Assembly: GCA_039680605.1 (NCBI GenBank)
Contig: JBDKTA010000049.1
Coordinates: 62,001 to 126,000 of the forward strand
Source: Planctomycetaceae bacterium
Lineage (GTDB): Bacteria; Planctomycetota; Phycisphaerae; SM23-33
Direction: 5' to 3'
DNA length: 64,000 nucleotides
Part shown: positions 1-64,000 of the stretch, in pieces
How positions within the stretch are numbered: position 1 is the stretch's first letter
Layout: each line of letters opens with the position of its first letter
Position numbers and translations under genes: made by a program
The notes under the pieces: generated by a model
The model's input: only the letters and a program-made list of their open reading frames with translations
Databases searched by the model: none
Told to the model about the DNA's origin: nothing

Positions 1-359
1 CACCACAGGCTGGCGGCCGTGGTCATGCCGCGGATGTGCATGCGGTCCTGGATCATCGCCCCGGCGCCGAGAAAGCCGATGCCGCCCATGACGCCGTACG
101 CCATGCGGGCCGGATCGATGCGCAGAGTGCTGTCGGAGGTAGGGAATCTGAACACCTCGCCGAAGTGCAGGCTCACGACCATCGCCAGGGCCGAGCCGAA
201 GGCCACCAGCAATTGCGTGCGGAACCCGGCGCTGCGCCCATGGTGCTGGCGCTCAGCCCCGATGACGGATCCCATGACCGCAGCGGCGCCCAATCGCAGC
301 AGATACTGCACGGCAGGATCGAGCCCGGCGTCGGTAAGATGTAGAAGGTCCATATCCAT
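1..359 (-). CDS. MgtC/SapB family membrane protein (partial, C-terminus outside window)
   Basis: The minus strand encodes about 119 residues from ATG at 359 that run off the left edge. The visible part has the MgtC/SapB N-terminal signature: a helix with RLGAAAVMGSVIGAERQ, then GFRTQLLVAFGSALAMV, then GGIGFLGAGAMIQ and RGMTTAASLW. These correspond to the first three or four membrane helices of the family, including the conserved acidic and arginine residues of the GxERQ motif. Family members are inner-membrane proteins; some modulate ATP synthase or Mg2+ homeostasis in pathogens, but most environmental homologues have no assigned role. The start is preceded only by a weak AGG. Nothing about the C-terminal cytoplasmic domain can be said, so the subgroup (short SapB-like or long MgtC-like) is unresolved. 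Confidence 0.88.
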   Translation of the reverse strand, partial: MDMDLLHLTDAGLDPAVQYLLRLGAAAVMGSVIGAERQHHGRSAGFRTQLLVAFGSALAMVVSLHFGEVFRFPTSDSTLRIDPARMAYGVMGGIGFLGAGAMIQDRMHIRGMTTAASLW

Positions 360-397
360 TACCTATCGGCAGGGAGGGCGGGAGGGGTTACAGAAAC

Positions 398-551
398 AAA
401 TCCGAAATCCGAAAACACGAAATCCGAAACAAAAAGCAAACAGAAGCAAACAGAAATAAAAAGAAACAAAAGAAGAACGGGAGAGTGTCCGTTTGTTGCC
501 TTTGTTGTTTGTTCCTTTGTTTCGGATTTGTCGTTTCGGATTTCGGATTTA
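398..551. repeat. Inverted repeat of GGATTTC 'words' (family F)
   Basis: The left arm (398-414 and on to about 466) repeats AATCCGAAATCCGAAA on an A-rich background. The right arm (about 497-551) is its imperfect complement, TTTCGGATTTCGGATTT. The gap between the MgtC-like gene and the URO-D gene (360-556) holds nothing else. The arms are strongly purine/pyrimidine skewed, and the element ends a few bases from the URO-D stop codon, so it could act as a terminator. Confidence 0.7.
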
Positions 552-556
552 TTGGG

Positions 557-1594
557 CTATCGCCCGACCCAGTATGTGCGGTACTTCTCCAGGGCGGTAC
601 AGAGGGCCTCGATGTTGGCCATCGGCGTGGGGTGGTAGAGGCCGACGATGAACTCCAGCCCGCCGGCGGGGCTGCCGAGTTTCATGACTTCTTCCTTGAT
701 CAGCTCATGCACGTCGGCAGGCGAGCCGTAGGGCAGCACGCTCTGGCGGTCGATGTCGCACTGGATGCACACGCGCCCCTTGAAGACCTTCGCCAGATTG
801 TCTATCCCGTTGACCAGGTCCTGCGGGTTGACGATGCTCAGCCCGCAGGCCAGCAGGTCCTCGGCGATGTCCATGATGTACCCGTCGGTGTGCATGTACA
901 CGTGAGCGCCGCTCTTGCGGGCGGGTTGGAACAGCCGCTGGTACGTCGGCATCAGGTAGCGCCGGAAGTACTTGGGCCCCAGCATGTGCGCCCGCTGCGT
1001 GCCCTGGTCGTCGGCGGCGCTGACCAGGTCGACGCCCTCGGCGATGTGCCCCGCTCCGGACGCTTCCCAGTACGAGGCCAGGATCTCGATGAGCTCGTCG
1101 AGGCGTGGTTCCTCGGTCGCCACGTCCATCATGAAGTTCTCGAACCCGCGCAGGTAGTAAAGCTGCATGAAGAAGAATCCGTGCGGACCGTACCCGTAGC
1201 CGGTCATGTCGCCCTTGGCCTTGGCCTCGGCGATGCGCTTGCGGTCGTCGTCGGTGAACGACGGCGGCTTGGGCGTGGTCTTCTTCCACTCGTCGAAGGC
1301 GTCCCAACGGGCCAGCGGGTGCTCGATGACCTGCCCGTCGAGGCCGCCCAGTTCATAGCGCCATTTGCAGCCCCACATGTCGTATCGGTCAGGCGCTTGC
1401 TTGCCGTACTCCTTGAATGGGGTCTGGCCCTTCTTGAAGTTCGGCCACAGCACCGGGTGGCGCAGGCAGAGATCCTCCAGTTCCTCGCCCATGTGGTACC
1501 AGAGATTGCCCGAGATATAGACTCCCATGGGGATCCACTCGTGGCCCTGCATCGAAGCGTTGCGCAAAAAATTCTCGCGGTGGGTCAGTGGCAT
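557..1594 (-). CDS. URO-D-fold protein (uroporphyrinogen decarboxylase/methyltransferase-like)
   Basis: The product is about 345 residues from ATG 1594 (MPLTHRENFL). The reading frame stays open upstream to 1684, but that part is encoded by a palindromic repeat and is unlikely to be translated. The TIM-barrel URO-D family is indicated by HTDGYIMDIAEDLL, IVNPQDLVNGIDNLAKVF, GRVCIQCDID and the terminal GGLEFIVGLYHPTPMANIEA segment, the usual C-terminal 'GG...eNi' region. True HemE proteins decarboxylate uroporphyrinogen III; the many planctomycete paralogues next to sugar genes are more like MtaA/MtbA corrinoid methyltransferases or have unknown substrates. The next gene upstream on the same strand is a sugar-isomerase-like protein about 100 nt away, so the two may be co-transcribed. 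The specific reaction is not known. Confidence 0.85.
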   Translation of the reverse strand: MPLTHRENFLRNASMQGHEWIPMGVYISGNLWYHMGEELEDLCLRHPVLWPNFKKGQTPFKEYGKQAPDRYDMWGCKWRYELGGLDGQVIEHPLARWDAFDEWKKTTPKPPSFTDDDRKRIAEAKAKGDMTGYGYGPHGFFFMQLYYLRGFENFMMDVATEEPRLDELIEILASYWEASGAGHIAEGVDLVSAADDQGTQRAHMLGPKYFRRYLMPTYQRLFQPARKSGAHVYMHTDGYIMDIAEDLLACGLSIVNPQDLVNGIDNLAKVFKGRVCIQCDIDRQSVLPYGSPADVHELIKEEVMKLGSPAGGLEFIVGLYHPTPMANIEALCTALEKYRTYWVGR

Positions 1595-1611
1595 CGGTGT
1601 TTCCGTTTCTT

Positions 1612-1686
1612 GGGTGCCATGGCGGCCGTTTCTCAGCCGCCATGCGTCGGGGACATGGCGGCTTGACAACGGCCGCCATGGCACCC
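1612..1686. repeat. Composite palindrome, family E (GCCATGGCGGCCGTT)
   Basis: The outer arms 1612-1630 and 1668-1686 are a perfect 19-bp inverted repeat. Between them is a second inverted pair (TCAGCCGCCATG against CATGGCGGCTTGA). The element lies just upstream of the URO-D gene start and extends its open frame. Confidence 0.85.
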
Positions 1687-1699
1687 GCTCTATACTGAT

Positions 1700-2473
1700 C
1701 TACATTGTGCGGAGAAACTCGACGGCCTTGATGATATCGGCGGCGGGGTTCTCTCCGACTTCGCGCTCGATCGTCAGGAAGCCGTCGTAGCCGATGGCGT
1801 CCAGGGCCGCCAGGTATTTCGGGAAGTCCACGCCGCCCTCGCCCAGGGGCACTTCCTTGAGCACGCCCTTGAGCCCGTCCTTGGCGTGCGTGTGGGCGAT
1901 GTACTTCTTGCCCAGGGCGGCCACGCCGCTGATGGGGTCGAATCCGAACATGCACAGGTTGGCCGGGTCGTAGTTGGCCTTGACGTAATCGCCGCCGACG
2001 GTGTCGAGGAAGACGCGGAGGTCCTCGCCGCTCTCGGGACCGGTCTCGCTGGCGAAGAGGATCCCGGTCTTCTTGCCGTGAGCCTCGATCTGGCGCATCG
2101 CCGCCAGGCCCGCCTGGTAGGTCGGGTCTGAGGCGTCCTTGGGCAGGCGGCCGATATGCGAGGTGATGATCTTCGTTCCCAGGTCGGCGGCGAGGTCCAT
2201 GCACGCCATCGTCTTGGGGACGAACTCTTTGTTCGTTTCGGCGTTGAGGAACCCGCGCCCATAGTCGGCGCACAGAGCGCTGATGACCAGGCCCTGGTCG
2301 GCCACGAACTTGCGGAACTCCTTGCGCTTGGCCGCGTCCATGCTCTCGGGCGAGACCTCGCCGCCGCAGCAATAGATCTGGAACCCGTCGACGCCGATCT
2401 GGGCGGCCTTGCGGATCGAGTCCAGCGTTGGCAGGCGGAACGAGTTTGTGATCACGCCGATTTTACGTTTCAT
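1700..2473 (-). CDS. Sugar phosphate isomerase/epimerase-like TIM-barrel protein
   Basis: The product is 257 residues. The start at 2473 (MKRKIGVITN) is chosen because AAAGGA lies 8-9 nt upstream; the longer frame to 2542 is translated repeat. The fold is the xylose-isomerase-like TIM barrel (AP endonuclease 2 superfamily). Candidate metal ligands sit in order: Glu in LFASETG, Asp in NYDPAN, His in IAHTHAKDG and Glu in LTIEREVG. Relatives include tagatose/fructose epimerases, inosose dehydratases and hydroxypyruvate isomerases, usually acting on free or phosphorylated sugars. With a URO-D protein downstream and a secreted PQQ protein upstream it probably belongs to a sugar catabolic group. 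The exact substrate cannot be told from sequence. Confidence 0.88.
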   Translation of the reverse strand: MKRKIGVITNSFRLPTLDSIRKAAQIGVDGFQIYCCGGEVSPESMDAAKRKEFRKFVADQGLVISALCADYGRGFLNAETNKEFVPKTMACMDLAADLGTKIITSHIGRLPKDASDPTYQAGLAAMRQIEAHGKKTGILFASETGPESGEDLRVFLDTVGGDYVKANYDPANLCMFGFDPISGVAALGKKYIAHTHAKDGLKGVLKEVPLGEGGVDFPKYLAALDAIGYDGFLTIEREVGENPAADIIKAVEFLRTM

Positions 2474-2491
2474 GCCATTTCCTTTTGCTTT

Positions 2492-2543
2492 GGTGGCACA
2501 GGCTTTCCAGCCTGTGATCACAGCCTCGAAAGGCTGTGCCACC
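2492..2543. repeat. Composite palindrome, family B (GGCACAGGCTTTCCAGCCTGTG)
   Basis: Two inverted half-units, each self-complementary (CACAGGCTTTCCAGCCTGTG and the matching CACAGCCTCGAAAGGCTGTG), are bounded by GGTGGCACA and TGTGCCACC. The element fills the gap between the PQQ gene stop (2547) and the isomerase ribosome binding site. Further copies are inside oppC and in the rpsG-fusA gap. Confidence 0.9.
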
Positions 2544-2546
2544 TGT

Positions 2547-5500
2547 CTACTTCTGGAGGATCGCCTCGAGGCCGCAGATCAGCGCCTTGCCGGCGGCGGC
2601 TTTGAACTCGACGTTCAAGCTCTCGCCGGGGGCGATGTCTTTGAACTCCTTGACGATCCCGCGTCCGGCGCCGCCGGCAGCCTGGGCGATGTCAAAATCC
2701 TTCAGCACTTCCTTGCCCTGCAGCGAGACGCTGAAGACGCGCTGGCCGGGCTTGAGATCTTCCAGCTCCGCAAAATACAGCCGCACGGTGTACTTGACGG
2801 TCTCGGCCTCTGCACCGGCGAGAGTGAGCTTCACGCTGGTAACGCCGTCCAGGCCCGAACTGGTAACCCAGGGAAGCGGCCCATCCGTGACTGCCGTCAC
2901 GTGCCGGTAAATGGTCTTGCCGCCAAAGCCGGGCAAGGAGAGCGTCTGCCTGCGCCAGTTGCCTGCCCAAGCGGGCTGACGATTGGGTTTGGCCGGCTGC
3001 AGGTCCACCTTCACCTGCGCCGAAGGGCCGCCGACGTCAGGGCAGTCGAGCCAGAGCGTGCCGTCTTCGCTGACGCGGTCGCCGGGGGCGCCGAAGTTCA
3101 GCCCGACGCGTGCCACGCGAGCCGGCGCCGCCGGGGCGCCCATCTCAAAGCTCCACGCCTCGGCTGTCGCGTCGGTGATCAGCGCCATGCTGCACTTGTT
3201 CTGGAACTGGCACTCGCACTCGCGCGTGTACTCCGGCGCGGTGACGATCCCGCCGGCGGGCACCATGTTGGCGGTGCAGCCGGAGCGGAACCCGCCCAGG
3301 CCGATCAACCGCGGCGGGCTGGAAAGCTCGGTGTACCCGGCGCTGGACCAGGCGCGGTGGAACGTCATGTACTCCCCGCCGTGGGTGAATCCGCAGCCGC
3401 CTGCGGCAGAGCCCCAGGCCACTTCCTCACCACTGACCGGTTCGGTCCGAGTGCGCAGCTTGCCGTCCTTCATCCCGATCACCTGCCCGTACTGCGGGAT
3501 GATGATGTCGTGATGCAGCAGCGGCGGACCGGTGAAGCTCGGCTGCTTGTCTGCCGCCGTCGCCGGGCACCGCCACACGCGCGAGCCGTCGGAGGCCTTG
3601 TTGGCCGCCAGGGCGGTCGGGTCGCCGCCGCCGCAGCCGCTCTGGATCAGCAGTCCGTTCTCGGCGGAATATCCCAGCCACGTGCCGAAAACGTCCTGGT
3701 CTACCTTCCAGAGCTGCTTACCGGTGGTGGCATCGAAGGCATACATCGTCGAATTGACCGGCGTCTCCACGCCGCGACGCTTGGCCGCTTCGTCCGCAGA
3801 AAGCCCGTCGATGGCGAAGACTTTGCCCGTCCCTGCCGCTACGCCGCTACTGCGGAAACCCGTGGCGGCAGTCTTCACCCACAACGGTTTGCCGCTTGCG
3901 CGATCGTACGCCGCCAGATATTTCGCCGCCGCGCCGGTGCGCGAGTTGACGGTGAAGTCGCGTTTTGTGTCGAGCGGCCGAACGGTGGCGACCACCACGG
4001 CGCCGTCGACGCGGATCGTCGCCCACTTGGAATCCTTCTCGGCGCCTTCGGGCAGGGGCAGCTCGCGCGTCTGCTTTCCGGTGGCGGCGTCAAGTTGCAC
4101 GCACTTGTCGGGGGTGATGACGTAGACGGAATCTTCCGAGCAGGCGTAATTGGGGCCGGTCTCGTGCGTGCCCATCTGCTTTCCGCCGGTGTTGTAGAAT
4201 TGCCCGATGTTGGGGAACGGGGCTTCCCAGAGCAGTCGGCCGGTGTAGATGTCCATCGCCCGCAGCAGGTCGCAGCCCAGGGTGATCGCCCGGCCGTACG
4301 CCACCGCCGGCGAAGGCCCGCGCCCATGGCGGGGCAGCATCGGCGTGTTCGGCGGGCCGCCGAACCACAGCACGCCCAGCGGGCCTTTGACCAGCTTGTC
4401 ATACGACATCATCGAGTTGGCCGCGTCGGCGTTGTTGTGCGTCCACTCAGCCGAACCTTCCGGCCCGCCCTTGCGCACCAGGGTCGCCAGGCTGCCGTCG
4501 GACTTGCTCAGGCAGATCGTCCCGCCGTAGGGCCGCAGCACGCGCATCATCTCCTTCTTGGAGGTTTCGCTGGCCAGCGCGCTGTCGTCCATCACTTCCG
4601 ATACGATCAGGTTGGCCAGGTACGCCGGCAAACCATACGCCAGCGGGTTGCCCACGTGCGCGCTGAACCGGCGGCCGTACAGACCGAGGTCGTCCATCTG
4701 CTTGCGGATGGCAGCGACCTTCGCGGCGTCGGGATCGATCGCGATTACATTCAGCTTGGAACCCAGCACCAGCCCCTGCGCCAACTTGCCGTCCTTGAGG
4801 CCCAGCACCAGGCAGTAGCCTTCGGTCTGCCCGGTGGTCTTGAGGATGTCCGCAGCCGCGCCCTGGGGCTGGGCCTGGGCAGGCGCCTTGGGCGCCGAGA
4901 AGGTCTTGGCCTCGCCGGCGGCGGCGCCATAGCAGGCGATCGTGCCGTCTCTGGTGACGACGAACAGCTTGCCGTCGGCGGCGAGCATATCCCACACCTC
5001 GCCGGCGGGAAGCTTGGGTCCGGCGACGGCGCTGCGGGTGTCGGCGTCGGCGTCCTTGACGATCAGCAGTTGACCGTTCGCGCCGGGGATATAAAGGTTA
5101 GCGCCGGCCTTGATGTACGAACCGGGGCAGCGGACCGCCGCACCGGCCGGAAGGGCCAGGTTCCACAGCCCCGCGCCCGTCTGGGCGTCCTTGGCGCTGA
5201 CCGAACCGCCCGAGGCGATATAGACTGCCTTGTCGGACGTGATGCCATAGCCGACGCCGTTGCGTCCGGACATGCGTCCGCTGGCGATGTCGATGCCGTT
5301 GCTGCCCATTGGTCCGGCGTAGACGTTCTTGCCCGCGCGCAGGGCGAACCAGTAGTCCTGGGGGTGGTGCGCCTCGTGCATGCCGTAGATCTCGTGGAAC
5401 ATCAGATCGCCGTTGGTGCGGTCGAAGAGCTGGGCCATGTTGCGACCTTGCGGCACGGCCAGGCGGTTGTCAGCCACCAGCAGGTATCCCTGTGGGCACG

Positions 5501-6203
5501 AGCCATGGAAGCCCGGCCGCACGAGCATGCCCGTGCCCTGCAGGGCGAAGGCGGCTTTGAAGTCGCCCAGACCGCTGTTGCACCAGACGCTCTTGCCCGT
5601 CTGGGCGTCGACAGCGTGCAGGAACGTGCCCATGAACGGCCAGATGCTCGCGCCGAAGTAGATGATGCCGTCTTCCAGCGCCGGACCGCCGCGCAGCGGC
5701 CACATGCCTACCAGGTGATCGTTGCCCAGGACCTTGCGGTTGTCGGGCCCGCCGCGGACCTGCCACTTGACGGATCCGTCAGCCGCGGCGAGGCAGTAAA
5801 GATAGCCGTCGTCGCTGGCGACGTAGACGAAGTCTTTCCAGGCCACCGGGGCGAAGCGGATTGGCCCGTCGGCGTAGAATCGCCAGAGTTCTTTGCCCGT
5901 GTCGGTGTCGATAGCCGTCAGGCGGTGGTTCAGCGACGAGCCGACGAACATGCGCTTGCCCAGGACGACCGGCTTATACGAGACGTCGAAGGTCATGTAG
6001 TTCTGCGGGATCTGGTCCGGCCAGGCCGGTTCGAGCTGCGGCCATTGCTGTGTCCACAGGAGGCTCAGGGTCTCGGGGAGTTTTTCCGAGCCCACTGCGG
6101 TGCGCTGGGCGTCGTGCCGCCACTGAGGCCAATCGTCGGCCCGCACGGACGCCGCGGAGAAGATCAGGGCAATGAGCAGGAGGGAGCGTTGGGCGCGGGT
6201 CAT
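2547..6203 (-). CDS. Secreted PQQ-like beta-propeller protein with embedded methyltransferase-like segment and malectin-like C-terminus
   Basis: The product is 1218 residues from ATG 6203, with AAAGGA 10 nt upstream and a signal peptide (RSLLLIALIFSAASVRA). Residues about 30-430 carry PQQ/BamB-like blades (repeated G.lYwfdA..G...W patterns such as TAIDTDTGKELWRF, YCLAAADGSVKWQV). Residues about 450-560 look like a degenerate class I methyltransferase inserted between blades (NVIAIDPDAAKVAAIRKQMD, ANLIVSEVMDD, VLRPYGGTICL). Blades resume at about 600-930. A cysteine-rich conserved strip (APEYTRECECQFQNKC) lies near 980, and residues about 1070-1218 form a malectin-like carbohydrate-binding domain (YTVRLYFAELEDLKPGQRVF). 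The protein is probably periplasmic or cell-surface and binds glycans or a cofactor. The methyltransferase segment lacks a clear glycine-rich SAM loop, so activity is doubtful. Planctomycetes often encode such large propellers; no function is established. Confidence 0.85.
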   Translation of the reverse strand: MTRAQRSLLLIALIFSAASVRADDWPQWRHDAQRTAVGSEKLPETLSLLWTQQWPQLEPAWPDQIPQNYMTFDVSYKPVVLGKRMFVGSSLNHRLTAIDTDTGKELWRFYADGPIRFAPVAWKDFVYVASDDGYLYCLAAADGSVKWQVRGGPDNRKVLGNDHLVGMWPLRGGPALEDGIIYFGASIWPFMGTFLHAVDAQTGKSVWCNSGLGDFKAAFALQGTGMLVRPGFHGSCPQGYLLVADNRLAVPQGRNMAQLFDRTNGDLMFHEIYGMHEAHHPQDYWFALRAGKNVYAGPMGSNGIDIASGRMSGRNGVGYGITSDKAVYIASGGSVSAKDAQTGAGLWNLALPAGAAVRCPGSYIKAGANLYIPGANGQLLIVKDADADTRSAVAGPKLPAGEVWDMLAADGKLFVVTRDGTIACYGAAAGEAKTFSAPKAPAQAQPQGAAADILKTTGQTEGYCLVLGLKDGKLAQGLVLGSKLNVIAIDPDAAKVAAIRKQMDDLGLYGRRFSAHVGNPLAYGLPAYLANLIVSEVMDDSALASETSKKEMMRVLRPYGGTICLSKSDGSLATLVRKGGPEGSAEWTHNNADAANSMMSYDKLVKGPLGVLWFGGPPNTPMLPRHGRGPSPAVAYGRAITLGCDLLRAMDIYTGRLLWEAPFPNIGQFYNTGGKQMGTHETGPNYACSEDSVYVITPDKCVQLDAATGKQTRELPLPEGAEKDSKWATIRVDGAVVVATVRPLDTKRDFTVNSRTGAAAKYLAAYDRASGKPLWVKTAATGFRSSGVAAGTGKVFAIDGLSADEAAKRRGVETPVNSTMYAFDATTGKQLWKVDQDVFGTWLGYSAENGLLIQSGCGGGDPTALAANKASDGSRVWRCPATAADKQPSFTGPPLLHHDIIIPQYGQVIGMKDGKLRTRTEPVSGEEVAWGSAAGGCGFTHGGEYMTFHRAWSSAGYTELSSPPRLIGLGGFRSGCTANMVPAGGIVTAPEYTRECECQFQNKCSMALITDATAEAWSFEMGAPAAPARVARVGLNFGAPGDRVSEDGTLWLDCPDVGGPSAQVKVDLQPAKPNRQPAWAGNWRRQTLSLPGFGGKTIYRHVTAVTDGPLPWVTSSGLDGVTSVKLTLAGAEAETVKYTVRLYFAELEDLKPGQRVFSVSLQGKEVLKDFDIAQAAGGAGRGIVKEFKDIAPGESLNVEFKAAAGKALICGLEAILQK

Positions 6204-6241
6204 GAGTCACTTATCCTTTCGTGTGCCTCTATCATAGCATC

Positions 6242-6331
6242 TATGGAGTGCGGCAGCCTTAGCTGCCGCTTTGGAAGTTTTTCGAGTTCTAACAACTCTT
6301 AAAACGGCAGCTAAGGCTGCCGCACTCCATA
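6242..6331. repeat. Composite palindrome, family A (GGAGTGCGGCAGCCTTAGCTGCCGC)
   Basis: The left unit TATGGAGTGCGG.. and the right unit ..CCGCACTCCATA are inverted copies about 30 nt long. Each contains its own hairpin, GCGGCAGC-4 nt-GCTGCCGC. The element begins right after the DUF2961 stop codon at 6333 (minus strand) and precedes the PQQ gene, so it may terminate transcription. Other family A loci are at 11519, 17779, 18549 and 28056. Confidence 0.92.
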
Positions 6332-6332
6332 A

Positions 6333-7448
6333 TTATTTTCCCGGGGCCAGGTGGATGTCCTTGCAGCGCACATCGGCGTTGGGCAGGGTCGGAAAAGCCG
6401 CGTGCGGTTCGGTCTGGTACCAGTAGGCCACCGTGGCAAAGTCGTCGTCGCCTTTGGCCATCTTGCCGCCCTCGGGGCCCCAGACCAGGTCCTGGATCGT
6501 CACCTTCAGGTCCTGCTTGAAGTGGATCGGGTCCAGCACGTGCCAGCGGTACAGGCTCCACTTGGTGAAGCTTCGGCCGGAGGCGTCGACCGCGCAGTGC
6601 GCCAGCGGCACGCCGGAAAACGCCGTCGTGTGAGCCTCGGGGAATCCGTAGCTGCACAGGAAGTAGTCTTCAGTGCCCGTGCCGCAGATGGTCGGGAACT
6701 GCTTGTCGCCGTCCATGAAGAACATAATCTCGCCTTCGCCGAACCAGCGGTCGACGGTCTGCGAGACGGCCATGAACGTCCCGACGTAGTGCCCGCGACC
6801 CTTGACGCCGTCGAGGATGACGACGGGGTTGGCGTCTTTGCCGTTAGCGCGGCGATACTGGGCGTGCAGATACGCCGCGTCGGCAGGCACGTCGCCCTGG
6901 GCGTACGTGATCTGATACGCGATGAGGCCGTTGTCGTGCGGCGATTCGTTGGTGATGGTCACCTTGACGTGCTTGCGGAAGGGCATCGGCCAGTAGCAGT
7001 TGAAGGCGTTGGCGCGCTTGACGACCACCGGCACGGAATTGACGTTGGCGTAGATATCATGGCCGACAGCGAAGAAGTCCGTCACCGGCACTTCGATCGA
7101 GGGCGTCTCTTCGCCGTCCCAGTAGAACCGGATGATGTTCGAGCGGCCGTGAACGCCCATGCTGCCGTTGACCAGCCAGATGTGCTGAATCGTGCCCGGG
7201 CCGTCCACGTCCATCAGCGTGACGGTCTGTCCTGCCTTGCACTGCAGGAACGGGCGGATCTTCCAGCCCTGGCCCAGATGAGCGACCGACGAGCAGTGGG
7301 GCACGTCGGGGTTGCCCACATCGGGCATGGCCATGGCGCCCTTGCCCTTTTCGCCGGTGGGGTTCTCTGCACAGACACTGCGGGTTTGGGCGTTCTGGAG
7401 CAATTGCAGTCCGCCCAAGCCAATGTTGATGCCTTCAAAAGGATTCAT
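6333..7448 (-). CDS. DUF2961 / GH172 family glycoside hydrolase
   Basis: The product is 371 residues with GGAG 8 nt before the ATG at 7448. The DUF2961 (GH172) signature is clear: LMDVDGPGTIQHIWLV near the N-terminus, RFYWDGEETPSIEVPVTDFF, GKGRGHYVGT-like GRGHYVGTFMAV, then WFGEGEIMFFMDGD (about 230-240) and GTGTEDYF (about 250). The glutamates of the GEGE and GTED motifs are the conserved residues proposed as catalytic in characterised members, which act on alpha-fructofuranose dianhydrides or alpha-D-arabinofuranosides. The fold is a jelly-roll homotrimer. I see no obvious signal peptide, so it may be cytoplasmic or start further upstream. It fits the surrounding glycan-degradation neighbourhood. 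The substrate here is an inference from family knowledge. Confidence 0.88.
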   Translation of the reverse strand: MNPFEGINIGLGGLQLLQNAQTRSVCAENPTGEKGKGAMAMPDVGNPDVPHCSSVAHLGQGWKIRPFLQCKAGQTVTLMDVDGPGTIQHIWLVNGSMGVHGRSNIIRFYWDGEETPSIEVPVTDFFAVGHDIYANVNSVPVVVKRANAFNCYWPMPFRKHVKVTITNESPHDNGLIAYQITYAQGDVPADAAYLHAQYRRANGKDANPVVILDGVKGRGHYVGTFMAVSQTVDRWFGEGEIMFFMDGDKQFPTICGTGTEDYFLCSYGFPEAHTTAFSGVPLAHCAVDASGRSFTKWSLYRWHVLDPIHFKQDLKVTIQDLVWGPEGGKMAKGDDDFATVAYWYQTEPHAAFPTLPNADVRCKDIHLAPGK

Positions 7449-7535
7449 GGTGCTCTCCGGTAGAGTGAAGGTTAGGCCGCCTCACGCGGCAGGGGGATTC
7501 TACCTTAGCCGGTCAGATGTGCAAGCGCGGGGATC

Positions 7536-7572
7536 GGGTGGCATGGCGACACGCGCAGCGGGTCGCCATCGG
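7536..7572. repeat. Palindrome, family C (GGTGGCATGGCGACACGCGCAGCGGGTCGCC)
   Basis: The hairpin arms are ATGGCGAC and GTCGCCAT around CACGCGCAGCGG. The same word occurs at 14085, inside tgt at 43343, inverted at 44751, and at 62634. Confidence 0.85.
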
Positions 7573-7667
7573 CGCGCGGGGCGGTTCGGGGACGGGAGAG
7601 CGGGATTACGCGGATTGAAGGGATTAAGAGGATTAGGAACTTTGATGAGGCGGGATTGTCCGGGTCC

Positions 7668-7699
7668 ATGGCGACACTGGTTGTATCGGCGTCGCCATG
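7668..7699. repeat. Palindrome, family C variant
   Basis: Perfect 9-bp arms CATGGCGAC and GTCGCCATG are separated by 14 nt unrelated to the other family C loops. The arm is shared with 7536-7572, but the loop is different. Confidence 0.75.
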
Positions 7700-7819
7700 T
7701 TCGCGGCCTCGCGTCGGACTCCCGCCACGGCACACACGAGGGAAATCGGCAACCGAAACAACGCGTCGCGATGCGCCGGGCGATGCGTTATGATTGGCCT
7801 TAACGCGAAAGGACGGCCG

Positions 7820-9334
7820 ATGATCATGCGACGATTCCTGCTGACGTTCTTATTTGTGCTGACGTTCTGCCTGGCTTGCCCCGCCGCGGAACCGCCGGTC
7901 AAGGAACCGCCCGCGACCCAACCGGCAAAGCCCAAAGGCCCCAACCTGCTCGCCGGCGTCAAATGGTCCTTCAGCGCCGATGGCGGCAAGACGTTCGTCG
8001 CGGCCGACAAGCTCTCCGTCGACAAGGGCGCGCAGGTGATCGCCGAGGCCGAGTTGGACGTGGCCGACCCGGCGGCGTTGGGTGGGCTGGAGGTCACCAT
8101 CCCCAAGGGCGGGCCCGAGATCACTATCAACGGTAAAGCCCCCGAAGGCCTCCTGCCGCGGATGACCTACACGATCTGGAGTATTGACCCGCAGAAGGCT
8201 CTGGCCAAAGGGCGCAACGTCGTGCGGGCCTCGCGGGCGGGGCTGGACGTGCAGAGCCCCGCCGTCGTGACGCACATTGAGCCCGTAAATGTCGGCGTTC
8301 AGACCGGCCCGATCCTCGGCTGCGCCGGCGAGGGGTTCTTCACCCTCACCTGCCGCACGAACATGCCGGCGGCTGTCCACGTCAGTGCCAATCCCGAACC
8401 GGGCGGGCCCGAGGCGACGGGGACCTCGCCGCGCGGGTACTACCACCGGTTGAAGATCGCCCTGCCCAAAGGCGCCAAGGCCTTCACGTACACGCTGACG
8501 ACCCAGAGCGGAACGGTGAAGAACACCCTCGATCCGGTGAAGGTGAAAGTGCCCGGCACAGGTGAGACGTTCCGCTTTGTGGCCGTGGGCGACTGCCGCT
8601 CAAATCCCACCGGGTGGAAGACGATCTCCGACGCCGTCGCCGCGGCCGAGCCGGAGCTGGTGCTCTTCAGCGGCGACCTGGTCGGGGCGGGCAGAGTGGA
8701 TTTCACCTGGGATCGCGAGTTCGCCGGTCCGGCCAGGACCATGCTCTCGCGCATTCCGTTCTACACCGTGGCGGGCAACCACGAGCAGAGCGCCGCGGCG
8801 TTCTTCACGCTGTTCTATGCCCCCAACGAGACCGGGCGGCCGGACAATTGGGCCCAGGCAGTCGGCGGGGTGCTGTTTATCGGCATCGACGGCGGCAAAG
8901 GCAGCGACGAGATGACCAAGTTCGTCGAGACGGCATTGGCGGCGTCAAAGGAGAAGTTCATCTTCCTGATGACGCACTACCCGGCGTATTCGTCGGGGAT
9001 GCACGGCAAGAGGCCCGACGGCGGGATGGGCTACAGCAAGAAGGTCCTCATGCCGCTGCTGGCCAAGTACAACGCCACGGCCATGATCGCCGGGCACGAC
9101 CACGACTATGAGCGGTCCGAGCCGCCGGCGGGGGTGGGCGTGACGTGCATCGTTGCCGGCGGCGGAGGCGCCCCGTTGTATGGCAGGCAAGGCCGCAACT
9201 CGTACTCGAAGGTCTTCCTCACGAAGCTGCACTACTGCATCTTCGAGGTCAAAGGCAACACGTGCGAGATGAAGGCGTATGACGCCGAAGGAAAGGTGCT
9301 GGACGAGACGACGTTCAAGGCTCGACGTAGTTAG
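7820..9334 (+). CDS. Secreted purple-acid-phosphatase-like metallophosphoesterase
   Basis: The product is about 504 residues. The ATG at 7820 is chosen because AAAGGA is 8 nt upstream. A signal peptide follows (MRRFLLTFLFVLTFCLACPA). Residues about 170-250 look like the Fn3-like domain of purple acid phosphatases. The calcineurin-like catalytic domain carries the full motif set: VGDCR (about 256), FSGDLV (about 284), AGNHE (about 319), MTHYPAYS (about 384) and GHDHDYERSE (about 423). These supply the Asp/Asn/His ligands of a two-metal centre, so it should be an active phosphomono- or diesterase outside the cytoplasm. A paralogue at 34259 has the same architecture but has lost every one of these ligands. 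The transporter operon begins 105 nt downstream, across a family D palindrome. Confidence 0.9.
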   Translation: MIMRRFLLTFLFVLTFCLACPAAEPPVKEPPATQPAKPKGPNLLAGVKWSFSADGGKTFVAADKLSVDKGAQVIAEAELDVADPAALGGLEVTIPKGGPEITINGKAPEGLLPRMTYTIWSIDPQKALAKGRNVVRASRAGLDVQSPAVVTHIEPVNVGVQTGPILGCAGEGFFTLTCRTNMPAAVHVSANPEPGGPEATGTSPRGYYHRLKIALPKGAKAFTYTLTTQSGTVKNTLDPVKVKVPGTGETFRFVAVGDCRSNPTGWKTISDAVAAAEPELVLFSGDLVGAGRVDFTWDREFAGPARTMLSRIPFYTVAGNHEQSAAAFFTLFYAPNETGRPDNWAQAVGGVLFIGIDGGKGSDEMTKFVETALAASKEKFIFLMTHYPAYSSGMHGKRPDGGMGYSKKVLMPLLAKYNATAMIAGHDHDYERSEPPAGVGVTCIVAGGGGAPLYGRQGRNSYSKVFLTKLHYCIFEVKGNTCEMKAYDAEGKVLDETTFKARRS

Positions 9335-9337
9335 CAC

Positions 9338-9423
9338 GTTAGCGGTCGAGCTTGCTCGACGCGGTTGTTTCCCTGATCCGTGTTCGGGGGGAGAAACCAC
9401 GTCGAGCAAGCTCGACCGCTGAC
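9338..9423. repeat. Composite palindrome, family D (GCGGTCGAGCTTGCTCGACG)
   Basis: The left unit GTTAGCGGTCGAGCTTGCTCGAC and the right unit GTCGAGCAAGCTCGACCGCTGAC are inverted copies, each with the hairpin GTCGAGC/GCTCGAC. The element sits immediately after the phosphoesterase stop and could be its terminator. Variants with GCGGAGCTTGCTCCGC occur at 17713 and inside tgt. Confidence 0.9.
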
Positions 9424-9439
9424 ATAAGAGAATTTGACG

Positions 9440-11680
9440 GTGAAGAAGTTTGCTCCCTCAGCTCTGGTTGTCGTCGCTGCCGCCGTGGGCGGATGGTTCG
9501 TGATGCGCCCCTCTGACGCTCCGTCTGCGGCTACCCAACCAGCGCCGCGGCAGTTCCCGGCGCTCGATGCGCGCGGGCGGGCGGGCGAGTTCGTCGGCCT
9601 GTGGCGCACGCCGGTTGATTACGAAAAGACCACCGGCAAGAAGCTCGGGGCGTACAAGCAGTCGCCCATGCTGGACAAGGCCGTCGCCGAGGGCAAGCTG
9701 CCGCCTGTGGCCCAGCGCGTCGGCGACGAACCGCTGGTGGTGTATCCGCTGGAGAGCATCGGGCGCTACGGGGGCACGCTGAATGTGCTTGGAGCGTATG
9801 GGCTGTTCTCGACGGCCCGGATCGTCGCCCACGACCGCGACTACCGCAGCGTCTGTCCGGACCTGGCCAAGAGCTGGCGCTACGAGAACGGCGGCAAGAC
9901 GATGGTCGTCACGCTGCGGCGCGGGCTCAAGTGGTCCGACGGCCAGCCCTTCACCACCGACGACGTGATGTTCGCCTACGAGCACATCCTCCTGAACAAG
10001 AAGCTTACCACCGAGTTCCCGCGCGACCTGACGGCCGACGGCAAACCGGTGACGATCGTGCGCGACGACGCGGACCCGAAGTACACGTTTCGCATCATTG
10101 CCGCGGCGCCGATCCCGCTGATGGAGCTCTACCTGGCGCACTGGAAGGGGATGCAGGGCTGGGTGTACGAATGCGCGCACTACATGAAGCAGTTCCATCC
10201 GGACTTCGTCGGCGAGGACGCGGCCAATCGCAACGCTCGCGCCGAAGGATTCCTGGGCTGGGTCGACTACTTCCGCGCCCGTCAGCATTCAGCCGAGGGG
10301 CCCAATACCGAGCGGGGCATCGGCTGCCCGACAATGGGACCCTGGGTGCCGGTTTCGTATTCCAGCACGCAGGACGTGCTGGAGCGCAATTCGTACTACT
10401 GGAAGGTCGACCCCGACGGCAACCAGCTCCCCTATGTTGATCGGATGGTCATTAACAAGAACCTCACGGGCGAGGTCGCCAAACTCAAGATCATGAGCGG
10501 CGACGTGGACTTGGACCTGGGGCTGAATCTCTCGCTGGCCGACGGGCCAACGCTGATGCAGTATCAGCCGCGCGGCTACCGCGCGCTGGTCTGGACCGCC
10601 CTGTGGGGTTCGGTCGTGCGATTCAGCCTCAACCTCAACGCGGTGGACCTGAGCCCCGGTGCGGGCACGGCCACTCAGCCGGCGTACGACCCGGTCAAGA
10701 GCAAGATCTTCAACGACGTGCGGTTCCGCCAGGCGCTGTCGCTGGCGATCGACCGCAACGAGATCAACGACAACCTCTTCTTCGGCAACGCCAAAGCCGT
10801 GCAGGCCACTGTCGTGCCGCTGCCGCAGTACAGCCGCTATTATGAAGAGGCCTTCGGGCAATCGTTCGCACAGTACGACCCCGCCCGCGCCAACGCGCTG
10901 CTGGACGAAATGGGCCTGGCCGCCCGCGACGAGGACGGCTACCGCCTGCGGCCTGACGGCAAGCCCCTGACGATCCTGCTCTATCATCGCGGCGGATGGG
11001 ATGACCGCCTGGGGATCGTGGAATTGACGCAGGAGTACTGGAAGGCCGTCGGCGTGCGCCTGCAGATCGACACCCTCGACGGCGCGGCGCTGTATTCGGT
11101 CTTCCGCACGGGCAAGTACGACATGGCGTACTGGCACATGGACGGCGTGTGCGACGTGCGATTCCCTACCATGCCCTACCACTTCGTCCCCATGGACATG
11201 CGCGTGATCTGGGGGCCGACCTGGGCCAACTGCTATCTCGGCCGCAAGCCTATGCCCGCCGACACCCCTCAGGCCGTGCTCGATCTCTTTGACGCATACC
11301 GCCGCATGGAGCAGGCGCTGACCGAGGACGAGCGGATCAAATGCGGCAAGGAAATCCTCCGCAGCCAAGCCGAGAACCTCTGGGGCATCGGGACGGTGTC
11401 AGCCCCGCCGGTGATCTTCATCGCCAACAGCAAGCTTCGCAACGTGCCCGAGCACGCCCCCCTGGCGTGGGATACCTTCTATGCCGCGCCCCTGCCCCCC
11501 GAGGCGATCTGGTTCGACTATGGAGTGCGGCGGCCAGAGCCGCCGCTTTGGATCGGCGGGCAGTCGCGGCTTGGAACTGAGCAAGAACACCAAGAGGCAG
11601 CTAAGGCTGTCGCGCCTTCGACGGCCGGGGAATCCAAAGCGGCAGCTAAGGCTGCCGCACTCCAAAGGGGGGCGCGCTGA
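9440..11680 (+). CDS. ABC transporter substrate-binding protein, SBP_bac_5 (OppA/DppA) family
   Basis: The product is about 746 residues from GTG 9440 (AAGAGAA about 9 nt upstream; a TTG at 9434 is also possible). The N-terminus is a hydrophobic signal/anchor (APSALVVVAAAVGGWFVM). The family-5 binding-protein fold shows in YRSVCPDLAKSWRYENGGKT, LRRGLKWSDGQPFTTDDVMFAYEH and VRFRQALSLAIDRNEIN. It binds the solute for the permease encoded by the next three genes; oligopeptides are the usual cargo, but in this glycan context an oligosaccharide is equally possible. The last 50 or so residues (from about 694) are encoded by a family A-like palindromic repeat (11519-11664), producing an Ala/Lys-rich tail (AAAKAAALQ) with no counterpart in the family. 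The stop overlaps the oppB start by one base (TGATG). Confidence 0.88.
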   Translation: MKKFAPSALVVVAAAVGGWFVMRPSDAPSAATQPAPRQFPALDARGRAGEFVGLWRTPVDYEKTTGKKLGAYKQSPMLDKAVAEGKLPPVAQRVGDEPLVVYPLESIGRYGGTLNVLGAYGLFSTARIVAHDRDYRSVCPDLAKSWRYENGGKTMVVTLRRGLKWSDGQPFTTDDVMFAYEHILLNKKLTTEFPRDLTADGKPVTIVRDDADPKYTFRIIAAAPIPLMELYLAHWKGMQGWVYECAHYMKQFHPDFVGEDAANRNARAEGFLGWVDYFRARQHSAEGPNTERGIGCPTMGPWVPVSYSSTQDVLERNSYYWKVDPDGNQLPYVDRMVINKNLTGEVAKLKIMSGDVDLDLGLNLSLADGPTLMQYQPRGYRALVWTALWGSVVRFSLNLNAVDLSPGAGTATQPAYDPVKSKIFNDVRFRQALSLAIDRNEINDNLFFGNAKAVQATVVPLPQYSRYYEEAFGQSFAQYDPARANALLDEMGLAARDEDGYRLRPDGKPLTILLYHRGGWDDRLGIVELTQEYWKAVGVRLQIDTLDGAALYSVFRTGKYDMAYWHMDGVCDVRFPTMPYHFVPMDMRVIWGPTWANCYLGRKPMPADTPQAVLDLFDAYRRMEQALTEDERIKCGKEILRSQAENLWGIGTVSAPPVIFIANSKLRNVPEHAPLAWDTFYAAPLPPEAIWFDYGVRRPEPPLWIGGQSRLGTEQEHQEAAKAVAPSTAGESKAAAKAAALQRGAR
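11519..11664. repeat. Family A-like composite palindrome inside the 3' end of the binding-protein gene
   Basis: It starts CTATGGAGTGCGGCGGCC and ends GGCAGCTAAGGCTGCCGCACTCCA, the typical family A boundaries. Its centre holds a further copy of GGCAGCTAAGGCTG (11596-11609). The whole element is in frame and supplies about the last 50 codons of the gene. Confidence 0.85.
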
Positions 11681-12867
11681 TGCTCAAATACACCCTCCGT
11701 CGCCTGGCATACATGTGCGTGACGTTGCTGGCGGTCTCGATCGTGACGTTTGTCGTCATCCAACTTCCCCCCGGCGACTACCTCACGCAGAAAATCGTCA
11801 TGCTCCAGGCCACCGGCCAAGCCGGCGATGTCGAAAAGATCGAAGCCATGCGAGAAAGCTACGGCCTCGACCGCCCCTTGTACGAGCAGTACGTCCGTTG
11901 GATGGGCCTCAAATGGTTCCTGCCCATGCTCAGCCGGAACGAACGCGACAAGGCCTGGCAGAGCTATCAGCAGGCGCAGCAGCTCCACGCCCAGGCCGTG
12001 CAGAAGTGGCAGGCTTTATCGACGGCCAAGCGTGAGAAGACGCCCCAGCCCGAGGCGCCCCAGCCGCCGGGGTGGGGCTTCTTCCGCGGCGAGAACCGCG
12101 GCCTGCTGCAAGGCTACCTCGGCCGATCGTTCGAGCAGGAAAAGCCCGTCAGCGAACTGCTGGCCGAGCGCCTGCCGCTGACGATGCTGATCTTCCTGGG
12201 CTCGGTGACCGTGGTCTATTCGCTGGCGATTCCGATCGGGATCTACTCGGCCACGCACAAGTACCGGCTGTCGGATTACGCGGCGATGGCCGGGTCGTTC
12301 ATCGGCATGTCGGTGCCGGGATTTCTGCTGGCGCTGATCCTGATGTTCGCGATGTTCCACTGGTACGGTCTGAGCCCCGGCGGGGTCTTCTCGCCGCAGT
12401 ACGTCGGGGCGGCCTGGTCGTGGGGCAAGGTCGCCGACTTGGCGGCGCATCTGGCCGGGCCGCTGATCGTCGTGGCCATCAACGGCACGGCCGGGCTCAT
12501 CCGCGTGGTACGCGGCAACCTGCTTGACCAGCTCCAGCAGCTCTACGTGACGACCGCCCGCGCCAAGGGCGTGGCCGAGTGGAAGCTGCTGCTCAAGTAC
12601 CCCGTTCGCGTGGCGATCATTCCGGTCGTCAGCTCGATCGGCTTCCTGCTGCCCGGGCTCATCGGCGGCCAGGCGATCATTGAGATCGTGCTGGGCCTGC
12701 CGACGTTCGGCCCGCTGCTGCTGGCGGCGCTGAAGAGCCAGGACATGTTCCTGGCCGGCAGCGTGGTGATGATCCAGACGCTGCTGGTGGTGGTGGGGGT
12801 GTTCCTGTCGGACCTGCTGCTGATGGTGGTCGACCCGCGCATCCGCCTGACGGGAGGGTCGAAATGA
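11680..12867 (+). CDS. ABC transporter permease, OppB/DppB type
   Basis: The product is 395 residues. The ATG overlaps the preceding stop by one base. The protein begins with the OppB signature LKYTLRRLAYMCVTLLAVS and has six predicted membrane segments. The conserved cytoplasmic EAA loop is near residues 290-310 (YVTTARAKGVAEWKLLLKYP). Between helix 1 and helix 2 there is an unusually long soluble stretch (about residues 45-160) with a glutamine/alanine-rich helix (AWQSYQQAQQLHAQAVQKWQ) and a proline-rich linker. It forms the channel with the OppC-type protein, and the two genes overlap by four bases (ATGA), indicating translational coupling. The large extracytoplasmic insert may contact the binding protein; that is inference. 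Confidence 0.92.
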   Translation: MLKYTLRRLAYMCVTLLAVSIVTFVVIQLPPGDYLTQKIVMLQATGQAGDVEKIEAMRESYGLDRPLYEQYVRWMGLKWFLPMLSRNERDKAWQSYQQAQQLHAQAVQKWQALSTAKREKTPQPEAPQPPGWGFFRGENRGLLQGYLGRSFEQEKPVSELLAERLPLTMLIFLGSVTVVYSLAIPIGIYSATHKYRLSDYAAMAGSFIGMSVPGFLLALILMFAMFHWYGLSPGGVFSPQYVGAAWSWGKVADLAAHLAGPLIVVAINGTAGLIRVVRGNLLDQLQQLYVTTARAKGVAEWKLLLKYPVRVAIIPVVSSIGFLLPGLIGGQAIIEIVLGLPTFGPLLLAALKSQDMFLAGSVVMIQTLLVVVGVFLSDLLLMVVDPRIRLTGGSK

Positions 12868-14039
12868 TCTTCCGCCGCCGCAAACGTGGCACAGCCTTTC
12901 CAGGCTGTGACTCACAGGCTGGAAAGCCTGTGCCACTCGAGGCATTCAAGGTGCTGACCTACCGCCAGCTCATGTGGCGGCGGTTCAAGCGGCACAAGCT
13001 GGCGATGGCCGGAGCGGTCATGCTCGTCGTGCTGTACGGTTTGGCGCTGCTGGCTGACTTCGCCGCCCCGTACGCCCCGACGCAGCGCGTGCCCGGGTAC
13101 ATCAGCGCCCCGCCGCAGCGGCTCCACGTGTGGGGACCGGACGGGTTCCACGTGCGGCCGTTCGTGTATGGGCTGGACCTCAAGGTCGACGCCGCCGGTT
13201 TTCAGCGCATCTACAGCAGCAACACCTCGCGGATGATTCCGGTCCGCTGGTTCGTCCGCGGCGAGCGCTATTCGGTACTGGGCCTGTTCAAGACCGACAT
13301 GCACCTGTTCGGGGTCGAGCCGTCGGCCGCGGGCGAGCCGCCGGCGACGATCTTCCTGTTCGGCAGCGACCGCCTCGGGCGCGACATGCTCTCTCGCATC
13401 CTGCACGGGGCGCGGGTGACGCTGTCGATCGGGCTGGTGGGCATGAGCCTGTCGTTCGTGCTCGGTTGCGTGCTGGGCAGCATCTCGGGGTACTACGGCG
13501 GCGTGATCGACACGATCATCCAGCGCGTGATCGAGTTCATCGTCTCGATTCCGACTCTGCCGCTGTGGATGGCGCTGTCCGCGGCCCTGCCGGCGGGCTG
13601 GCCGATGTACCAGCGGTATTTCGGCATCACGCTGATCCTCTCGCTGGTGGGCTGGTGCGGCCTGGCGCGCGTGGTGCGCGGGCAGATTCTGCAGCTTCGC
13701 GACCAGGACTTTGTGACGGCCGCCCGCTGCGCCAGCGCCTCGGACGGCTGGATCATCTTCCGCCACCTGCTGCCCTCGACGATGAGCTACCTGATCGTCT
13801 CGATCACGCTGGCGATCCCGGGCATGATCCTGGGCGAGACCGCTCTGAGCTTCCTGGGCCTGGGCATTCAGGCTCCGGCCGTCAGTTGGGGCACGCTGCT
13901 CCAGGACGCCCAGAACATCCGCACGCTGGCGAATCAGCCTTGGGTGCTGATCCCCGGGGCGTTCGTGGTGCTGACGGTGATCAGCTTCAACTTCGTCGGC
14001 GACGGACTCAGGGACGCGGTCGATCCGCACGGGAAGTGA
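12864..14039 (+). CDS. ABC transporter permease, OppC/DppC type
   Basis: The product is 391 residues from ATG 12864, overlapping the oppB stop. It has the OppC order: a short cytoplasmic tail, one membrane helix (AMAGAVMLVVLYGLALLADF), a large periplasmic domain (about 70-165), then the LGRDMLSRILHGARVTLSIG start of the core and an EAA loop (FVTAARCASASDGWIIFRHL). Residues 8-24 (RGTAFPGCDSQAGKPVP) are encoded by a family B palindrome, so the N-terminal tail carries a repeat-derived peptide. Because the insertion lies before the first helix, in the cytoplasm, the protein should still fold. It pairs with the OppB-type permease and the fused ATPase downstream. Confidence 0.92.
   Translation: MIFRRRKRGTAFPGCDSQAGKPVPLEAFKVLTYRQLMWRRFKRHKLAMAGAVMLVVLYGLALLADFAAPYAPTQRVPGYISAPPQRLHVWGPDGFHVRPFVYGLDLKVDAAGFQRIYSSNTSRMIPVRWFVRGERYSVLGLFKTDMHLFGVEPSAAGEPPATIFLFGSDRLGRDMLSRILHGARVTLSIGLVGMSLSFVLGCVLGSISGYYGGVIDTIIQRVIEFIVSIPTLPLWMALSAALPAGWPMYQRYFGITLILSLVGWCGLARVVRGQILQLRDQDFVTAARCASASDGWIIFRHLLPSTMSYLIVSITLAIPGMILGETALSFLGLGIQAPAVSWGTLLQDAQNIRTLANQPWVLIPGAFVVLTVISFNFVGDGLRDAVDPHGK
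12886..12936. repeat. Family B palindrome inside the oppC coding region
   Basis: GTGGCACAGCCTTTCCAGGC and GGAAAGCCTGTGCCAC form the two inverted units. It is the same word as at 2492, 62788 and 63027. The copy contributes 17 in-frame codons to the permease N-terminus and contains no stop in that frame. Confidence 0.92.
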
Positions 14040-14166
14040 AACCGGAAGATTGGAATGATGGAAGATTGGAATAACGGAATGATGGGGTGGCATGGCGACA
14101 CGCGAAGCGGGTCGCCATGGGTGCAACGAAAGATGGAAGAATGGAATACTGGAATGATGGAATGAT
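14040..14166. repeat. Purine-rich repeat tract (family H) interrupted by a family C palindrome
   Basis: Positions 14040-14084 and 14128-14166 consist of GGAATGATGGAAGATTGG-type words. Between them (14085-14121) is a clean family C hairpin, GGTGGCATGGCGACACGCGA...TCGCCATGG. The arrangement looks like insertion of one element into another. The rest of the gap up to 14259 shows no gene, only the ribosome binding site of the next ORF. Confidence 0.8.
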
Positions 14167-14259
14167 GCGGCTGCAGAGCGTGCCCTTATTTTCGCGCCAC
14201 GGGCAACGTAATGCGGTTTCGAGGCTCTCTTTGTTGCACGCAAGGAGGGGTACCGGCAA

Positions 14260-16134
14260 GTGATTCCCCTCGTGACCATCGCGGGCCTCAAGACTTACTT
14301 CAAAACCGACGAAGGCATCGTGCCTGCTGTCGACGGGGTCGACCTTGTAATCCCTCGCGGCAAGACGGTCGCGCTGGTGGGGGAGAGCGGCAGCGGAAAG
14401 AGCGTCACCGCGTTTAGCACGATCCAGCTTGTCGCTGAACCGGGGCGGATCGTTGCGGGAAAGATCGCCCTTCACGACGAACAGGGCAACGTCGACGCGG
14501 TCCTGACGGATCTCGATCCGCGGGGCAAGGTCATCCGCCGCATCCGCGGCAAGCGAATCGCCATGATCTTCCAGGAGCCGATGACCAGCCTCTCGCCCGT
14601 ACACACGGTCGGGGCCCAGATCGTCGAGGCCGTCCGCCTGCACACCGACATGACCCGCCGACAGGCCCGCGAGCACGCCGTCGCCATGATGGAGCGAATG
14701 GGCATCCCCAACGCCGATCAGCGGTTCAAGTCGTACCCGCACGAGATGAGCGGCGGGCTGCGCCAGCGCGTCATGATCGCCATGGCCCTGTCGTGCCGGC
14801 CGGAACTGCTCATCGCCGACGAGCCAACCACGGCTCTGGACGTGACGATCCAGGCGCAGATCCTCGAGCTGCTGGCCGATCTCAAACGCGATTACCAGAT
14901 GTCGATGCTGTTCATCACGCACGACCTGGGCGTGGTGGCCCAGATCGCCGACGAGGTGGTCGTGATGTACCAGGGCCGCATCGTCGAGCGCGGGGCGGTA
15001 CGCGACATCTACGCCTGCCCGCAGCACGACTACACCAAGGCGCTGCTGGCGTCGGTGCCCAGCATCACCTCTCAGCGGCGAAGGCGGCTCAGCACCGTCG
15101 CCGACATTACCGCCGGGCGAGAGGCCGCCGGCACCGCGGCGGTCCAGCATACCGTCCGGACGGACCTGCCGCCCCTGCTGAGCGTGCAGAACTTGCGAAA
15201 GCATTTTCCCGTGCGGAAAGGCTTCTGGGGCAACGTGCCGGCCACTATCAAGGCCGTCGACGATGTCAGCTTCGACCTCTACCGCGGCGAGTGCCTGGGC
15301 CTGGTGGGCGAGAGCGGCTCGGGCAAGACGACGGTGGGGCACTGCATCCTGCGGGCGCAGCGCCCGACCTCGGGCGAGATCCAGTTCCGCATCGGCGACG
15401 ACGTGCATGACGTGACGCGTGCCGACGCCGGCCGCCTGCGCATGCTGCGGCAGAACATGGGCATCATCTTCCAGGACCCGTACTCGTCGCTGGACCCGCG
15501 CATGACGGTGCAGGACATCGTCGCCGAGCCGTTGGCGCTGGCGGGAGTCCGCAGCCGCGGCGAACGGCTCGACCGCGTGCGCGAGATGATTGTCCGCGTC
15601 GGGCTCGAGCCCGAGCACCTGGTTCGCTTCCCGCACGCCTTCAGCGGCGGGCAACGCCAGCGCATCGGCATCGCCCGAGCGCTGGTGCTCAAGCCCTCGT
15701 TCGTGATGGCCGACGAGCCTGTCTCGGCGCTCGATGTCTCCGTTCGGGCCCAGGCGCTGAACCTCCTGCAGGACCTCCAGGCCGAAATGGGCCTGTCGTA
15801 CCTGTTCGTCTCGCACGACCTGAGCGTGGTGCGCCACATCGCCGACCGGGTGGCCGTGATGTACTTCGGCCGACTAGTCGAACTGGCGTCGGCCGAAGAG
15901 CTCTTCGCCAATCCGCTGCATCCGTACACCAAGGCGCTGCTGTCGGCCGTGCCGGCGCCGGACCCGGGTTCGCCCATGCGGCGCATCGACCTGGGCGTCG
16001 AACCGCCCGACCCGACGAACCCGCCCTGCGCGTGCAACCTGTTCCGCGACTGCCCCGCCGACCGCGGCGAACCCATACCGCCGGCCGCGCTGCAAGAAGT
16101 GAGTGCGGGGCATTTCCTGCGATGCCACGAGTAG
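14260..16134 (+). CDS. Fused double ABC ATPase, OppD-OppF type
   Basis: The product is 624 residues from GTG 14260, chosen for the strong AAGGAGGGG upstream. It has two complete ATPase domains. Domain 1 (about 1-290) has Walker A GESGSGKS, signature MSGGLRQRV and Walker [14 protein letters not shown]. Domain 2 (about 305-624) has [17 protein letters not shown] and [13 protein letters not shown]. Each ends with the oligopeptide-transporter C-terminal extension ([29 protein letters not shown]), and the second finishes with cysteines (CACNLFRDC) that in OppD/F-type proteins can bind an iron-sulfur cluster. It powers uptake through the two permeases upstream, from which it is separated by a 220-nt repeat-filled gap. 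Confidence 0.93.
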
Positions 16135-16157
16135 CACTGGCGTCTCGCCCGTGAGTC

Positions 16158-16178
16158 CCACGGCCGTCCCGGCCGTGG
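16158..16178. repeat. Short palindrome CCACGGCC-GTCCC-GGCCGTGG
   Basis: Perfect 8-bp arms with a 5-nt loop lie 24 nt after the ATPase stop codon, inside a phrase-like GC-rich stretch. It is a probable transcription terminator or another single-copy repeat family. Confidence 0.6.
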
Positions 16179-16220
16179 CCACCGTTGACCGGATTCTCTG
16201 GCGACCAATACAATGTGGGC

Positions 16221-16412
16221 ATGAGCGAGCGAATCACGACCAATGCGGGCGTACACAACGGCAGGCCCTGCGTCGCAGGAACTCGGATTCCTGCCGAAGA
16301 CGTAATCGAATTGGTCGATGCGGGGATTTCTTTCGCGAAGATCATCAAGGACTATTATCCTGCCCTGACCGTTGAAGATATCGAAGCGTGCATAAAGGAA
16401 TCGGAGAAGTAA
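16221..16412 (+). CDS. DUF433 domain protein (antitoxin-like)
   Basis: The product is 63 residues from ATG 16221 (MSERITT). The DUF433 pattern is complete: GRPCVAGTRIPAEDVIELV, a turn with DAGISFAKIIKDYYPALT and EDIEACIKES at the end. DUF433 proteins are small helix-turn-helix-like proteins often paired with DUF5615 PIN-like toxins. No such toxin is present here; instead the stop codon (TAATG) overlaps the start of a GH4 glycosidase gene by one base, implying translational coupling. It may be an orphan antitoxin or a small DNA-binding regulator of the glycosidase. The preceding repeat (16158-16178) separates it from the transporter genes. Confidence 0.82.
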   Translation: MSERITTNAGVHNGRPCVAGTRIPAEDVIELVDAGISFAKIIKDYYPALTVEDIEACIKESEK

Positions 16413-17704
16413 TGAACATCGTCCTGATCGGCGCCGGTAGCGCGAGTTTTGGTCCGGGAATGGTTCGCGACATCATGATCTGCCCCGAGCTTAAAGGGCG
16501 CGGCGTGATGCTGTGGCTGGTCGATCTCAACCAGCAGGCCCTCGATGACGTGATGGCCTTCGCCCAGGAGCTCCGCCGGCGCGTCGGGGCCGACGTCGAG
16601 CTCAAGCAGACGACCGACCGCTGCGAGGCCTTGCCGGGGGCGGACTACGTCATCATCTCCGTCGCGCGGCGGCGGATGGAGCTTTGGGAGCAGGACTTCC
16701 GCGTCCCGCTGGCGCATGGCTTCAAGCACTGCCTGGGCGAAAACGGCGGGCCCGGCGCGGTCTTCCACACCCAGCGCAGCCTGCACCTGATGATGCCCAT
16801 CTGCCGCGACATCGAACGCCTCGCGCCGCAGGCGATGGTGCTCAACTTCACCAACCCCGAGATGAAAGTCCTCCACGCGATCCTGACGCTGACCGAGCTC
16901 AAGGCCGCCGGGCTCTGCCACGGCATCGGCGGGGCCATCGACCTGCTGGGCAAGGTCCTCGAGCGCCCGCACGATTCCTTCCGCGTGACGTCGGCCGGCA
17001 TGAACCACTTTTACGCCGTGCTGAAAGTCGAAGACCTCAAGAGCGGCCAAGACCTGCTGCCGGCCGCCAAGGCGAAGGTGCTCAGCGACGGCGACAAGTG
17101 GGGCTCCCCGCTGTTTCGCAAGATGCTCGACGTCTTCGACGTGTTCACCTTCCCCAGCGAGGACCACATCGGCGAGTACCTGCCCTTCGGCAGCGAGTTC
17201 TCGGGGGTACATTGGCACTACGGAATGGAGTGTCGCAAGCTCACCCTCGCCCAGGGCGAACCGGGCAAGCAGTGGTTCCAGATGCGCACCGACAAGGGCG
17301 ATTTCCTTGACTGGGTCTACCGCCCCAGCGGCGAATTGGCCGTGCCGATCATCTGCGACATCGCCCTGAACCGCAACTGCTTCCGCGAGGCCGTCAACGT
17401 CCTCAACGTGCGACCCTACATCGACAACCTGCCGCCCACCACGTGCATCGAAGTGCCGGCGATGGTCGACAAGGCCGGCATCCATCCCATCGCCGTGGGC
17501 CCCATCCCCGAGCCCTTCGCCGAATACGTCCGCCGCCAGGGAACGATCGTCGAGATCCTCACCGAGGCCTACCGTACGCGGTCGAAGAAGATGCTGCTGC
17601 AAGCGCTGCTTCTTGACCCCAGCGTCAACAGCAGCACCGCCGCGGGCAAGATGCTCGACGAGATGCTAAAACTCCAGGCCGAATACCTGCCCGAATACGC
17701 GTAG
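16412..17704 (+). CDS. Glycoside hydrolase family 4 (alpha-galactosidase/alpha-glucuronidase-like)
   Basis: The product is 430 residues from ATG 16412 with GGAG 6 nt upstream. GH4 enzymes use NAD+ and a divalent metal in a redox-assisted elimination mechanism. The Rossmann motif is LIGAGSASFGPGMVRD (residues 4-19). Further signatures are the acidic end of beta-4 (WLVDLN), FTNPE, the metal-binding cysteine-histidine pair in LCHGIGG, and GMNHFYAVL. The replacement of typical 6-phospho-glucosidase residues by LCHG...GMNH resembles the alpha-galactosidase/alpha-glucuronidase (AglA/MelA-like) branch. It is cytoplasmic, with no signal peptide, so it acts on imported oligosaccharides. It is coupled to the DUF433 gene; a family D and a family A half-element follow it. 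Confidence 0.88.
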   Translation: MNIVLIGAGSASFGPGMVRDIMICPELKGRGVMLWLVDLNQQALDDVMAFAQELRRRVGADVELKQTTDRCEALPGADYVIISVARRRMELWEQDFRVPLAHGFKHCLGENGGPGAVFHTQRSLHLMMPICRDIERLAPQAMVLNFTNPEMKVLHAILTLTELKAAGLCHGIGGAIDLLGKVLERPHDSFRVTSAGMNHFYAVLKVEDLKSGQDLLPAAKAKVLSDGDKWGSPLFRKMLDVFDVFTFPSEDHIGEYLPFGSEFSGVHWHYGMECRKLTLAQGEPGKQWFQMRTDKGDFLDWVYRPSGELAVPIICDIALNRNCFREAVNVLNVRPYIDNLPPTTCIEVPAMVDKAGIHPIAVGPIPEPFAEYVRRQGTIVEILTEAYRTRSKKMLLQALLLDPSVNSSTAAGKMLDEMLKLQAEYLPEYA

Positions 17705-17712
17705 CGTCTTAA

Positions 17713-17740
17713 GTTAGCGGCGGAGCTTGCTCCGCGCGTT
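17713..17740. repeat. Family D palindrome (half unit, GCGGAGCTTGCTCCGC)
   Basis: GTTAGCGGCGGAGCTTGCTCCGCGCGTT is a single self-complementary unit just after the GH4 stop. Its reverse complement, with one change, is found in frame in tgt at 43411-43440. Confidence 0.85.
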
Positions 17741-17778
17741 CTGCTGCATGCGAGGTGACATCTCGCAATCGAACAACT

Positions 17779-17811
17779 TCCAAAGCGGCAGCTAAGGCTG
17801 CCGCACTCCAC
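17779..17811. repeat. Family A half unit
   Basis: CCAAAGCGGCAGCTAAGGCTGCCGCACTCCA is one unit of family A without its inverted partner, between GH4 and the toxin-antitoxin pair. Confidence 0.85.
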
Positions 17812-17888
17812 AGGGCCTTTGTGCCAGAAGAAGTTGCTTCTGGCGGGACGATAGGCTAAACTAAGTTAGCTAACCGCTGAGGTGTCCC

Positions 17889-18110
17889 ATGAAGGCTATA
17901 AACGTCCATCGGGCAAAGACCCAACTGTCTTCTCTGTTGGCTGATGTGGAGAAGAAACACGAGAAGTTCCTGATCTGTCGCAACGGCAAGCCCGTAGCTG
18001 AATTGTCCCCGCACGTTCGCCGCAGCCGCTTGAAGACGGACCCGGTGCTTCGCCGCGTGAAAGTAAAATGCGACCTGACTGAGCCAATGACGGATTGGGA
18101 GGAGGAGTAA
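17889..18110 (+). CDS. Phd/YefM-family antitoxin
   Basis: The product is 73 residues starting MKAINVHRAKTQLSSLL, the typical Phd/YefM N-terminal DNA-binding strand-helix (ak..l..ll..v). It is followed by EKFLICRNGKPVAELSP, the conserved 'i.rnGkpvA.l.p' motif. The acidic C-terminus (EPMTDWEEE) would wrap and neutralise the toxin. GAGGTG precedes the ATG by about 5 nt. The stop overlaps the toxin start by one base (TAATG), standard for type II modules. It should repress its own promoter together with the toxin. The pair stabilises the locus or acts as a stress or phage-response module. Confidence 0.92.
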   Translation: MKAINVHRAKTQLSSLLADVEKKHEKFLICRNGKPVAELSPHVRRSRLKTDPVLRRVKVKCDLTEPMTDWEEE

Positions 18111-18487
18111 TGCTCCTTGATACTTGTGCATTTGTTTGGCTGGCAATGGGGGAGGCAAAATTATCCAAGCAGGTTCGCCAGATGATTGAGATTGCCGACG
18201 CTGTGTTCGTTTCGGCCATTTCAGCGTTTGAGATTGCACACAAGTATGCCGCGGGTGGGCTTGAGTTGCCCATTGAGCCCGGCCAGTGGTTCGCGCAGGT
18301 CGTTAGCAAGCACAACCTGACGGAGATTCCCATTACCAGCGAAATTGCCATTGCCGCCACGAAACTTCCCCCGCTCCATAAGGATCCTTGCGACCGCTTC
18401 ATTATCGCTACGGCAAAGCTGAACAGACTTCCGGTGATAACGGCGGATCGACGCTTCGACGACTATGGTATCGAAACGTATTGTTGA
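18110..18487 (+). CDS. VapC-type PIN-domain toxin
   Basis: The product is 125 residues. The PIN ribonuclease acidic set is visible: Asp in MLLDTCAFVW, Glu in ISAFEIAHKY, Asp in HKDPCDRFIIATA and Asp in VITADRRFDDY. These coordinate Mg2+ for cleavage of RNA (tRNA or rRNA in known VapCs). The start at 18110 overlaps the antitoxin stop and has GGAGGAG immediately upstream inside the antitoxin gene. Length and motif spacing are normal, so it should be active when released from the Phd-type partner. A family A palindrome follows, between it and the convergent fucosidase gene. Confidence 0.92.
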   Translation: MLLDTCAFVWLAMGEAKLSKQVRQMIEIADAVFVSAISAFEIAHKYAAGGLELPIEPGQWFAQVVSKHNLTEIPITSEIAIAATKLPPLHKDPCDRFIIATAKLNRLPVITADRRFDDYGIETYC

Positions 18488-18548
18488 ACCAGGCACATCA
18501 GCCATGACTCCCGCCATCGCGATACAGCGCCGCACGAAAGATCACTCT

Positions 18549-18639
18549 TATGGAGTGCGGCAGCAGCAACTGCCGCTTTTGCAGTTGTCAGGTCAGGGCA
18601 GAAACTTCCAAGGCGGCAGCTAAGGCTGCCGCACTCCAC
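18549..18639. repeat. Composite palindrome, family A
   Basis: TATGGAGTGCGGCAGC...and GGCAGCTAAGGCTGCCGCACTCCA are inverted units. It lies between convergent genes (VapC stop 18487, fucosidase stop 18641) and so could terminate both. Confidence 0.92.
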
Positions 18640-18640
18640 A

Positions 18641-20353
18641 TTACTTCGCGTATAGCTGAAACTCGCGGATGAAGGCGCCGTCGCCCGAGACGGTGATCCG
18701 CCAGTGCCTCGCGGCCGTGGGGGCAATGGCGATCTCGTGCGTCCATCGCTGGCGGTCGGGGCCTTTGAGGCTCTTGCTGTCGAAGACCGTCGTCCACGTG
18801 CCGCCCTTGTCGCACTCGACGCGGAAACCGCCGAAGCCCTTCTTGCCGCCGGCGATTGTCTCGGTATGGGCGACCAGCACGCGAGAGACCGTCTGCTCGT
18901 CGCCGAGGTCTACCGTCAGCGATCGCGGAGCTTTGTCGCGGCTGGCCCAGCCGCTGGCGAAGTCGCCGTCGACGGCGCTGTGGGGGCCGTTGCGATCCAT
19001 CGTCGCCCCCACGCCGTCCCAGGTGAAGGTCTGCGTGGCGGTGGCCTTCTTGCCCTGCGCCAGCGAGGCCTTGGGATACAGCACCTTGGCGTCTTTGGCC
19101 GGGCCGTCGAGCTCGACGGCAAAGACGGTGTCGACTGCGTCGACGGCCGCCTTGGGAACCGTCAGCGTGATGCCTTCGGGCGTCTGCTTGACCTCGACCT
19201 TGACCTTGGGGTCGTTGAGCAGCGTGACCGAGACGATCTTCTTATCCAGCCCGTACAGCTTGAGCGTCCCGCCGTCCAGGTCCGTCAGCATGTGCAGGTA
19301 GACGAAGTTGTCGCTCTTGCCGTGCGAGCTGACGCCCCAGGCCTCGGGCAGGTAAGGCCCCGGACGCGTGGCGTAGACGCTGCGCCCGTACTGGTTCAGC
19401 CAGGCGCCGACTTCCTTGATTCGCTCGACTTCGTTGGCTTCCATGCTGCCGTCGGGCTTGGGGGCCAGGTTGAGCACGAGGTTGTGCCCGCGCCCGACGC
19501 AGCCGATCAGCAGGTCGATCACCTGCTTGAGGGTCTTGACGGAGCGGCTGTGGCCCTTGGCGTCGGTGTCCCAGTACCAGTAGCCGTTTCGCAGGATGGC
19601 GGCCACCTCGACGGGGTTATACGCCCACCCGCCGGCGGGGTACCAGTGCTGGGGCGTTCCGTAGTCGCCGCCGTACTTGCTGCCGGCCAAGGCGCCGTTG
19701 TGCAGGATGCCCGGCTGGAGCTTGCGCATGTTGGCGTAGACGTCTTCGGGGGTCTTGCCCTTGGGGGCGAATCCGCCGTCGAACCAGATGCCGCGCACGG
19801 GTCCATACTTGGTCAGCAGTTCGGTGATTTTCTCGCCGGCCTCGCCGCCGGTGTACCATTCCAACTCGATCCCGGCCTTGTGAGAGGCGTCGGCGATCTC
19901 CTTGCACACGTCGCGCGGGAAGGGGCTGCCCGCCCGGGTGAGCTTGTTCTCGTGCATCTTGGTGTCCCACAGCACGAGGTTTCCGCCGGGACGGCGCTGC
20001 ATGGCGCCGTTGATGCCGGTCATGAAGACGACGTACTTGGCCCCGCCGGCCTTGACGATGTCGATCCACTCGGTGGCGTCGAACTTGGTTACGTGCTTGA
20101 GGTTGGCGTAGAGGTGGTCCCAGTAGCGCTGGTCGGTGTAGTTGCCCCACTCGACGTGGCGCACCTCGATGCCGACGCCCCAGTGGATGAAGATGCCGAA
20201 CTTGGAATCCTGCCACCACTCGAAGGCCTCGGGCGAGGCCCGCAGGCCCATCTTGACCAGTTCTTCGTGCGAGGGTCGGGTCTCCTGGGCGACCAGCGCC
20301 CCGGCGGGGGAGAGCATTAAAAGGATACTCGCGTGCAGAAGAAAAGATCGCAT
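18641..20353 (-). CDS. Secreted alpha-L-fucosidase, GH29, with F5/8C-like C-terminal module
   Basis: The product is 570 residues from ATG 20353 with GGAG 7 nt upstream and a signal peptide (SFLLHASILLMLSPAGALVA). The GH29 barrel begins with FEWWQDSKFGIFIHWGVG. It contains YVVFMTGINGAMQ, and the catalytic nucleophile is the Asp of RGIWFDGGF (about residue 192). Residues about 430-570 form a discoidin/CBM32-like module (GPHSAVDGDFASGWASRDK, LTVDLGDEQTVSRVLVAHTE) that would bind galactose or fucose-containing glycans. It releases L-fucose from extracellular glycans; fucoidan or algal/mucin polysaccharides are typical planctomycete sources. The DUF4954 gene is transcribed divergently from the same 210-nt gap (20354-20564), in which I see no clear promoter. 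Confidence 0.92.
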   Translation of the reverse strand: MRSFLLHASILLMLSPAGALVAQETRPSHEELVKMGLRASPEAFEWWQDSKFGIFIHWGVGIEVRHVEWGNYTDQRYWDHLYANLKHVTKFDATEWIDIVKAGGAKYVVFMTGINGAMQRRPGGNLVLWDTKMHENKLTRAGSPFPRDVCKEIADASHKAGIELEWYTGGEAGEKITELLTKYGPVRGIWFDGGFAPKGKTPEDVYANMRKLQPGILHNGALAGSKYGGDYGTPQHWYPAGGWAYNPVEVAAILRNGYWYWDTDAKGHSRSVKTLKQVIDLLIGCVGRGHNLVLNLAPKPDGSMEANEVERIKEVGAWLNQYGRSVYATRPGPYLPEAWGVSSHGKSDNFVYLHMLTDLDGGTLKLYGLDKKIVSVTLLNDPKVKVEVKQTPEGITLTVPKAAVDAVDTVFAVELDGPAKDAKVLYPKASLAQGKKATATQTFTWDGVGATMDRNGPHSAVDGDFASGWASRDKAPRSLTVDLGDEQTVSRVLVAHTETIAGGKKGFGGFRVECDKGGTWTTVFDSKSLKGPDRQRWTHEIAIAPTAARHWRITVSGDGAFIREFQLYAK

Positions 20354-20564
20354 GAGGGTCTCCGTGAAAAAAATTCTTATGCATGAAGTATTGTGCCACA
20401 GCGCCGCCGTCGGAACAAGAGTCGCTCTGCTGTCGTACAATTCCTGAAATAGCTTTGCACCAGAGGGACCGCACGGACACGCTTGCGGTTTTGCGATCTC
20501 TCCCGCTGCGCCTTTTTTGGGTCAACGTTTACCGTCGCTCCCGCGATAACCGATAGAAATAAGT

Positions 20565-22760
20565 ATGCCCGATCGATCGCCCACAGACCAACTGCGCGTC
20601 GTGCCCATCATGTCGCTGGGTCACGAGTTCATCTCCGGCGCCGACATTCCGCCGGGAATGACCGAGCACTATCTGCGCGACGAGCAGAACCCCGCCCTCG
20701 CCGCGGCGGTGCGCCCGCTGACCGGGCAGGAAGTCGACACGCTGGTCAAGAACGGAAACACGGCCGACAACTGGGCCAATGTGCAGGTGAACGATTCGTT
20801 CAACCCGCGTTACATCCGCAACTGCGAGTTTTACGGCCTGGTGCGGATCGGCAAGCTCGAGGAGGTCTTCCTCGAGTACCACGACATGCACGTGCCGGTG
20901 GGTCTGACGAACAGCCGCATCATCGCCTGCGACATCGGCGACGACTGCGCCATCCATAACGTGCCCTACCTGGCGCATTACATCCTGGGGCAGAACGTCA
21001 TCCTGCTCAACATCGACGAGATGCACGCGACCAACTACGCCAAGTTCGGCAACGGCATCGTCAAGGTGCGCGAGGACGAGTCGGTCCGCGTGTACATGGA
21101 CCTGATCAACGAGTGCTCGGGGCGGCGGATCATGCCCTTCGACGGCATGACGGCAGGCGACGCGTACATCTGGTCCAAGTACCGCTCCGACGCGGCGCTG
21201 ATGGAGCGCCTCAAGCAGATCACCCAGCGCGGGTTCGATCCGCGCCGCGGATTCTACGGCACCGTGGGCGACCGCAGCGTGATCAAGAACTGCGGCATCA
21301 TCAAGGACGTCAAGATCGGCCCGCACGCGTACATCAAAGGCGCCAACAAGCTCAAGAACCTCACGATCAACTCCTCGCGCGACGAGCCCTCGCAGATCGG
21401 CGAGGGCGTCGAAATCGTCAACGGGATCATCGGCCTGGGCTGCCACGTGTTCTACGGCTGCAAGGCCGTCCGCTTCGTCATGGGCAACGGCAGCAGCCTC
21501 AAGTACGGCGCCCGCCTGATCCACTCGTACCTGGGCGACAACTCAACGATCTCCTGCTGCGAAGTGCTCAACAACCTGATCTTTCCCTGTCACGAGCAGC
21601 ACCACAACAACTCGTTCCTCATCGCCGCGCTGGTCAAGGGCCAGTCGAACATGGCCGCCAACGCGACGATCGGCTCCAACCACAACAGCCGCGCTCCCGA
21701 CGGCGAGCTCATCGCGGGGCGCGGGTTCTGGCCGGGTCTGTGCGTCAGCGTCAAGCACAACTGCCGCCTGGCGTCGTTTGCGCTGCTGACCAAGGGCGAC
21801 TACCCCTGCGAGATGGACATCCCGCTGCCGTTTTCACTTCTGGCCAACGACACCGCCCACGACCGCCTGATGGTGATGCCGGCATACTGGTGGCTGTACA
21901 ACATGTACGCCCTGGTCCGCAACGCCGACAAGTTCGCCGCCCGCGACGCGCGGCGGACGAAGGTGCAGAAGATCGAGTTCGACTACCTTGCGCCCGACAC
22001 TGTCGAGGAAATGTTCACCGCCCTGGCCCTGCTCGAGCGGTGGGTGGGCAAGGCCGCGATCGGGGCCCAGGACGACGCCGCCCTTGCGTCCGCCGGTCGC
22101 ACGCTTCTGCGCGGGCCGGTGCAGGGCGTCGACACGCTGCTGGTGCTGGGCGAGGGCATGGAGCGGTCGCGCCGGGCGGTGGTGATCCAGAAGGCCCACC
22201 AGGCCTACGCCGCGTATCGACAGATGCTGGGTTATTACGCGGTGAAGAACCTGCTGGAGTATTTCGCCGCCCGGGCGGGCGCCACGCTGGAATCGATGAA
22301 GAAGGATCTGGCCGCCCCGCGCCGCAGCGACTGGGTGAACCTCGGCGGGCAGCTCGTCCTCGATGCGGACCTGGCGGAGGTTCGCCAGCGGATCCGCCAG
22401 GGTACCCTCGCCGACTGGGCGGCCATCCACCAGGCCTGGGACGCGCTGTGGCAGAAATACCCCCTCGACAAGCAGCGACACGCCTACGCCACGCTGCTGG
22501 ACCTGATGGAGATCCCCGCCCTGACCGGCGCCGCCTGGGCCAAAGCCCTCACCGACGCCGTCGCCATCCAGCGACACATCGCCGATCAGGTCTACCAGAC
22601 GCGCAAGAAGGATTTCGAAGACCCGTTCCGCCGCATGGCGTATTCCAGCCACGAGGAGATGGAGGCGGTTCTGGGAACGCCCGAGGACAACGCCTTCGTC
22701 AAACGCGTCGCTCAAAGCGCCGAAGCCTTCGCCGCCCAGGTCGCCATCGCCCCGCGCTGA
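20565..22760 (+). CDS. DUF4954 (plus DUF6819-like C-terminus) hexapeptide-helix protein
   Basis: The product is 731 residues, starting at ATG 20565 without a strong ribosome binding site. The first two thirds match the DUF4954 pattern: LTGQEVDTLVKNGNTADNW, then a left-handed beta-helix-like series with short repeats (CEFYGLVRIG, IACDIGDDCAIHNV, LGQNVILLNI, CGIIKDVKIGPHAYIKGANK). This is followed by conserved IGSNHNSRAPDGE and LPFSLLANDTAHDRL segments. The C-terminal third (about 500-731) is helical. The fold resembles nucleotidyl/acyltransferases of the hexapeptide class, but no catalytic assignment exists for the family; it is common in Bacteroidetes, Spirochaetes and Planctomycetes. It is cytoplasmic (no signal). 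Function unknown; a role in cell-envelope sugar metabolism is only a guess from the fold. Confidence 0.82.
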   Translation: MPDRSPTDQLRVVPIMSLGHEFISGADIPPGMTEHYLRDEQNPALAAAVRPLTGQEVDTLVKNGNTADNWANVQVNDSFNPRYIRNCEFYGLVRIGKLEEVFLEYHDMHVPVGLTNSRIIACDIGDDCAIHNVPYLAHYILGQNVILLNIDEMHATNYAKFGNGIVKVREDESVRVYMDLINECSGRRIMPFDGMTAGDAYIWSKYRSDAALMERLKQITQRGFDPRRGFYGTVGDRSVIKNCGIIKDVKIGPHAYIKGANKLKNLTINSSRDEPSQIGEGVEIVNGIIGLGCHVFYGCKAVRFVMGNGSSLKYGARLIHSYLGDNSTISCCEVLNNLIFPCHEQHHNNSFLIAALVKGQSNMAANATIGSNHNSRAPDGELIAGRGFWPGLCVSVKHNCRLASFALLTKGDYPCEMDIPLPFSLLANDTAHDRLMVMPAYWWLYNMYALVRNADKFAARDARRTKVQKIEFDYLAPDTVEEMFTALALLERWVGKAAIGAQDDAALASAGRTLLRGPVQGVDTLLVLGEGMERSRRAVVIQKAHQAYAAYRQMLGYYAVKNLLEYFAARAGATLESMKKDLAAPRRSDWVNLGGQLVLDADLAEVRQRIRQGTLADWAAIHQAWDALWQKYPLDKQRHAYATLLDLMEIPALTGAAWAKALTDAVAIQRHIADQVYQTRKKDFEDPFRRMAYSSHEEMEAVLGTPEDNAFVKRVAQSAEAFAAQVAIAPR

Positions 22761-22781
22761 TGCGCCGCTTGAGGGTGGCAG

Positions 22782-24365
22782 TTACTCGCTCAGAAATGCT
22801 TCCATGGCGGCGGCGCAGGCGCCGACGCTGATCTCCGCAGACGCCGGGCACGCCCGCACGCCGTGCCGGGCGCCCTCGCCCTCGGCCAGAACGTATGTTT
22901 CGATTCCCTTGTACATCTGCATGGCGCAGAATCGCCGCGCGGCTTCGATCTGTTCGCGCGACAACTCCAGTGACGCACCGCCGCGGCCGCTGACGCACAA
23001 GCCCGTCAGGGCTGTCAGGGGCTCGCCGCCGACAGGGCCGATCCCGCCCCGGCGGTCGAGCAGCGCGCTGTGGCCATGAATCTCGTATGCCCTGGCAAGC
23101 GTCTTGGGCGCGGGCAATCCGGCGTGCGCCTTCCAGGCCTGGGCCCAGGCGTCGGTCGCGGGGGCGGCCTCGACCTGCCGGGCGAGGTTTCCCAGCCCTA
23201 CGGCGAGGGCTTTGCCTTCCGGCCCGCTCTGCGGCGCGTCTTTCAGGGCCTCGTACGCCAGGCACAAGTCTTCCACGCCTGCCGCGGCGGGCGTGCTGTC
23301 CAGGCGGCAGGAGATCTCGCCCTTGCCGGCCGCTCCGGCGATGGCCGCCAGCAGGGCCGTGCGGATATCCATCGCCTGCGGCGCCGGCGGCAACTGGGCG
23401 ATGATCATCGCCGTGTACGCCGTGGCGGCTAGCTGGTCAGCCGGTTCGACGGTAACGACATACGCCGTGCGTTCGGTGCGTTTGATCTGGCGGGCGACGT
23501 ACGCCATGGCGGCGTTGACGCTCTTGCGGACTCGGGGGGCGTCGCCGCGGGCATTGAGCCGCGCCATCGCCAGCGTGGCGGCGAGGTGTTCGCGCAGGGG
23601 CGGGGGCTCGTCGCCGACGCGATAGGCGCCGCCGGGGGCCTGGTGGCGGATCAGGTAATCAGCCGCCGCGGCGGCAAGTGTGTCGCCGGCGGCAGCGCTG
23701 CCGCCGATCACTTTGCCGCGGAAGAGTTCTTTCGCCGGTTGCCCGGGCACGGCGACAAAATGCCGCGTGCGGAACACGAACCACTTCGGCGTGCTGGCCA
23801 TCGCCGCGCGGTCGAGGGGAACCTTCATCAGGCAGGCGCTGCGCATCTGCTGGCGGTCCATCGCCTCCTCGTACGCCTGCGAGGGCAGCACGCGGGCGAT
23901 CTTGCCCGCCCGTTCCATCTGCAGGCCCGTCAGGCCGCACACGGATCGCGACAGTTCCGCCTCCGACGCCGGATCCGGCGAGATGATGATCTCGACCTCC
24001 ACCGTCAATGCCGCCAGCACCTCCGCCGTGACGCGGTCGGGCAGCTTTTCGCTGCGCATGGCTGCCATGGCGGCCGACGCCACGCTCAGTGGCAGGCTGT
24101 CCTTGCTGGCGATCACGCGGGCAACCAGGTTGCCGCCGCTTCGCAAGGTCACCGCCGCACTGAGAGTGTGGGGCGGGGGAGGAGTCCACGAGGCAGGAAC
24201 CGGTACAGCGTCAGGGGTGCTGCGACGAGTGAGGTACTCCATCATCGCCCTGCGGGCGAAATCCGCAAGATCCGTCGCAGGGTCTTCCTTAACGTGCGGC
24301 GCAGCGGGCGGTGCAGCAACGGCAGCCGACAGAAGCATCACGCTGGCGCAAGTCAGGACAGTCAT
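22782..24365 (-). CDS. Exported protein with AMMECR1-like N-terminal half and alpha-helical repeat C-terminus
   Basis: The product is 527 residues from ATG 24365 with a signal peptide (MTVLTCASVMLLSAAVAAPP). Residues about 30-225 follow the AMMECR1 domain layout: ADFARRAMMEYLTRR, SAAVTLRSGGNLVARV, LPLSVASAAMAAMRSEKLP, LTVEVEIIISPDP. However, the conserved LRGCIG motif of that family is replaced by LVARVIAS. Residues about 235-440 are alanine-rich helices with spacing like squalene-cyclase/prenyltransferase alpha-alpha barrels (TLAAAAADYLIRHQAPGGAY, LAATLAMARLNARGD, QLAATAYTAMIIAQL). The combination in an exported protein is unusual. Function is unknown; the AMMECR1 assignment rests on pattern resemblance only. 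Confidence 0.7.
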   Translation of the reverse strand: MTVLTCASVMLLSAAVAAPPAAPHVKEDPATDLADFARRAMMEYLTRRSTPDAVPVPASWTPPPPHTLSAAVTLRSGGNLVARVIASKDSLPLSVASAAMAAMRSEKLPDRVTAEVLAALTVEVEIIISPDPASEAELSRSVCGLTGLQMERAGKIARVLPSQAYEEAMDRQQMRSACLMKVPLDRAAMASTPKWFVFRTRHFVAVPGQPAKELFRGKVIGGSAAAGDTLAAAAADYLIRHQAPGGAYRVGDEPPPLREHLAATLAMARLNARGDAPRVRKSVNAAMAYVARQIKRTERTAYVVTVEPADQLAATAYTAMIIAQLPPAPQAMDIRTALLAAIAGAAGKGEISCRLDSTPAAAGVEDLCLAYEALKDAPQSGPEGKALAVGLGNLARQVEAAPATDAWAQAWKAHAGLPAPKTLARAYEIHGHSALLDRRGGIGPVGGEPLTALTGLCVSGRGGASLELSREQIEAARRFCAMQMYKGIETYVLAEGEGARHGVRACPASAEISVGACAAAMEAFLSE

Positions 24366-24872
24366 GCAACCTTTATAAGCTTCCGCGTGATGACAGTAAA
24401 GCTACAAAGCGAGGTCCCAGCACAAGAGATCGCCAACAGGAGATGACGCCGATCCGGCGGCGGCCTTGCGGCGTGCGGCTTGGCATCTGTTGATCTTCGC
24501 GGTGAAATATCCGCGGTGGAGATGGAAAAAATGCACAAGTACACGTTTCAGGGCAGCTATGGTCACAAACACTGTTATGTCATGAGTTTAAATCTAATTC
24601 CGCCGCAATGGGGCTACTGGGCCAGAGGAAAGCACTTATGCAACCGAATATGAACGTAAAGACTATAATAATAAAGGAATAGCATTAAAGAAGGCGTCAA
24701 AACGACGGTGGGGAGGCCCATGATATGGCGATGGGCACTTCGGGGGCTCGGTGGCACAAAGGCCGTTTTTAGTTGCATAACCTTCAGGGATTCTTACACT
24801 TTGCAGTGATTCAGTGTTGGAAAAGGGAACCGCCGGCTTCTTCCGCCCTTGCGGGACGCAAGGAGACCCTTA
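24366..24872. other. 507-nt AT-richer gap upstream of the GH35 gene
   Basis: No ORF or palindromic family was recognised here. The stretch 24540-24720 is much richer in A and T than its surroundings (for example TATAATAATAAAGG). A possible sigma70-type promoter is TTGCAT (24773-24778), 16 nt, TACACT (24795-24800). Divergent promoters for the AMMECR1-like and GH35 genes must lie here. Confidence 0.4.
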
Positions 24873-27545
24873 ATGCCTACTGTTACATACGATGATGGCA
24901 GCTTCCTGCTGGACAACCAGCGGCTGTGGTTGGTCAGCGGAACCGTTCATTATTTCCGCACGCCATCGGCGCTGTGGCCGGATCGTCTGCTCAAAGCCAA
25001 GCGAGCGGGGCTGAACTGCATCTGCACGTACGTTCCGTGGAACTTTCACGAGCCTCTCGAGGGCAAATGGGAGATCATGGGCGATCATGACGTGTTCGAG
25101 TTCATCCGCCTCGCCGAGGAGCTGGGGCTGTACGTGATCCTGCGTCCGGGTCCTTACATCGGCGGGCAGTGGGACTTCGGCGGTTTGCCGGCGTGGCTGC
25201 TGGCCAAGCCCGGTCTGGCGCTGCGGGCCAATAATGCCACCTTCCTGCATTACTTCGACAAGTACTTCCGCAAGATGCTCCCGCGGCTGGCCGAGCAGCA
25301 AGTCACGCGCGGCGGCAACATCATCCTGGTCCAGAACGAAAACGAGTACACGCTGCGCACCATGCCCGACCGCCTGCAGTACCTCGAGTTCGTCAGCCAA
25401 CTGCTGCGACGCGGCGGTTTTGAAGTGCCCATCATCACCTGCAACGACCTGACGGAACCGGCGGTGCCCGAGGCCGTCGAGACCGTACGCGGGTGGGACC
25501 GCACGATCCAGGATCTCAAACGCCTGCGGGCTCGCCAGGGCGGGGCGCCGCTGATGGTGAGCGAACTGTGGACCGGCCACTACGATCAGTGGGGCGGGCA
25601 GCATACCCGTCGCGGGGCCTCTGACGTGGCGCGCAAAGCGATGGAAATCCTCGGCTGCGGCGCCCAGTTCAACTACTATCCCTGGCACGGGGGCACGAAC
25701 TTCGCCTTCAAGGCCGGTTCGCCCGGCGACGGCCCCGACAGCTTCCAGACCACCAGCTTCGACTTCGACGCCCCGCTGTCCGAAGGCGGAGGCCTCACCG
25801 AGAAATACTACACCACCCGCCTGGTGAATCTGCTGGCCCAGCACATGGGACAGTTCCTGGCCGCCTCGTACGCCCAGGAAGTCCGCGTGAATATCCACGA
25901 CTCCTCGACCGTGCTCAACCTCTCCGGGTCGCGCGGACGATGGGCGGTGGTGACCAATAACGGCCGCCAGGACATCAAGCGGGCCGCCGTCTCGCTGCCC
26001 GACGGGACCGACATTGACGTGTCGCTGGAGCCGCTGGGGGCGATGGCCGTTCCGCTGGGTCTGCAACTGACCGAGCAGGTCAAGCTCGACTGGTCCAACG
26101 TCACGCCGCTGGGATTCTTCCGCCACAAGGTGCTGGTCTTCCACGGTCCGGCGGGCTGGCCCGCTCGCATCAGCCTCAACGGCGCGGTGCTCACTGCCGC
26201 CATCGGAAGCGATGACGAACCGGTGATGCTCGAGGCGCACGGCCTGACGATCGTGCTGGTCAACAGCTCGCTGGCGATGCGCACGTGGGTGTTGGACGAG
26301 ACGCTGATTCTGGGTCCGGATTTCGTCGGCGTCGAGGCCGCCGACGTGGTCTTCAACCATGCCGCGCCGCAGTATGCGATGATCGCTTTCGACGGCAAGC
26401 TCACGCACAAGAAGATCAAGCCCGCCGGCCGGGCGGCGGTCAAGCCCATCAAGCTGGGCTCGTGGAACCGCACCGGCGTCAGCAAAGAGCCTCTGGGCGA
26501 CGGCACGCTGGAGTGGCTCAAGCTCGACCGCCCGCGCGACGTCGACTTCCTGGGCATCCACGACGGCTACATCTGGTATCGCCTGGAAAGCACCGAAGAC
26601 AAACCCGTCAAGCGGCAGTTGTTCCTGCCCGAGTGCGAGGACCGCGCCACGCTGTACCTCAACGGGAAGCGCCTGGGCATCTGGGGGCGCGGCGACGGCG
26701 CCGTTCGCACGCCCATCAACGCCGACTTCCGCAAGGGCGACAACGTCCTGACGATGCTGGTCGACAACCTCGGCCGCCCGAGCACCGGCCATAAGCTCGG
26801 TCAGCGCAAGGGCCTGGCAAACCACGTCTTTGACGCGCGGGCGCTGCAGCGGGGCAAGTTCAAGGTCAAGGCCGTCGAGGCGTTCCCCAAGCGGATCGTG
26901 CCGCGGCAGTTGCTGTTCATGCTCGACGACCTGCAGGGCGTGCCGGTCTGGGAAGCCCAGCTCGTCATTACCCTGAACAAGGTCGCGCCGATCCACTTGG
27001 CGTACACGGATCTGCCCCATCACGTGGCGATCCTGTGCAATGAGCGCACGGTGGCGTTCCTGCCTCACCAGGGCAGCGGGTTCGGCGATGCGACGCTGGG
27101 CGCCGAACTCAAGAAGGGCAAGAACGTCCTGAAGATCCTGCTCTGGGGCGATGTCAACGCCAAGCTGCTGGACAACATCAAGATGTACAGCCTCAACGAG
27201 CCGGTGACGGCCCAGGGGCGGTTGACGTGCCGCGCCTGGCAGATGCCCGCCGACGCCTCGGGCGCCCTCGGCGGCGACCGCCCGGCATGGTACAAGGCCC
27301 AGTTCAATTATGAACCCGCCCCCGAGGCGCTGTTCCTGCGCATCTCCGGTCCAGGCAAGGGCCAGATCTTTCTCAACGGGCACAACGTCGGACGGTACTG
27401 GTCGATCGGTCCGCAGGAATTCTATTATCTTCCTGAGTGCTGGTTGAAGCAGGAAAACGACGTCACGCTGTTCGTGGAAGACGGTCATCGGCCCACTGGG
27501 ACGAGTCTGGAGTTCAGCGCGACGGGACCGTACGGTCCGCGCTGA
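24873..27545 (+). CDS. Beta-galactosidase, GH35
   Basis: The product is 890 residues from ATG 24873; AAGGAG at 24859-24864 sets this start. The catalytic barrel has RAGLNCICTYVPWNFHEP, YVILRPGPYIGGQWDFGGLP, acid/base Glu in IILVQNENEY and nucleophile Glu in LMVSELWTGHYDQWGGQ. That is the usual GH35 pair on strands 4 and 7. The C-terminal 400 residues contain jelly-roll modules ending with GKGQIFLNGHNVGRYWSIGP, a conserved GH35 feature. No signal peptide is apparent, suggesting a cytoplasmic enzyme cleaving terminal beta-galactose from imported oligosaccharides. It stands alone between an AT-rich promoter region and the HU gene. Confidence 0.92.
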   Translation: MPTVTYDDGSFLLDNQRLWLVSGTVHYFRTPSALWPDRLLKAKRAGLNCICTYVPWNFHEPLEGKWEIMGDHDVFEFIRLAEELGLYVILRPGPYIGGQWDFGGLPAWLLAKPGLALRANNATFLHYFDKYFRKMLPRLAEQQVTRGGNIILVQNENEYTLRTMPDRLQYLEFVSQLLRRGGFEVPIITCNDLTEPAVPEAVETVRGWDRTIQDLKRLRARQGGAPLMVSELWTGHYDQWGGQHTRRGASDVARKAMEILGCGAQFNYYPWHGGTNFAFKAGSPGDGPDSFQTTSFDFDAPLSEGGGLTEKYYTTRLVNLLAQHMGQFLAASYAQEVRVNIHDSSTVLNLSGSRGRWAVVTNNGRQDIKRAAVSLPDGTDIDVSLEPLGAMAVPLGLQLTEQVKLDWSNVTPLGFFRHKVLVFHGPAGWPARISLNGAVLTAAIGSDDEPVMLEAHGLTIVLVNSSLAMRTWVLDETLILGPDFVGVEAADVVFNHAAPQYAMIAFDGKLTHKKIKPAGRAAVKPIKLGSWNRTGVSKEPLGDGTLEWLKLDRPRDVDFLGIHDGYIWYRLESTEDKPVKRQLFLPECEDRATLYLNGKRLGIWGRGDGAVRTPINADFRKGDNVLTMLVDNLGRPSTGHKLGQRKGLANHVFDARALQRGKFKVKAVEAFPKRIVPRQLLFMLDDLQGVPVWEAQLVITLNKVAPIHLAYTDLPHHVAILCNERTVAFLPHQGSGFGDATLGAELKKGKNVLKILLWGDVNAKLLDNIKMYSLNEPVTAQGRLTCRAWQMPADASGALGGDRPAWYKAQFNYEPAPEALFLRISGPGKGQIFLNGHNVGRYWSIGPQEFYYLPECWLKQENDVTLFVEDGHRPTGTSLEFSATGPYGPR

Positions 27546-27561
27546 GCGGCTGTGAATTTGC

Positions 27562-27590
27562 TTGAACGCGAGAAGTCTTTTAGCTACTAT
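27562..27590 (+). promoter_or_regulatory. Probable sigma70-type promoter of the HU gene
   Basis: TTGAAC (27562-27567), a 17-nt spacer, then TACTAT (27585-27590). Transcription would begin near 27597, which supports the GTG start at 27635 over the ATG at 27599. Confidence 0.5.
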
Positions 27591-27634
27591 TACTTGCGAT
27601 GGCAGCGGCATACATTGGTCAGAAGGGAACTACA

Positions 27635-27934
27635 GTGCATACGGTAACGAAAAAAGAACTCGTTGATCGCATTGCCGACAAGACCAACCAGAAGCGCGTG
27701 CTGGTGAAAGAAGTCGTTCAGGTCTTCCTGGACGAAGTCATTGCTGAACTTGGCAGCGGCAACCGTCTGGAGTTCCGCGACTTCGGCGTTTTCGAGATCA
27801 AGCAGCGCGCCGCCCGGACCGCCCAGAACCCCAAGACCCTCGAACGCGTCCAGGTCGCCGCCAAGCGTACCGTCAAATTCAAAATGGGTCGCGTCATGAA
27901 AGAAAAGATGCAGCCCGCACAAGGCGGCGCATAA
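27635..27934 (+). CDS. HU/IHF family DNA-binding protein
   Basis: The product is 99 residues from GTG 27635 (MHTVTKKELVDRIADKT) with AAGGGA 8 nt upstream; this gives the canonical HU length. An ATG 36 nt earlier is in frame but lies almost at the predicted transcription start. Family signatures are VLVKEVVQVFLDEVIAEL (helices), RLEFRDFGVFEIKQRAART (the 'GFGtFev..r.aR' core) and NPKTLERVQVAAKRTVKFKMG (the DNA-grasping arm and end). It compacts and bends DNA without strong sequence preference. It is monocistronic, followed by a Rho-independent terminator. Confidence 0.95.
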   Translation: MHTVTKKELVDRIADKTNQKRVLVKEVVQVFLDEVIAELGSGNRLEFRDFGVFEIKQRAARTAQNPKTLERVQVAAKRTVKFKMGRVMKEKMQPAQGGA

Positions 27935-27961
27935 AGCCGCTTGCGGCTTGGCATCTTTTTC
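27934..27961 (+). terminator. Rho-independent terminator of the HU gene
   Basis: The stem AAGCCGC/GCGGCTT directly at the stop codon is followed by GGCATC and a run of five T (27956-27960). Confidence 0.6.
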
Positions 27962-27969
27962 AGGTCCGA

Positions 27970-28209
27970 AGATTAGGGATTTACCACAGAGTCACAGAGT
28001 CACAGAGGAAGCGGGGGAAAACCATAATGCAGCGCGACCACCTATGGATCGCGACCTATGGAGTGCGGCAGCAGCTGCTGCCGCTTTGGCTGTCTTTGGA
28101 CAAGCAGCACACCGTTCCCATCGAACAACATCCAAAGCGGCAGCTAAGGCTGCCGCACTCCATATATCCTCTCGCTTTTCTCCGAGCCTCTGTGGTAAAT
28201 CCCTGATCT
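27970..28209. repeat. Nested composite repeat: outer inverted repeat enclosing a family A palindrome
   Basis: The outer arms 27970-27991 and 28188-28209 are 22-nt inverted copies (AGGGATTTACCACAGAG and its complement) with one mismatch, and their similarity continues inwards. Inside, 28056-28164 is a complete family A element (CTATGGAGTGCGGCAGC... CCGCACTCCATA). The 313-nt gap between HU and GH130 genes holds nothing else except the HU terminator. Confidence 0.9.
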
Positions 28210-28247
28210 TTCAGCGCGCTAAACTTCTGCGATAGCAGGGGAGCGCC

Positions 28248-29342
28248 ATGCCTAATCCACTCATCCCTTCGGGGGCCGTTTCGCCGCTGGTGCGGCACCA
28301 GCGCAATCCGCTGCTGACGTCCCGCGACGTGCCTTACCCTTCGACGCTGGTCTACAACGCCGGCGTCGTCAAGTTCGCCGGGCGGTACGCGATGATGTTC
28401 CGCAACGATTACGGCCGCTGGGGCGACCCGCGGCTGGAGGGCACGAACATCGGGCTGGCCTGGAGCACCGATGGCGTGACGTGGGAGGTCGCGCCCGAAC
28501 CGGTCATCACGGTCGAGAAGGCCCGGCGGTGGGTGAAGGACTACTCGCCGTACCACGACGCCGATCGCGAGTTGCTGTTCGTCAACGATCCGCGGCTGAC
28601 GGTGCTGGAGGGGCGAGTGTATTGCTGCCTGGCGTTTTTCATGGCTTCGGGGCTGTGCGGGGGAGTGCTGGTGACGGACGATTTCGACCACTTCACGCTG
28701 CTGTCGATGACCGTGCCCGACAACCGCAACCTGGTGATATTCCCGCAGCGGCACAAGGGGCACTATCTGCGTTTTGAGCGCCCATTTAACAACTATGGCG
28801 GAGCGGCGATGGGCGCGGGGCGATACTCGCTGTGGCTCAGCGAGTCGCCGGACCTGCTGTTCTGGGGACGCTCGCGACGGCTGTTGTCTTACTCCGAGGT
28901 GCCTTACGCCAACGAGCGCGTCGGCGCCGGACCCCAGCCGGTCCTGACGCCGGGCGGTTGGCTGGCGATGTTTCACTCGGTATATCACGATGCCGCCTGG
29001 GGCAAGCGCGGGTGGGAACCCAAGTGGGACCGCCACTACGACGCCGGGCTGATGCTGCTGGATCTGGACGATCCGTCCAAGGTGCTGGCCGTATCCAACG
29101 TGCCGGTGCTCTCGCCGTCGGCGCCGTACGAGATGGCCGGCGGCGACACGTTCGAAACCAGTGGCTTTCGCGGAGGCGTGGTCTTTCCCACGGGTATGAT
29201 TCTGGAGGACAGCGGGGAGGTGAAGGTCTACTACGGGGCGGCCGACTCGTTCGTGTGCCTGGCGACGGCGAACGTGGAAGACCTGCTGCGGTTCTGCCTG
29301 GAGAACCCCGTTGCCAGGCCTGAGGCGTCGCCGGGCGATTGA
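28248..29342 (+). CDS. GH130-type beta-mannoside phosphorylase/mannosidase-like protein
   Basis: The product is 364 residues from ATG 28248 (AGGGGAG upstream). The five-bladed propeller of GH130 is indicated by NPLLTSRDVPYPSTLVYNAG, FVNDPRLTVLEGRVY (the catalytic-region Asp, here about residue 114, in the family's 'vEDPRi' position), VIFPQRHKGHYLRFERP, LSESPDLLFW, GAGPQPVLTPGGWLAMFHSV, YDAGLMLLDLDDPSKVL and VYYGAADSFVCLATA. Family enzymes phosphorolyse or hydrolyse beta-mannosides; which applies here depends on phosphate-binding residues that I cannot place confidently. The protein has no signal peptide. It is followed 25 nt later by an SDR gene, so the two are probably co-transcribed. Confidence 0.87.
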   Translation: MPNPLIPSGAVSPLVRHQRNPLLTSRDVPYPSTLVYNAGVVKFAGRYAMMFRNDYGRWGDPRLEGTNIGLAWSTDGVTWEVAPEPVITVEKARRWVKDYSPYHDADRELLFVNDPRLTVLEGRVYCCLAFFMASGLCGGVLVTDDFDHFTLLSMTVPDNRNLVIFPQRHKGHYLRFERPFNNYGGAAMGAGRYSLWLSESPDLLFWGRSRRLLSYSEVPYANERVGAGPQPVLTPGGWLAMFHSVYHDAAWGKRGWEPKWDRHYDAGLMLLDLDDPSKVLAVSNVPVLSPSAPYEMAGGDTFETSGFRGGVVFPTGMILEDSGEVKVYYGAADSFVCLATANVEDLLRFCLENPVARPEASPGD

Positions 29343-29367
29343 TCGGCGAACAATAGAGGAGAACGTC

Positions 29368-30150
29368 ATGACTCAGACCATCGACAAAACGCTGGCTCGC
29401 CGCCCGGAAGACTGGAAGTTCGCCCCCCAGCCGCTGGAAGGAAAGAAAATCGTGCTCTCCGGCGGGACGACCGGCATCGGGCGGGCCATCCTGCTCATGC
29501 TCACCGCCGAGGGCGCCGACGTGTTGACCTTCGCCCGCGGCAAGACCGAGCTCGACGAGGCGCTGGCGGCCGCCGATGGCGCCGCGGGCAAGGCGTACGG
29601 TCTGACAGCCGACCAGTCGCGACCGGACGACCTCAAGGCGGTCTTCGCCCGGGTCGATCGCGATCTGGGCGGGCTGGACATCCTGATCAACTGTGCAGCC
29701 GTCGCCGGCGGCAGCGTGACCGACAGCGGGTTTGAAGAAACGCAGTCGGTGCTGCACACGAACATCGACGGGTACGTGCAGTGCTGCCGCCTGGCGCTGG
29801 AGCGCATGAAGGACAACCAGGGGCACATCGTCAACATCGGCTCGATGAGCGCCCATGTGCGAGAGAGCGGCAGCGACATTTACGCCGCCACCAAGGCCGC
29901 CGTCATGGCCTTCAGCGACTCGCTACGCAAGACCCTCAACAAGAAGGGCATCCGCGTCAGCCTCATCGAGCCCGGAAGCGTCGGGTCGGACATGCAGCCG
30001 ACAAGCCCCCAGGAAGAAGCCCAGCGCCAGAAACGCGGCGAAATGCTCGTCGCCGACGACATCGCCGAGGCCGTCCACTACTGCCTCACCCAACCGTCGC
30101 GATGCGAAATCATGACGCTGCAGATCAAACCGACGCGCCAGATCATATGA
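29368..30150 (+). CDS. Short-chain dehydrogenase/reductase
   Basis: The product is 260 residues from ATG 29368 with AGAGGAG 6 nt upstream. It is a classical SDR: cofactor loop LSGGTTGIGRAI (TGxxxGIG variant with Ser-Gly-Gly), DILINCAAVAGG in the NNAG position, catalytic Ser in VNIGSMSAH, and Tyr172/Lys176 in SDIYAATKAAV. It oxidises or reduces an alcohol/keto group with NAD(P)(H). Its position behind the GH130 gene suggests a sugar or sugar-derived substrate. The first 20 residues precede the usual start of the Rossmann fold and may be a short family-specific extension. Confidence 0.92.
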   Translation: MTQTIDKTLARRPEDWKFAPQPLEGKKIVLSGGTTGIGRAILLMLTAEGADVLTFARGKTELDEALAAADGAAGKAYGLTADQSRPDDLKAVFARVDRDLGGLDILINCAAVAGGSVTDSGFEETQSVLHTNIDGYVQCCRLALERMKDNQGHIVNIGSMSAHVRESGSDIYAATKAAVMAFSDSLRKTLNKKGIRVSLIEPGSVGSDMQPTSPQEEAQRQKRGEMLVADDIAEAVHYCLTQPSRCEIMTLQIKPTRQII

Positions 30151-30219
30151 CCGCGTTCCGGCCGCAGGTGGACACTCCCCGGCGCGATAGCGGCTTGGCA
30201 GTATTTCAAATCGGGCGCG

Positions 30220-30237
30220 CCGACGATATAACGTCGG
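30220..30237. promoter_or_regulatory. Possible operator: CCGACG-ATATAA-CGTCGG inverted repeat
   Basis: A 6-bp inverted repeat with an AT-rich centre lies 20 nt before the start codon of the beta-helix gene. It could be a repressor site or a short leader hairpin. There is no second copy in the window. Confidence 0.3.
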
Positions 30238-30256
30238 ATAACGCGTGAGGGAGAGT

Positions 30257-33200
30257 ATGAGAAAGCTCGGCATATATCACTGCGCAACGGCATGTTTACT
30301 TGTGGGTTTGTCATTTTGCCATTCTCTGGCCGCTGCGGACTTCTACGTGTCTCCGGGCGGCGACGACGCCAACGGCGGCACGGCTGACAAGCCGGTGGCG
30401 ACGATCGCGGCGGCGCGCGACCTGGTGCGGGCGAAGATCGCCGGCGGGATGAAAGAGGACATCGTCGTCCACGTCGGGGCGGGCAACTACTTCATCGAGG
30501 CGCCGGTGGTCTTCGACGACCGCGACGGCGGGCGCGACGGGCACACGATCACGTACCGCGGCGCGCCGAACCTGGGCAGCCGCCTCTATGGCGGGCGGCG
30601 GATCGTGAACTGGAAGAAGCACAGCGAAACCGAAGTCGCCGCCGACGTGCCGGACCTGCAGGAGCACTTCACGCTCTATGAGAACGACCGCGCGGCCAAC
30701 GGCGGCATGTTCCACCAGTTCGAGGGCACGGCCGAGGGCAACTGGCGTCGCGAGGGCACGCGGCTGATCTACATCCCGCGTCGAACGCCCATCGAGGAGC
30801 AGGTCGTGGTGCTGGGGACGGCCAAGGACGTGCTGGTGATCAAGGGGCGCTCAATGGAGCAGATCGCCGGCAATCTCGTCTTCGACGGCCTGTACATGAT
30901 CGGTTCGGACTTCGCCAGCCAGTGGACGCGCGGGGTGACGGACTTCATCGGCTGGGACGGCCAATACGATGGTCGGCTCTGGAACGGGCGACCGCTGGGC
31001 GTGATGGCCCCGGACATGCGCCACGCGCAGGTCTTCGTCGAGAACGCCCGCAACATCGTGATCCGCAACTGCAAGCTCTACGGCGCGGGGTTCATGGCCG
31101 GCATGTTCCATCGCTGGGCCCAGGACAACCGCGTCGAGAACTGCTGGATCGAAAACGCAGGCTGCAACGGCCTGTTCTTCCTGGGCTGGGAGTGCGGGCG
31201 CGGGCCTTTCAAGACCCTCGCCGCCTCGTACGTCAACAAGAAGAACGTCGTGCGCAACAACGTCTTCTACGACATCGGGCGGTTCGCCTTTGACGGCGGC
31301 GGCGTGTACGTGGTCTTCAGCGGCGACAACGTCGTCGAGCACAACGTCTTTCGCGGCATCACACGCTACGGCGTGGCGACCAAGGGCTGGCGGCCGAAGA
31401 TGATCAACATCCTCTACCGCTACACCCAGACGCCGCAGCGGAACGAATCTGCCGAGAAGCCCTTCGACGACGCGGGCGTGAGGTACTACGACGGCTATGT
31501 GGTGACCGAAGCCAACCAGGGCGCCGAGCTGAACCATTCGCGCAACAACGTCGTGCGCTACAACGACTTTTCGCAGATCGCGCGGTCCGGCAGCGACATG
31601 GGGATGATCGAGATGTGGGGCGCGGGCACCGGCAACGTCTGGGAGTACAACGCCCTGCACGACCAGGTGCAGAATGGCGGCTGGGACGAGTGGATGCACA
31701 CGCTGTTCAACGACGACGGTTCGCACGCCGCGACGCTGCGGGGCAATGTGATGTACTGGATCGTCGGCGGCGGGCGCAGCCGCGCGATCATGGCCAAGGG
31801 CAACGACCAGGCCAACGTGTGCAACATCGTCGCCGACAGCATGCTCTCCGGCGCCGCGACGATCGGGCCGTTCGTCGAGGCGGCCCACGACATGATCTGG
31901 TCGCACAACATTCTGGCCGCGCAGATTCCGACGCTCTACCACGGCGGGCACGGGCACGAGACCGTCGCCGGCGTGGCCCACCCGATCCTCAAGCAGGTCG
32001 AAGGCAACGTCTACTGGTACCAGCCGATGGGCGACCAGGCCGGCTCGAAGGAGGATCGCGTCCGCATTCAGCGCCAGGTGGAAGAGACCGCCAGGGGCGG
32101 CAAGATGGAAAAGGGCTCGCTGTACGCCGACCCGATGTTCGACCGCAAGCGGCCGTGGTGGGACGCCCACTACACCGACTATCGCCTCAAGGCCGACTCG
32201 CCCGCCCTCAAGCTGGGCTTCCAGCAGACAGACATGGCGAAGATCGGCCTGCGGAATGATTATCCCTTCAAGCTGACCGACGTGCTGGCGCACCCGGCCG
32301 GTGAAACGTGGAAGGCGGCGAACTTCACTCGGCTCTACAAGATGCACGCCGCCGGCGAGCGGCTGCGCCCCTACGCTACCCGCGGCCTGGACAAGGGCGC
32401 ATGGGTGCGATATGGCAATGTCGACTTTGGCGACGGGCGCTTCAAGCTCTTCCGCGCGAGGCTGGAGTGGCTGGCGCCCAGGCAGGCCTTCGCGACGACG
32501 CTGGGCGGCAAGACGATCACCGCGATGGAGCTGGGCGACTCCTGGTGCCCGATCCCGTACTGGCAGGTCAGCCCCGCCTACACACAGGCGGGCAGGAAAG
32601 GCCCCGAACTGATCGACGTGCCCTTCGCGCCGGAGAAGGACCCCGCGGCCGTCGCGTGGACCACCGTGACCGAGCCGCTGGTCAGCCGTGCGACCGTCAA
32701 GCACCCCCTTGGCGTGATCAACTGCGACGTCGCCAACGGCGAGAACCACGCCAACAGCGCCGCGTACATGCGTTCGAGCATCTACGCCAAAAGCGGCGGC
32801 CGCACCGGCGTCGAGATCCGCGGCAGCCACGGCGTGAAGGTCTGGCTCAACGGCAAGGAGGTTTTCTCGAAGGTCGGCGGCGTGAACGACTCACCGCGGG
32901 TGGCGATGACCTTCCGCAAGGGCTGGAACGAGCTGCTGGTGAAGGTCGTGCAGGACGACAAGCCCTGGAAGCCCGACATGCACGGCTGGGGCAACTTCTG
33001 GGCCAGCGTCACGATGCATTACCGCGCCGTGGGCGATGCGTTTATCGTGCCCGGCCCGCCGGGAAAAGAACTGGCGATCCAGCCGCACCAGGGCACGGCC
33101 GTAGAACTGCGCCTCGACGCCCCCGACGGCGGGCTCATCGGCGAGTTGCAGTTCGGCCAGCCGACCTGCCCGATCAAGAAGACCATTGGCCGCCACGATC

Positions 33201-33580
33201 TGTTCCTAATCTTCCCCAACCAGAACGTCCAGACGCTGGACTGGTTCCGGTTCGAGGGACGCGAGGGAGATGAGCAGATCGTGCTGCCCGAGCCGGTTCC
33301 GGAGCAACCTTCTTCGATCAGCGCCAGCGGCAAGCTGCTCGTGATCAACGTTATGGGCGGCCCGGGCGAATCACGCTATGTCGCTGCCGGGCGGCAGATG
33401 AAGCTCGATGAGTTAACCGCGATGCTCAAGTCCGCCGTCAAGGGCGATCCTCATCTCAAGACGCTCATTCGCGGCGATCGGAACGCTCTACACGGCACCG
33501 TGGCCGCGGCCGTGGCGGCCTGCAAAGAGGCCGGTGTGGGAGCGGCCAACATCGCCTACGACGTCAGGCCGGCCCGGTGA
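30257..33580 (+). CDS. Secreted right-handed parallel beta-helix protein with C-terminal ExbD/TolR-like domain
   Basis: The product is 1107 residues. The ATG at 30257 has GAGGGAGAG upstream; the signal peptide is CATACLLVGLSFCHSLAA. Mature residues start DFYVSPGGDDANGGTADKP, the usual opening of DUF1565/pectate-lyase-like helices. Coils with recurring N-rich turns follow (NIVIRNCKLYG, NRVENCWIENAG, NVVRNNVFYDI, NVVEHNVFRGI, GNVWEYNALHDQ). Residues about 830-950 look like a beta-sandwich (GVKVWLNGKEVFSK, GWNELLVKVVQDD). After a proline-rich linker (PEPVPEQPSS), residues 1026-1107 match the ExbD/TolR periplasmic domain (LLVINVMGG, LDELTAMLKSA, TLIRGDRNALHGTV, AACKEAGVGAANIAYDV). The helix part probably binds or cleaves acidic glycans. 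The ExbD-like end lacks its normal membrane anchor, and this fusion is unexpected. Confidence 0.85.
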   Translation: MRKLGIYHCATACLLVGLSFCHSLAAADFYVSPGGDDANGGTADKPVATIAAARDLVRAKIAGGMKEDIVVHVGAGNYFIEAPVVFDDRDGGRDGHTITYRGAPNLGSRLYGGRRIVNWKKHSETEVAADVPDLQEHFTLYENDRAANGGMFHQFEGTAEGNWRREGTRLIYIPRRTPIEEQVVVLGTAKDVLVIKGRSMEQIAGNLVFDGLYMIGSDFASQWTRGVTDFIGWDGQYDGRLWNGRPLGVMAPDMRHAQVFVENARNIVIRNCKLYGAGFMAGMFHRWAQDNRVENCWIENAGCNGLFFLGWECGRGPFKTLAASYVNKKNVVRNNVFYDIGRFAFDGGGVYVVFSGDNVVEHNVFRGITRYGVATKGWRPKMINILYRYTQTPQRNESAEKPFDDAGVRYYDGYVVTEANQGAELNHSRNNVVRYNDFSQIARSGSDMGMIEMWGAGTGNVWEYNALHDQVQNGGWDEWMHTLFNDDGSHAATLRGNVMYWIVGGGRSRAIMAKGNDQANVCNIVADSMLSGAATIGPFVEAAHDMIWSHNILAAQIPTLYHGGHGHETVAGVAHPILKQVEGNVYWYQPMGDQAGSKEDRVRIQRQVEETARGGKMEKGSLYADPMFDRKRPWWDAHYTDYRLKADSPALKLGFQQTDMAKIGLRNDYPFKLTDVLAHPAGETWKAANFTRLYKMHAAGERLRPYATRGLDKGAWVRYGNVDFGDGRFKLFRARLEWLAPRQAFATTLGGKTITAMELGDSWCPIPYWQVSPAYTQAGRKGPELIDVPFAPEKDPAAVAWTTVTEPLVSRATVKHPLGVINCDVANGENHANSAAYMRSSIYAKSGGRTGVEIRGSHGVKVWLNGKEVFSKVGGVNDSPRVAMTFRKGWNELLVKVVQDDKPWKPDMHGWGNFWASVTMHYRAVGDAFIVPGPPGKELAIQPHQGTAVELRLDAPDGGLIGELQFGQPTCPIKKTIGRHDLFLIFPNQNVQTLDWFRFEGREGDEQIVLPEPVPEQPSSISASGKLLVINVMGGPGESRYVAAGRQMKLDELTAMLKSAVKGDPHLKTLIRGDRNALHGTVAAAVAACKEAGVGAANIAYDVRPAR

Positions 33581-33590
33581 GGTGCGGTTA

Positions 33591-33624
33591 CTGAACTGAT
33601 AGCAAATTTGATCCTGGGGCTGGC
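33591..33624. repeat. Direct repeat copy 1 (CTGATAGCAAATTTGATCCTGGGGCTGG)
   Basis: It is nearly identical (two base differences over about 27 nt) to 34159-34188. Together they flank the small membrane-protein gene at 33685-34050. Confidence 0.8.
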
Positions 33625-33684
33625 CAGGACCCGGGGTATGTAGCTGATAGCCGACAGGTTGCACTGCGGTGAACTCCTGCCGCC

Positions 33685-34050
33685 CTAGCATGCGGCCGCA
33701 TTGCGCAAGACACCGTACAGGGGCATGAACATCCCGATCTCGAAGACCGCCATGGCGGCCAGTACCGCGAGGATCGCCGTGATGTTGATGATTCCTTTGA
33801 CGAGCGGGTTGAAGGGGACAGCCTCTTTTCCGATCAGGATTGCGCAAAAGCAGATGAGCGGCCAATACGGCGGATGCAGCATCAGCCACTGAGTCAGGGC
33901 AGGCAGCGAAACGCCCATCTTGGCGTAGATGTCGAACAACACCGGACACATCAGCCGCGCCTTGACGAACATAAAGCACCCCAACAGCACGGCCACGGCC
34001 ATCACGATCGCCGACCCAATCTGCCAACCCCTACGCGTCGCGTAGGTCAT
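33685..34050 (-). CDS. Small membrane protein, resembling the C-terminal part of GspF/PilC
   Basis: The product is 121 residues from ATG 34050 with AAGGAG 8 nt upstream, so it is probably a real gene on this strand. It has three hydrophobic segments: about 10-30 (IGSAIVMAVAVLLGCFMFV), 55-70 (WPLICFCAILIG) and 85-112 (INITAILAVLAAMAVFEIGM). The segment PVLFDIYAKMGVSLPALTQWL recalls the 'lP.f..ly...g..LPw.T..l' motif of type II secretion/type IV pilus F proteins, and FMPLYGVL recalls their C-terminal end. It is far shorter than a full GspF (about 400 residues), so it may be a truncated or specialised relative. No secretion genes are nearby. Function unknown. Confidence 0.65.
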   Translation of the reverse strand: MTYATRRGWQIGSAIVMAVAVLLGCFMFVKARLMCPVLFDIYAKMGVSLPALTQWLMLHPPYWPLICFCAILIGKEAVPFNPLVKGIINITAILAVLAAMAVFEIGMFMPLYGVLRNAAAC

Positions 34051-34158
34051 AGTCTTGCTCCTTGCGGTTCCAAGGCATCTGTCCCACTGGCCCCATCTCC
34101 TGCGCATGCAAGAACAACCACAGAATATCCGGCTGAGTTATGTGACTGATAGGAAATT

Positions 34159-34188
34159 ACTGATAGGAAATTTGATCCTGGGACTGGG
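34159..34188. repeat. Direct repeat copy 2 (CTGATAGGAAATTTGATCCTGGGACTGG)
   Basis: Same word as 33591-33624, in the same orientation, 570 nt apart. It is preceded by an extra ACTGATAGGAAATT stub (about 34145-34158), a partial third copy. Confidence 0.8.
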
Positions 34189-34258
34189 CGGGACATCGTG
34201 GCGGGAGTATCATCTAGGTCGCGTCGCAAATATGCGGCAACAGAATCGGGAGCATTAC

Positions 34259-35965
34259 ATGCGTCAACTGAACACGGTCGCCATCCTGATCCTTATCATT
34301 GCGGCGGGCTCTTCCTCGATTCAGGCTGAGGAGGCCGCCGGGCCATTCGAGAACATCAAGACCGCTCCGGTGGCGGTCACGTGGCAGTACAGCACCGACG
34401 GCGGAAAGACGTTCGCCGGCACTGCGCAGGCCGGTCCGCCGGCGGGGCCGCCGGCTGGCATCGACGTCAACCAGCAGGCCCGCCCGATCAACTCGTATGT
34501 CTGGAAGGGCACATTCGACGTTGCCGATCCGGGCAAAATCGCCGGCCTGTGGGTGCGCCTCGCCGAGGAAGGCCCCGACCCGCGCGCCTCGATCTGCTCG
34601 GGCGACCTGATCCTCGCCAGCGGCGGGTACTGGAAGGACCTGGGCTTCTGCCCGACGCTGCTCAACGCAGAGATCACCTTCAACGGCAAGGCCGTCAAGC
34701 TCTCCAACAGCGGCGTGCTCGTCTTCTGGGCGCCGCTCGAGGGCGAAATCAAGAAGGGCGCAAACACGGTCGAGGTTCGCGGCCATGTGTACACCTATTG
34801 GGGCTCCAAGCCCGCAAAGGCTCTTGACGCGCGAGTGGTGTCAGCCGCCGCCCAGCCGACAAAAATCATCAACGGCCCCGTCCTGGGCGACTTCGGCGAC
34901 GGGTATTTCACCCTGTGTTTCCGCACGCAATTGCCGGCCGAGGCGACGGTCGAGGCTGCGCCCGATGGCGGCAAGGCCGTGACGGCGGCCTCGAGCGGAA
35001 AGATCTGGCACCGCATCCGCGTGGAGGTGCCCAAGGGCACGAAGAAGGTCGCCTACACCGTCACAGCCAAGGTGGGCGAGCACCAGACCCAAAGCGGCCC
35101 GTACACGATCGAGTTGCCCGGCTCGGAGTACACGTTCATCGCTTTCGGGAATGTCGGGGGCAATATCGTCGGCGTGACCAACTGGACAGCCAACGCCCGG
35201 CGCATCCTCAAAGCCAGGCCCGCGTTCATCGTCAACACCGGCAATCTGATGGAGCAGGGCTCCTGGACGTTCAACTGGGAGCCGCTGTACTTCGCCCCTG
35301 CCGGCGAGTTGATGGCCCGCGTGCCGACGCTGATCACGCCTTCGGGACGCGACTTTGCGGGCATGTCCAGGGAACTGTACTACACGCCTGCCGCCGACGG
35401 GCTGTCGCACAACTGGTCCAAGGCGATCGGGTCGGTGCGCTTTATCGGCATCGATCGGATGACCGACTGGGAAGTCGGCAACGGCAACGCCCAGTGGCTG
35501 GAGAAGGAACTGGCCGCGGCGAAGGAGAAATTCGTCGTCGTGCTGTGCGGCATCCCGGGGTACGCCTCGGGCAAGAACAGCCGCGGCATGGAGCGCGTCC
35601 TCAAGCCGACGCGCGACGTGATTCTCCCGCTGCTGGGCAAATACAAGGCCACGCTCATGCTGGCCAGTTGGGATCCGGACTACGAGCGCTGCGAGCCGAC
35701 GCCGGACAAGGGCGTGACGCAGATCTGCACCGGATGCATCGGCAAGGTGTACGGCTTCAGCTTCAGCCGAGCGCAGAACTCCAATCCCTTCGGCCCCAAA
35801 AACAAACCCAACTGGGCCGGCTTCGTGGCGCCGCACTGTTGCGTCTTCGAGGTCAAAGGCGACACGATGGAAATGCGAGTGATCGGCCTGCCCGGCAACG
35901 CCGCCGGCGACGACATCAAGTCGTTCCCCGTCAACGACAAGAAAACCTTCAAGGCCAGAGAATAG
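34259..35965 (+). CDS. Exported pseudo-metallophosphoesterase (paralogue of 7820-9334)
   Basis: The product is 568 residues from ATG 34259 with GGGAG 7 nt upstream and a signal peptide (TVAILILIIAAGSSSIQA). It aligns along its length with the phosphoesterase at 7820: WQYSTDGGKTFAG against WSFSADGGKTFVA, then the Fn3-like region, then the metallophosphatase-like domain ending KTFKARE against TTFKARRS. Every catalytic motif is altered: VGDCR has become FGNVG, SGDLV is TGNLM, GNHE is SGRD, THYP is CGIP, and GHDHDYERSE is SWDPDYERCE. With no metal ligand left it cannot work as a two-metal phosphatase. The reading frame and fold-core residues are intact, which suggests selection for a binding or structural role rather than decay. 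Confidence 0.87.
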   Translation: MRQLNTVAILILIIAAGSSSIQAEEAAGPFENIKTAPVAVTWQYSTDGGKTFAGTAQAGPPAGPPAGIDVNQQARPINSYVWKGTFDVADPGKIAGLWVRLAEEGPDPRASICSGDLILASGGYWKDLGFCPTLLNAEITFNGKAVKLSNSGVLVFWAPLEGEIKKGANTVEVRGHVYTYWGSKPAKALDARVVSAAAQPTKIINGPVLGDFGDGYFTLCFRTQLPAEATVEAAPDGGKAVTAASSGKIWHRIRVEVPKGTKKVAYTVTAKVGEHQTQSGPYTIELPGSEYTFIAFGNVGGNIVGVTNWTANARRILKARPAFIVNTGNLMEQGSWTFNWEPLYFAPAGELMARVPTLITPSGRDFAGMSRELYYTPAADGLSHNWSKAIGSVRFIGIDRMTDWEVGNGNAQWLEKELAAAKEKFVVVLCGIPGYASGKNSRGMERVLKPTRDVILPLLGKYKATLMLASWDPDYERCEPTPDKGVTQICTGCIGKVYGFSFSRAQNSNPFGPKNKPNWAGFVAPHCCVFEVKGDTMEMRVIGLPGNAAGDDIKSFPVNDKKTFKARE

Positions 35966-36414
35966 GTATGGATCGCCACGAGTCCTATTTCTTCAGCACC
36001 TTGGCCAAAGCTTCGATCCGATCGGCATTTGGTTTCGAAAGGCCAAGAAGACAACTGAAAGACACGAAAACCGTATGGTGCCCCGGATAACGCAGCCAAG
36101 ACCACGATCTTCTGCACTAAAATCGCGGCTCAAACCTGCTTTCCAGCGAGTTGACCGTCTCCCCTGATCCCTTCTGCCTTCCTCCATATCTCGGCCGCTC
36201 CTCTGGCCGGGATTCTCTCCCCGAGCTAGCGAGAGATCTTACCTTGAACATGCAGCTTGACAAGCATTTAGATTGATGCTTTGCTTACATAGGGTGGACA
36301 GCAAGAGCAAGTCCTCGGGTCCACTCTACGTGTATTATTGACTGCTTCTAGTCGCCTGCTGCGTAGTGACTATGCCAGCATGTTGCAGTAACTAATGATG
36401 AGTAAGGTAGCGGG
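35966..36414. other. 449-nt gap at the border of the ABC-3C island
   Basis: GC content drops noticeably through this stretch. The minus strand of 35975-36080 has a short open frame ending KPNADRIEALAKVLKK, which reads like the tail of a lost gene. TTGACA at 36257-36262 overlaps an inverted repeat AAGCAT-8 nt-ATGCTT (36262-36281), a possible promoter/operator for the downstream operon. No clear -10 box is found at standard spacing. Confidence 0.4.
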
Positions 36415-37551
36415 ATGAGTTTCGGGTGCAAATACTCGGCTGCGGCGTCGGCCTACGGATACTTCTTCCAGCTCTGCAGGGCTGCCGAACGCCTCTTGAC
36501 GCACACAGACTGCCAGGCCGTCGCCCTAGAGACTCTTGACGACGTTGTTGAGTACAACTACGCAGGCATCGAAGCTGAACAGGACAAGGCTACGCTCGTT
36601 CATACAAATCCGCTAGTGGACTCAGGAAGCAACCTGTGGAAGACACTCAGAATTTGGGTTGAACTCGAAGAGACGCACGGGCAGGCACTCCATCAATATA
36701 CCCTTGTGACCAACAGCACTGTGAGGCCCCAAGCCAGTAGCTTCATCGGGCGCCTGTTGGAACGCGACTCAACCGTCGCGACAGATCTCTTAGCCTACGA
36801 AGCTGCTGACGCTACGGTCCAAGAGATACTCCCATTTCTTTCCGAACATAGGGCGTCTCTGGAGAAAGTCCTCTCCAAGCTTGAAGTCTCATATGCTATT
36901 GAGGGTGACGTGAACAGCGTCGCCCGTTCGCTGCAGTGCATCGAGTCAATCAAGACGCAAGTGGCCGAATCAATCGTTGGATGGCTGTTTGCATTCTGTA
37001 TGGATCATTGGCAGCGTCAGCAGTCCGTCGTAGTAGGTCGGGAGGTTTTTCTCACAGCTCTGGGGAAAATAGTTTATCGTGTCCGCTCTGAGCGATGGCG
37101 ACTTCGTCCTGAAGTAGAGATTATCCTGCAGCCTGCGGATGTGGCAGGCAGCCGGAGCAAGAGATTTGTCGACCACCTCCTAAGCATCGAGCTAACTGAT
37201 GACATGGTGTCCGATTCGATCCTGGACTTTCTACGTACTCAATCAGAGAAGACTCGGCTTCTCGATCAGGCTGAGGTTTTGCCCACCGACTTCGAGCAGC
37301 TAGACAAAGACAGCAGGCGACACTGGACGATGAAGAAGCACGAGATCCTTGTCGAGCACCCCGACTTCGAGGCAGTGCGGCAAGGCAAGTTAATCTGGAC
37401 GCGTACCATGGCTTGTCCACAGCTTCATCTTTGTGGCGTGACCATAGGGAGTGGCTACTTTTCTTCTGGAACATTGCACTATCTTGCTGAGCAGGATCAG
37501 GTTTATTGGCATCCGCACTTCTCAGGAGATCTTCCTGTGGAGAAGGTATGA
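36415..37551 (+). CDS. ABC-3C system nuclease/CTD component (REase-like N-terminus)
   Basis: The product is 378 residues, with AAGGTAG 8 nt before the ATG. The N-terminal region has the arrangement of Cap4/DUF4297-like restriction-endonuclease domains: an AYGYFFQLCRAAERLL helix, then ALETLDDVVEYN (Glu39, Asp42/43), EAEQDKA with the QxK pair Gln56/Lys58, and SGSNLWKTLRIWV. The remainder (about 170-378) matches the helical C-terminal domain of ABC three-component systems (ESIVGWLFAFCMDHW, RFVDHLLSIELTDDM, DFEQLDKDSRRHWTMKKHEI). In known ABC-3C modules this protein is the effector controlled by the ABC ATPase and middle component, predicted to attack invading nucleic acid. Its stop overlaps the next start (ATGA). 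Codon use is less GC-biased than in the flanking genes, suggesting acquisition. Confidence 0.78.
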   Translation: MSFGCKYSAAASAYGYFFQLCRAAERLLTHTDCQAVALETLDDVVEYNYAGIEAEQDKATLVHTNPLVDSGSNLWKTLRIWVELEETHGQALHQYTLVTNSTVRPQASSFIGRLLERDSTVATDLLAYEAADATVQEILPFLSEHRASLEKVLSKLEVSYAIEGDVNSVARSLQCIESIKTQVAESIVGWLFAFCMDHWQRQQSVVVGREVFLTALGKIVYRVRSERWRLRPEVEIILQPADVAGSRSKRFVDHLLSIELTDDMVSDSILDFLRTQSEKTRLLDQAEVLPTDFEQLDKDSRRHWTMKKHEILVEHPDFEAVRQGKLIWTRTMACPQLHLCGVTIGSGYFSSGTLHYLAEQDQVYWHPHFSGDLPVEKV

Positions 37552-38027
37552 CTCGCGAGATTGCAGATAACCTGCTGAATCCTGCATTGGGAGCAGTTCT
37601 CCTCGCCGCGTTTGGGCATAAATGGCAGGAACATGCACATGATGCGAATATTGACCCATGGAAGGTATTTCTTGTGCTGCCCATGGCTCTTCACCAGCCT
37701 ACCGTGAACCAGATAGCGACAATGCGTTTCCAGACCGGCCTTGAGCCTGCATTGTCTAGTTGCCCTTCTATCCGCTCGGGGCTACAGGATAGAGTCTCGG
37801 CCTTCATGTCGCTTTCGATGCGATCAATACTATTCGCTGACTCTTGTGGTTGGCTGTCTTGCGGGCGCGACTGCCGGCTGCATGTTGATATCGCCGCGCA
37901 CGCCGTGCGCGGTATGCACCTGCCCTCATCGATCAAACAGAGATTGAGGGCGTGTGAACGTCTCGCTGCATGGTTTCCGTTCTATTCAACACCTCAACTG
38001 TTTGCGCTGCTAGGAGTGCGGCTATGA
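37548..38027 (+). CDS. ABC-3C system middle component
   Basis: The product is 159 residues from ATG 37548, overlapping the nuclease gene by four bases, with GGAG 7 nt upstream. Features fit the middle-component families: REIADNLLNPALGAVLLAAF at the start, a central DPWKVFLVLPMALHQPTVNQI, and an amphipathic C-terminus (SIKQRLRACERLAAWFPFYS) ending with a leucine-rich LFALLGVRL. These small winged-helix-like proteins link the ABC ATPase to the effector. The role here comes from gene order and pattern; it has no catalytic motif. It overlaps the ATPase gene by four bases as well. Confidence 0.78.
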   Translation: MTREIADNLLNPALGAVLLAAFGHKWQEHAHDANIDPWKVFLVLPMALHQPTVNQIATMRFQTGLEPALSSCPSIRSGLQDRVSAFMSLSMRSILFADSCGWLSCGRDCRLHVDIAAHAVRGMHLPSSIKQRLRACERLAAWFPFYSTPQLFALLGVRL

Positions 38028-40036
38028 AATGCTATATTGGGCAAATAATACTCTACCCAAAGGATCAACGTCATCGGCCGCGCGTCCTTCACCTTGAACC
38101 GACAGGCGTTAATGTTATCACAGGGACCAGTAAACGAGGCAAATCCGCTGTAGGGAAGATTATCGACTATTGCCTTGCCAGCAGTGTCTGCCAAATCCCT
38201 AAAGGAGTGATTCGTACTACGGTGGCATGGTATGGGATTGGTCTGCAACTGGCAGGCAGGTATGTCTTCATCGCGCGGAGAGAGCCCGGTGATCAGGTGG
38301 CTTCGCGTGACTTCTGTGTCTTGACCTCAGAAGGGGCTTGCAGCCCTCTGCCACAGTCCCTTGAGCGCACCAAGTCTTTCGAGGACGTTAAGGAGCTTCT
38401 GAATGCCGAAGCTGGCCTAGCCGCTATCCCCCTGGAGGCCTTCAAGAGAGCGCAAGAATCCTTCGGCGGCGCGCCAGGGTTTCGTGATTTGATTGCCTTC
38501 AACTTTCTTCCACAGCACATTGTTGCGAATCCTCAGACGCTGTTCTATCGTACAGATGATTACGTTTACTTTGAACGGCTGAAGAAGATTCTTCCCTTGG
38601 CTGTGGGCGCCGTAACGCAAGAAGGGCTTCTGGCAGAGCTCCATTACGGCGAGCTAATGAGAGAAATCAGAGACTTAGGCGAGCAGATCAAGGCACGACG
38701 GGAGGCCGTCGATACGTGGCAAGAGGAAGGCAAGACACTATATGAAAGAGCACTGGAAGCCGGTCTTATCCCCGACAACTTGGCGGTTGATGATGCCGAT
38801 GAAGATATATCCTACACATCGATCCTCAGCACTGCCAAGCAGCTATACGATGAGCATAAGAGGCCATCGCCTGTCGGAATGGCTGAGCGGTTTGCCAAGC
38901 ACCTTGTGCATGTGCGTCAAGGGCTAGAGCGACTTGAGCAACGACGTCAGTCGCTGAAACGCAAATTGGTACGCTGCACTCATTGGCAGGAGACAACGAA
39001 GGATTACCGCCAGAGCTTGGAGGTGCAGTTGGAAAGACTCTCCGTTGCCGATCAACTTCGACAACTTGCCAGAGGCACAACGTGCCCGTTCTGCGGATCA
39101 CTTACGGCTGTAGTCCAGGACGCGCTTAACAATATGGCTACGGAAGCAGAGGCCCTCCGATCGCGAGTGGGAGATTCCGACGAGGTACAGACGGGTAGAC
39201 TCTTGGCCCTCACGAAGGATGTACACGATGAGTTGCACAACGTGGAGTCGAGAATCTGGAAGCTAACCCAACATCTGAGTCAACTGGAAAGTCGGCAAAG
39301 CGAGGTAAAGATGTTCCAGGACGCGGAGAGAGTCGCGGCACGGCTGATAGGACAGATAGAGCAACTGCTTGCCACTGTCGATGTGGGCGGCGCAGCTACT
39401 TCCTTGGAAGGCAGAAAGACTGCACTCGAAACACAGGCGAAGGACATACGGGAGAAGTATGGTATTGGCAGGCGTACCAGTCGCACTAAAGATGTTCTTG
39501 CTCGCTTGTCGGCCAGTATCTCCGGCTTTGCATCGCAGCTTGGCTTGGAGTGGTCGGAAGAGAATCCAACAATTGATCTAAACCGTCTTACACTAGTCTT
39601 CTCGTCTTCTGGTGAGGGGGCATCAAGAACACTGCTGTCGGAACTTGGCAGCGGTGAGAACTGGATGGGATACCACCTAGCGACATTCCTGGCACTCCAT
39701 AAGGCCTTTGGGGCGAAGGCCAGCATGTCGCATGTTCCATCCTTCTTGATTATTGACCAGCCGACTCAAGTGTATTTTCCAACGCAAGCTGATGCTTACG
39801 ATAATCGCCAAGCACTTAAACTTGATAATGACGTTCAGAAGGCTAAGGCGATATTTCGGGTGTTGGCGGACAGCATCGCGTGCATGGATGTGCCGCTTCA
39901 GATCATTGTGACGGAGCACGCCGACAAGGACACCTGGGGTGAGTACGCAGTGCATGAGGTAGCGAACTGGCGAGAGGGGAAAGACGATCCCGCACTGATA
40001 CCGTCGAGTTGGATGTCGGAAGGCGTCTCTATATGA
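38024..40036 (+). CDS. DUF3732-type SMC-like ABC ATPase of ABC-3C system
   Basis: The product is 670 residues from ATG 38024, overlapping the middle component. It is an SMC/Rad50-type ATPase: Walker A GTSKRGKSAVGKIIDY (from about residue 34), a long central region with helical coiled-coil (about 200-500), a zinc-hook-like TCPFCGS near 355, then signature LGSGENWMGYHLATFLALH and Walker B PSFLIIDQPTQVYFP (about 574). The IDQPTQVYFP block is diagnostic of DUF3732. Such ATPases probably sense aberrant DNA or replication structures and license the nuclease effector. It is the last gene of the coupled three-gene operon. Confidence 0.88.
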   Translation: MKCYIGQIILYPKDQRHRPRVLHLEPTGVNVITGTSKRGKSAVGKIIDYCLASSVCQIPKGVIRTTVAWYGIGLQLAGRYVFIARREPGDQVASRDFCVLTSEGACSPLPQSLERTKSFEDVKELLNAEAGLAAIPLEAFKRAQESFGGAPGFRDLIAFNFLPQHIVANPQTLFYRTDDYVYFERLKKILPLAVGAVTQEGLLAELHYGELMREIRDLGEQIKARREAVDTWQEEGKTLYERALEAGLIPDNLAVDDADEDISYTSILSTAKQLYDEHKRPSPVGMAERFAKHLVHVRQGLERLEQRRQSLKRKLVRCTHWQETTKDYRQSLEVQLERLSVADQLRQLARGTTCPFCGSLTAVVQDALNNMATEAEALRSRVGDSDEVQTGRLLALTKDVHDELHNVESRIWKLTQHLSQLESRQSEVKMFQDAERVAARLIGQIEQLLATVDVGGAATSLEGRKTALETQAKDIREKYGIGRRTSRTKDVLARLSASISGFASQLGLEWSEENPTIDLNRLTLVFSSSGEGASRTLLSELGSGENWMGYHLATFLALHKAFGAKASMSHVPSFLIIDQPTQVYFPTQADAYDNRQALKLDNDVQKAKAIFRVLADSIACMDVPLQIIVTEHADKDTWGEYAVHEVANWREGKDDPALIPSSWMSEGVSI

Positions 40037-40258
40037 GCCGCAGGTTTGCTGCCAGCGGTGTCCTGCTGTGAGGGGGCTAAAGGGTCAGGGGGCTAAAGGG
40101 ACAGAAACCTTCTGATTCTGGCCAAGACCAAAGAGCACGGGGGAGTCCTTCGAGAGGCTCAGGGTGTAATGCCCATGCCGCGCGGGCGAGATGTCCGCAA
40201 CACCCGAGAGCATGGGCGAGACGCCGTGCGACTCATGGGCAGGATGCCCATGCTACGG
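40037..40258. repeat. Repeat-filled gap: GGGGGCTAAAGGG tandem pair and CATGGGC/GCCCATG palindromes (family J)
   Basis: At 40071-40102 the word GGGGGCTAAAGGGNCAG occurs twice in tandem. At 40171-40217 GCCCATGC pairs with GCATGGGC, and 40234-40252 is a tight hairpin CATGGGCA-GGA-TGCCCATG directly at the DUF5703 stop codon. This hairpin is a plausible terminator for the minus-strand gene. Confidence 0.75.
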
Positions 40259-42514
40259 GGCCAGGATGTCTTTCAGGCGCGACTCGGGGGTGACTTTGAG
40301 GTTCTCGATCTTGCCGGCGCGGACTTTGGCCTCGATGGTCGTGTTGTACGGCGCGTGGAGCTTGAAGTCGGCGTCCCAGCCCGCCGGCCAGGCCGGCAGC
40401 AGGTGAATCTTCCGCCTGTCGGTCTGCATGAGCATGTGCTGCAGGGCGGTCATCGCCGTGCCGCCGTTGTCCATGTCCGGCCGCCAGTCGTTGCCGGCGT
40501 GCCAGAAAGCCGGGAAGCGCTGCGGCTGGGTGCTGGTCGAGAAGTGGGCCACGACGCTCTTTCGTGCGGCGGCGGCCTCGCCCGCGGCGGCAGCATGCAC
40601 GGCGTCCTGGCTCCAGCAGCCGTCCTTGCGGAAGCGGCGGGCGTTAAAGCTGTCGCGCGCCAGTTCGATCTGCGGGAGGCCTGCGCCGTAGAGGCGGTAG
40701 GGGAAGAGGGCGTAAAGCTCGGCGTTTTCGGTGTTGCCCGATCTGCCGAACGTCTCGGCCGGGGCCAGGAGCCGCTTGTTGCGCCGCGTGAGCGTCGGCA
40801 CGGCGGGCAGGTCGGCGAGCATCTTCGTCCACACCTGGCGCTGGGCGGGCGTGGTGAGCTTCTCCGGCAGGGCCAGCAGGCGCGGCAGGACGTATCGCAG
40901 GCCGGCGATTTCCGGCAGGGGGTTGACGGCGTCCTGCCAGGTCTCCAGCGACTGGGCGGGGTGGAAGCGGATCTTGCCGTCGGCCCCGCGTTTCCAGTGG
41001 CGGTCGAAGAACAGCATGATGCTCTCGGCCATCGGCACAAGGGTCTTGCTCGCGAAGGCGTCATCCTGCGTGTGGTCGTAGCGGTCGAGCATCATCGCGA
41101 CCAGCTCGATGCCGCCCTGCCAGTAGTAGCGGATGTACGCGCTCGAGGGCTCTTTGCCGGGGTTCGTCAGGCCGAAGTCGCAGAGGTTCGGCGTACACCA
41201 GAAATACATCGTCTCGGGGAAGAACGCCCCCTCGTGGTCGTAGTACAGCCGCGTGCGGTCTTTCGCCAGCGGCAGGGCCTGGAGATACATGTCGAAAAAC
41301 GGCTGCATCATCTCGTAGTCGCCGCAGGCGGGCATCGGCCAGACGAGCCACCGGTTGTTCTGGAACCAGTAGTTGCTGCCCCAGCGGCGGAAGTCGGGCT
41401 CGATGCCAGGGCCGTCGACGGTGAAGGTGGCGCCGTTGAACTTGGGCGGCAGAGGGCCGCGGCTGCAGCAGGCCAGCATGTATCGCTGCAGCGCATAGCC
41501 GCGCGTGACGATCTGAGCCTCGCTGATCTTGTCCGGCTGCCCCGCCTGCGCGTCGCGCACGACGATCCAGCTTCGCTGCCAGAAGTCCTTCCACCACTGC
41601 TGGTGCGCCTGGCGCGACTTGGCGACGTCGAGTGCGGCGATTCTTCCGCTGAGCGTCTTGATCTGGTCGAGCCAGGCTTCGGGAGTCGTCGTCTGGGCGG
41701 TCAGCACGGCGATCGAGATCACGCGCCGCGTCTGCGGGGCTGCGGACGTGAGGACCAGCGCCTGGCCGGCCGTCATGCCCGACCCCCACATGGCCGCGCC
41801 GAAAGTGCGGTTGAGCAGCGGATCGGCGTGCGTCGCGGCGAGTTTCTCCAGGTGCTGTAGCCTCAGGACCAGCGGATAGATGCTCCGCGTGTTGCGGTGG
41901 TACCAGACGATCTGCCCGCTGCCCGGCGCCGCCGGCACGACGATGTCGGCCAGGTCGACCAGCGTCTTGTCGGCCTGCGTCAGACCCTGCTCCGAATGCT
42001 CGCCGGGGTTGACGGTGTAGGGCTTCTCCTGCGTGCGCCACAACTCGACGCTCGCCGTGCAGCCTCGCGCGGCCGCGCCTTCGCACTCGACGCGGATCAC
42101 CGGATTATGGGCGTCGACCCACACGCGAAGGGTCGTCGCCTGGGCGTCCTGACCGGCCGTCACGATCATCTGCCCATCCTGCAGCGCCAGCCGCTGCGAG
42201 AACGGCTGCACCGGCAGAGGCGGCGAGAACTTGACCCGCACGCGGCCGATCTTGAGCAGCCGCCCGTTCTCCGAAAACGAGTCGGTCTTGCCGATCAGCA
42301 TCCCCAGCTCGCCCGAGGGCTCGACCCAGGCGTTGACGGAAATGTCCCCGTTGCCCAGGGGCATCGACCCAAGCTGATCGGCACTGGGCGAATCCCAGAC
42401 GACATCGCAGCCGTCGCCGGCAGGTCCCGCCGCACCGAGCGAGACACTCGCCGCCCAAGTGAATATCAGAAGGGCAATGTTCAATCCTGTCCGCCATGCT
42501 ATGTTCTTGGTCAT
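40253..42514 (-). CDS. Exported DUF5703 / GH95-like glycosidase
   Basis: The product is about 753 residues from ATG 42514 (an in-frame GTG at 42526 is possible), with a signal peptide (NIALLIFTWAASVSLGAA). The N-terminal domain matches DUF5703: VVWDSPSADQLGSMPLGNGD, LGMLIGKTDSFSENGRLLKI, GRVRVKFSPPLPVQ. The rest is an alpha-alpha barrel with GSNYWFQNNRWLVWPMPACG, SAYIRYYWQGGIELVAMMLD and a beta-sandwich end (LHAPYNTTIEAKVRAGKIEN), the layout of GH95/GH65-like clan members. It probably acts on extracellular fucosylated or galactosylated glycans, but catalytic residues are not established for DUF5703 proteins. It is monocistronic, with its own promoter upstream. Confidence 0.83.
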   Translation of the reverse strand: MTKNIAWRTGLNIALLIFTWAASVSLGAAGPAGDGCDVVWDSPSADQLGSMPLGNGDISVNAWVEPSGELGMLIGKTDSFSENGRLLKIGRVRVKFSPPLPVQPFSQRLALQDGQMIVTAGQDAQATTLRVWVDAHNPVIRVECEGAAARGCTASVELWRTQEKPYTVNPGEHSEQGLTQADKTLVDLADIVVPAAPGSGQIVWYHRNTRSIYPLVLRLQHLEKLAATHADPLLNRTFGAAMWGSGMTAGQALVLTSAAPQTRRVISIAVLTAQTTTPEAWLDQIKTLSGRIAALDVAKSRQAHQQWWKDFWQRSWIVVRDAQAGQPDKISEAQIVTRGYALQRYMLACCSRGPLPPKFNGATFTVDGPGIEPDFRRWGSNYWFQNNRWLVWPMPACGDYEMMQPFFDMYLQALPLAKDRTRLYYDHEGAFFPETMYFWCTPNLCDFGLTNPGKEPSSAYIRYYWQGGIELVAMMLDRYDHTQDDAFASKTLVPMAESIMLFFDRHWKRGADGKIRFHPAQSLETWQDAVNPLPEIAGLRYVLPRLLALPEKLTTPAQRQVWTKMLADLPAVPTLTRRNKRLLAPAETFGRSGNTENAELYALFPYRLYGAGLPQIELARDSFNARRFRKDGCWSQDAVHAAAAGEAAAARKSVVAHFSTSTQPQRFPAFWHAGNDWRPDMDNGGTAMTALQHMLMQTDRRKIHLLPAWPAGWDADFKLHAPYNTTIEAKVRAGKIENLKVTPESRLKDILAP

Positions 42515-42550
42515 GGTGAGATCCACGCGTGCAAATATTTGATATTATTG

Positions 42551-42580
42551 ATCTTACAGACAAATAGCGGCCAATATCAA
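42551..42580 (-). promoter_or_regulatory. Probable sigma70-type promoter of the DUF5703 gene
   Basis: On the minus strand: TTGATA (42580-42575), an 18-nt spacer, TAAGAT (42556-42551), about 37 nt before the start codon, in an AT-rich stretch. Confidence 0.45.
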
Positions 42581-42818
42581 CATAAGTCATTACTCTGCAA
42601 GATGTTAAATAGCGTAATCCGGTAAAGTTCCTCCCGCCGCCTTGCACTTCCCGCGAAGTAGCTGTGAAAAGTACAACAAAGTGCAAGGAAGAGCAAGTCA
42701 GCAGGAAAGACGCCAAGCCGCACGCGGGTACCCATGATCTCGTTGCAACGCCGGTGGTGACTCGTCAGGAGCAACAGCGCGCTTGCCTGGGGCGTTCATG
42801 TGAGTGTATCCTCACCCC
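42581..42818. other. Divergent gap between DUF5703 gene and tgt
   Basis: No gene is seen. A 9-bp inverted repeat CTTGCACTT (42641-42649) / AAGTGCAAG (42679-42687) could be an operator or terminator. The tgt promoter must lie here, but no convincing boxes were found. Confidence 0.4.
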
Positions 42819-44054
42819 ATGTTCAGCTTTCAGGTAGATAAGACTGACGGCCGCGCGCGGGCGGGCGTGCTGGCTACGGATCATGGGCAGGTGTCCACGC
42901 CGGTGTTCATGGCGGTCGGGACGGCGGGCACGGTCAAGGGCGTCACGCCGGGGCAGCTTCGCGCGTGCGGGGTGCAGATGGTGCTGGGCAACACGTACCA
43001 CTTGCTGCTGCGGCCGGGGCCCGATACCGTGGCGGCGCTGGGGGGGCTTCATACGATGATGGCCTGGGACGGGCCGATCCTTACCGACAGCGGGGGGTAC
43101 CAGGTCTTCTCGCTGGCGCACCTGCGCAAGATCGACGACCAGTGCGTGACCTTTCGTTCTCACATCGACGGCTCGGAGGTCATGCTCACGCCGCGGCGGG
43201 CCATCGAGGTGCAGCAGGCCCTGGGCGCCGACATCATCATGCAGCTCGACGAGTGCGCCCCCGGCGAAGCCGCCCGCGAGCAGGTGACCGAGGCCGTCCG
43301 CCGCAGCGCCCTGTGGGCCCAGTTGTGCAAAGAGGCCTGGCTGGGTGGCATGGCGACACGCGAAGCGGGTCGCCATGGGGACGCCGCTGGAGGCGGAAGC
43401 GTGTGCAGCCAAACGCGCGGGGCAAGCTCCGCCGCTAAAACGGGGGGGCAGGCGTTGTTCGGCATTCAGCAGGGCGGGGTGCATCTGGACCTGCGGGCCG
43501 AGTCGGCCGCTCGCCTGGTCGAGCTGGACCTGCCCGGCTACGCCATCGGCGGGCTCAGCGTGGGCGAGGGTCACGAGCCGATGGTGGCTGTGCTGGAGGC
43601 GATCCACGAGCAGTTCCCCGCCGACCGCCCGCGGTACCTGATGGGCGTGGGCGAACCACGCGACATCCTGGCGGCGGTGCTGCGCGGGGTGGACATGTTC
43701 GACTGCGTCTTGCCCACCCGCAACGCCCGAAACGCCCAGGCCTTCACCTGGGGCGGCCGCATGCGGCTGCGGAACGCCCGCTACGCCAACGACCGCTCGC
43801 CCCTCGACGCCGCCTGCGACTGCTACACCTGCGCCAACTTCAGCCGCGGGACGATCCGCCACCTGTTCATGGCCGGCGAGATGCTCGGGCCGACGCTGAT
43901 GACGATTCACAACCTGCACTTTTTTTCGCAGTTCATGGCCGCCATCCGCGGCGCGATCGTCGAAGGGAACCTGGAACTGCGTGCGCGGCAGTGGCTGGCG
44001 GCGATGGAGGCGGGCAATGAGAGTTCGAAGTTCGAAGGTCGAAGTTCGAAGTGA
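42819..44054 (+). CDS. tgt: Queuine tRNA-ribosyltransferase (tRNA-guanine transglycosylase) with in-frame repeat insertion
   Basis: The product is 411 residues from ATG 42819 (MFSFQVDKTDGRARAG). It exchanges guanine-34 for preQ1/queuine in GUN-anticodon tRNAs. Key features: VGTAGTVKGVTP, Asp90 in LTDSGGYQVFSL, nucleophile Asp295 in DMFDCVLPTRNARNAQAF, and the zinc site Cys333/Cys335/Cys338 (CDCYTC) with a His near 364 (MTIHN). Between KEAW and GGQALFGIQQGG there are 34 extra codons (residues 175-208) derived from two palindromic repeats; normal enzymes have only about 8-12 residues in this surface loop. The last 11 residues (ESSKFEGRSSK) and the stop codon come from a third repeat word. All catalytic residues are intact, so it is expected to be active. 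yajC follows, the classical neighbour. Confidence 0.95.
   Translation: MFSFQVDKTDGRARAGVLATDHGQVSTPVFMAVGTAGTVKGVTPGQLRACGVQMVLGNTYHLLLRPGPDTVAALGGLHTMMAWDGPILTDSGGYQVFSLAHLRKIDDQCVTFRSHIDGSEVMLTPRRAIEVQQALGADIIMQLDECAPGEAAREQVTEAVRRSALWAQLCKEAWLGGMATREAGRHGDAAGGGSVCSQTRGASSAAKTGGQALFGIQQGGVHLDLRAESAARLVELDLPGYAIGGLSVGEGHEPMVAVLEAIHEQFPADRPRYLMGVGEPRDILAAVLRGVDMFDCVLPTRNARNAQAFTWGGRMRLRNARYANDRSPLDAACDCYTCANFSRGTIRHLFMAGEMLGPTLMTIHNLHFFSQFMAAIRGAIVEGNLELRARQWLAAMEAGNESSKFEGRSSK
43341..43442. repeat. 102-nt in-frame insertion in tgt made of family C and family D palindromes
   Basis: Positions 43343-43380 are a family C hairpin (GGTGGCATGGCGACACGCGA..TCGCCATGG), identical in its core to 14085-14121. 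Positions 43411-43440 are a family D unit (ACGCGCGGGGCAAGCTCCGC..), the complement of 17713-17740. A GGCGGAAGC spacer joins them. The length is a multiple of three with no stop in the tgt frame. Confidence 0.9.
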
Positions 44055-44104
44055 GAAGCGGCGAGCCAGAGTCGGTGCCCGTATCGCTTCGAACTTCGAA
44101 CTGT
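44021..44104. repeat. TTCGAAGTTCGAAGG inverted repeat (family L) spanning the tgt stop
   Basis: The left arm 44023-44051 repeats GTTCGAAGTTCGAAGG; the right arm 44088-44102 is CTTCGAACTTCGAACT. A related CTCGAAGGTCGAAGATCG follows at 44133-44150. It encodes the last codons of tgt and may form a terminator-like stem in the tgt-yajC gap. Confidence 0.8.
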
Positions 44105-44174
44105 TCTTATGCCCGGTTCTCTGGTACACTTCCTCGAAGGTCGAAGATCGACCGCGATAGAAAGGGACTACGAA

Positions 44175-44675
44175 ATGCGGATGACGGTTGCGGCACTTGC
44201 AATTGGACTACTGATGACAGCCTTGGCCGGAGCGGTTCACGCCCAGCAGCCGGCTGACAATCTGGGCAATGGCCAACCGGCCACGGCCCCTCAGACTCCT
44301 CAGCTTCAGCCGGCGCCGGCCGGACAAACCAACGGCGCGACGCAGCCGGCGACTGGAACGCCGGAGTCGCCGGCGCAGGGCGATAAGGGTTCAGGCCCAT
44401 TCATCTGGGTGATGCTCGGCGCGGTGGTGCTGATGTGGTTGTTCATGGGGCGCAACAAGAAGAAGCAGGCGGCCAAGAAGCAGGAGATGCTGTCGAACCT
44501 CAAGAAGGGCGACCGCGTGACCAGCATCGGCGGGATCATCGGCAGCGTCGTCGAGGTGCGCGAAGACGAAGTCGTGCTCAAGATCGACGACAACAGCCGC
44601 CTGCACCTGGCACGCTGGGCCATCCGCGGCGTTGGGGATGAGTCCAAGCAGGAAGACCCCCAGGCGAAACGTTAA
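44175..44675 (+). CDS. yajC: Preprotein translocase subunit YajC
   Basis: The product is 166 residues from ATG 44175, with AAAGGGA 9 nt upstream. The C-terminal part is a standard YajC: one membrane helix (FIWVMLGAVVLMWLFMG), then RNKKKQAAKKQEMLSNLKKG, DRVTSIGGIIGSVVEVREDE and VVLKIDDNSRLHLARWAI. It is an accessory of SecDF-YajC in protein export. It is longer than the usual 110 residues because an N-terminal signal-like helix (VAALAIGLLMTALAGAVHAQ) and a Pro/Gln/Ala linker (about 25-70) precede the helix. The gene follows tgt as in many bacteria, but secD/secF are not next to it here. Confidence 0.93.
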   Translation: MRMTVAALAIGLLMTALAGAVHAQQPADNLGNGQPATAPQTPQLQPAPAGQTNGATQPATGTPESPAQGDKGSGPFIWVMLGAVVLMWLFMGRNKKKQAAKKQEMLSNLKKGDRVTSIGGIIGSVVEVREDEVVLKIDDNSRLHLARWAIRGVGDESKQEDPQAKR

Positions 44676-44695
44676 GCCGCTTCGGTTGTAGAAAA

Positions 44696-44844
44696 AACCG
44701 AGGACGAGGACGAGGACGAAGTGTCACTCTGCGTCAGTCCCGCGCCCGTTCATGGCGACCCGCTTCGCGTGTCGCCATGCCACCCGGCGCATCCAACCAT
44801 CCAACCATCCATCCATCCATCCATCCATCCCGCCATTCCGCCAT
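44696..44844. repeat. Short tandem repeats and an inverted-orientation family C palindrome after yajC
   Basis: GAGGAC/GACGAG units at 44700-44720, a family C element at 44751-44785 (CATGGCGACCCGCTTCGCGTGTCGCCATG), and a CATC microsatellite at about 44795-44832 (nine or so near-perfect units). The kinase stop codon follows at 44845. Confidence 0.8.
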
Positions 44845-47790
44845 TCATTGTTGGCCGGTGGCTTGTTTTGCGCAGCGTCGGATGGTGGCTACCAGCACGT
44901 CGGAGGCGCCACTCTTGGTCAGGTATTCGGCCGCTCCGGCGTCGCGCATGGCTTGGGCCTGCTCGGCCTGGTCGAACATGGACAGGCCGATGATCTGGAT
45001 GTGCGGCAGCTCGGCGTGGAGGACTCGCGTGGCTTCGATGCCGTTCATGCCCGGCATGGAGATGTCCATCAGCACCACGTCCGGGCGGAGTTGGCGGACG
45101 ATCTCGATAGCGGCATGACCGTCGGAAGCCTCGCCGACAATCTCCAGATCGGGCTCTTCTTTGAGCAGCAGGACAAGACCCTGGCGCAGCACGATATGGT
45201 CATCGACCAGGACAACGCGGATCTTGTCCTGAGCGTCCTGGCAGGGATGGGGGATGGTGGCTGAGCCCTGCCCCGCCCGCTCCGGTGGCAGTTGGCTTTG
45301 GGGCTCGATCGCCGTCGCGGCTTCAAGCGTGATGCGGCAGCCCCGCCCGGGGGCGCTGTCGATCTCCATCCTGCCGCCCAGAAGCCCCAGGCGCTCGGAG
45401 ATGCTGAAGAGGCCAAAGCCCGCCGGCGCCGCACCGACGGGAAGCGAGCCGGGTTCGAACCCGGCCCCTTCATCGGAGACGACGATCTGCACAAAGCCCT
45501 GCATCCGCGACACCCGCACGGTTGCCGATTTGACGGCGGCATGCTTGGCGACGTTGAACAGGAGCTCGCGCGTGGCCTGAAAGAGCAGGACCTTGATGTC
45601 CTCTTCCATCTCCGGCGCCGCCCCCTGAACGTCCAGTTCCACCGTCAACGCGTGCTTCTCCTGCATCCACCGCGCCAGCCACTCCATCGCCGCGATAAGC
45701 CCGCCCTGGTGAAGGATGGGCGGGCTCAGTTCGGCAGTGAGCGAGCGCGAGGTCTCGATGGAATCGTTCAGCAGCTCGTTGACGTTGGAAGCCGTCGCGC
45801 GCGTGACGGGGTCCAGCGACCGCTCCAGCACGGCCAGGCGGAATTTCGCCCCGGCCAGCAACTGCTGGAGGCCGTCGTGGAGCACCTGGGCGAGGCGTCC
45901 GCGTTCGCGCTGCTCGGTCAGAGCCAGCTCAGACGCCAGGCGAGCCAACTGCTGGGAACGGAGGTGCAGTTCGCGCGTGCGTTCCTGCACCCGCCGCTCG
46001 AGCTCTTCCTTGGATTGGCGCAGGACGCCTTCGGCCTGCTTCTGCGACGTGATGTTGAGGTGCGTGATGACCGCTCCGGTTTTGCCCGCGGCGCCCAGCG
46101 GCACCACGGTCATCATGAACCATCGCTGCTGGCTGGGACTGTGGCAGGGATACTCCAGCGTGAACTGCTCCTGGCGTCCGTTGAGGACTGCTTCGATACC
46201 GGCCAGGGCTTTGGCGGCGTCGCCGGCCTCGGGCGAGGTCGTGTCGATGGCGCGGCGGCAGACGGCGCAGTAATTGGCGCCCACCGCCACGGCGGGGGAG
46301 TTGGAGGCGTCGTTGGCGTCGGCGAATTCCATCCAGGCCTGGTTGACTGCGATGATATCGCCGCGGGTGTCGATCACGGCGATATGCGCGGGCAGGGCCT
46401 GCAGGGTCTGGCGATTGAGCTCCTCGGCCTTGCGTATTTCTTCCTGGGCGTTCCTGGCCTGGGTGATGTCTTCGGTGAACATGACGATGCCGCCGACGGC
46501 GCCGCAGCTTAGATGCCAGGGATGGATCTCCCATCGAATCCATTGCACGCTGCCGTCGGTGCGTGGAAAGGGGTCTTCCTCGGCCCGCTCCACCGCGCCC
46601 TGGAGGCAGCGCTGGTGGATCTGCTTCCATCGCTGGGGTATCTCGGGCAGGACCTCGTAGTGGCTGCGCCCGTGCAGGTCCTGCCCGGCCAAGCCGTAGT
46701 CCGCCACCCAGCGCTGGCTGGCGGCGACGTATCGCATCTGCGTGTCGAACATGGCGATGGCCGCCGGGGCGTGCTGGACGAACAGGCGCAGTTGCTCCTC
46801 GCGCTGCCGCAGCAGCGACTGGGTCTCGATGCGGTGCATCGCGTCGGCGACCAGATTCGCCACCGACTCCATCACGCCGATCTCTTCAACGCTGAAGCGG
46901 GGGCGCCGCGCGGTTCCAAACGACAGCGTGCCGATGAGCGTGTCGTGGACCAGCAGCGGGTGGCAACAGTACGCCTCGATGCCATAGGACCTCACCAGGT
47001 CCGTCCGCGGGTCGGCGCCGGCGGCGATGTTTTCGGCGATGACCCGCTGCCGGTCGCGCGCGACGCAACCGCAGACGGCCACGCCGTAGTCCAGCCACTC
47101 GATCCGACGCGCCTCATCGGCGTCGATCCCCGCGCAAGTGTTGAGGTGCAGCCGCCCGCTCTCCTCGTCGGCCAGGAAGTTGAAGAACACCTGGCAATCC
47201 AGAAAGTCCATCACCTGCAGGCAGAGATCATCGAGCAGTCCGCGGGGGTCGTCGCTTTGGAGGAGCCTGGCGGCCGTCTGCGACAGCAGCGCGTTTCGCT
47301 GGTCGTTCCATCGCAGGGTTTCCTCGGTTCGTTTGCGTTCGGTGATGTCGACGGTGATGGCGACGCCGCCGGTGACGGCGCCATGTTGATCATGAACCGG
47401 CGCGGCAGACACCAGCGCAAACCACCGTTTGCCGCTGGGCAGCACCACTTCCAGTTCAACAGGCTCGATCTCGCGGTTCTCGGCGACGGCCCGCTGCAGG
47501 GGCAGGTCTGGCCCGGCCACCGGTTCGCCGTCGTGATAGTATCGGATCTGCCGCCCCGGCGCCACGGTGTCGCTCGCCGAGGCGGAAAGGTTATCCTGGG
47601 ACTGAACCTCGAACTGCGCCTGCGCGGCGGCATTGCCGACGACGTGTTTGCAGTCAGGGTCCAGGGAAAAGTTGACCCCGACCGGCAGGGCCTTGAGGAC
47701 GGCTTCGAGCCGCTGGTGAGCGTCGAAGGCCTCCTGCAGGAGCTGTTGAGCGTTTTGCTGTTCTTGGGGCTTTTGTTCTTCTGGACGCAT
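44845..47790 (-). CDS. Multi-PAS/GAF sensor histidine kinase (NarL-type DHp) with C-terminal receiver domain
   Basis: The product is 981 residues from ATG 47790; there is no strong ribosome binding site. Domain order: PAS (about 20-150; ETLRWNDQ at its end), GAF (about 165-325; DDLCLQVMDFLDCQVFFNFL), PAS (335-450; FVQHAPAAIAMFDTQMRYVA), PAS (455-590; LQALPAHIAVIDTRGDII), HisKA_3 dimerisation helix with His near 636 (ERGRLAQVLHDGLQQLLAG), HATPase (700-815; KHAAVKSATVRVSR, VSDEGAGFEP) and a receiver domain (850-970) with phospho-acceptor Asp in VVLMDISMPGMNG (about 907). No membrane segment is present, so it senses a cytoplasmic signal, possibly a ligand or redox state in GAF/PAS. The receiver is of the NarL type, but the DNA-binding output domain is absent, so another protein must carry the response. 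Confidence 0.93.
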   Translation of the reverse strand: MRPEEQKPQEQQNAQQLLQEAFDAHQRLEAVLKALPVGVNFSLDPDCKHVVGNAAAQAQFEVQSQDNLSASASDTVAPGRQIRYYHDGEPVAGPDLPLQRAVAENREIEPVELEVVLPSGKRWFALVSAAPVHDQHGAVTGGVAITVDITERKRTEETLRWNDQRNALLSQTAARLLQSDDPRGLLDDLCLQVMDFLDCQVFFNFLADEESGRLHLNTCAGIDADEARRIEWLDYGVAVCGCVARDRQRVIAENIAAGADPRTDLVRSYGIEAYCCHPLLVHDTLIGTLSFGTARRPRFSVEEIGVMESVANLVADAMHRIETQSLLRQREEQLRLFVQHAPAAIAMFDTQMRYVAASQRWVADYGLAGQDLHGRSHYEVLPEIPQRWKQIHQRCLQGAVERAEEDPFPRTDGSVQWIRWEIHPWHLSCGAVGGIVMFTEDITQARNAQEEIRKAEELNRQTLQALPAHIAVIDTRGDIIAVNQAWMEFADANDASNSPAVAVGANYCAVCRRAIDTTSPEAGDAAKALAGIEAVLNGRQEQFTLEYPCHSPSQQRWFMMTVVPLGAAGKTGAVITHLNITSQKQAEGVLRQSKEELERRVQERTRELHLRSQQLARLASELALTEQRERGRLAQVLHDGLQQLLAGAKFRLAVLERSLDPVTRATASNVNELLNDSIETSRSLTAELSPPILHQGGLIAAMEWLARWMQEKHALTVELDVQGAAPEMEEDIKVLLFQATRELLFNVAKHAAVKSATVRVSRMQGFVQIVVSDEGAGFEPGSLPVGAAPAGFGLFSISERLGLLGGRMEIDSAPGRGCRITLEAATAIEPQSQLPPERAGQGSATIPHPCQDAQDKIRVVLVDDHIVLRQGLVLLLKEEPDLEIVGEASDGHAAIEIVRQLRPDVVLMDISMPGMNGIEATRVLHAELPHIQIIGLSMFDQAEQAQAMRDAGAAEYLTKSGASDVLVATIRRCAKQATGQQ

Positions 47791-47845
47791 GAACTAATTA
47801 TCAGCGGCAAATTGTAAGCGTGATAAATATTTATTCAGAAAGTTT

Positions 47846-47873
47846 TTGACAGGGCCTTGGGGATTCGTATACT
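47846..47873 (+). promoter_or_regulatory. Strong sigma70-type promoter for tRNA-Thr/tuf
   Basis: TTGACA (47846-47851), a 16-nt spacer, TATACT (47868-47873): consensus -35 and five of six in the -10. About 130 nt of leader follow, with a hairpin GCACGGA-GTT-TCCGTGC at 47934-47950, before the tRNA at 48010. Confidence 0.75.
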
Positions 47874-48009
47874 AAACGATCTACCCCACAACCAATAGTA
47901 GCGGTTGTACCTATATCCGGCGGTGACCACGGGGCACGGAGTTTCCGTGCGCCCGCGTTGTTGTTGTCGGTTCTGTCGAGGCTGCTGTTGGGTGGTGCTG
48001 CTGATGATC

Positions 48010-48081
<72 letters not shown>

Positions 48082-48288
48082 TTGATGACGGTCCGACCTG
48101 ACCGTCGCAGACAACGTAATGACAACATGGCCTGCGGATGAGGCCGACCAGGATCAGGCGCTCCTGCCATGGGGCCTGCCCGGTGAATGAATAAGGTAAG
48201 CAGCGACCGATCCGCCGGTCGCCCAAGAAACGTTTTGAACACGACTCCAGTATAGTCAGGTTCATCAGGCACAGAGGAGCAAAACGCA

Positions 48289-49494
<1,206 letters not shown>

Positions 49495-49497
49495 CTC

Positions 49498-49665
49498 ATG
49501 GCCAAATCCAAGGCCCGAGAATATGTGTGGCTTCAGTGCAACGACTGCGGCGCGTTGAACTACCGTACGGAAGTCAATGTGCAAGGCGGCTCGCCCAAGT
49601 TGGTGCTGAAGAGGTATTGTCCGGTAAGCAGGACGCACACCGAACATAAGATCAAGAGGAAATAG
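49498..49665 (+). CDS. rpmG: Ribosomal protein L33
   Basis: The product is 55 residues from ATG 49498 (MAKSKAREYVWLQCNDCG), three bases after the tuf stop. It is a zinc-ribbon-type L33 of the large subunit. The first Cys pair CNDC (14, 17) is present, and a third Cys is in RYCPVSRTHT, but the expected fourth Cys of the second CxxC is Ser. It may therefore bind zinc weakly or not at all, or use another ligand. The 3' end HTEHKIKRK is typical. Its place between tuf and tRNA-Trp/secE is the classic gene order. Confidence 0.95.
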   Translation: MAKSKAREYVWLQCNDCGALNYRTEVNVQGGSPKLVLKRYCPVSRTHTEHKIKRK

Positions 49666-49673
49666 CAAAAACC

Positions 49674-49730
49674 AGATCCTCGATCCTAGGTCCCAGATCC
49701 TAGGATCGAGGATCTAGGATCTAGGATCTT
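49674..49730. repeat. Perfect 17-bp inverted repeat with GATCCTAGG words (family G)
   Basis: AGATCCTCGATCCTAGG (49674-49690), loop TCCCAGAT, CCTAGGATCGAGGATCT (49699-49715), then further GATCTAGGAT copies to 49730. It occupies the whole rpmG to tRNA-Trp gap. A second locus of the same words is at 51386. Confidence 0.92.
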
Positions 49731-49741
49731 CTTCTGAAGAT

Positions 49742-49814
49742 ACGGCAGTAGCTCAATCGGTAGAGCAGCGGTCTCCAAAACCGCAGGTTCGGGGTTCAAG
49801 TCCTCGCTGCCGTG
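49742..49814 (+). tRNA. tRNA-Trp (anticodon CCA)
   Basis: Acceptor ACGGCAG/CTGCCGT, D-arm GCTC..GAGC, anticodon stem GCGGT/ACCGC with loop CTCCAAA (anticodon CCA), T-arm CGGGG-TTCAAGT-CCTCG with one G-T pair, and discriminator G. It lies just before secE, as in many bacteria. Confidence 0.97.
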
Positions 49815-49859
49815 GTGGTGAGACCGACGGTGCAGGACGACTTACTGAGGTAGACCAGC

Positions 49860-50273
49860 GTGGCGTTCGAAATCTACAAGCCCGGTCAGGGCAAGTATAC
49901 GAGAGTCGTGACGTTCGTGGCGGTGATGTGCCTGGGCATCATCGGGGCCTACCAGCTCAGCAACACGCTGTCGGGTCTGCCGGACAAGATCGCCGGGATC
50001 TCCATGAAGATCTATCTCCAGTACGGGATTCCGACGGTGCTGGTGGCGCTGCTGGGACTGTTGATGTTCCACATCGTCAACCGCGTCCGGTCGGCGGACT
50101 TTCTGATCGCTACCGAAGGCGAGATGAAGAAGGTCGCCTGGTCGTCTCGCAAAGAGATCGTCGGCTCGACGAAGGTGGTCATCGTGACTTCCTTCATTAT
50201 CGCAGCGCTGCTGTTCGGGGTGGACTGGCTGTTCGTCGTCCTGTTCCAGAAGATCGGCCTGCTTCAGATGTAG
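49860..50273 (+). CDS. secE: Preprotein translocase subunit SecE
   Basis: The product is 137 residues from GTG 49860 (MAFEIYKPGQGKYTRV). SecE stabilises the SecY channel. The conserved core is near the C-terminus: FLIATEGEMKKVAWSSRKEI, then STKVVIVTSFIIAALLFGVD and the last membrane helix. Two extra hydrophobic segments (VVTFVAVMCLGIIGAYQL and IPTVLVALLGLLMFHIV) precede it, making a three-helix SecE like that of E. coli and longer than the minimal 60-residue form. A GAGG about 12 nt upstream supports the GTG start. nusG begins 29 nt after its stop. Confidence 0.96.
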   Translation: MAFEIYKPGQGKYTRVVTFVAVMCLGIIGAYQLSNTLSGLPDKIAGISMKIYLQYGIPTVLVALLGLLMFHIVNRVRSADFLIATEGEMKKVAWSSRKEIVGSTKVVIVTSFIIAALLFGVDWLFVVLFQKIGLLQM

Positions 50274-50302
50274 TGGGACCGGGCAACCAAGGGAATGTCT
50301 CT

Positions 50303-50857
50303 ATGGCCAAGCAATGGTACGTGTTGCGGGTGGCGTCCAATAAAGAGGAATCCGTCCGCGATGCCCTGGAACGTAAAGTCAAGATCGAGGGCCTCGATGA
50401 CCGCATCGGGCGCATCCTGGTCCCGACGGAACGGCGCCCCAGCCCGCGCGGACGCGCCGGCGAAAAGAAATACGTCGAACGCAAGATGTACCCCGGGTAC
50501 GTCTTCGTCGAGATGGAACTGGGCGAGGATGGACGAATCGGCGAAGAGGCCTGGTTCCTCATCCGCGAAACCTCCGGCGTGGGCGACTTCATAGGCGAGG
50601 CCGGAAGGCCCACCCCCATGAAGGGCGCCGACGTCGACAAGATGCTCATGCAGGTGCAGCAGGCCCAGGAAGGCGCGCCGGTTACCGTTGAGTTCGCCAA
50701 GGGCGACGCGGTCAAGATCAAGGAAGGCGCGTTCGAAAACTTCGAAGGCTCCGTCGACGAAGTGCTCGCCGACAAGGGCCTGGTGCGCGTGATCGTGACG
50801 ATCTTCGGCCGACCCACCCCGGTCGAGCTGGAATACTGGCAGGTGGAAAAAACCTAA
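50303..50857 (+). CDS. nusG: Transcription termination/antitermination protein NusG
   Basis: The product is 184 residues from ATG 50303 (MAKQWYVLRVASNKEESVRD), AAGGGA about 10 nt upstream. NGN domain (about 1-115): WYVLRVASNKEE, KYVERKMYPGYVFVEMEL, WFLIRETSGVGDFIG. KOW domain (about 125-184): FAKGDAVKIKEGAFENFEGS and VTIFGRPTPVELEYWQVEK. It links RNA polymerase to Rho or the ribosome. A small basic/proline insert (ERRPSPRGRAGEKK) lies in the NGN domain before KYVERK. The gene sits between secE and rplK as usual. Confidence 0.97.
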   Translation: MAKQWYVLRVASNKEESVRDALERKVKIEGLDDRIGRILVPTERRPSPRGRAGEKKYVERKMYPGYVFVEMELGEDGRIGEEAWFLIRETSGVGDFIGEAGRPTPMKGADVDKMLMQVQQAQEGAPVTVEFAKGDAVKIKEGAFENFEGSVDEVLADKGLVRVIVTIFGRPTPVELEYWQVEKT

Positions 50858-50860
50858 CAA

Positions 50861-50921
50861 CGGAATTATGGAAGAACGGGAATCAGGCCTCGGGGCCAAA
50901 CCCCAGTATTCCAGCTTCCGG
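50861..50921. repeat. Imperfect inverted repeat with GGAATTATGGAAG words (family H-like)
   Basis: CGGAATTATGGAAGAACGGG on the left and CCCAGTATTCCAGCTTCCGG on the right, with CCTCGGGG/CCCC in the centre. It fills most of the nusG to rplK gap. Confidence 0.7.
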
Positions 50922-50954
50922 GTTTCGGCGTAACTTGGAAAAGATGAGGTTGAG

Positions 50955-51380
50955 ATGGCAAAAGTAATCGTAGCGAAGATCAAGCTCCAGGCCGCAGGCG
51001 GCCAGGCGACTCCGGCCCCGCCGATCGGTCCGGCGCTGGGTCAGCATAACGTCAACATCGGGCAGTTCGTCCAGCAGTTCAATGCCCAGACCAAGGAACT
51101 CAACGGCATGCCCGTGCCCGTCGAGATCACGGTCTACAAAGACAAGAGCTTTACGTTCATCGTCAAGAGCCCTCCGGCCGCGGCGCTGTTGAAAGAAGCA
51201 GCCCAGATCGCCTCGGGCTCGGGCGTTCCGAATAAAGAAAAAGTCGGTTCTGTCACGCGGGACCAGGTGCGAGCCATCGCCCAGCGCAAGATGGCCGACC
51301 TCAACGCCCGCAACATCGACCGGGCCGCCCGGATCATCGAAGGCACCGCCCGCAGCATGGGCGTGACGGTGAAAGACTAG
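50955..51380 (+). CDS. rplK: Ribosomal protein L11
   Basis: The product is 141 residues, the standard length. Signatures: [26 protein letters not shown]-type [34 protein letters not shown], the hinge, then [20 protein letters not shown] and [12 protein letters not shown] at the end. It binds the GTPase-associated centre of 23S rRNA with the L10-L7/L12 stalk. GAGG lies 5 nt before the ATG. The gap to rplA contains a family G repeat. Confidence 0.98.
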
Positions 51381-51385
51381 AAACG

Positions 51386-51430
51386 ATCCTAGATCCTAGA
51401 TCCTAGGTCCTAGGGCGGGAATCCCGAGGA
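51386..51430. repeat. GATCCTAGATCCTAGGTCCTAGG repeat (family G)
   Basis: These are the same words as 49674-49730, with partial inverted symmetry to GAGGATCGAGGACC (about 51426-51439). Further along the same gap, AGACCCGC-CT-GCGGGTCT (51499-51516) is another perfect hairpin upstream of rplA. Confidence 0.85.
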
Positions 51431-51535
51431 TCGAGGACCTGTTGTTGCCGCTTCGTGGCGGCCGGCCGTACCACGGGCCAAGAGCAGTGGGAGCCAATAG
51501 ACCCGCCTGCGGGTCTGGCGACAAAGGGAATCGAC

Positions 51536-52213
51536 ATGCGGTCTCACAGCAAGCGGTTCAAGAAAAGCCTCGAGGCGGCGCCCAAGACGGCGTTGCCTGT
51601 GGCTTCGGCGGTCACGGCGCTCAAGGCGCTGCCGCCGACAAAGTTCGACGCCACCGTCGAACTGGTCATGCATCTGGGGATCGACCCCACGCAGGCCGAC
51701 CAGGCCATGCGCGGGGCAATCTCGCTGCCTAACGGTATCGGCGCCTCGCGAAAGGTCATCGCCTTCTGCGACGGGGCAGACGCTGAAAAGGCCTTGGCCG
51801 CCGGGGCGATCGAGGCCGGCTCCGCCGAGCTGATCGCCAAAGTCCTGGGCGGCTGGATGGACTTCGACGTCGCCGTGGCCACCAAGGGCATGATGAAAGA
51901 CGTTTCCAAACTCGGACGCGTCCTGGGCCCCCAGGGCAAGATGCCCTCGCCCAAGGCCGGAACCGTCGTCGACGACATCACCAAGGCGGTGACGGAGTAT
52001 GCTGCCGGAAAGGTCGAGTATCGCAACGACGACGGCGGCAACCTCCACGTGCCGGTGGGCAAGGTGAGCTTCGACGAAAAGAAACTCGTCGAGAACATCG
52101 AGTTCTTCATCGACCACGTGCGGCGCACCAAGCCCTCGACGACCAAGGGCACGTACATCAAGAAAGCATGCCTGACGGCCACCATGAGCCCGTCGGTGCG
52201 GCTGGAAGTTTAG
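51536..52213 (+). CDS. rplA: Ribosomal protein L1
   Basis: The product is 225 residues from ATG 51536 (MRSHSKRFKKSLEAAP), with AAAGGGA 7 nt upstream. Signatures are FDATVELVMHLGIDPTQADQ, GVMKD-type ATKGMMKDVSKLGRVLGPQG, MPSPKAGTVVDDITKAV, and AGKVEYRNDDGGNLHVPVGK. It binds the L1 stalk of 23S rRNA and often represses its own mRNA. The upstream gap of 155 nt is repeat-rich, so any autoregulatory site would have to be in or near the 51499-51516 hairpin. Confidence 0.97.
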   Translation: MRSHSKRFKKSLEAAPKTALPVASAVTALKALPPTKFDATVELVMHLGIDPTQADQAMRGAISLPNGIGASRKVIAFCDGADAEKALAAGAIEAGSAELIAKVLGGWMDFDVAVATKGMMKDVSKLGRVLGPQGKMPSPKAGTVVDDITKAVTEYAAGKVEYRNDDGGNLHVPVGKVSFDEKKLVENIEFFIDHVRRTKPSTTKGTYIKKACLTATMSPSVRLEV

Positions 52214-52220
52214 GTGATCC

Positions 52221-52844
52221 ATGAGCAAACCCGTAAAAGAACTCGTTCGCCAGGAGTTGATCAAGCGTCTGGAAGGCGTCTCGGGGTTGGCCGTCGTCGG
52301 GTTTACCGGCGTTGACGCCATCTCGACGAACCTTATTCGCGGCCGCCTCGACGCCAAGGGCATCCACCTGATGGTGGTCAAGAACGCCTTGGCCCGCCAG
52401 GCGTTCAAGGCGGTCGGTCTCGACGCCGCCGGCGACCTGCTCGACGGTCCCTGCGCGTTGGCCACCGGCGGCGACAGCGTCGTCGACGTGGTGAAGGAAC
52501 TCCTTGACATTAATAAGGATCAGCCGAACCTGATCGTCAAGGCCGCCGTACTGGAAGGTGACGCCTTTGGTCCCGATCGGATTGAGGAACTGAGCAAGTA
52601 TCCCAGCCGCGGCGAGGCCATTGGCACGGTTGTCTCCTGCCTGTTGGCACCGGGGGCCAAGCTGGCCGGCTGCCTCGTCGGACCCGGCGGCGCAATCGCG
52701 GGGATTCTCAAGACCATCGAAGAAAAGTCTCCCGCCCCCGAAGCGCCTGCTGAGCCCGCAGCGCCGGCGGCCGCTCCAGAGCCCGAGCCCGCCCCCGCCC
52801 CTGAAGCGGCAGCGCCCCAGGCCCCGGTCGAACCGACCGCATAG
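52221..52844 (+). CDS. rplJ: Ribosomal protein L10
   Basis: The product is 207 residues, seven bases after the rplA stop. The N-terminal rRNA-binding domain is standard (VKELVRQELIKRLEGVSGLA, GRLDAKGIHLMVVKNALARQ, GPCALATGG). The C-terminal helix for L7/L12 dimers is followed by an Ala/Pro/Glu-rich tail of about 37 residues (APEAPAEPAAPAAAPEPE..), making the protein longer than the usual 165-180. The very short rplA-rplJ spacing leaves no room for the L10 leader seen in E. coli. Confidence 0.96.
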   Translation: MSKPVKELVRQELIKRLEGVSGLAVVGFTGVDAISTNLIRGRLDAKGIHLMVVKNALARQAFKAVGLDAAGDLLDGPCALATGGDSVVDVVKELLDINKDQPNLIVKAAVLEGDAFGPDRIEELSKYPSRGEAIGTVVSCLLAPGAKLAGCLVGPGGAIAGILKTIEEKSPAPEAPAEPAAPAAAPEPEPAPAPEAAAPQAPVEPTA

Positions 52845-52944
52845 ACAGACGATAACCCCCGGCTGCCGATTGGGCCCAAGCGGGCTTAAATGGGACTATG
52901 TGGTCCCGCCTATCAGGCCGGAAAACGTGACAGGAGTTTGAGCA

Positions 52945-53337
52945 ATGGCAGAAGTAGCCCCCAACGTGAAAGAGCTTGCTGAGAAGATCGTCGCCTTGAC
53001 CCTCAAGGAAGCCGTCGAACTGGCCGGATTCCTCAAGAGCGAATATAACATCGAGCCCGCCGCCGGCGGCGCCGTCATGATGACCGGACCCGCCACGGCA
53101 GGCCCTGCCGCCGAGGTCGAGGAAAAGACCGAGTTCGACGTCATCCTCACCGGCGCCGGCGACAAGAAGATCCAGGTCATCAAGGCCGTCCGCGCCCTGA
53201 CCAACCTCGGTCTCAAAGAAGCCAAGGACCTCGTCGAAGGCGCCCCCAAGCCCGTCAAGGAAGGCGTCTCCAAGGAAGAGGCCGAGGCCGCCAAGAAGGC
53301 CCTGGAAGAGTCCGGCGGGACCGTCGAGATCAAGTAG
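52945..53337 (+). CDS. rplL: Ribosomal protein L7/L12
   Basis: The product is 130 residues with AGGAG upstream. The N-terminal dimerisation domain ([20 protein letters not shown]), a short hinge with Gly/Ala/Pro, and the C-terminal domain ([55 protein letters not shown]) are complete. It recruits translation factors on the ribosomal stalk. The rplJ-rplL gap (52845-52944) has a small GGGAC-TATGT-GGTCCC hairpin. Confidence 0.98.
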
Positions 53338-53340
53338 TAC

Positions 53341-53452
53341 AACACGGAATGATGGAATATTGGAAGAGTGGAAGAATGGGTTCCAGTCGTAGCCAGAGGC
53401 TGCGGCGCGACCTCATTCTTCCATCATTCCATCTTTCCATTCTTCCGGTTTC
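53341..53452. repeat. Inverted repeat of GGAATGATGGAAG words (family H)
   Basis: The left arm 53346-53380 (GGAATGATGGAATATTGG, GGAAGAATGG) and the right arm 53414-53451 (CATTCTTCCATCATTCC, CCATTCTTCCGG) are imperfect complements with a strong purine/pyrimidine skew. It lies between rplL and rpoB, where attenuation or processing sites are found in other bacteria. Confidence 0.85.
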
Positions 53453-53515
53453 GGGTGGCGGATTGGCGTAGAGAAAAGCAGTCTCCTTCCAGCCGGCGGC
53501 GGCTGGACATGAGGT

Positions 53516-56500
53516 ATGAAAATGCTGAGATTCAACAAAGTCAGAAATTTCTGCAGGGTGGGCGACGCGGCCCCGGTGCCGAACCTGAACGAAATCCAGG
53601 TCAAGAGCTATGCCCGGTTTCTTCAGGAAGACGTCGAGCCGACCAAGCGCAAGAACACCGGGCTCGAGGCCCTGCTGCGCGAGGTGTTCCCCATCGTCAG
53701 CTATGACGAGAACAGCCGCCTGGAATACCTCTACTACGAGCTGAACCCGCCGCGGTACACGCCGCAGGAATGCCGCGACCTGCGCCTGACTTTCGGGACG
53801 CCCTTCAAAGTCCACTGCCGCATGGTCCGCAAGGACTCCAAGGAAGTGGTCGAAGAGGGCATCTACATCGGTGAAATCCCCCGCATGCTCGGCGGCGGCG
53901 AGTTCATCATCAATGGCGCCGAACGCGTCATCGTCTCGCAGCTCCACCGCAGCCCGGGCGTCGACTTCACCGTCGAGACGCAGGAAACCGACCGCCCGCT
54001 GCATGGCGCCCGCATCATCCCCGAACGCGGAAGCTGGATCGAGCTGATCGTCACCAAGAAAGACTCGTTGACGATGCGCATCGACCAGTCCAGCAAGATC
54101 CCGGCTACCACATTCCTGCGGGCCATGGACGAACGCTACGGCACCGACTCGCAGATCATCCGCGAGTTCTACCCGACGCGCAACGTGCCTACCGATGAGC
54201 TTCGCCCTCAGATGTACCTCGTCGAGGCCTTCGTCGACGCCGACAGCGGCGAGGAGATCGTCCCCGCCGGCGGTCAGATCGGCGAAGCGCTGACCAAGAT
54301 CGTCGCCAGCAGCGTCAAGAAGATCGAAGTCATCGACGCCGCGGTCGACCCGCTGGTCCTCAACACGCTGTCGGAAGACGCGGCCGATTCGCACGAGTCG
54401 GCGCTGCTGCGCATCTACGCCCGCCTGCGTCCGGGCAACCCGCCCCAGCTTGAAAAAGCCAAGACGCTGTTCAACGAAAAATTCTACGACGAGAACCGCT
54501 ACCGCCTGGGCAAGGTCGGCCGCTTCCGCACGAACCGCAAGTTCCACCAGGACGTGCCCGAGAGCGACATGACGTTGCGTCCGGAAGACTTCCTCAACAC
54601 CCTCAAGTACATGCTCAAGCTGCGCAGCGGCGCCGGCGGCGTCGACGACATCGACCATCTGGGCAACCGTCGCCTGCGCACCATCGACGAACTGGCCAGC
54701 GACGAGCTGCGCAAGGGCCTGCTCAAGCTGCGCCGCACCGTCCAGGAGCGCATGAGCCTCAAGGACCCGCAGGAACTGACCAAGATCGCCGAGCTGATTA
54801 ACTCCAAGAGCGTCTCGTCGAGCGTGGACTTCTTCTTCGGCCGCGGCGAACTGTCGCAGGTCGTCGACCAGCAGAACCCGCTGGCCATGCTCACGCACGA
54901 GCGTCGCCTCTCGGCACTGGGACCGGGCGGCCTGAACCGCAAACGCGCGGGCTTCGAAGTGCGCGACGTGCATATTTCGCACTACGGCCGCATCTGCCCG
55001 ATCGAAACTCCCGAAGGCAACAACATCGGTCTGATCAGTTCGCTGAGCATCTACGCCAACGTGGACGAGTACGGTTTCCTGACCACGCCGTACCGCAAGG
55101 TGTTGCGCGGGCGAGCGACCGGCGAAGTGGCCGATCTGCGGGCTGACGAAGAAATGGAAAGCGTTCTGGCCCCGCCGGACGCCCTGGAAGTCGATTCCAA
55201 GGGCGAGCGGGTTCGCCTGCCGGCCGAACACGTGCTGGCCAGGGAAAAGGGCGAAGTGGCCATGGTCAGCGGCGGCGACGTCGGATACGTCGATATCTCG
55301 CCCAAGCAGACCGTCGGCATCAGCGCGGCGCTGATCCCGTTCCTGGAGCACGACGACGCCAACCGCGCCCTGATGGGCTCGAACATGCAGCGACAAGCCG
55401 TTCCGCTGCTGCGGACCGAGCCGCCGGTGGTGGCCACGGGCATGGAAAGGCCCGTCGCCGAGAACAGCGGCATGGTCGTCCGAGCGCACAGCGCCGGGAC
55501 GGTGACGTACCTCGACGCGACGCGCATCGTCATCGACAACACCGAAGAGTACGACCTGCGCAAGTTCGACAAGCTCAACGAACGCGCCTGCCTCAACCAG
55601 AAGCCCATCGTCGTCGAAGGGCAGAAGGTCAAGCGCGGGCAGATCCTGGCCGACGGCTCGGGCTGCAGCCACGGCGAATTGGCCTTGGGACGCAACGTCC
55701 TGGTGGCGTTCATGCCCTTCGACGGCTACAACTTCGAAGACGCCATCCTGATCTCGGAGCGCCTGGTCAAGCAGGACGTGTTCACGTCGGTCCACCTGGA
55801 GAACTACGACGTCGAGGTTCGCGAGACGAAGCTCGGCCGCGAAGAGTTCACCCGCGACATTCCCAACGTTTCCGAGCGAGCCCTGCGCAACCTCGACGAG
55901 TACGGCATTGTCCGCGTCGGGACGCGCGTCGGCCCCGGCGACATCCTGGTGGGCAAAGTGGCCCCTAAGAGCAAGAGCGAACTGTCGCCCGAGGAAAAGC
56001 TGCTGCACGCGATCTTCGGCCGCGCCGGCGAGGACGTCAAGAACGACTCGCTCGAACTGCCCGCCGGCGAAGAGGGCGTGGTCATCGAGACCAAGCGGTT
56101 CAGCCGCCGCACGCACCTGTCGGAAGATCGCAAGAAAGAGATCACTCGCCAGACCAAGGATTACAAAGAGGCGATGGAATCTCGCATGGCGAAGATCTTC
56201 CGCATGATGGCCGTCGAGATCAACGCCGTGGCGGGCAAGGAAATGATCGACCCGACCACCCGCCAGAAGGTCGGACAGTCTGAACGCGACGACGTCATCC
56301 TCGAGCAGATCGAGAACTTCAAGCCCAAGTGGATCAAGGCCGACAAGCCCGCCCAGCAGGCCGCGGCCGAGGAAGTCTACGGCAAGTTCTGGGCCCTGAT
56401 CGGCGACGTGCGGGCCGAAATGGAACGCAAGCTCGACCACCTCAAGCGCGGCGATGAACTGCCCAGCGGCGTGCTGGAGATGGTCAAGGTCACCGTGGCC

Positions 56501-57286
56501 ACCAAGCGTGCCCTGGGCGTCGGCGACAAGATGGCAGGTCGCCACGGAAACAAGGGCGTCATCGCCCGAATCCTGCCCGAAGAGGACATGCCGTTCCTGT
56601 CCGACGGCACGCCGGTTGACATCGTGCTCAACCCCCTGGGCGTGCCTGGACGTATGAACCTGGGCCAGATTCTCGAAACGCACCTGGGTTGGGCCGCGGC
56701 GATCCTGGGATTCCAGGCCGTCACCCCGGTCTTCGACGGCGCCAAGGAAGCGGAAATCATCCAGTGCGTCCGCGAGGCCAACGAGTACGTTCGCCAGCGG
56801 GCGCAGGACCTGGAAGTGGTCCGCAAGGCCGGCGACACCCGCGAACTGCTGGTGGAGATGCCCGAGGACTGCAAGACGCGCGTCTACGACGGGCGCACCG
56901 GCGAGGCCTTCGAGCAGAAGGTCACGGTCGGCTACATCTATATGAACAAGCTCCACCACCTGGTGGACGAGAAGATCCACGCCCGCGCGACGGGGCCGTA
57001 CTCGCTGATCACGCAGCAGCCCCTGGGCGGCAAGGCCCGCACCGGCGGTCAGCGCTTCGGCGAGATGGAAGTGTGGGGTCTGGAGGCCTACGGCGCCAGC
57101 TATACCCTGCAGGAACTGCTGACCGTCAAGAGCGACGACGTGGAAGGGCGCACGAAGATCTACGAGTCGATGGTCAAGGGCACCAACACCCTCGAGGCCG
57201 GAACGCCCGTCAGCTTCGACGTGCTGTGCAACGAACTTCGCGGGCTGGGCCTCAACATCCAGCTCGAGAAGAAGCGCCTGATTTAG
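53516..57286 (+). CDS. rpoB: DNA-directed RNA polymerase subunit beta
   Basis: The product is 1256 residues from ATG 53516 ([20 protein letters not shown]), GAGG just upstream. Core regions: SPGVDF near 140, the rifampicin pocket [20 protein letters not shown] with [20 protein letters not shown], then [36 protein letters not shown] at the end and [14 protein letters not shown]. Residues equivalent to E. coli Asp516, His526 and Ser531 are present, so no intrinsic rifampicin-resistance change is obvious. It is transcribed with rpoC 36 nt downstream. Confidence 0.98.
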
Positions 57287-57322
57287 AACTGTGGAACTTA
57301 CTCCTTACCGGGAGCATGAATA

Positions 57323-61636
<4,314 letters not shown>

Positions 61637-61640
61637 GAAA

Positions 61641-61746
61641 AGCAGTAACCAGTAACCAGTAAAGGCTGGGTGACATGGTGCCCCGGCAAGACTGATAACC
61701 GATTACTGATTACCGATTACGGATTACTGATTCCTGATTACGGAAA
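61641..61746. repeat. GATTACTGATTACCGATTACGG repeat tract (family I)
   Basis: CAGTAACCAGTAACCAGTAA (61643-61662) on the left and ATAACCGATTACTGATTACC...GATTACGG (61696-61743) on the right share inverted TTACTGGTTACTG-like words. It fills the rpoC-rpsL gap. Confidence 0.8.
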
Positions 61747-61767
61747 ACCGTTTACGAGGTTTGATAG

Positions 61768-62139
<372 letters not shown>

Positions 62140-62142
62140 GCC

Positions 62143-62619
62143 ATGGCATACAAACGATTCACAGCGTCATCGAAGCAGTTGTCACCGGACCCCCGCTACG
62201 GCAGCAAGCTGGCCAGCAAGTTCATCAACTGCTTCATGCTGGACGGCAGGAAGTCCACCGCCCAGAGCATGTTCTACGGCGCCCTGGACATCATTGCCAA
62301 GAAGATCAAGGACGCCCCGCCGATCGAGGTGTTCGAGAAGGCCCTCGACAACGTCAAGCCGCGCATCGAGGTGCGGTCCAAACGCGTCGGCGGCGCCAAC
62401 TACCAGGTGCCCATGCAGGTCAGCTCCAAGCGGCAATTGTCGCTGAGCATCCGATGGATGCGCGAAGCGGTGCGGTCCGGCAAAGGCCGCCCCACCTGCG
62501 TCCGCCTTGCGGACGAGCTGATGGCCGCGTATCGCGGCGAAGGCGCCGCCATGCAGACGCGCGAGAACGTGCATCGCATGGCCGACGCGAACAAGGCCTT
62601 CGCCCACTTTGCCTGGTAA
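62143..62619 (+). CDS. rpsG: Ribosomal protein S7
   Basis: The product is 158 residues, starting three bases after the rpsL stop. S7 signatures: [75 protein letters not shown] and [13 protein letters not shown] at the end. It nucleates folding of the 16S rRNA 3' domain. Confidence 0.98.
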
Positions 62620-62633
62620 GCTTTTGCAGGGGG

Positions 62634-62673
62634 CGGCATGGCGACACGGGTTCGTGTTTAGTCCGGTTGCCAT
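62634..62673. repeat. Palindrome, family C (diverged)
   Basis: GGCATGGCGACACGGGTTCG on the left and GGTTGCCATGG on the right; the loop differs from other copies by several bases. It lies 15 nt after the rpsG stop. Confidence 0.75.
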
Positions 62674-62787
62674 GGAGAAGCGTATGTGCGGTGAAGCAGG
62701 GCGACGCGCTTAAGCTATCGCCAGGCCAACCGTTTGAAACGTATTATTGTTTTTGTTGCAGTGCAGAGTTTGACACACCCGAAGCCG

Positions 62788-62840
62788 GGTGGCACAGCCT
62801 TTCCAGGCTGTGTGGACACGGGCTGGAAAGCCTGTGTCAC
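62788..62840. repeat. Composite palindrome, family B
   Basis: GGTGGCACAGCCTTTCCAGG and GGCTGGAAAGCCTGTGTCAC form the inverted pair, each self-complementary. Same word as at 2492 and in oppC. Confidence 0.9.
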
Positions 62841-63026
62841 TGTCCCGGCCGAAAACGGTGGTAGTTGAATCGCCCGCCGCCGGCGGATGTTCCCCTGGAA
62901 CCGCTGGCCGAGACGCGACGGGCGACCCCGGCTGGGACGGACCTCGCGAGAGGACGCCCGAGGCCGGGGCTCAGAGAAGGCGACGATGGTTCCAGGACGA
63001 TCGTCGGCCGGCAGTGCCGGCAAGCG

Positions 63027-63080
63027 GGCGGCACAGCCTTTCCAGGCTGTGCAAGACACAGGCTGGAAAGCCTGTGCCAC
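63027..63080. repeat. Composite palindrome, family B
   Basis: GGCACAGCCTTTCCAGGCTG and CAGGCTGGAAAGCCTGTGCC are inverted units, with AAGACA between them. This is the second family B copy in the rpsG-fusA gap, 187 nt from the end of the first. Confidence 0.9.
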
Positions 63081-63278
63081 CGTATCCGCCTCCGCATGAG
63101 ATAGGACAACCGGGCCGATCTGCCTGAAGATCGGCGCCTGCCGCCACCTGCGGCAGTGCTTTGGAACGGTCCCCTTGGGGCTTTCCGGCATCGACTTTGA
63201 ATCGAGTCTGCGCAGGGCAACCTGTCGTCGACCGGTGCAGTTGTGCGCGGCGAGCCACTGAAAGATACAGAACGATAC

Positions 63279-64000
63279 ATGGCCAAGAACCTGACAAAAC
63301 TTAGAAACATCGGCATCATGGCCCACATCGATGCCGGCAAGACCACCGTCAGCGAACGGATCCTCTTCTTCGCCGGTCGCACGCACAAGATCGGCGAGGT
63401 CCATGAGGGCACCGCTGTCATGGATTACCTGCCCGAAGAGCAGGAACGCGGGATCACGATCACCTCCGCGGCCACCACGCTCGAATGGGACGACTGCGCG
63501 ATCAACCTCATCGACACGCCCGGTCACGTCGACTTCACCATCGAGGTCGAGCGCTCGCTGCGCGTGCTGGACGGGGCGGTGGCGGTCTTCTGCGCCGTCG
63601 GCGGCGTCGAGGCCCAGACGGAGACCGTCTGGCACCAGGCCGACCGCTACCGCGTGCCGCGCCTGTGCTTCATCAACAAGCTCGATCGCGCCGGCGCCGA
63701 TTTCGAAAACGTCATGGGCGAGATCGTCTCCCGCCTGCCCAGCAATCCTATCGTCATGCAACTGCCCATCGGCAGCGGCGACGACTTTCTCGGACAGATC
63801 GACCTGGTCCGCCGCAAGGCGTACTACTACGACGCCGCCGAGGTGGCCACAGTCATCCGCGAGGAAGACGTTCCCCCGCAATATCATGACGCCGTTGAGA
63901 AGGCCCGTCACGACCTGCTGGAAAAGGCCGCCGATTTCGACGAGGTCGTCATGGAGAAGTATCTCCACGACCAACCCGTCAGCGAAGCCGAGATCAAACG
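63279..64000 (+). CDS. fusA: Elongation factor G (partial, 3' end outside window)
   Basis: About 240 N-terminal residues are visible from ATG 63279 ([20 protein letters not shown]). GTPase motifs: G1 AHIDAGKTT, switch [15 protein letters not shown]3 DTPGHVDF, G4 INKLDRAG. It drives translocation of tRNA and mRNA on the ribosome. The region before switch I reads [14 protein letters not shown] instead of the usual DWMEQEQERG, as in some EF-G subgroups. The switch I core itself is canonical, unlike in the EF-Tu of this window. The ribosome binding site is weak. Confidence 0.96.

Follow-up and report, generated by a model that had tools for sequence, protein, structure and literature searches.

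Intragenic GTAG/CGTC REPs were described by Di Nocera et al. (2013; PMC3733652) in a number of species, among them Rickettsia and the PVC-group member Opitutus terrae. More than half of these intragenic REPs occurred as dimers or groups, encoding 20–30 residues, and the recB genes of two Xanthomonas species carried different REPs at about one site (PMC3733652). REPs with a GTGG head were listed for Pseudomonas (PMC2817692), and GTGG variants have been tested (PMC8266576). The tgt gene described here, from a probably planctomycete genome, encloses two palindromes in its frame, and because intragenic REPs were already published (PMC3733652), the finding is a rich new case of a known phenomenon. 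A previous sequence-only reading of this DNA had regarded such a case as new to it for this kind of genome; the PVC member O. terrae is on record (PMC3733652), and many further cases were found in the present genome. The in-frame repeats are a genome-wide habit of the published sort and not an isolated case.

The window, which is the whole 64-kb stretch of DNA analysed, contained the single-copy tgt gene (queuine/guanine tRNA-ribosyltransferase) at 42819–44054 on the + strand. Its frame ran from the ATG at 42819 to the TGA at 44054 without an internal stop and encoded 411 residues. The product matched the Pfam TGT domain PF01702 with an E value of 5.4e-147, and searches of Pfam and the PDB with this product gave no match other than Tgt. 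The first palindrome (family C; 43343–43379, + strand; GGGTGGCATGGCGACACGCGAAGCGGGTCGCCATGGG) had a GTGG head and encoded GGMATREAGRHG. It was followed by a spacer (43380–43410, + strand) encoding about DAAGGGSVCSQ and by the second palindrome (family D; about 43411–43441, + strand; AAACGCGCGGGGCAAGCTCCGCCGCTAAAAC, reverse complement GTTAGCGGCGGGGCTTGCCCCGCGCGTT, head GTTAG), which encoded about TRGASSAAKT and was read in the frame that avoids the TAA of D. The peptide of the insert region included the GGMATREAGRHGD stretch, and the loop peptide contained HGDAAGGGSVCSQTR. Alignment of copies gave sharp edges for both units, with lengths of 37 nt for C and about 28–31 nt for D. The sequence-only reading had placed a C hairpin and a D unit, in frame and free of stops, at residues 175–208 of Tgt; the numbering was correct, and the open frame and the matches of both units elsewhere bore out the rest. 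The 3' codons and stop of tgt were located within a GTTCGAA-type repeat (AGTTCGAAGTTCGAAGG; window 44017–44105), with an inverted copy just downstream and similar runs elsewhere in the genome.

Both units were dispersed palindromes, in agreement with the earlier description. In the window, the 31-base core of C had four matches at up to three mismatches and the D core had two, with an expectation of 0.00 in each case. When the genome (a 5.23-Mb draft of 72 contigs) was searched, the C core was found at 64 places at up to two mismatches (control 0), the C half-site at 161 places (control 0), and the D core at 162 places (control 1). The window copies of C at 14085–14121 (+ strand) and at 44747–44785 (− strand, intergenic, downstream of a yajC-like gene) had 31-base cores identical to that of the tgt copy. 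Several C copies were opposite an inverted C-like partner, and D formed inverted pairs at contig positions C21:53771/53818 and C43:56283/56329. The relatives search covered 59 further genomes and matched the C half-site a single time, with one mismatch. Since C was present at high copy and was essentially private to this genome, its insertion is recent on this branch.

The Tgt segment after QLDEC through IQQG was 73 residues long, compared with 49 residues in ten relatives. Relatives without inserts had segments of 41–51 residues. The long segment was absent from 24 of 26 relatives, the other two carrying different palindromes, and this was the alignment that the sequence-only reading had proposed as a check; conservation in distant Tgts, which it had named as contrary evidence, was seen in none of 42 such proteins from many phyla. 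On the segment lengths, the 42 distant Tgts without the segment, and the single half-site match in 59 genomes, the insertion into tgt is, as judged by sequence comparison, real and recent. The net gain relative to the commonest loop of the family was about 24 residues, or about 72 nt, in agreement with 39 + 33 nt. The insertion had been given as 102 nt; a segment of that size was indeed located, but it includes a spacer of about 30 nt of uncertain origin. Two origins were considered for the spacer, namely, the original loop of Tgt and a sequence brought along between C and D. Because the net gain was about 72 nt (73 against 49 residues), the segment lengths favour the former, and DAAGGGSVCSQ may be the original loop. 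As a proven ancestral loop it was dropped, with a shuffle test against the loop of the relatives giving p = 0.41.

The same measurements bear on the possibility that C and D arrived as one composite unit of about 96–102 nt in a shorter original loop. C followed by D in like orientation, over about 85 nt, was found at two more places (G000 C21:73410 and C54:5924, G000 being the present genome), the segments of relatives were as short as 41 residues, and the spacer had no measurable likeness to their loop, as a composite unit would allow. However, the spacers at the two other places differed in length and sequence, removal of all 102 nt would leave 39 residues, below every relative, and the closest palindrome-free relatives were at 49–51 residues. 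A composite arrival is thus possible but rather unlikely, and the insertion of two palindromes into an existing loop is the reading followed here.

Palindromes were also present in this loop in related genera. The Tgt loop of the closest relative (G015) contained a different REP pair of E-type (GTGGCACAG-type), and this pair recurred about 40 times elsewhere in G015 and many times in the present genome. In G001, the loop was nine residues longer and contained a palindrome, with a similar degenerate copy pair elsewhere in the same genome (E = 7e-5 for one copy), which is probably a third palindrome in the Tgt loop of a third genus. Thus, 3 of the 27 Tgts compared (this one and those of G015 and G001) had palindromes in the loop, from different families. 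Apart from tgt, a sample of G015 (L296–L314) contained a C-like family with the GGGTGGCATGG head as in C and another stem (GGGTGGCATGGTCACGCTGTTCGCGTGACCATG), which suggests, from sequence, a head common to diverging REP families. The G015 and G001 assemblies, being separate, also argue against the joining of repeat-bearing reads inside tgt by misassembly. The 72-contig draft and the repeats, which are known assembly traps, give some ground for such an artefact, but the flanks formed one continuous Tgt in one frame around an insert of about 100 nt, and of all the explanations weighed this one is the least credible.

The insert-bearing protein retained the Tgt domain, the catalytic Asp, and the zinc ligands, and comparison with other Tgts revealed that the invariant residues were conserved, among them those of the Asp, Cys, and His motifs. 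The AlphaFold2 model had a mean pLDDT of 89.5, with residues 190–205 below 50, and its core was best matched in the PDB to the Zymomonas mobilis TGT (1ozm and others) with an rmsd of 1.4 and 47% identity. The insert was positioned in the loop joining a long helix to the strand leading into LFGIQQG. An intact catalytic core had been claimed before, with modelling against the Z. mobilis enzyme as a check, and both the retained motifs and the low-confidence loop on a matching core agreed with it. The best named Tgt matches had only ~50–55% identity and included several Planctomycetota and Phycisphaerales records, which points to a planctomycete as the probable source. QueA was encoded in the same genome, and since tgt was single copy and QueA was present, the queuosine pathway is likely in use.

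Palindromes in this loop in three genera might be taken to mean that the insert peptide was recruited for Tgt function, for example, for tRNA contact or dimerisation. Against this, the three loop peptides were unrelated, and the C core was identical to the intergenic copies, so that codon selection on C was not visible. Helix-to-strand loops of a barrel are usually on the opposite side from the active site, and in the model the residues with pLDDT below 50 were placed on such a loop. Recruitment is therefore very unlikely, and the peptide is better regarded as a tolerated addition.

Many parallel cases were observed in the genome. The survey sample, composed of 797 kb of genome stretches and the 64-kb window (861 kb, about a sixth of the genome), contained 257 copies of ten repeat families. 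Coding DNA made up 87% of the sample, yet only 66 of these copies fell within called genes, indicating that genes were strongly avoided by the repeats. Of 35 clusters with coding DNA of the same strand on both sides, 21 were in frame and open, 6 were in phase with a stop, and 8 were frame-shifted; by a simple home-made coding score, 27 of 35 were in phase against an expectation of one third (p = 1.4e-7). G015, sampled over 380 kb, had six clusters in frame and two shifted. Pfam domains spanned or flanked inserts in KsgA-, GH95-, NuoN-, PFL-, ADH-, ABC-, LarA-, and UvrD-like proteins. Families free of stops in all frames had 64 of 181 copies in genes, compared with 2 of 76 for the stop-bearing families D, D2, and F, a comparison with some circularity, since gene calling was itself based on open frames. 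D was rarer in genes than its stop alone explains.

Individual sites in the survey were varied. A pyruvate formate-lyase-like gene (L188:15712–17922, + strand) held a C unit read in the frame used in tgt (GGMATRAAGRHG), and a KsgA-like rRNA methylase gene (L162:10815–11837, − strand) had one loop with four REP units from three families. F-type palindromes (TATGGAGTGCGGCAGCCTTAGCTGCCGCTTT) with a GGAG head occurred at several places in window 6241–28162 as inverted pairs and were almost never in genes. An E pair at 2492–2543 in the window was considered as a frame-shifted gene insertion and was rejected, as it reads as ordinary intergenic sequence.

The phase counts also bear on whether the insert is translated at all. 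If it were bypassed by the ribosome or cut from the RNA, its coding properties would be irrelevant, and the C hairpin, which formed in the predicted RNA fold of the tgt region and was stable there, would be compatible with such skipping. The frame kept in 27 of the 35 coding-flanked clusters would then be needless, stop-bearing families were scarce in genes, and the 112-nt insert stretch folded no better than many shuffled sequences (z = −1.49). Skipping is highly improbable on these grounds, and translation of the insert as part of Tgt is preferred.

The genome had 15 Y1_Tnp matches (RAYT-type). Its REP-like families numbered at least eight, and some of them had GTAG or GTGG heads as known from the literature. 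Two RAYT genes were bordered by their own REPs, one by I and the other by K/J/H. The former gene (L071, contig C39) had inverted I-repeat pairs (GGGTGCCACGCACAACTCCGTTGTGCGTG) on both sides, as in a typical REP-transposase unit. An etfB-like gene (L070:844–2478, − strand; contig C4, about 18.8–20.4 kb) formed a single 544-codon open frame that took in a complete RAYT-type transposase together with the K, J, and H repeats surrounding it; a second, intact etfAB pair was located on contig C50. This frame directly links RAYT units to in-frame landing in genes. None of the 15 Y1_Tnp hits, from a search of about 95% of the genome, was closely flanked by C or D, and a C- or D-specific RAYT as mobiliser was dropped for want of a candidate in that portion; C and D are therefore termed REP-like and not full REP members. 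C and D were short (20–40 nt) imperfect palindromes at high copy (64 and 162 places, respectively), and both formed inverted pairs of the BIME/REPIN kind. The GTGG head of C is a variant listed for Pseudomonas REPs, and the GTTAG head of D is near GTAG but not identical. The tgt insert also had the in-frame placement in a conserved protein, absent in relatives, that characterises Rickettsia palindromic elements (RPEs). Since the genome was rich in RAYT-type transposases, C and D are best read, from their sequences, as REP-like palindromes rather than RPEs. The parallel drawn earlier with RPEs holds for the mode of action, whereas for the family REP with RAYT-type transposases fits better.

Taken together, the insert most likely consists of two non-autonomous REP-like palindromes, probably spread by RAYT, in a tolerant surface loop of Tgt, where translation would add about 24 residues that are probably disordered (probability of roughly 85%). 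In this mechanism, RAYT (TnpA-REP, HUH/Y1) transposase activity would spread C and D, which would land in the tolerant loop between the long helix and the LFGIQQG strand. With no stop and the frame kept, the insert would be translated as about 24 added residues, and the Tgt with its disordered loop should still work. In-frame mobile palindromes in conserved enzymes were common in this uncultured, probably planctomycete lineage; scaling up from the sample gives roughly 130 such sites in each genome. A wider proposal, that the RAYT/REP units of the lineage routinely colonise reading frames in frame and repeatedly in the same loops, with even a transposase riding inside etfB, so that REP mobility is a standing source of peptide segments and fusion proteins, is speculative and rather unlikely. 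The single Tgt loop with different palindromes in each genus allows the possible usefulness of such peptides, as opposed to mere tolerance, to be addressed directly. For annotation, odd peptides in such proteins, for example, EHGRDAHAT or VAQAFQPV, are probably translated repeats.

When compared with known systems, the Tgt shared its fold with the Z. mobilis enzyme (1ozm and others), in which the loop at chain residues 189–196 has no insert. As in RPEs, palindromes were in frame in conserved proteins and tolerated as added peptide, a likeness in the mode of insertion; unlike the RPE case, the phylum is different and the genome also has RAYT-type transposases. C and D shared with REP/RAYT systems and REPINs (PMC2817692, PMC3116915, PMC8266576) an imperfect hairpin, high copy, inverted pairs, and HUH transposases in the genome, with a head that is a documented variant (GTGG) for C and close to GTAG for D, but had no transposase gene flanked by their own palindrome in about 95% of the genome. 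The intragenic REPs (PMC3733652) also occur as in-frame units or dimers in conserved genes, with different REPs near one site. In contrast to those, the C and E families here were GTGG-headed, the Tgt loop was occupied by a different family in each of several genera, numerous genes were hit, and a whole transposase unit was in frame in etfB.
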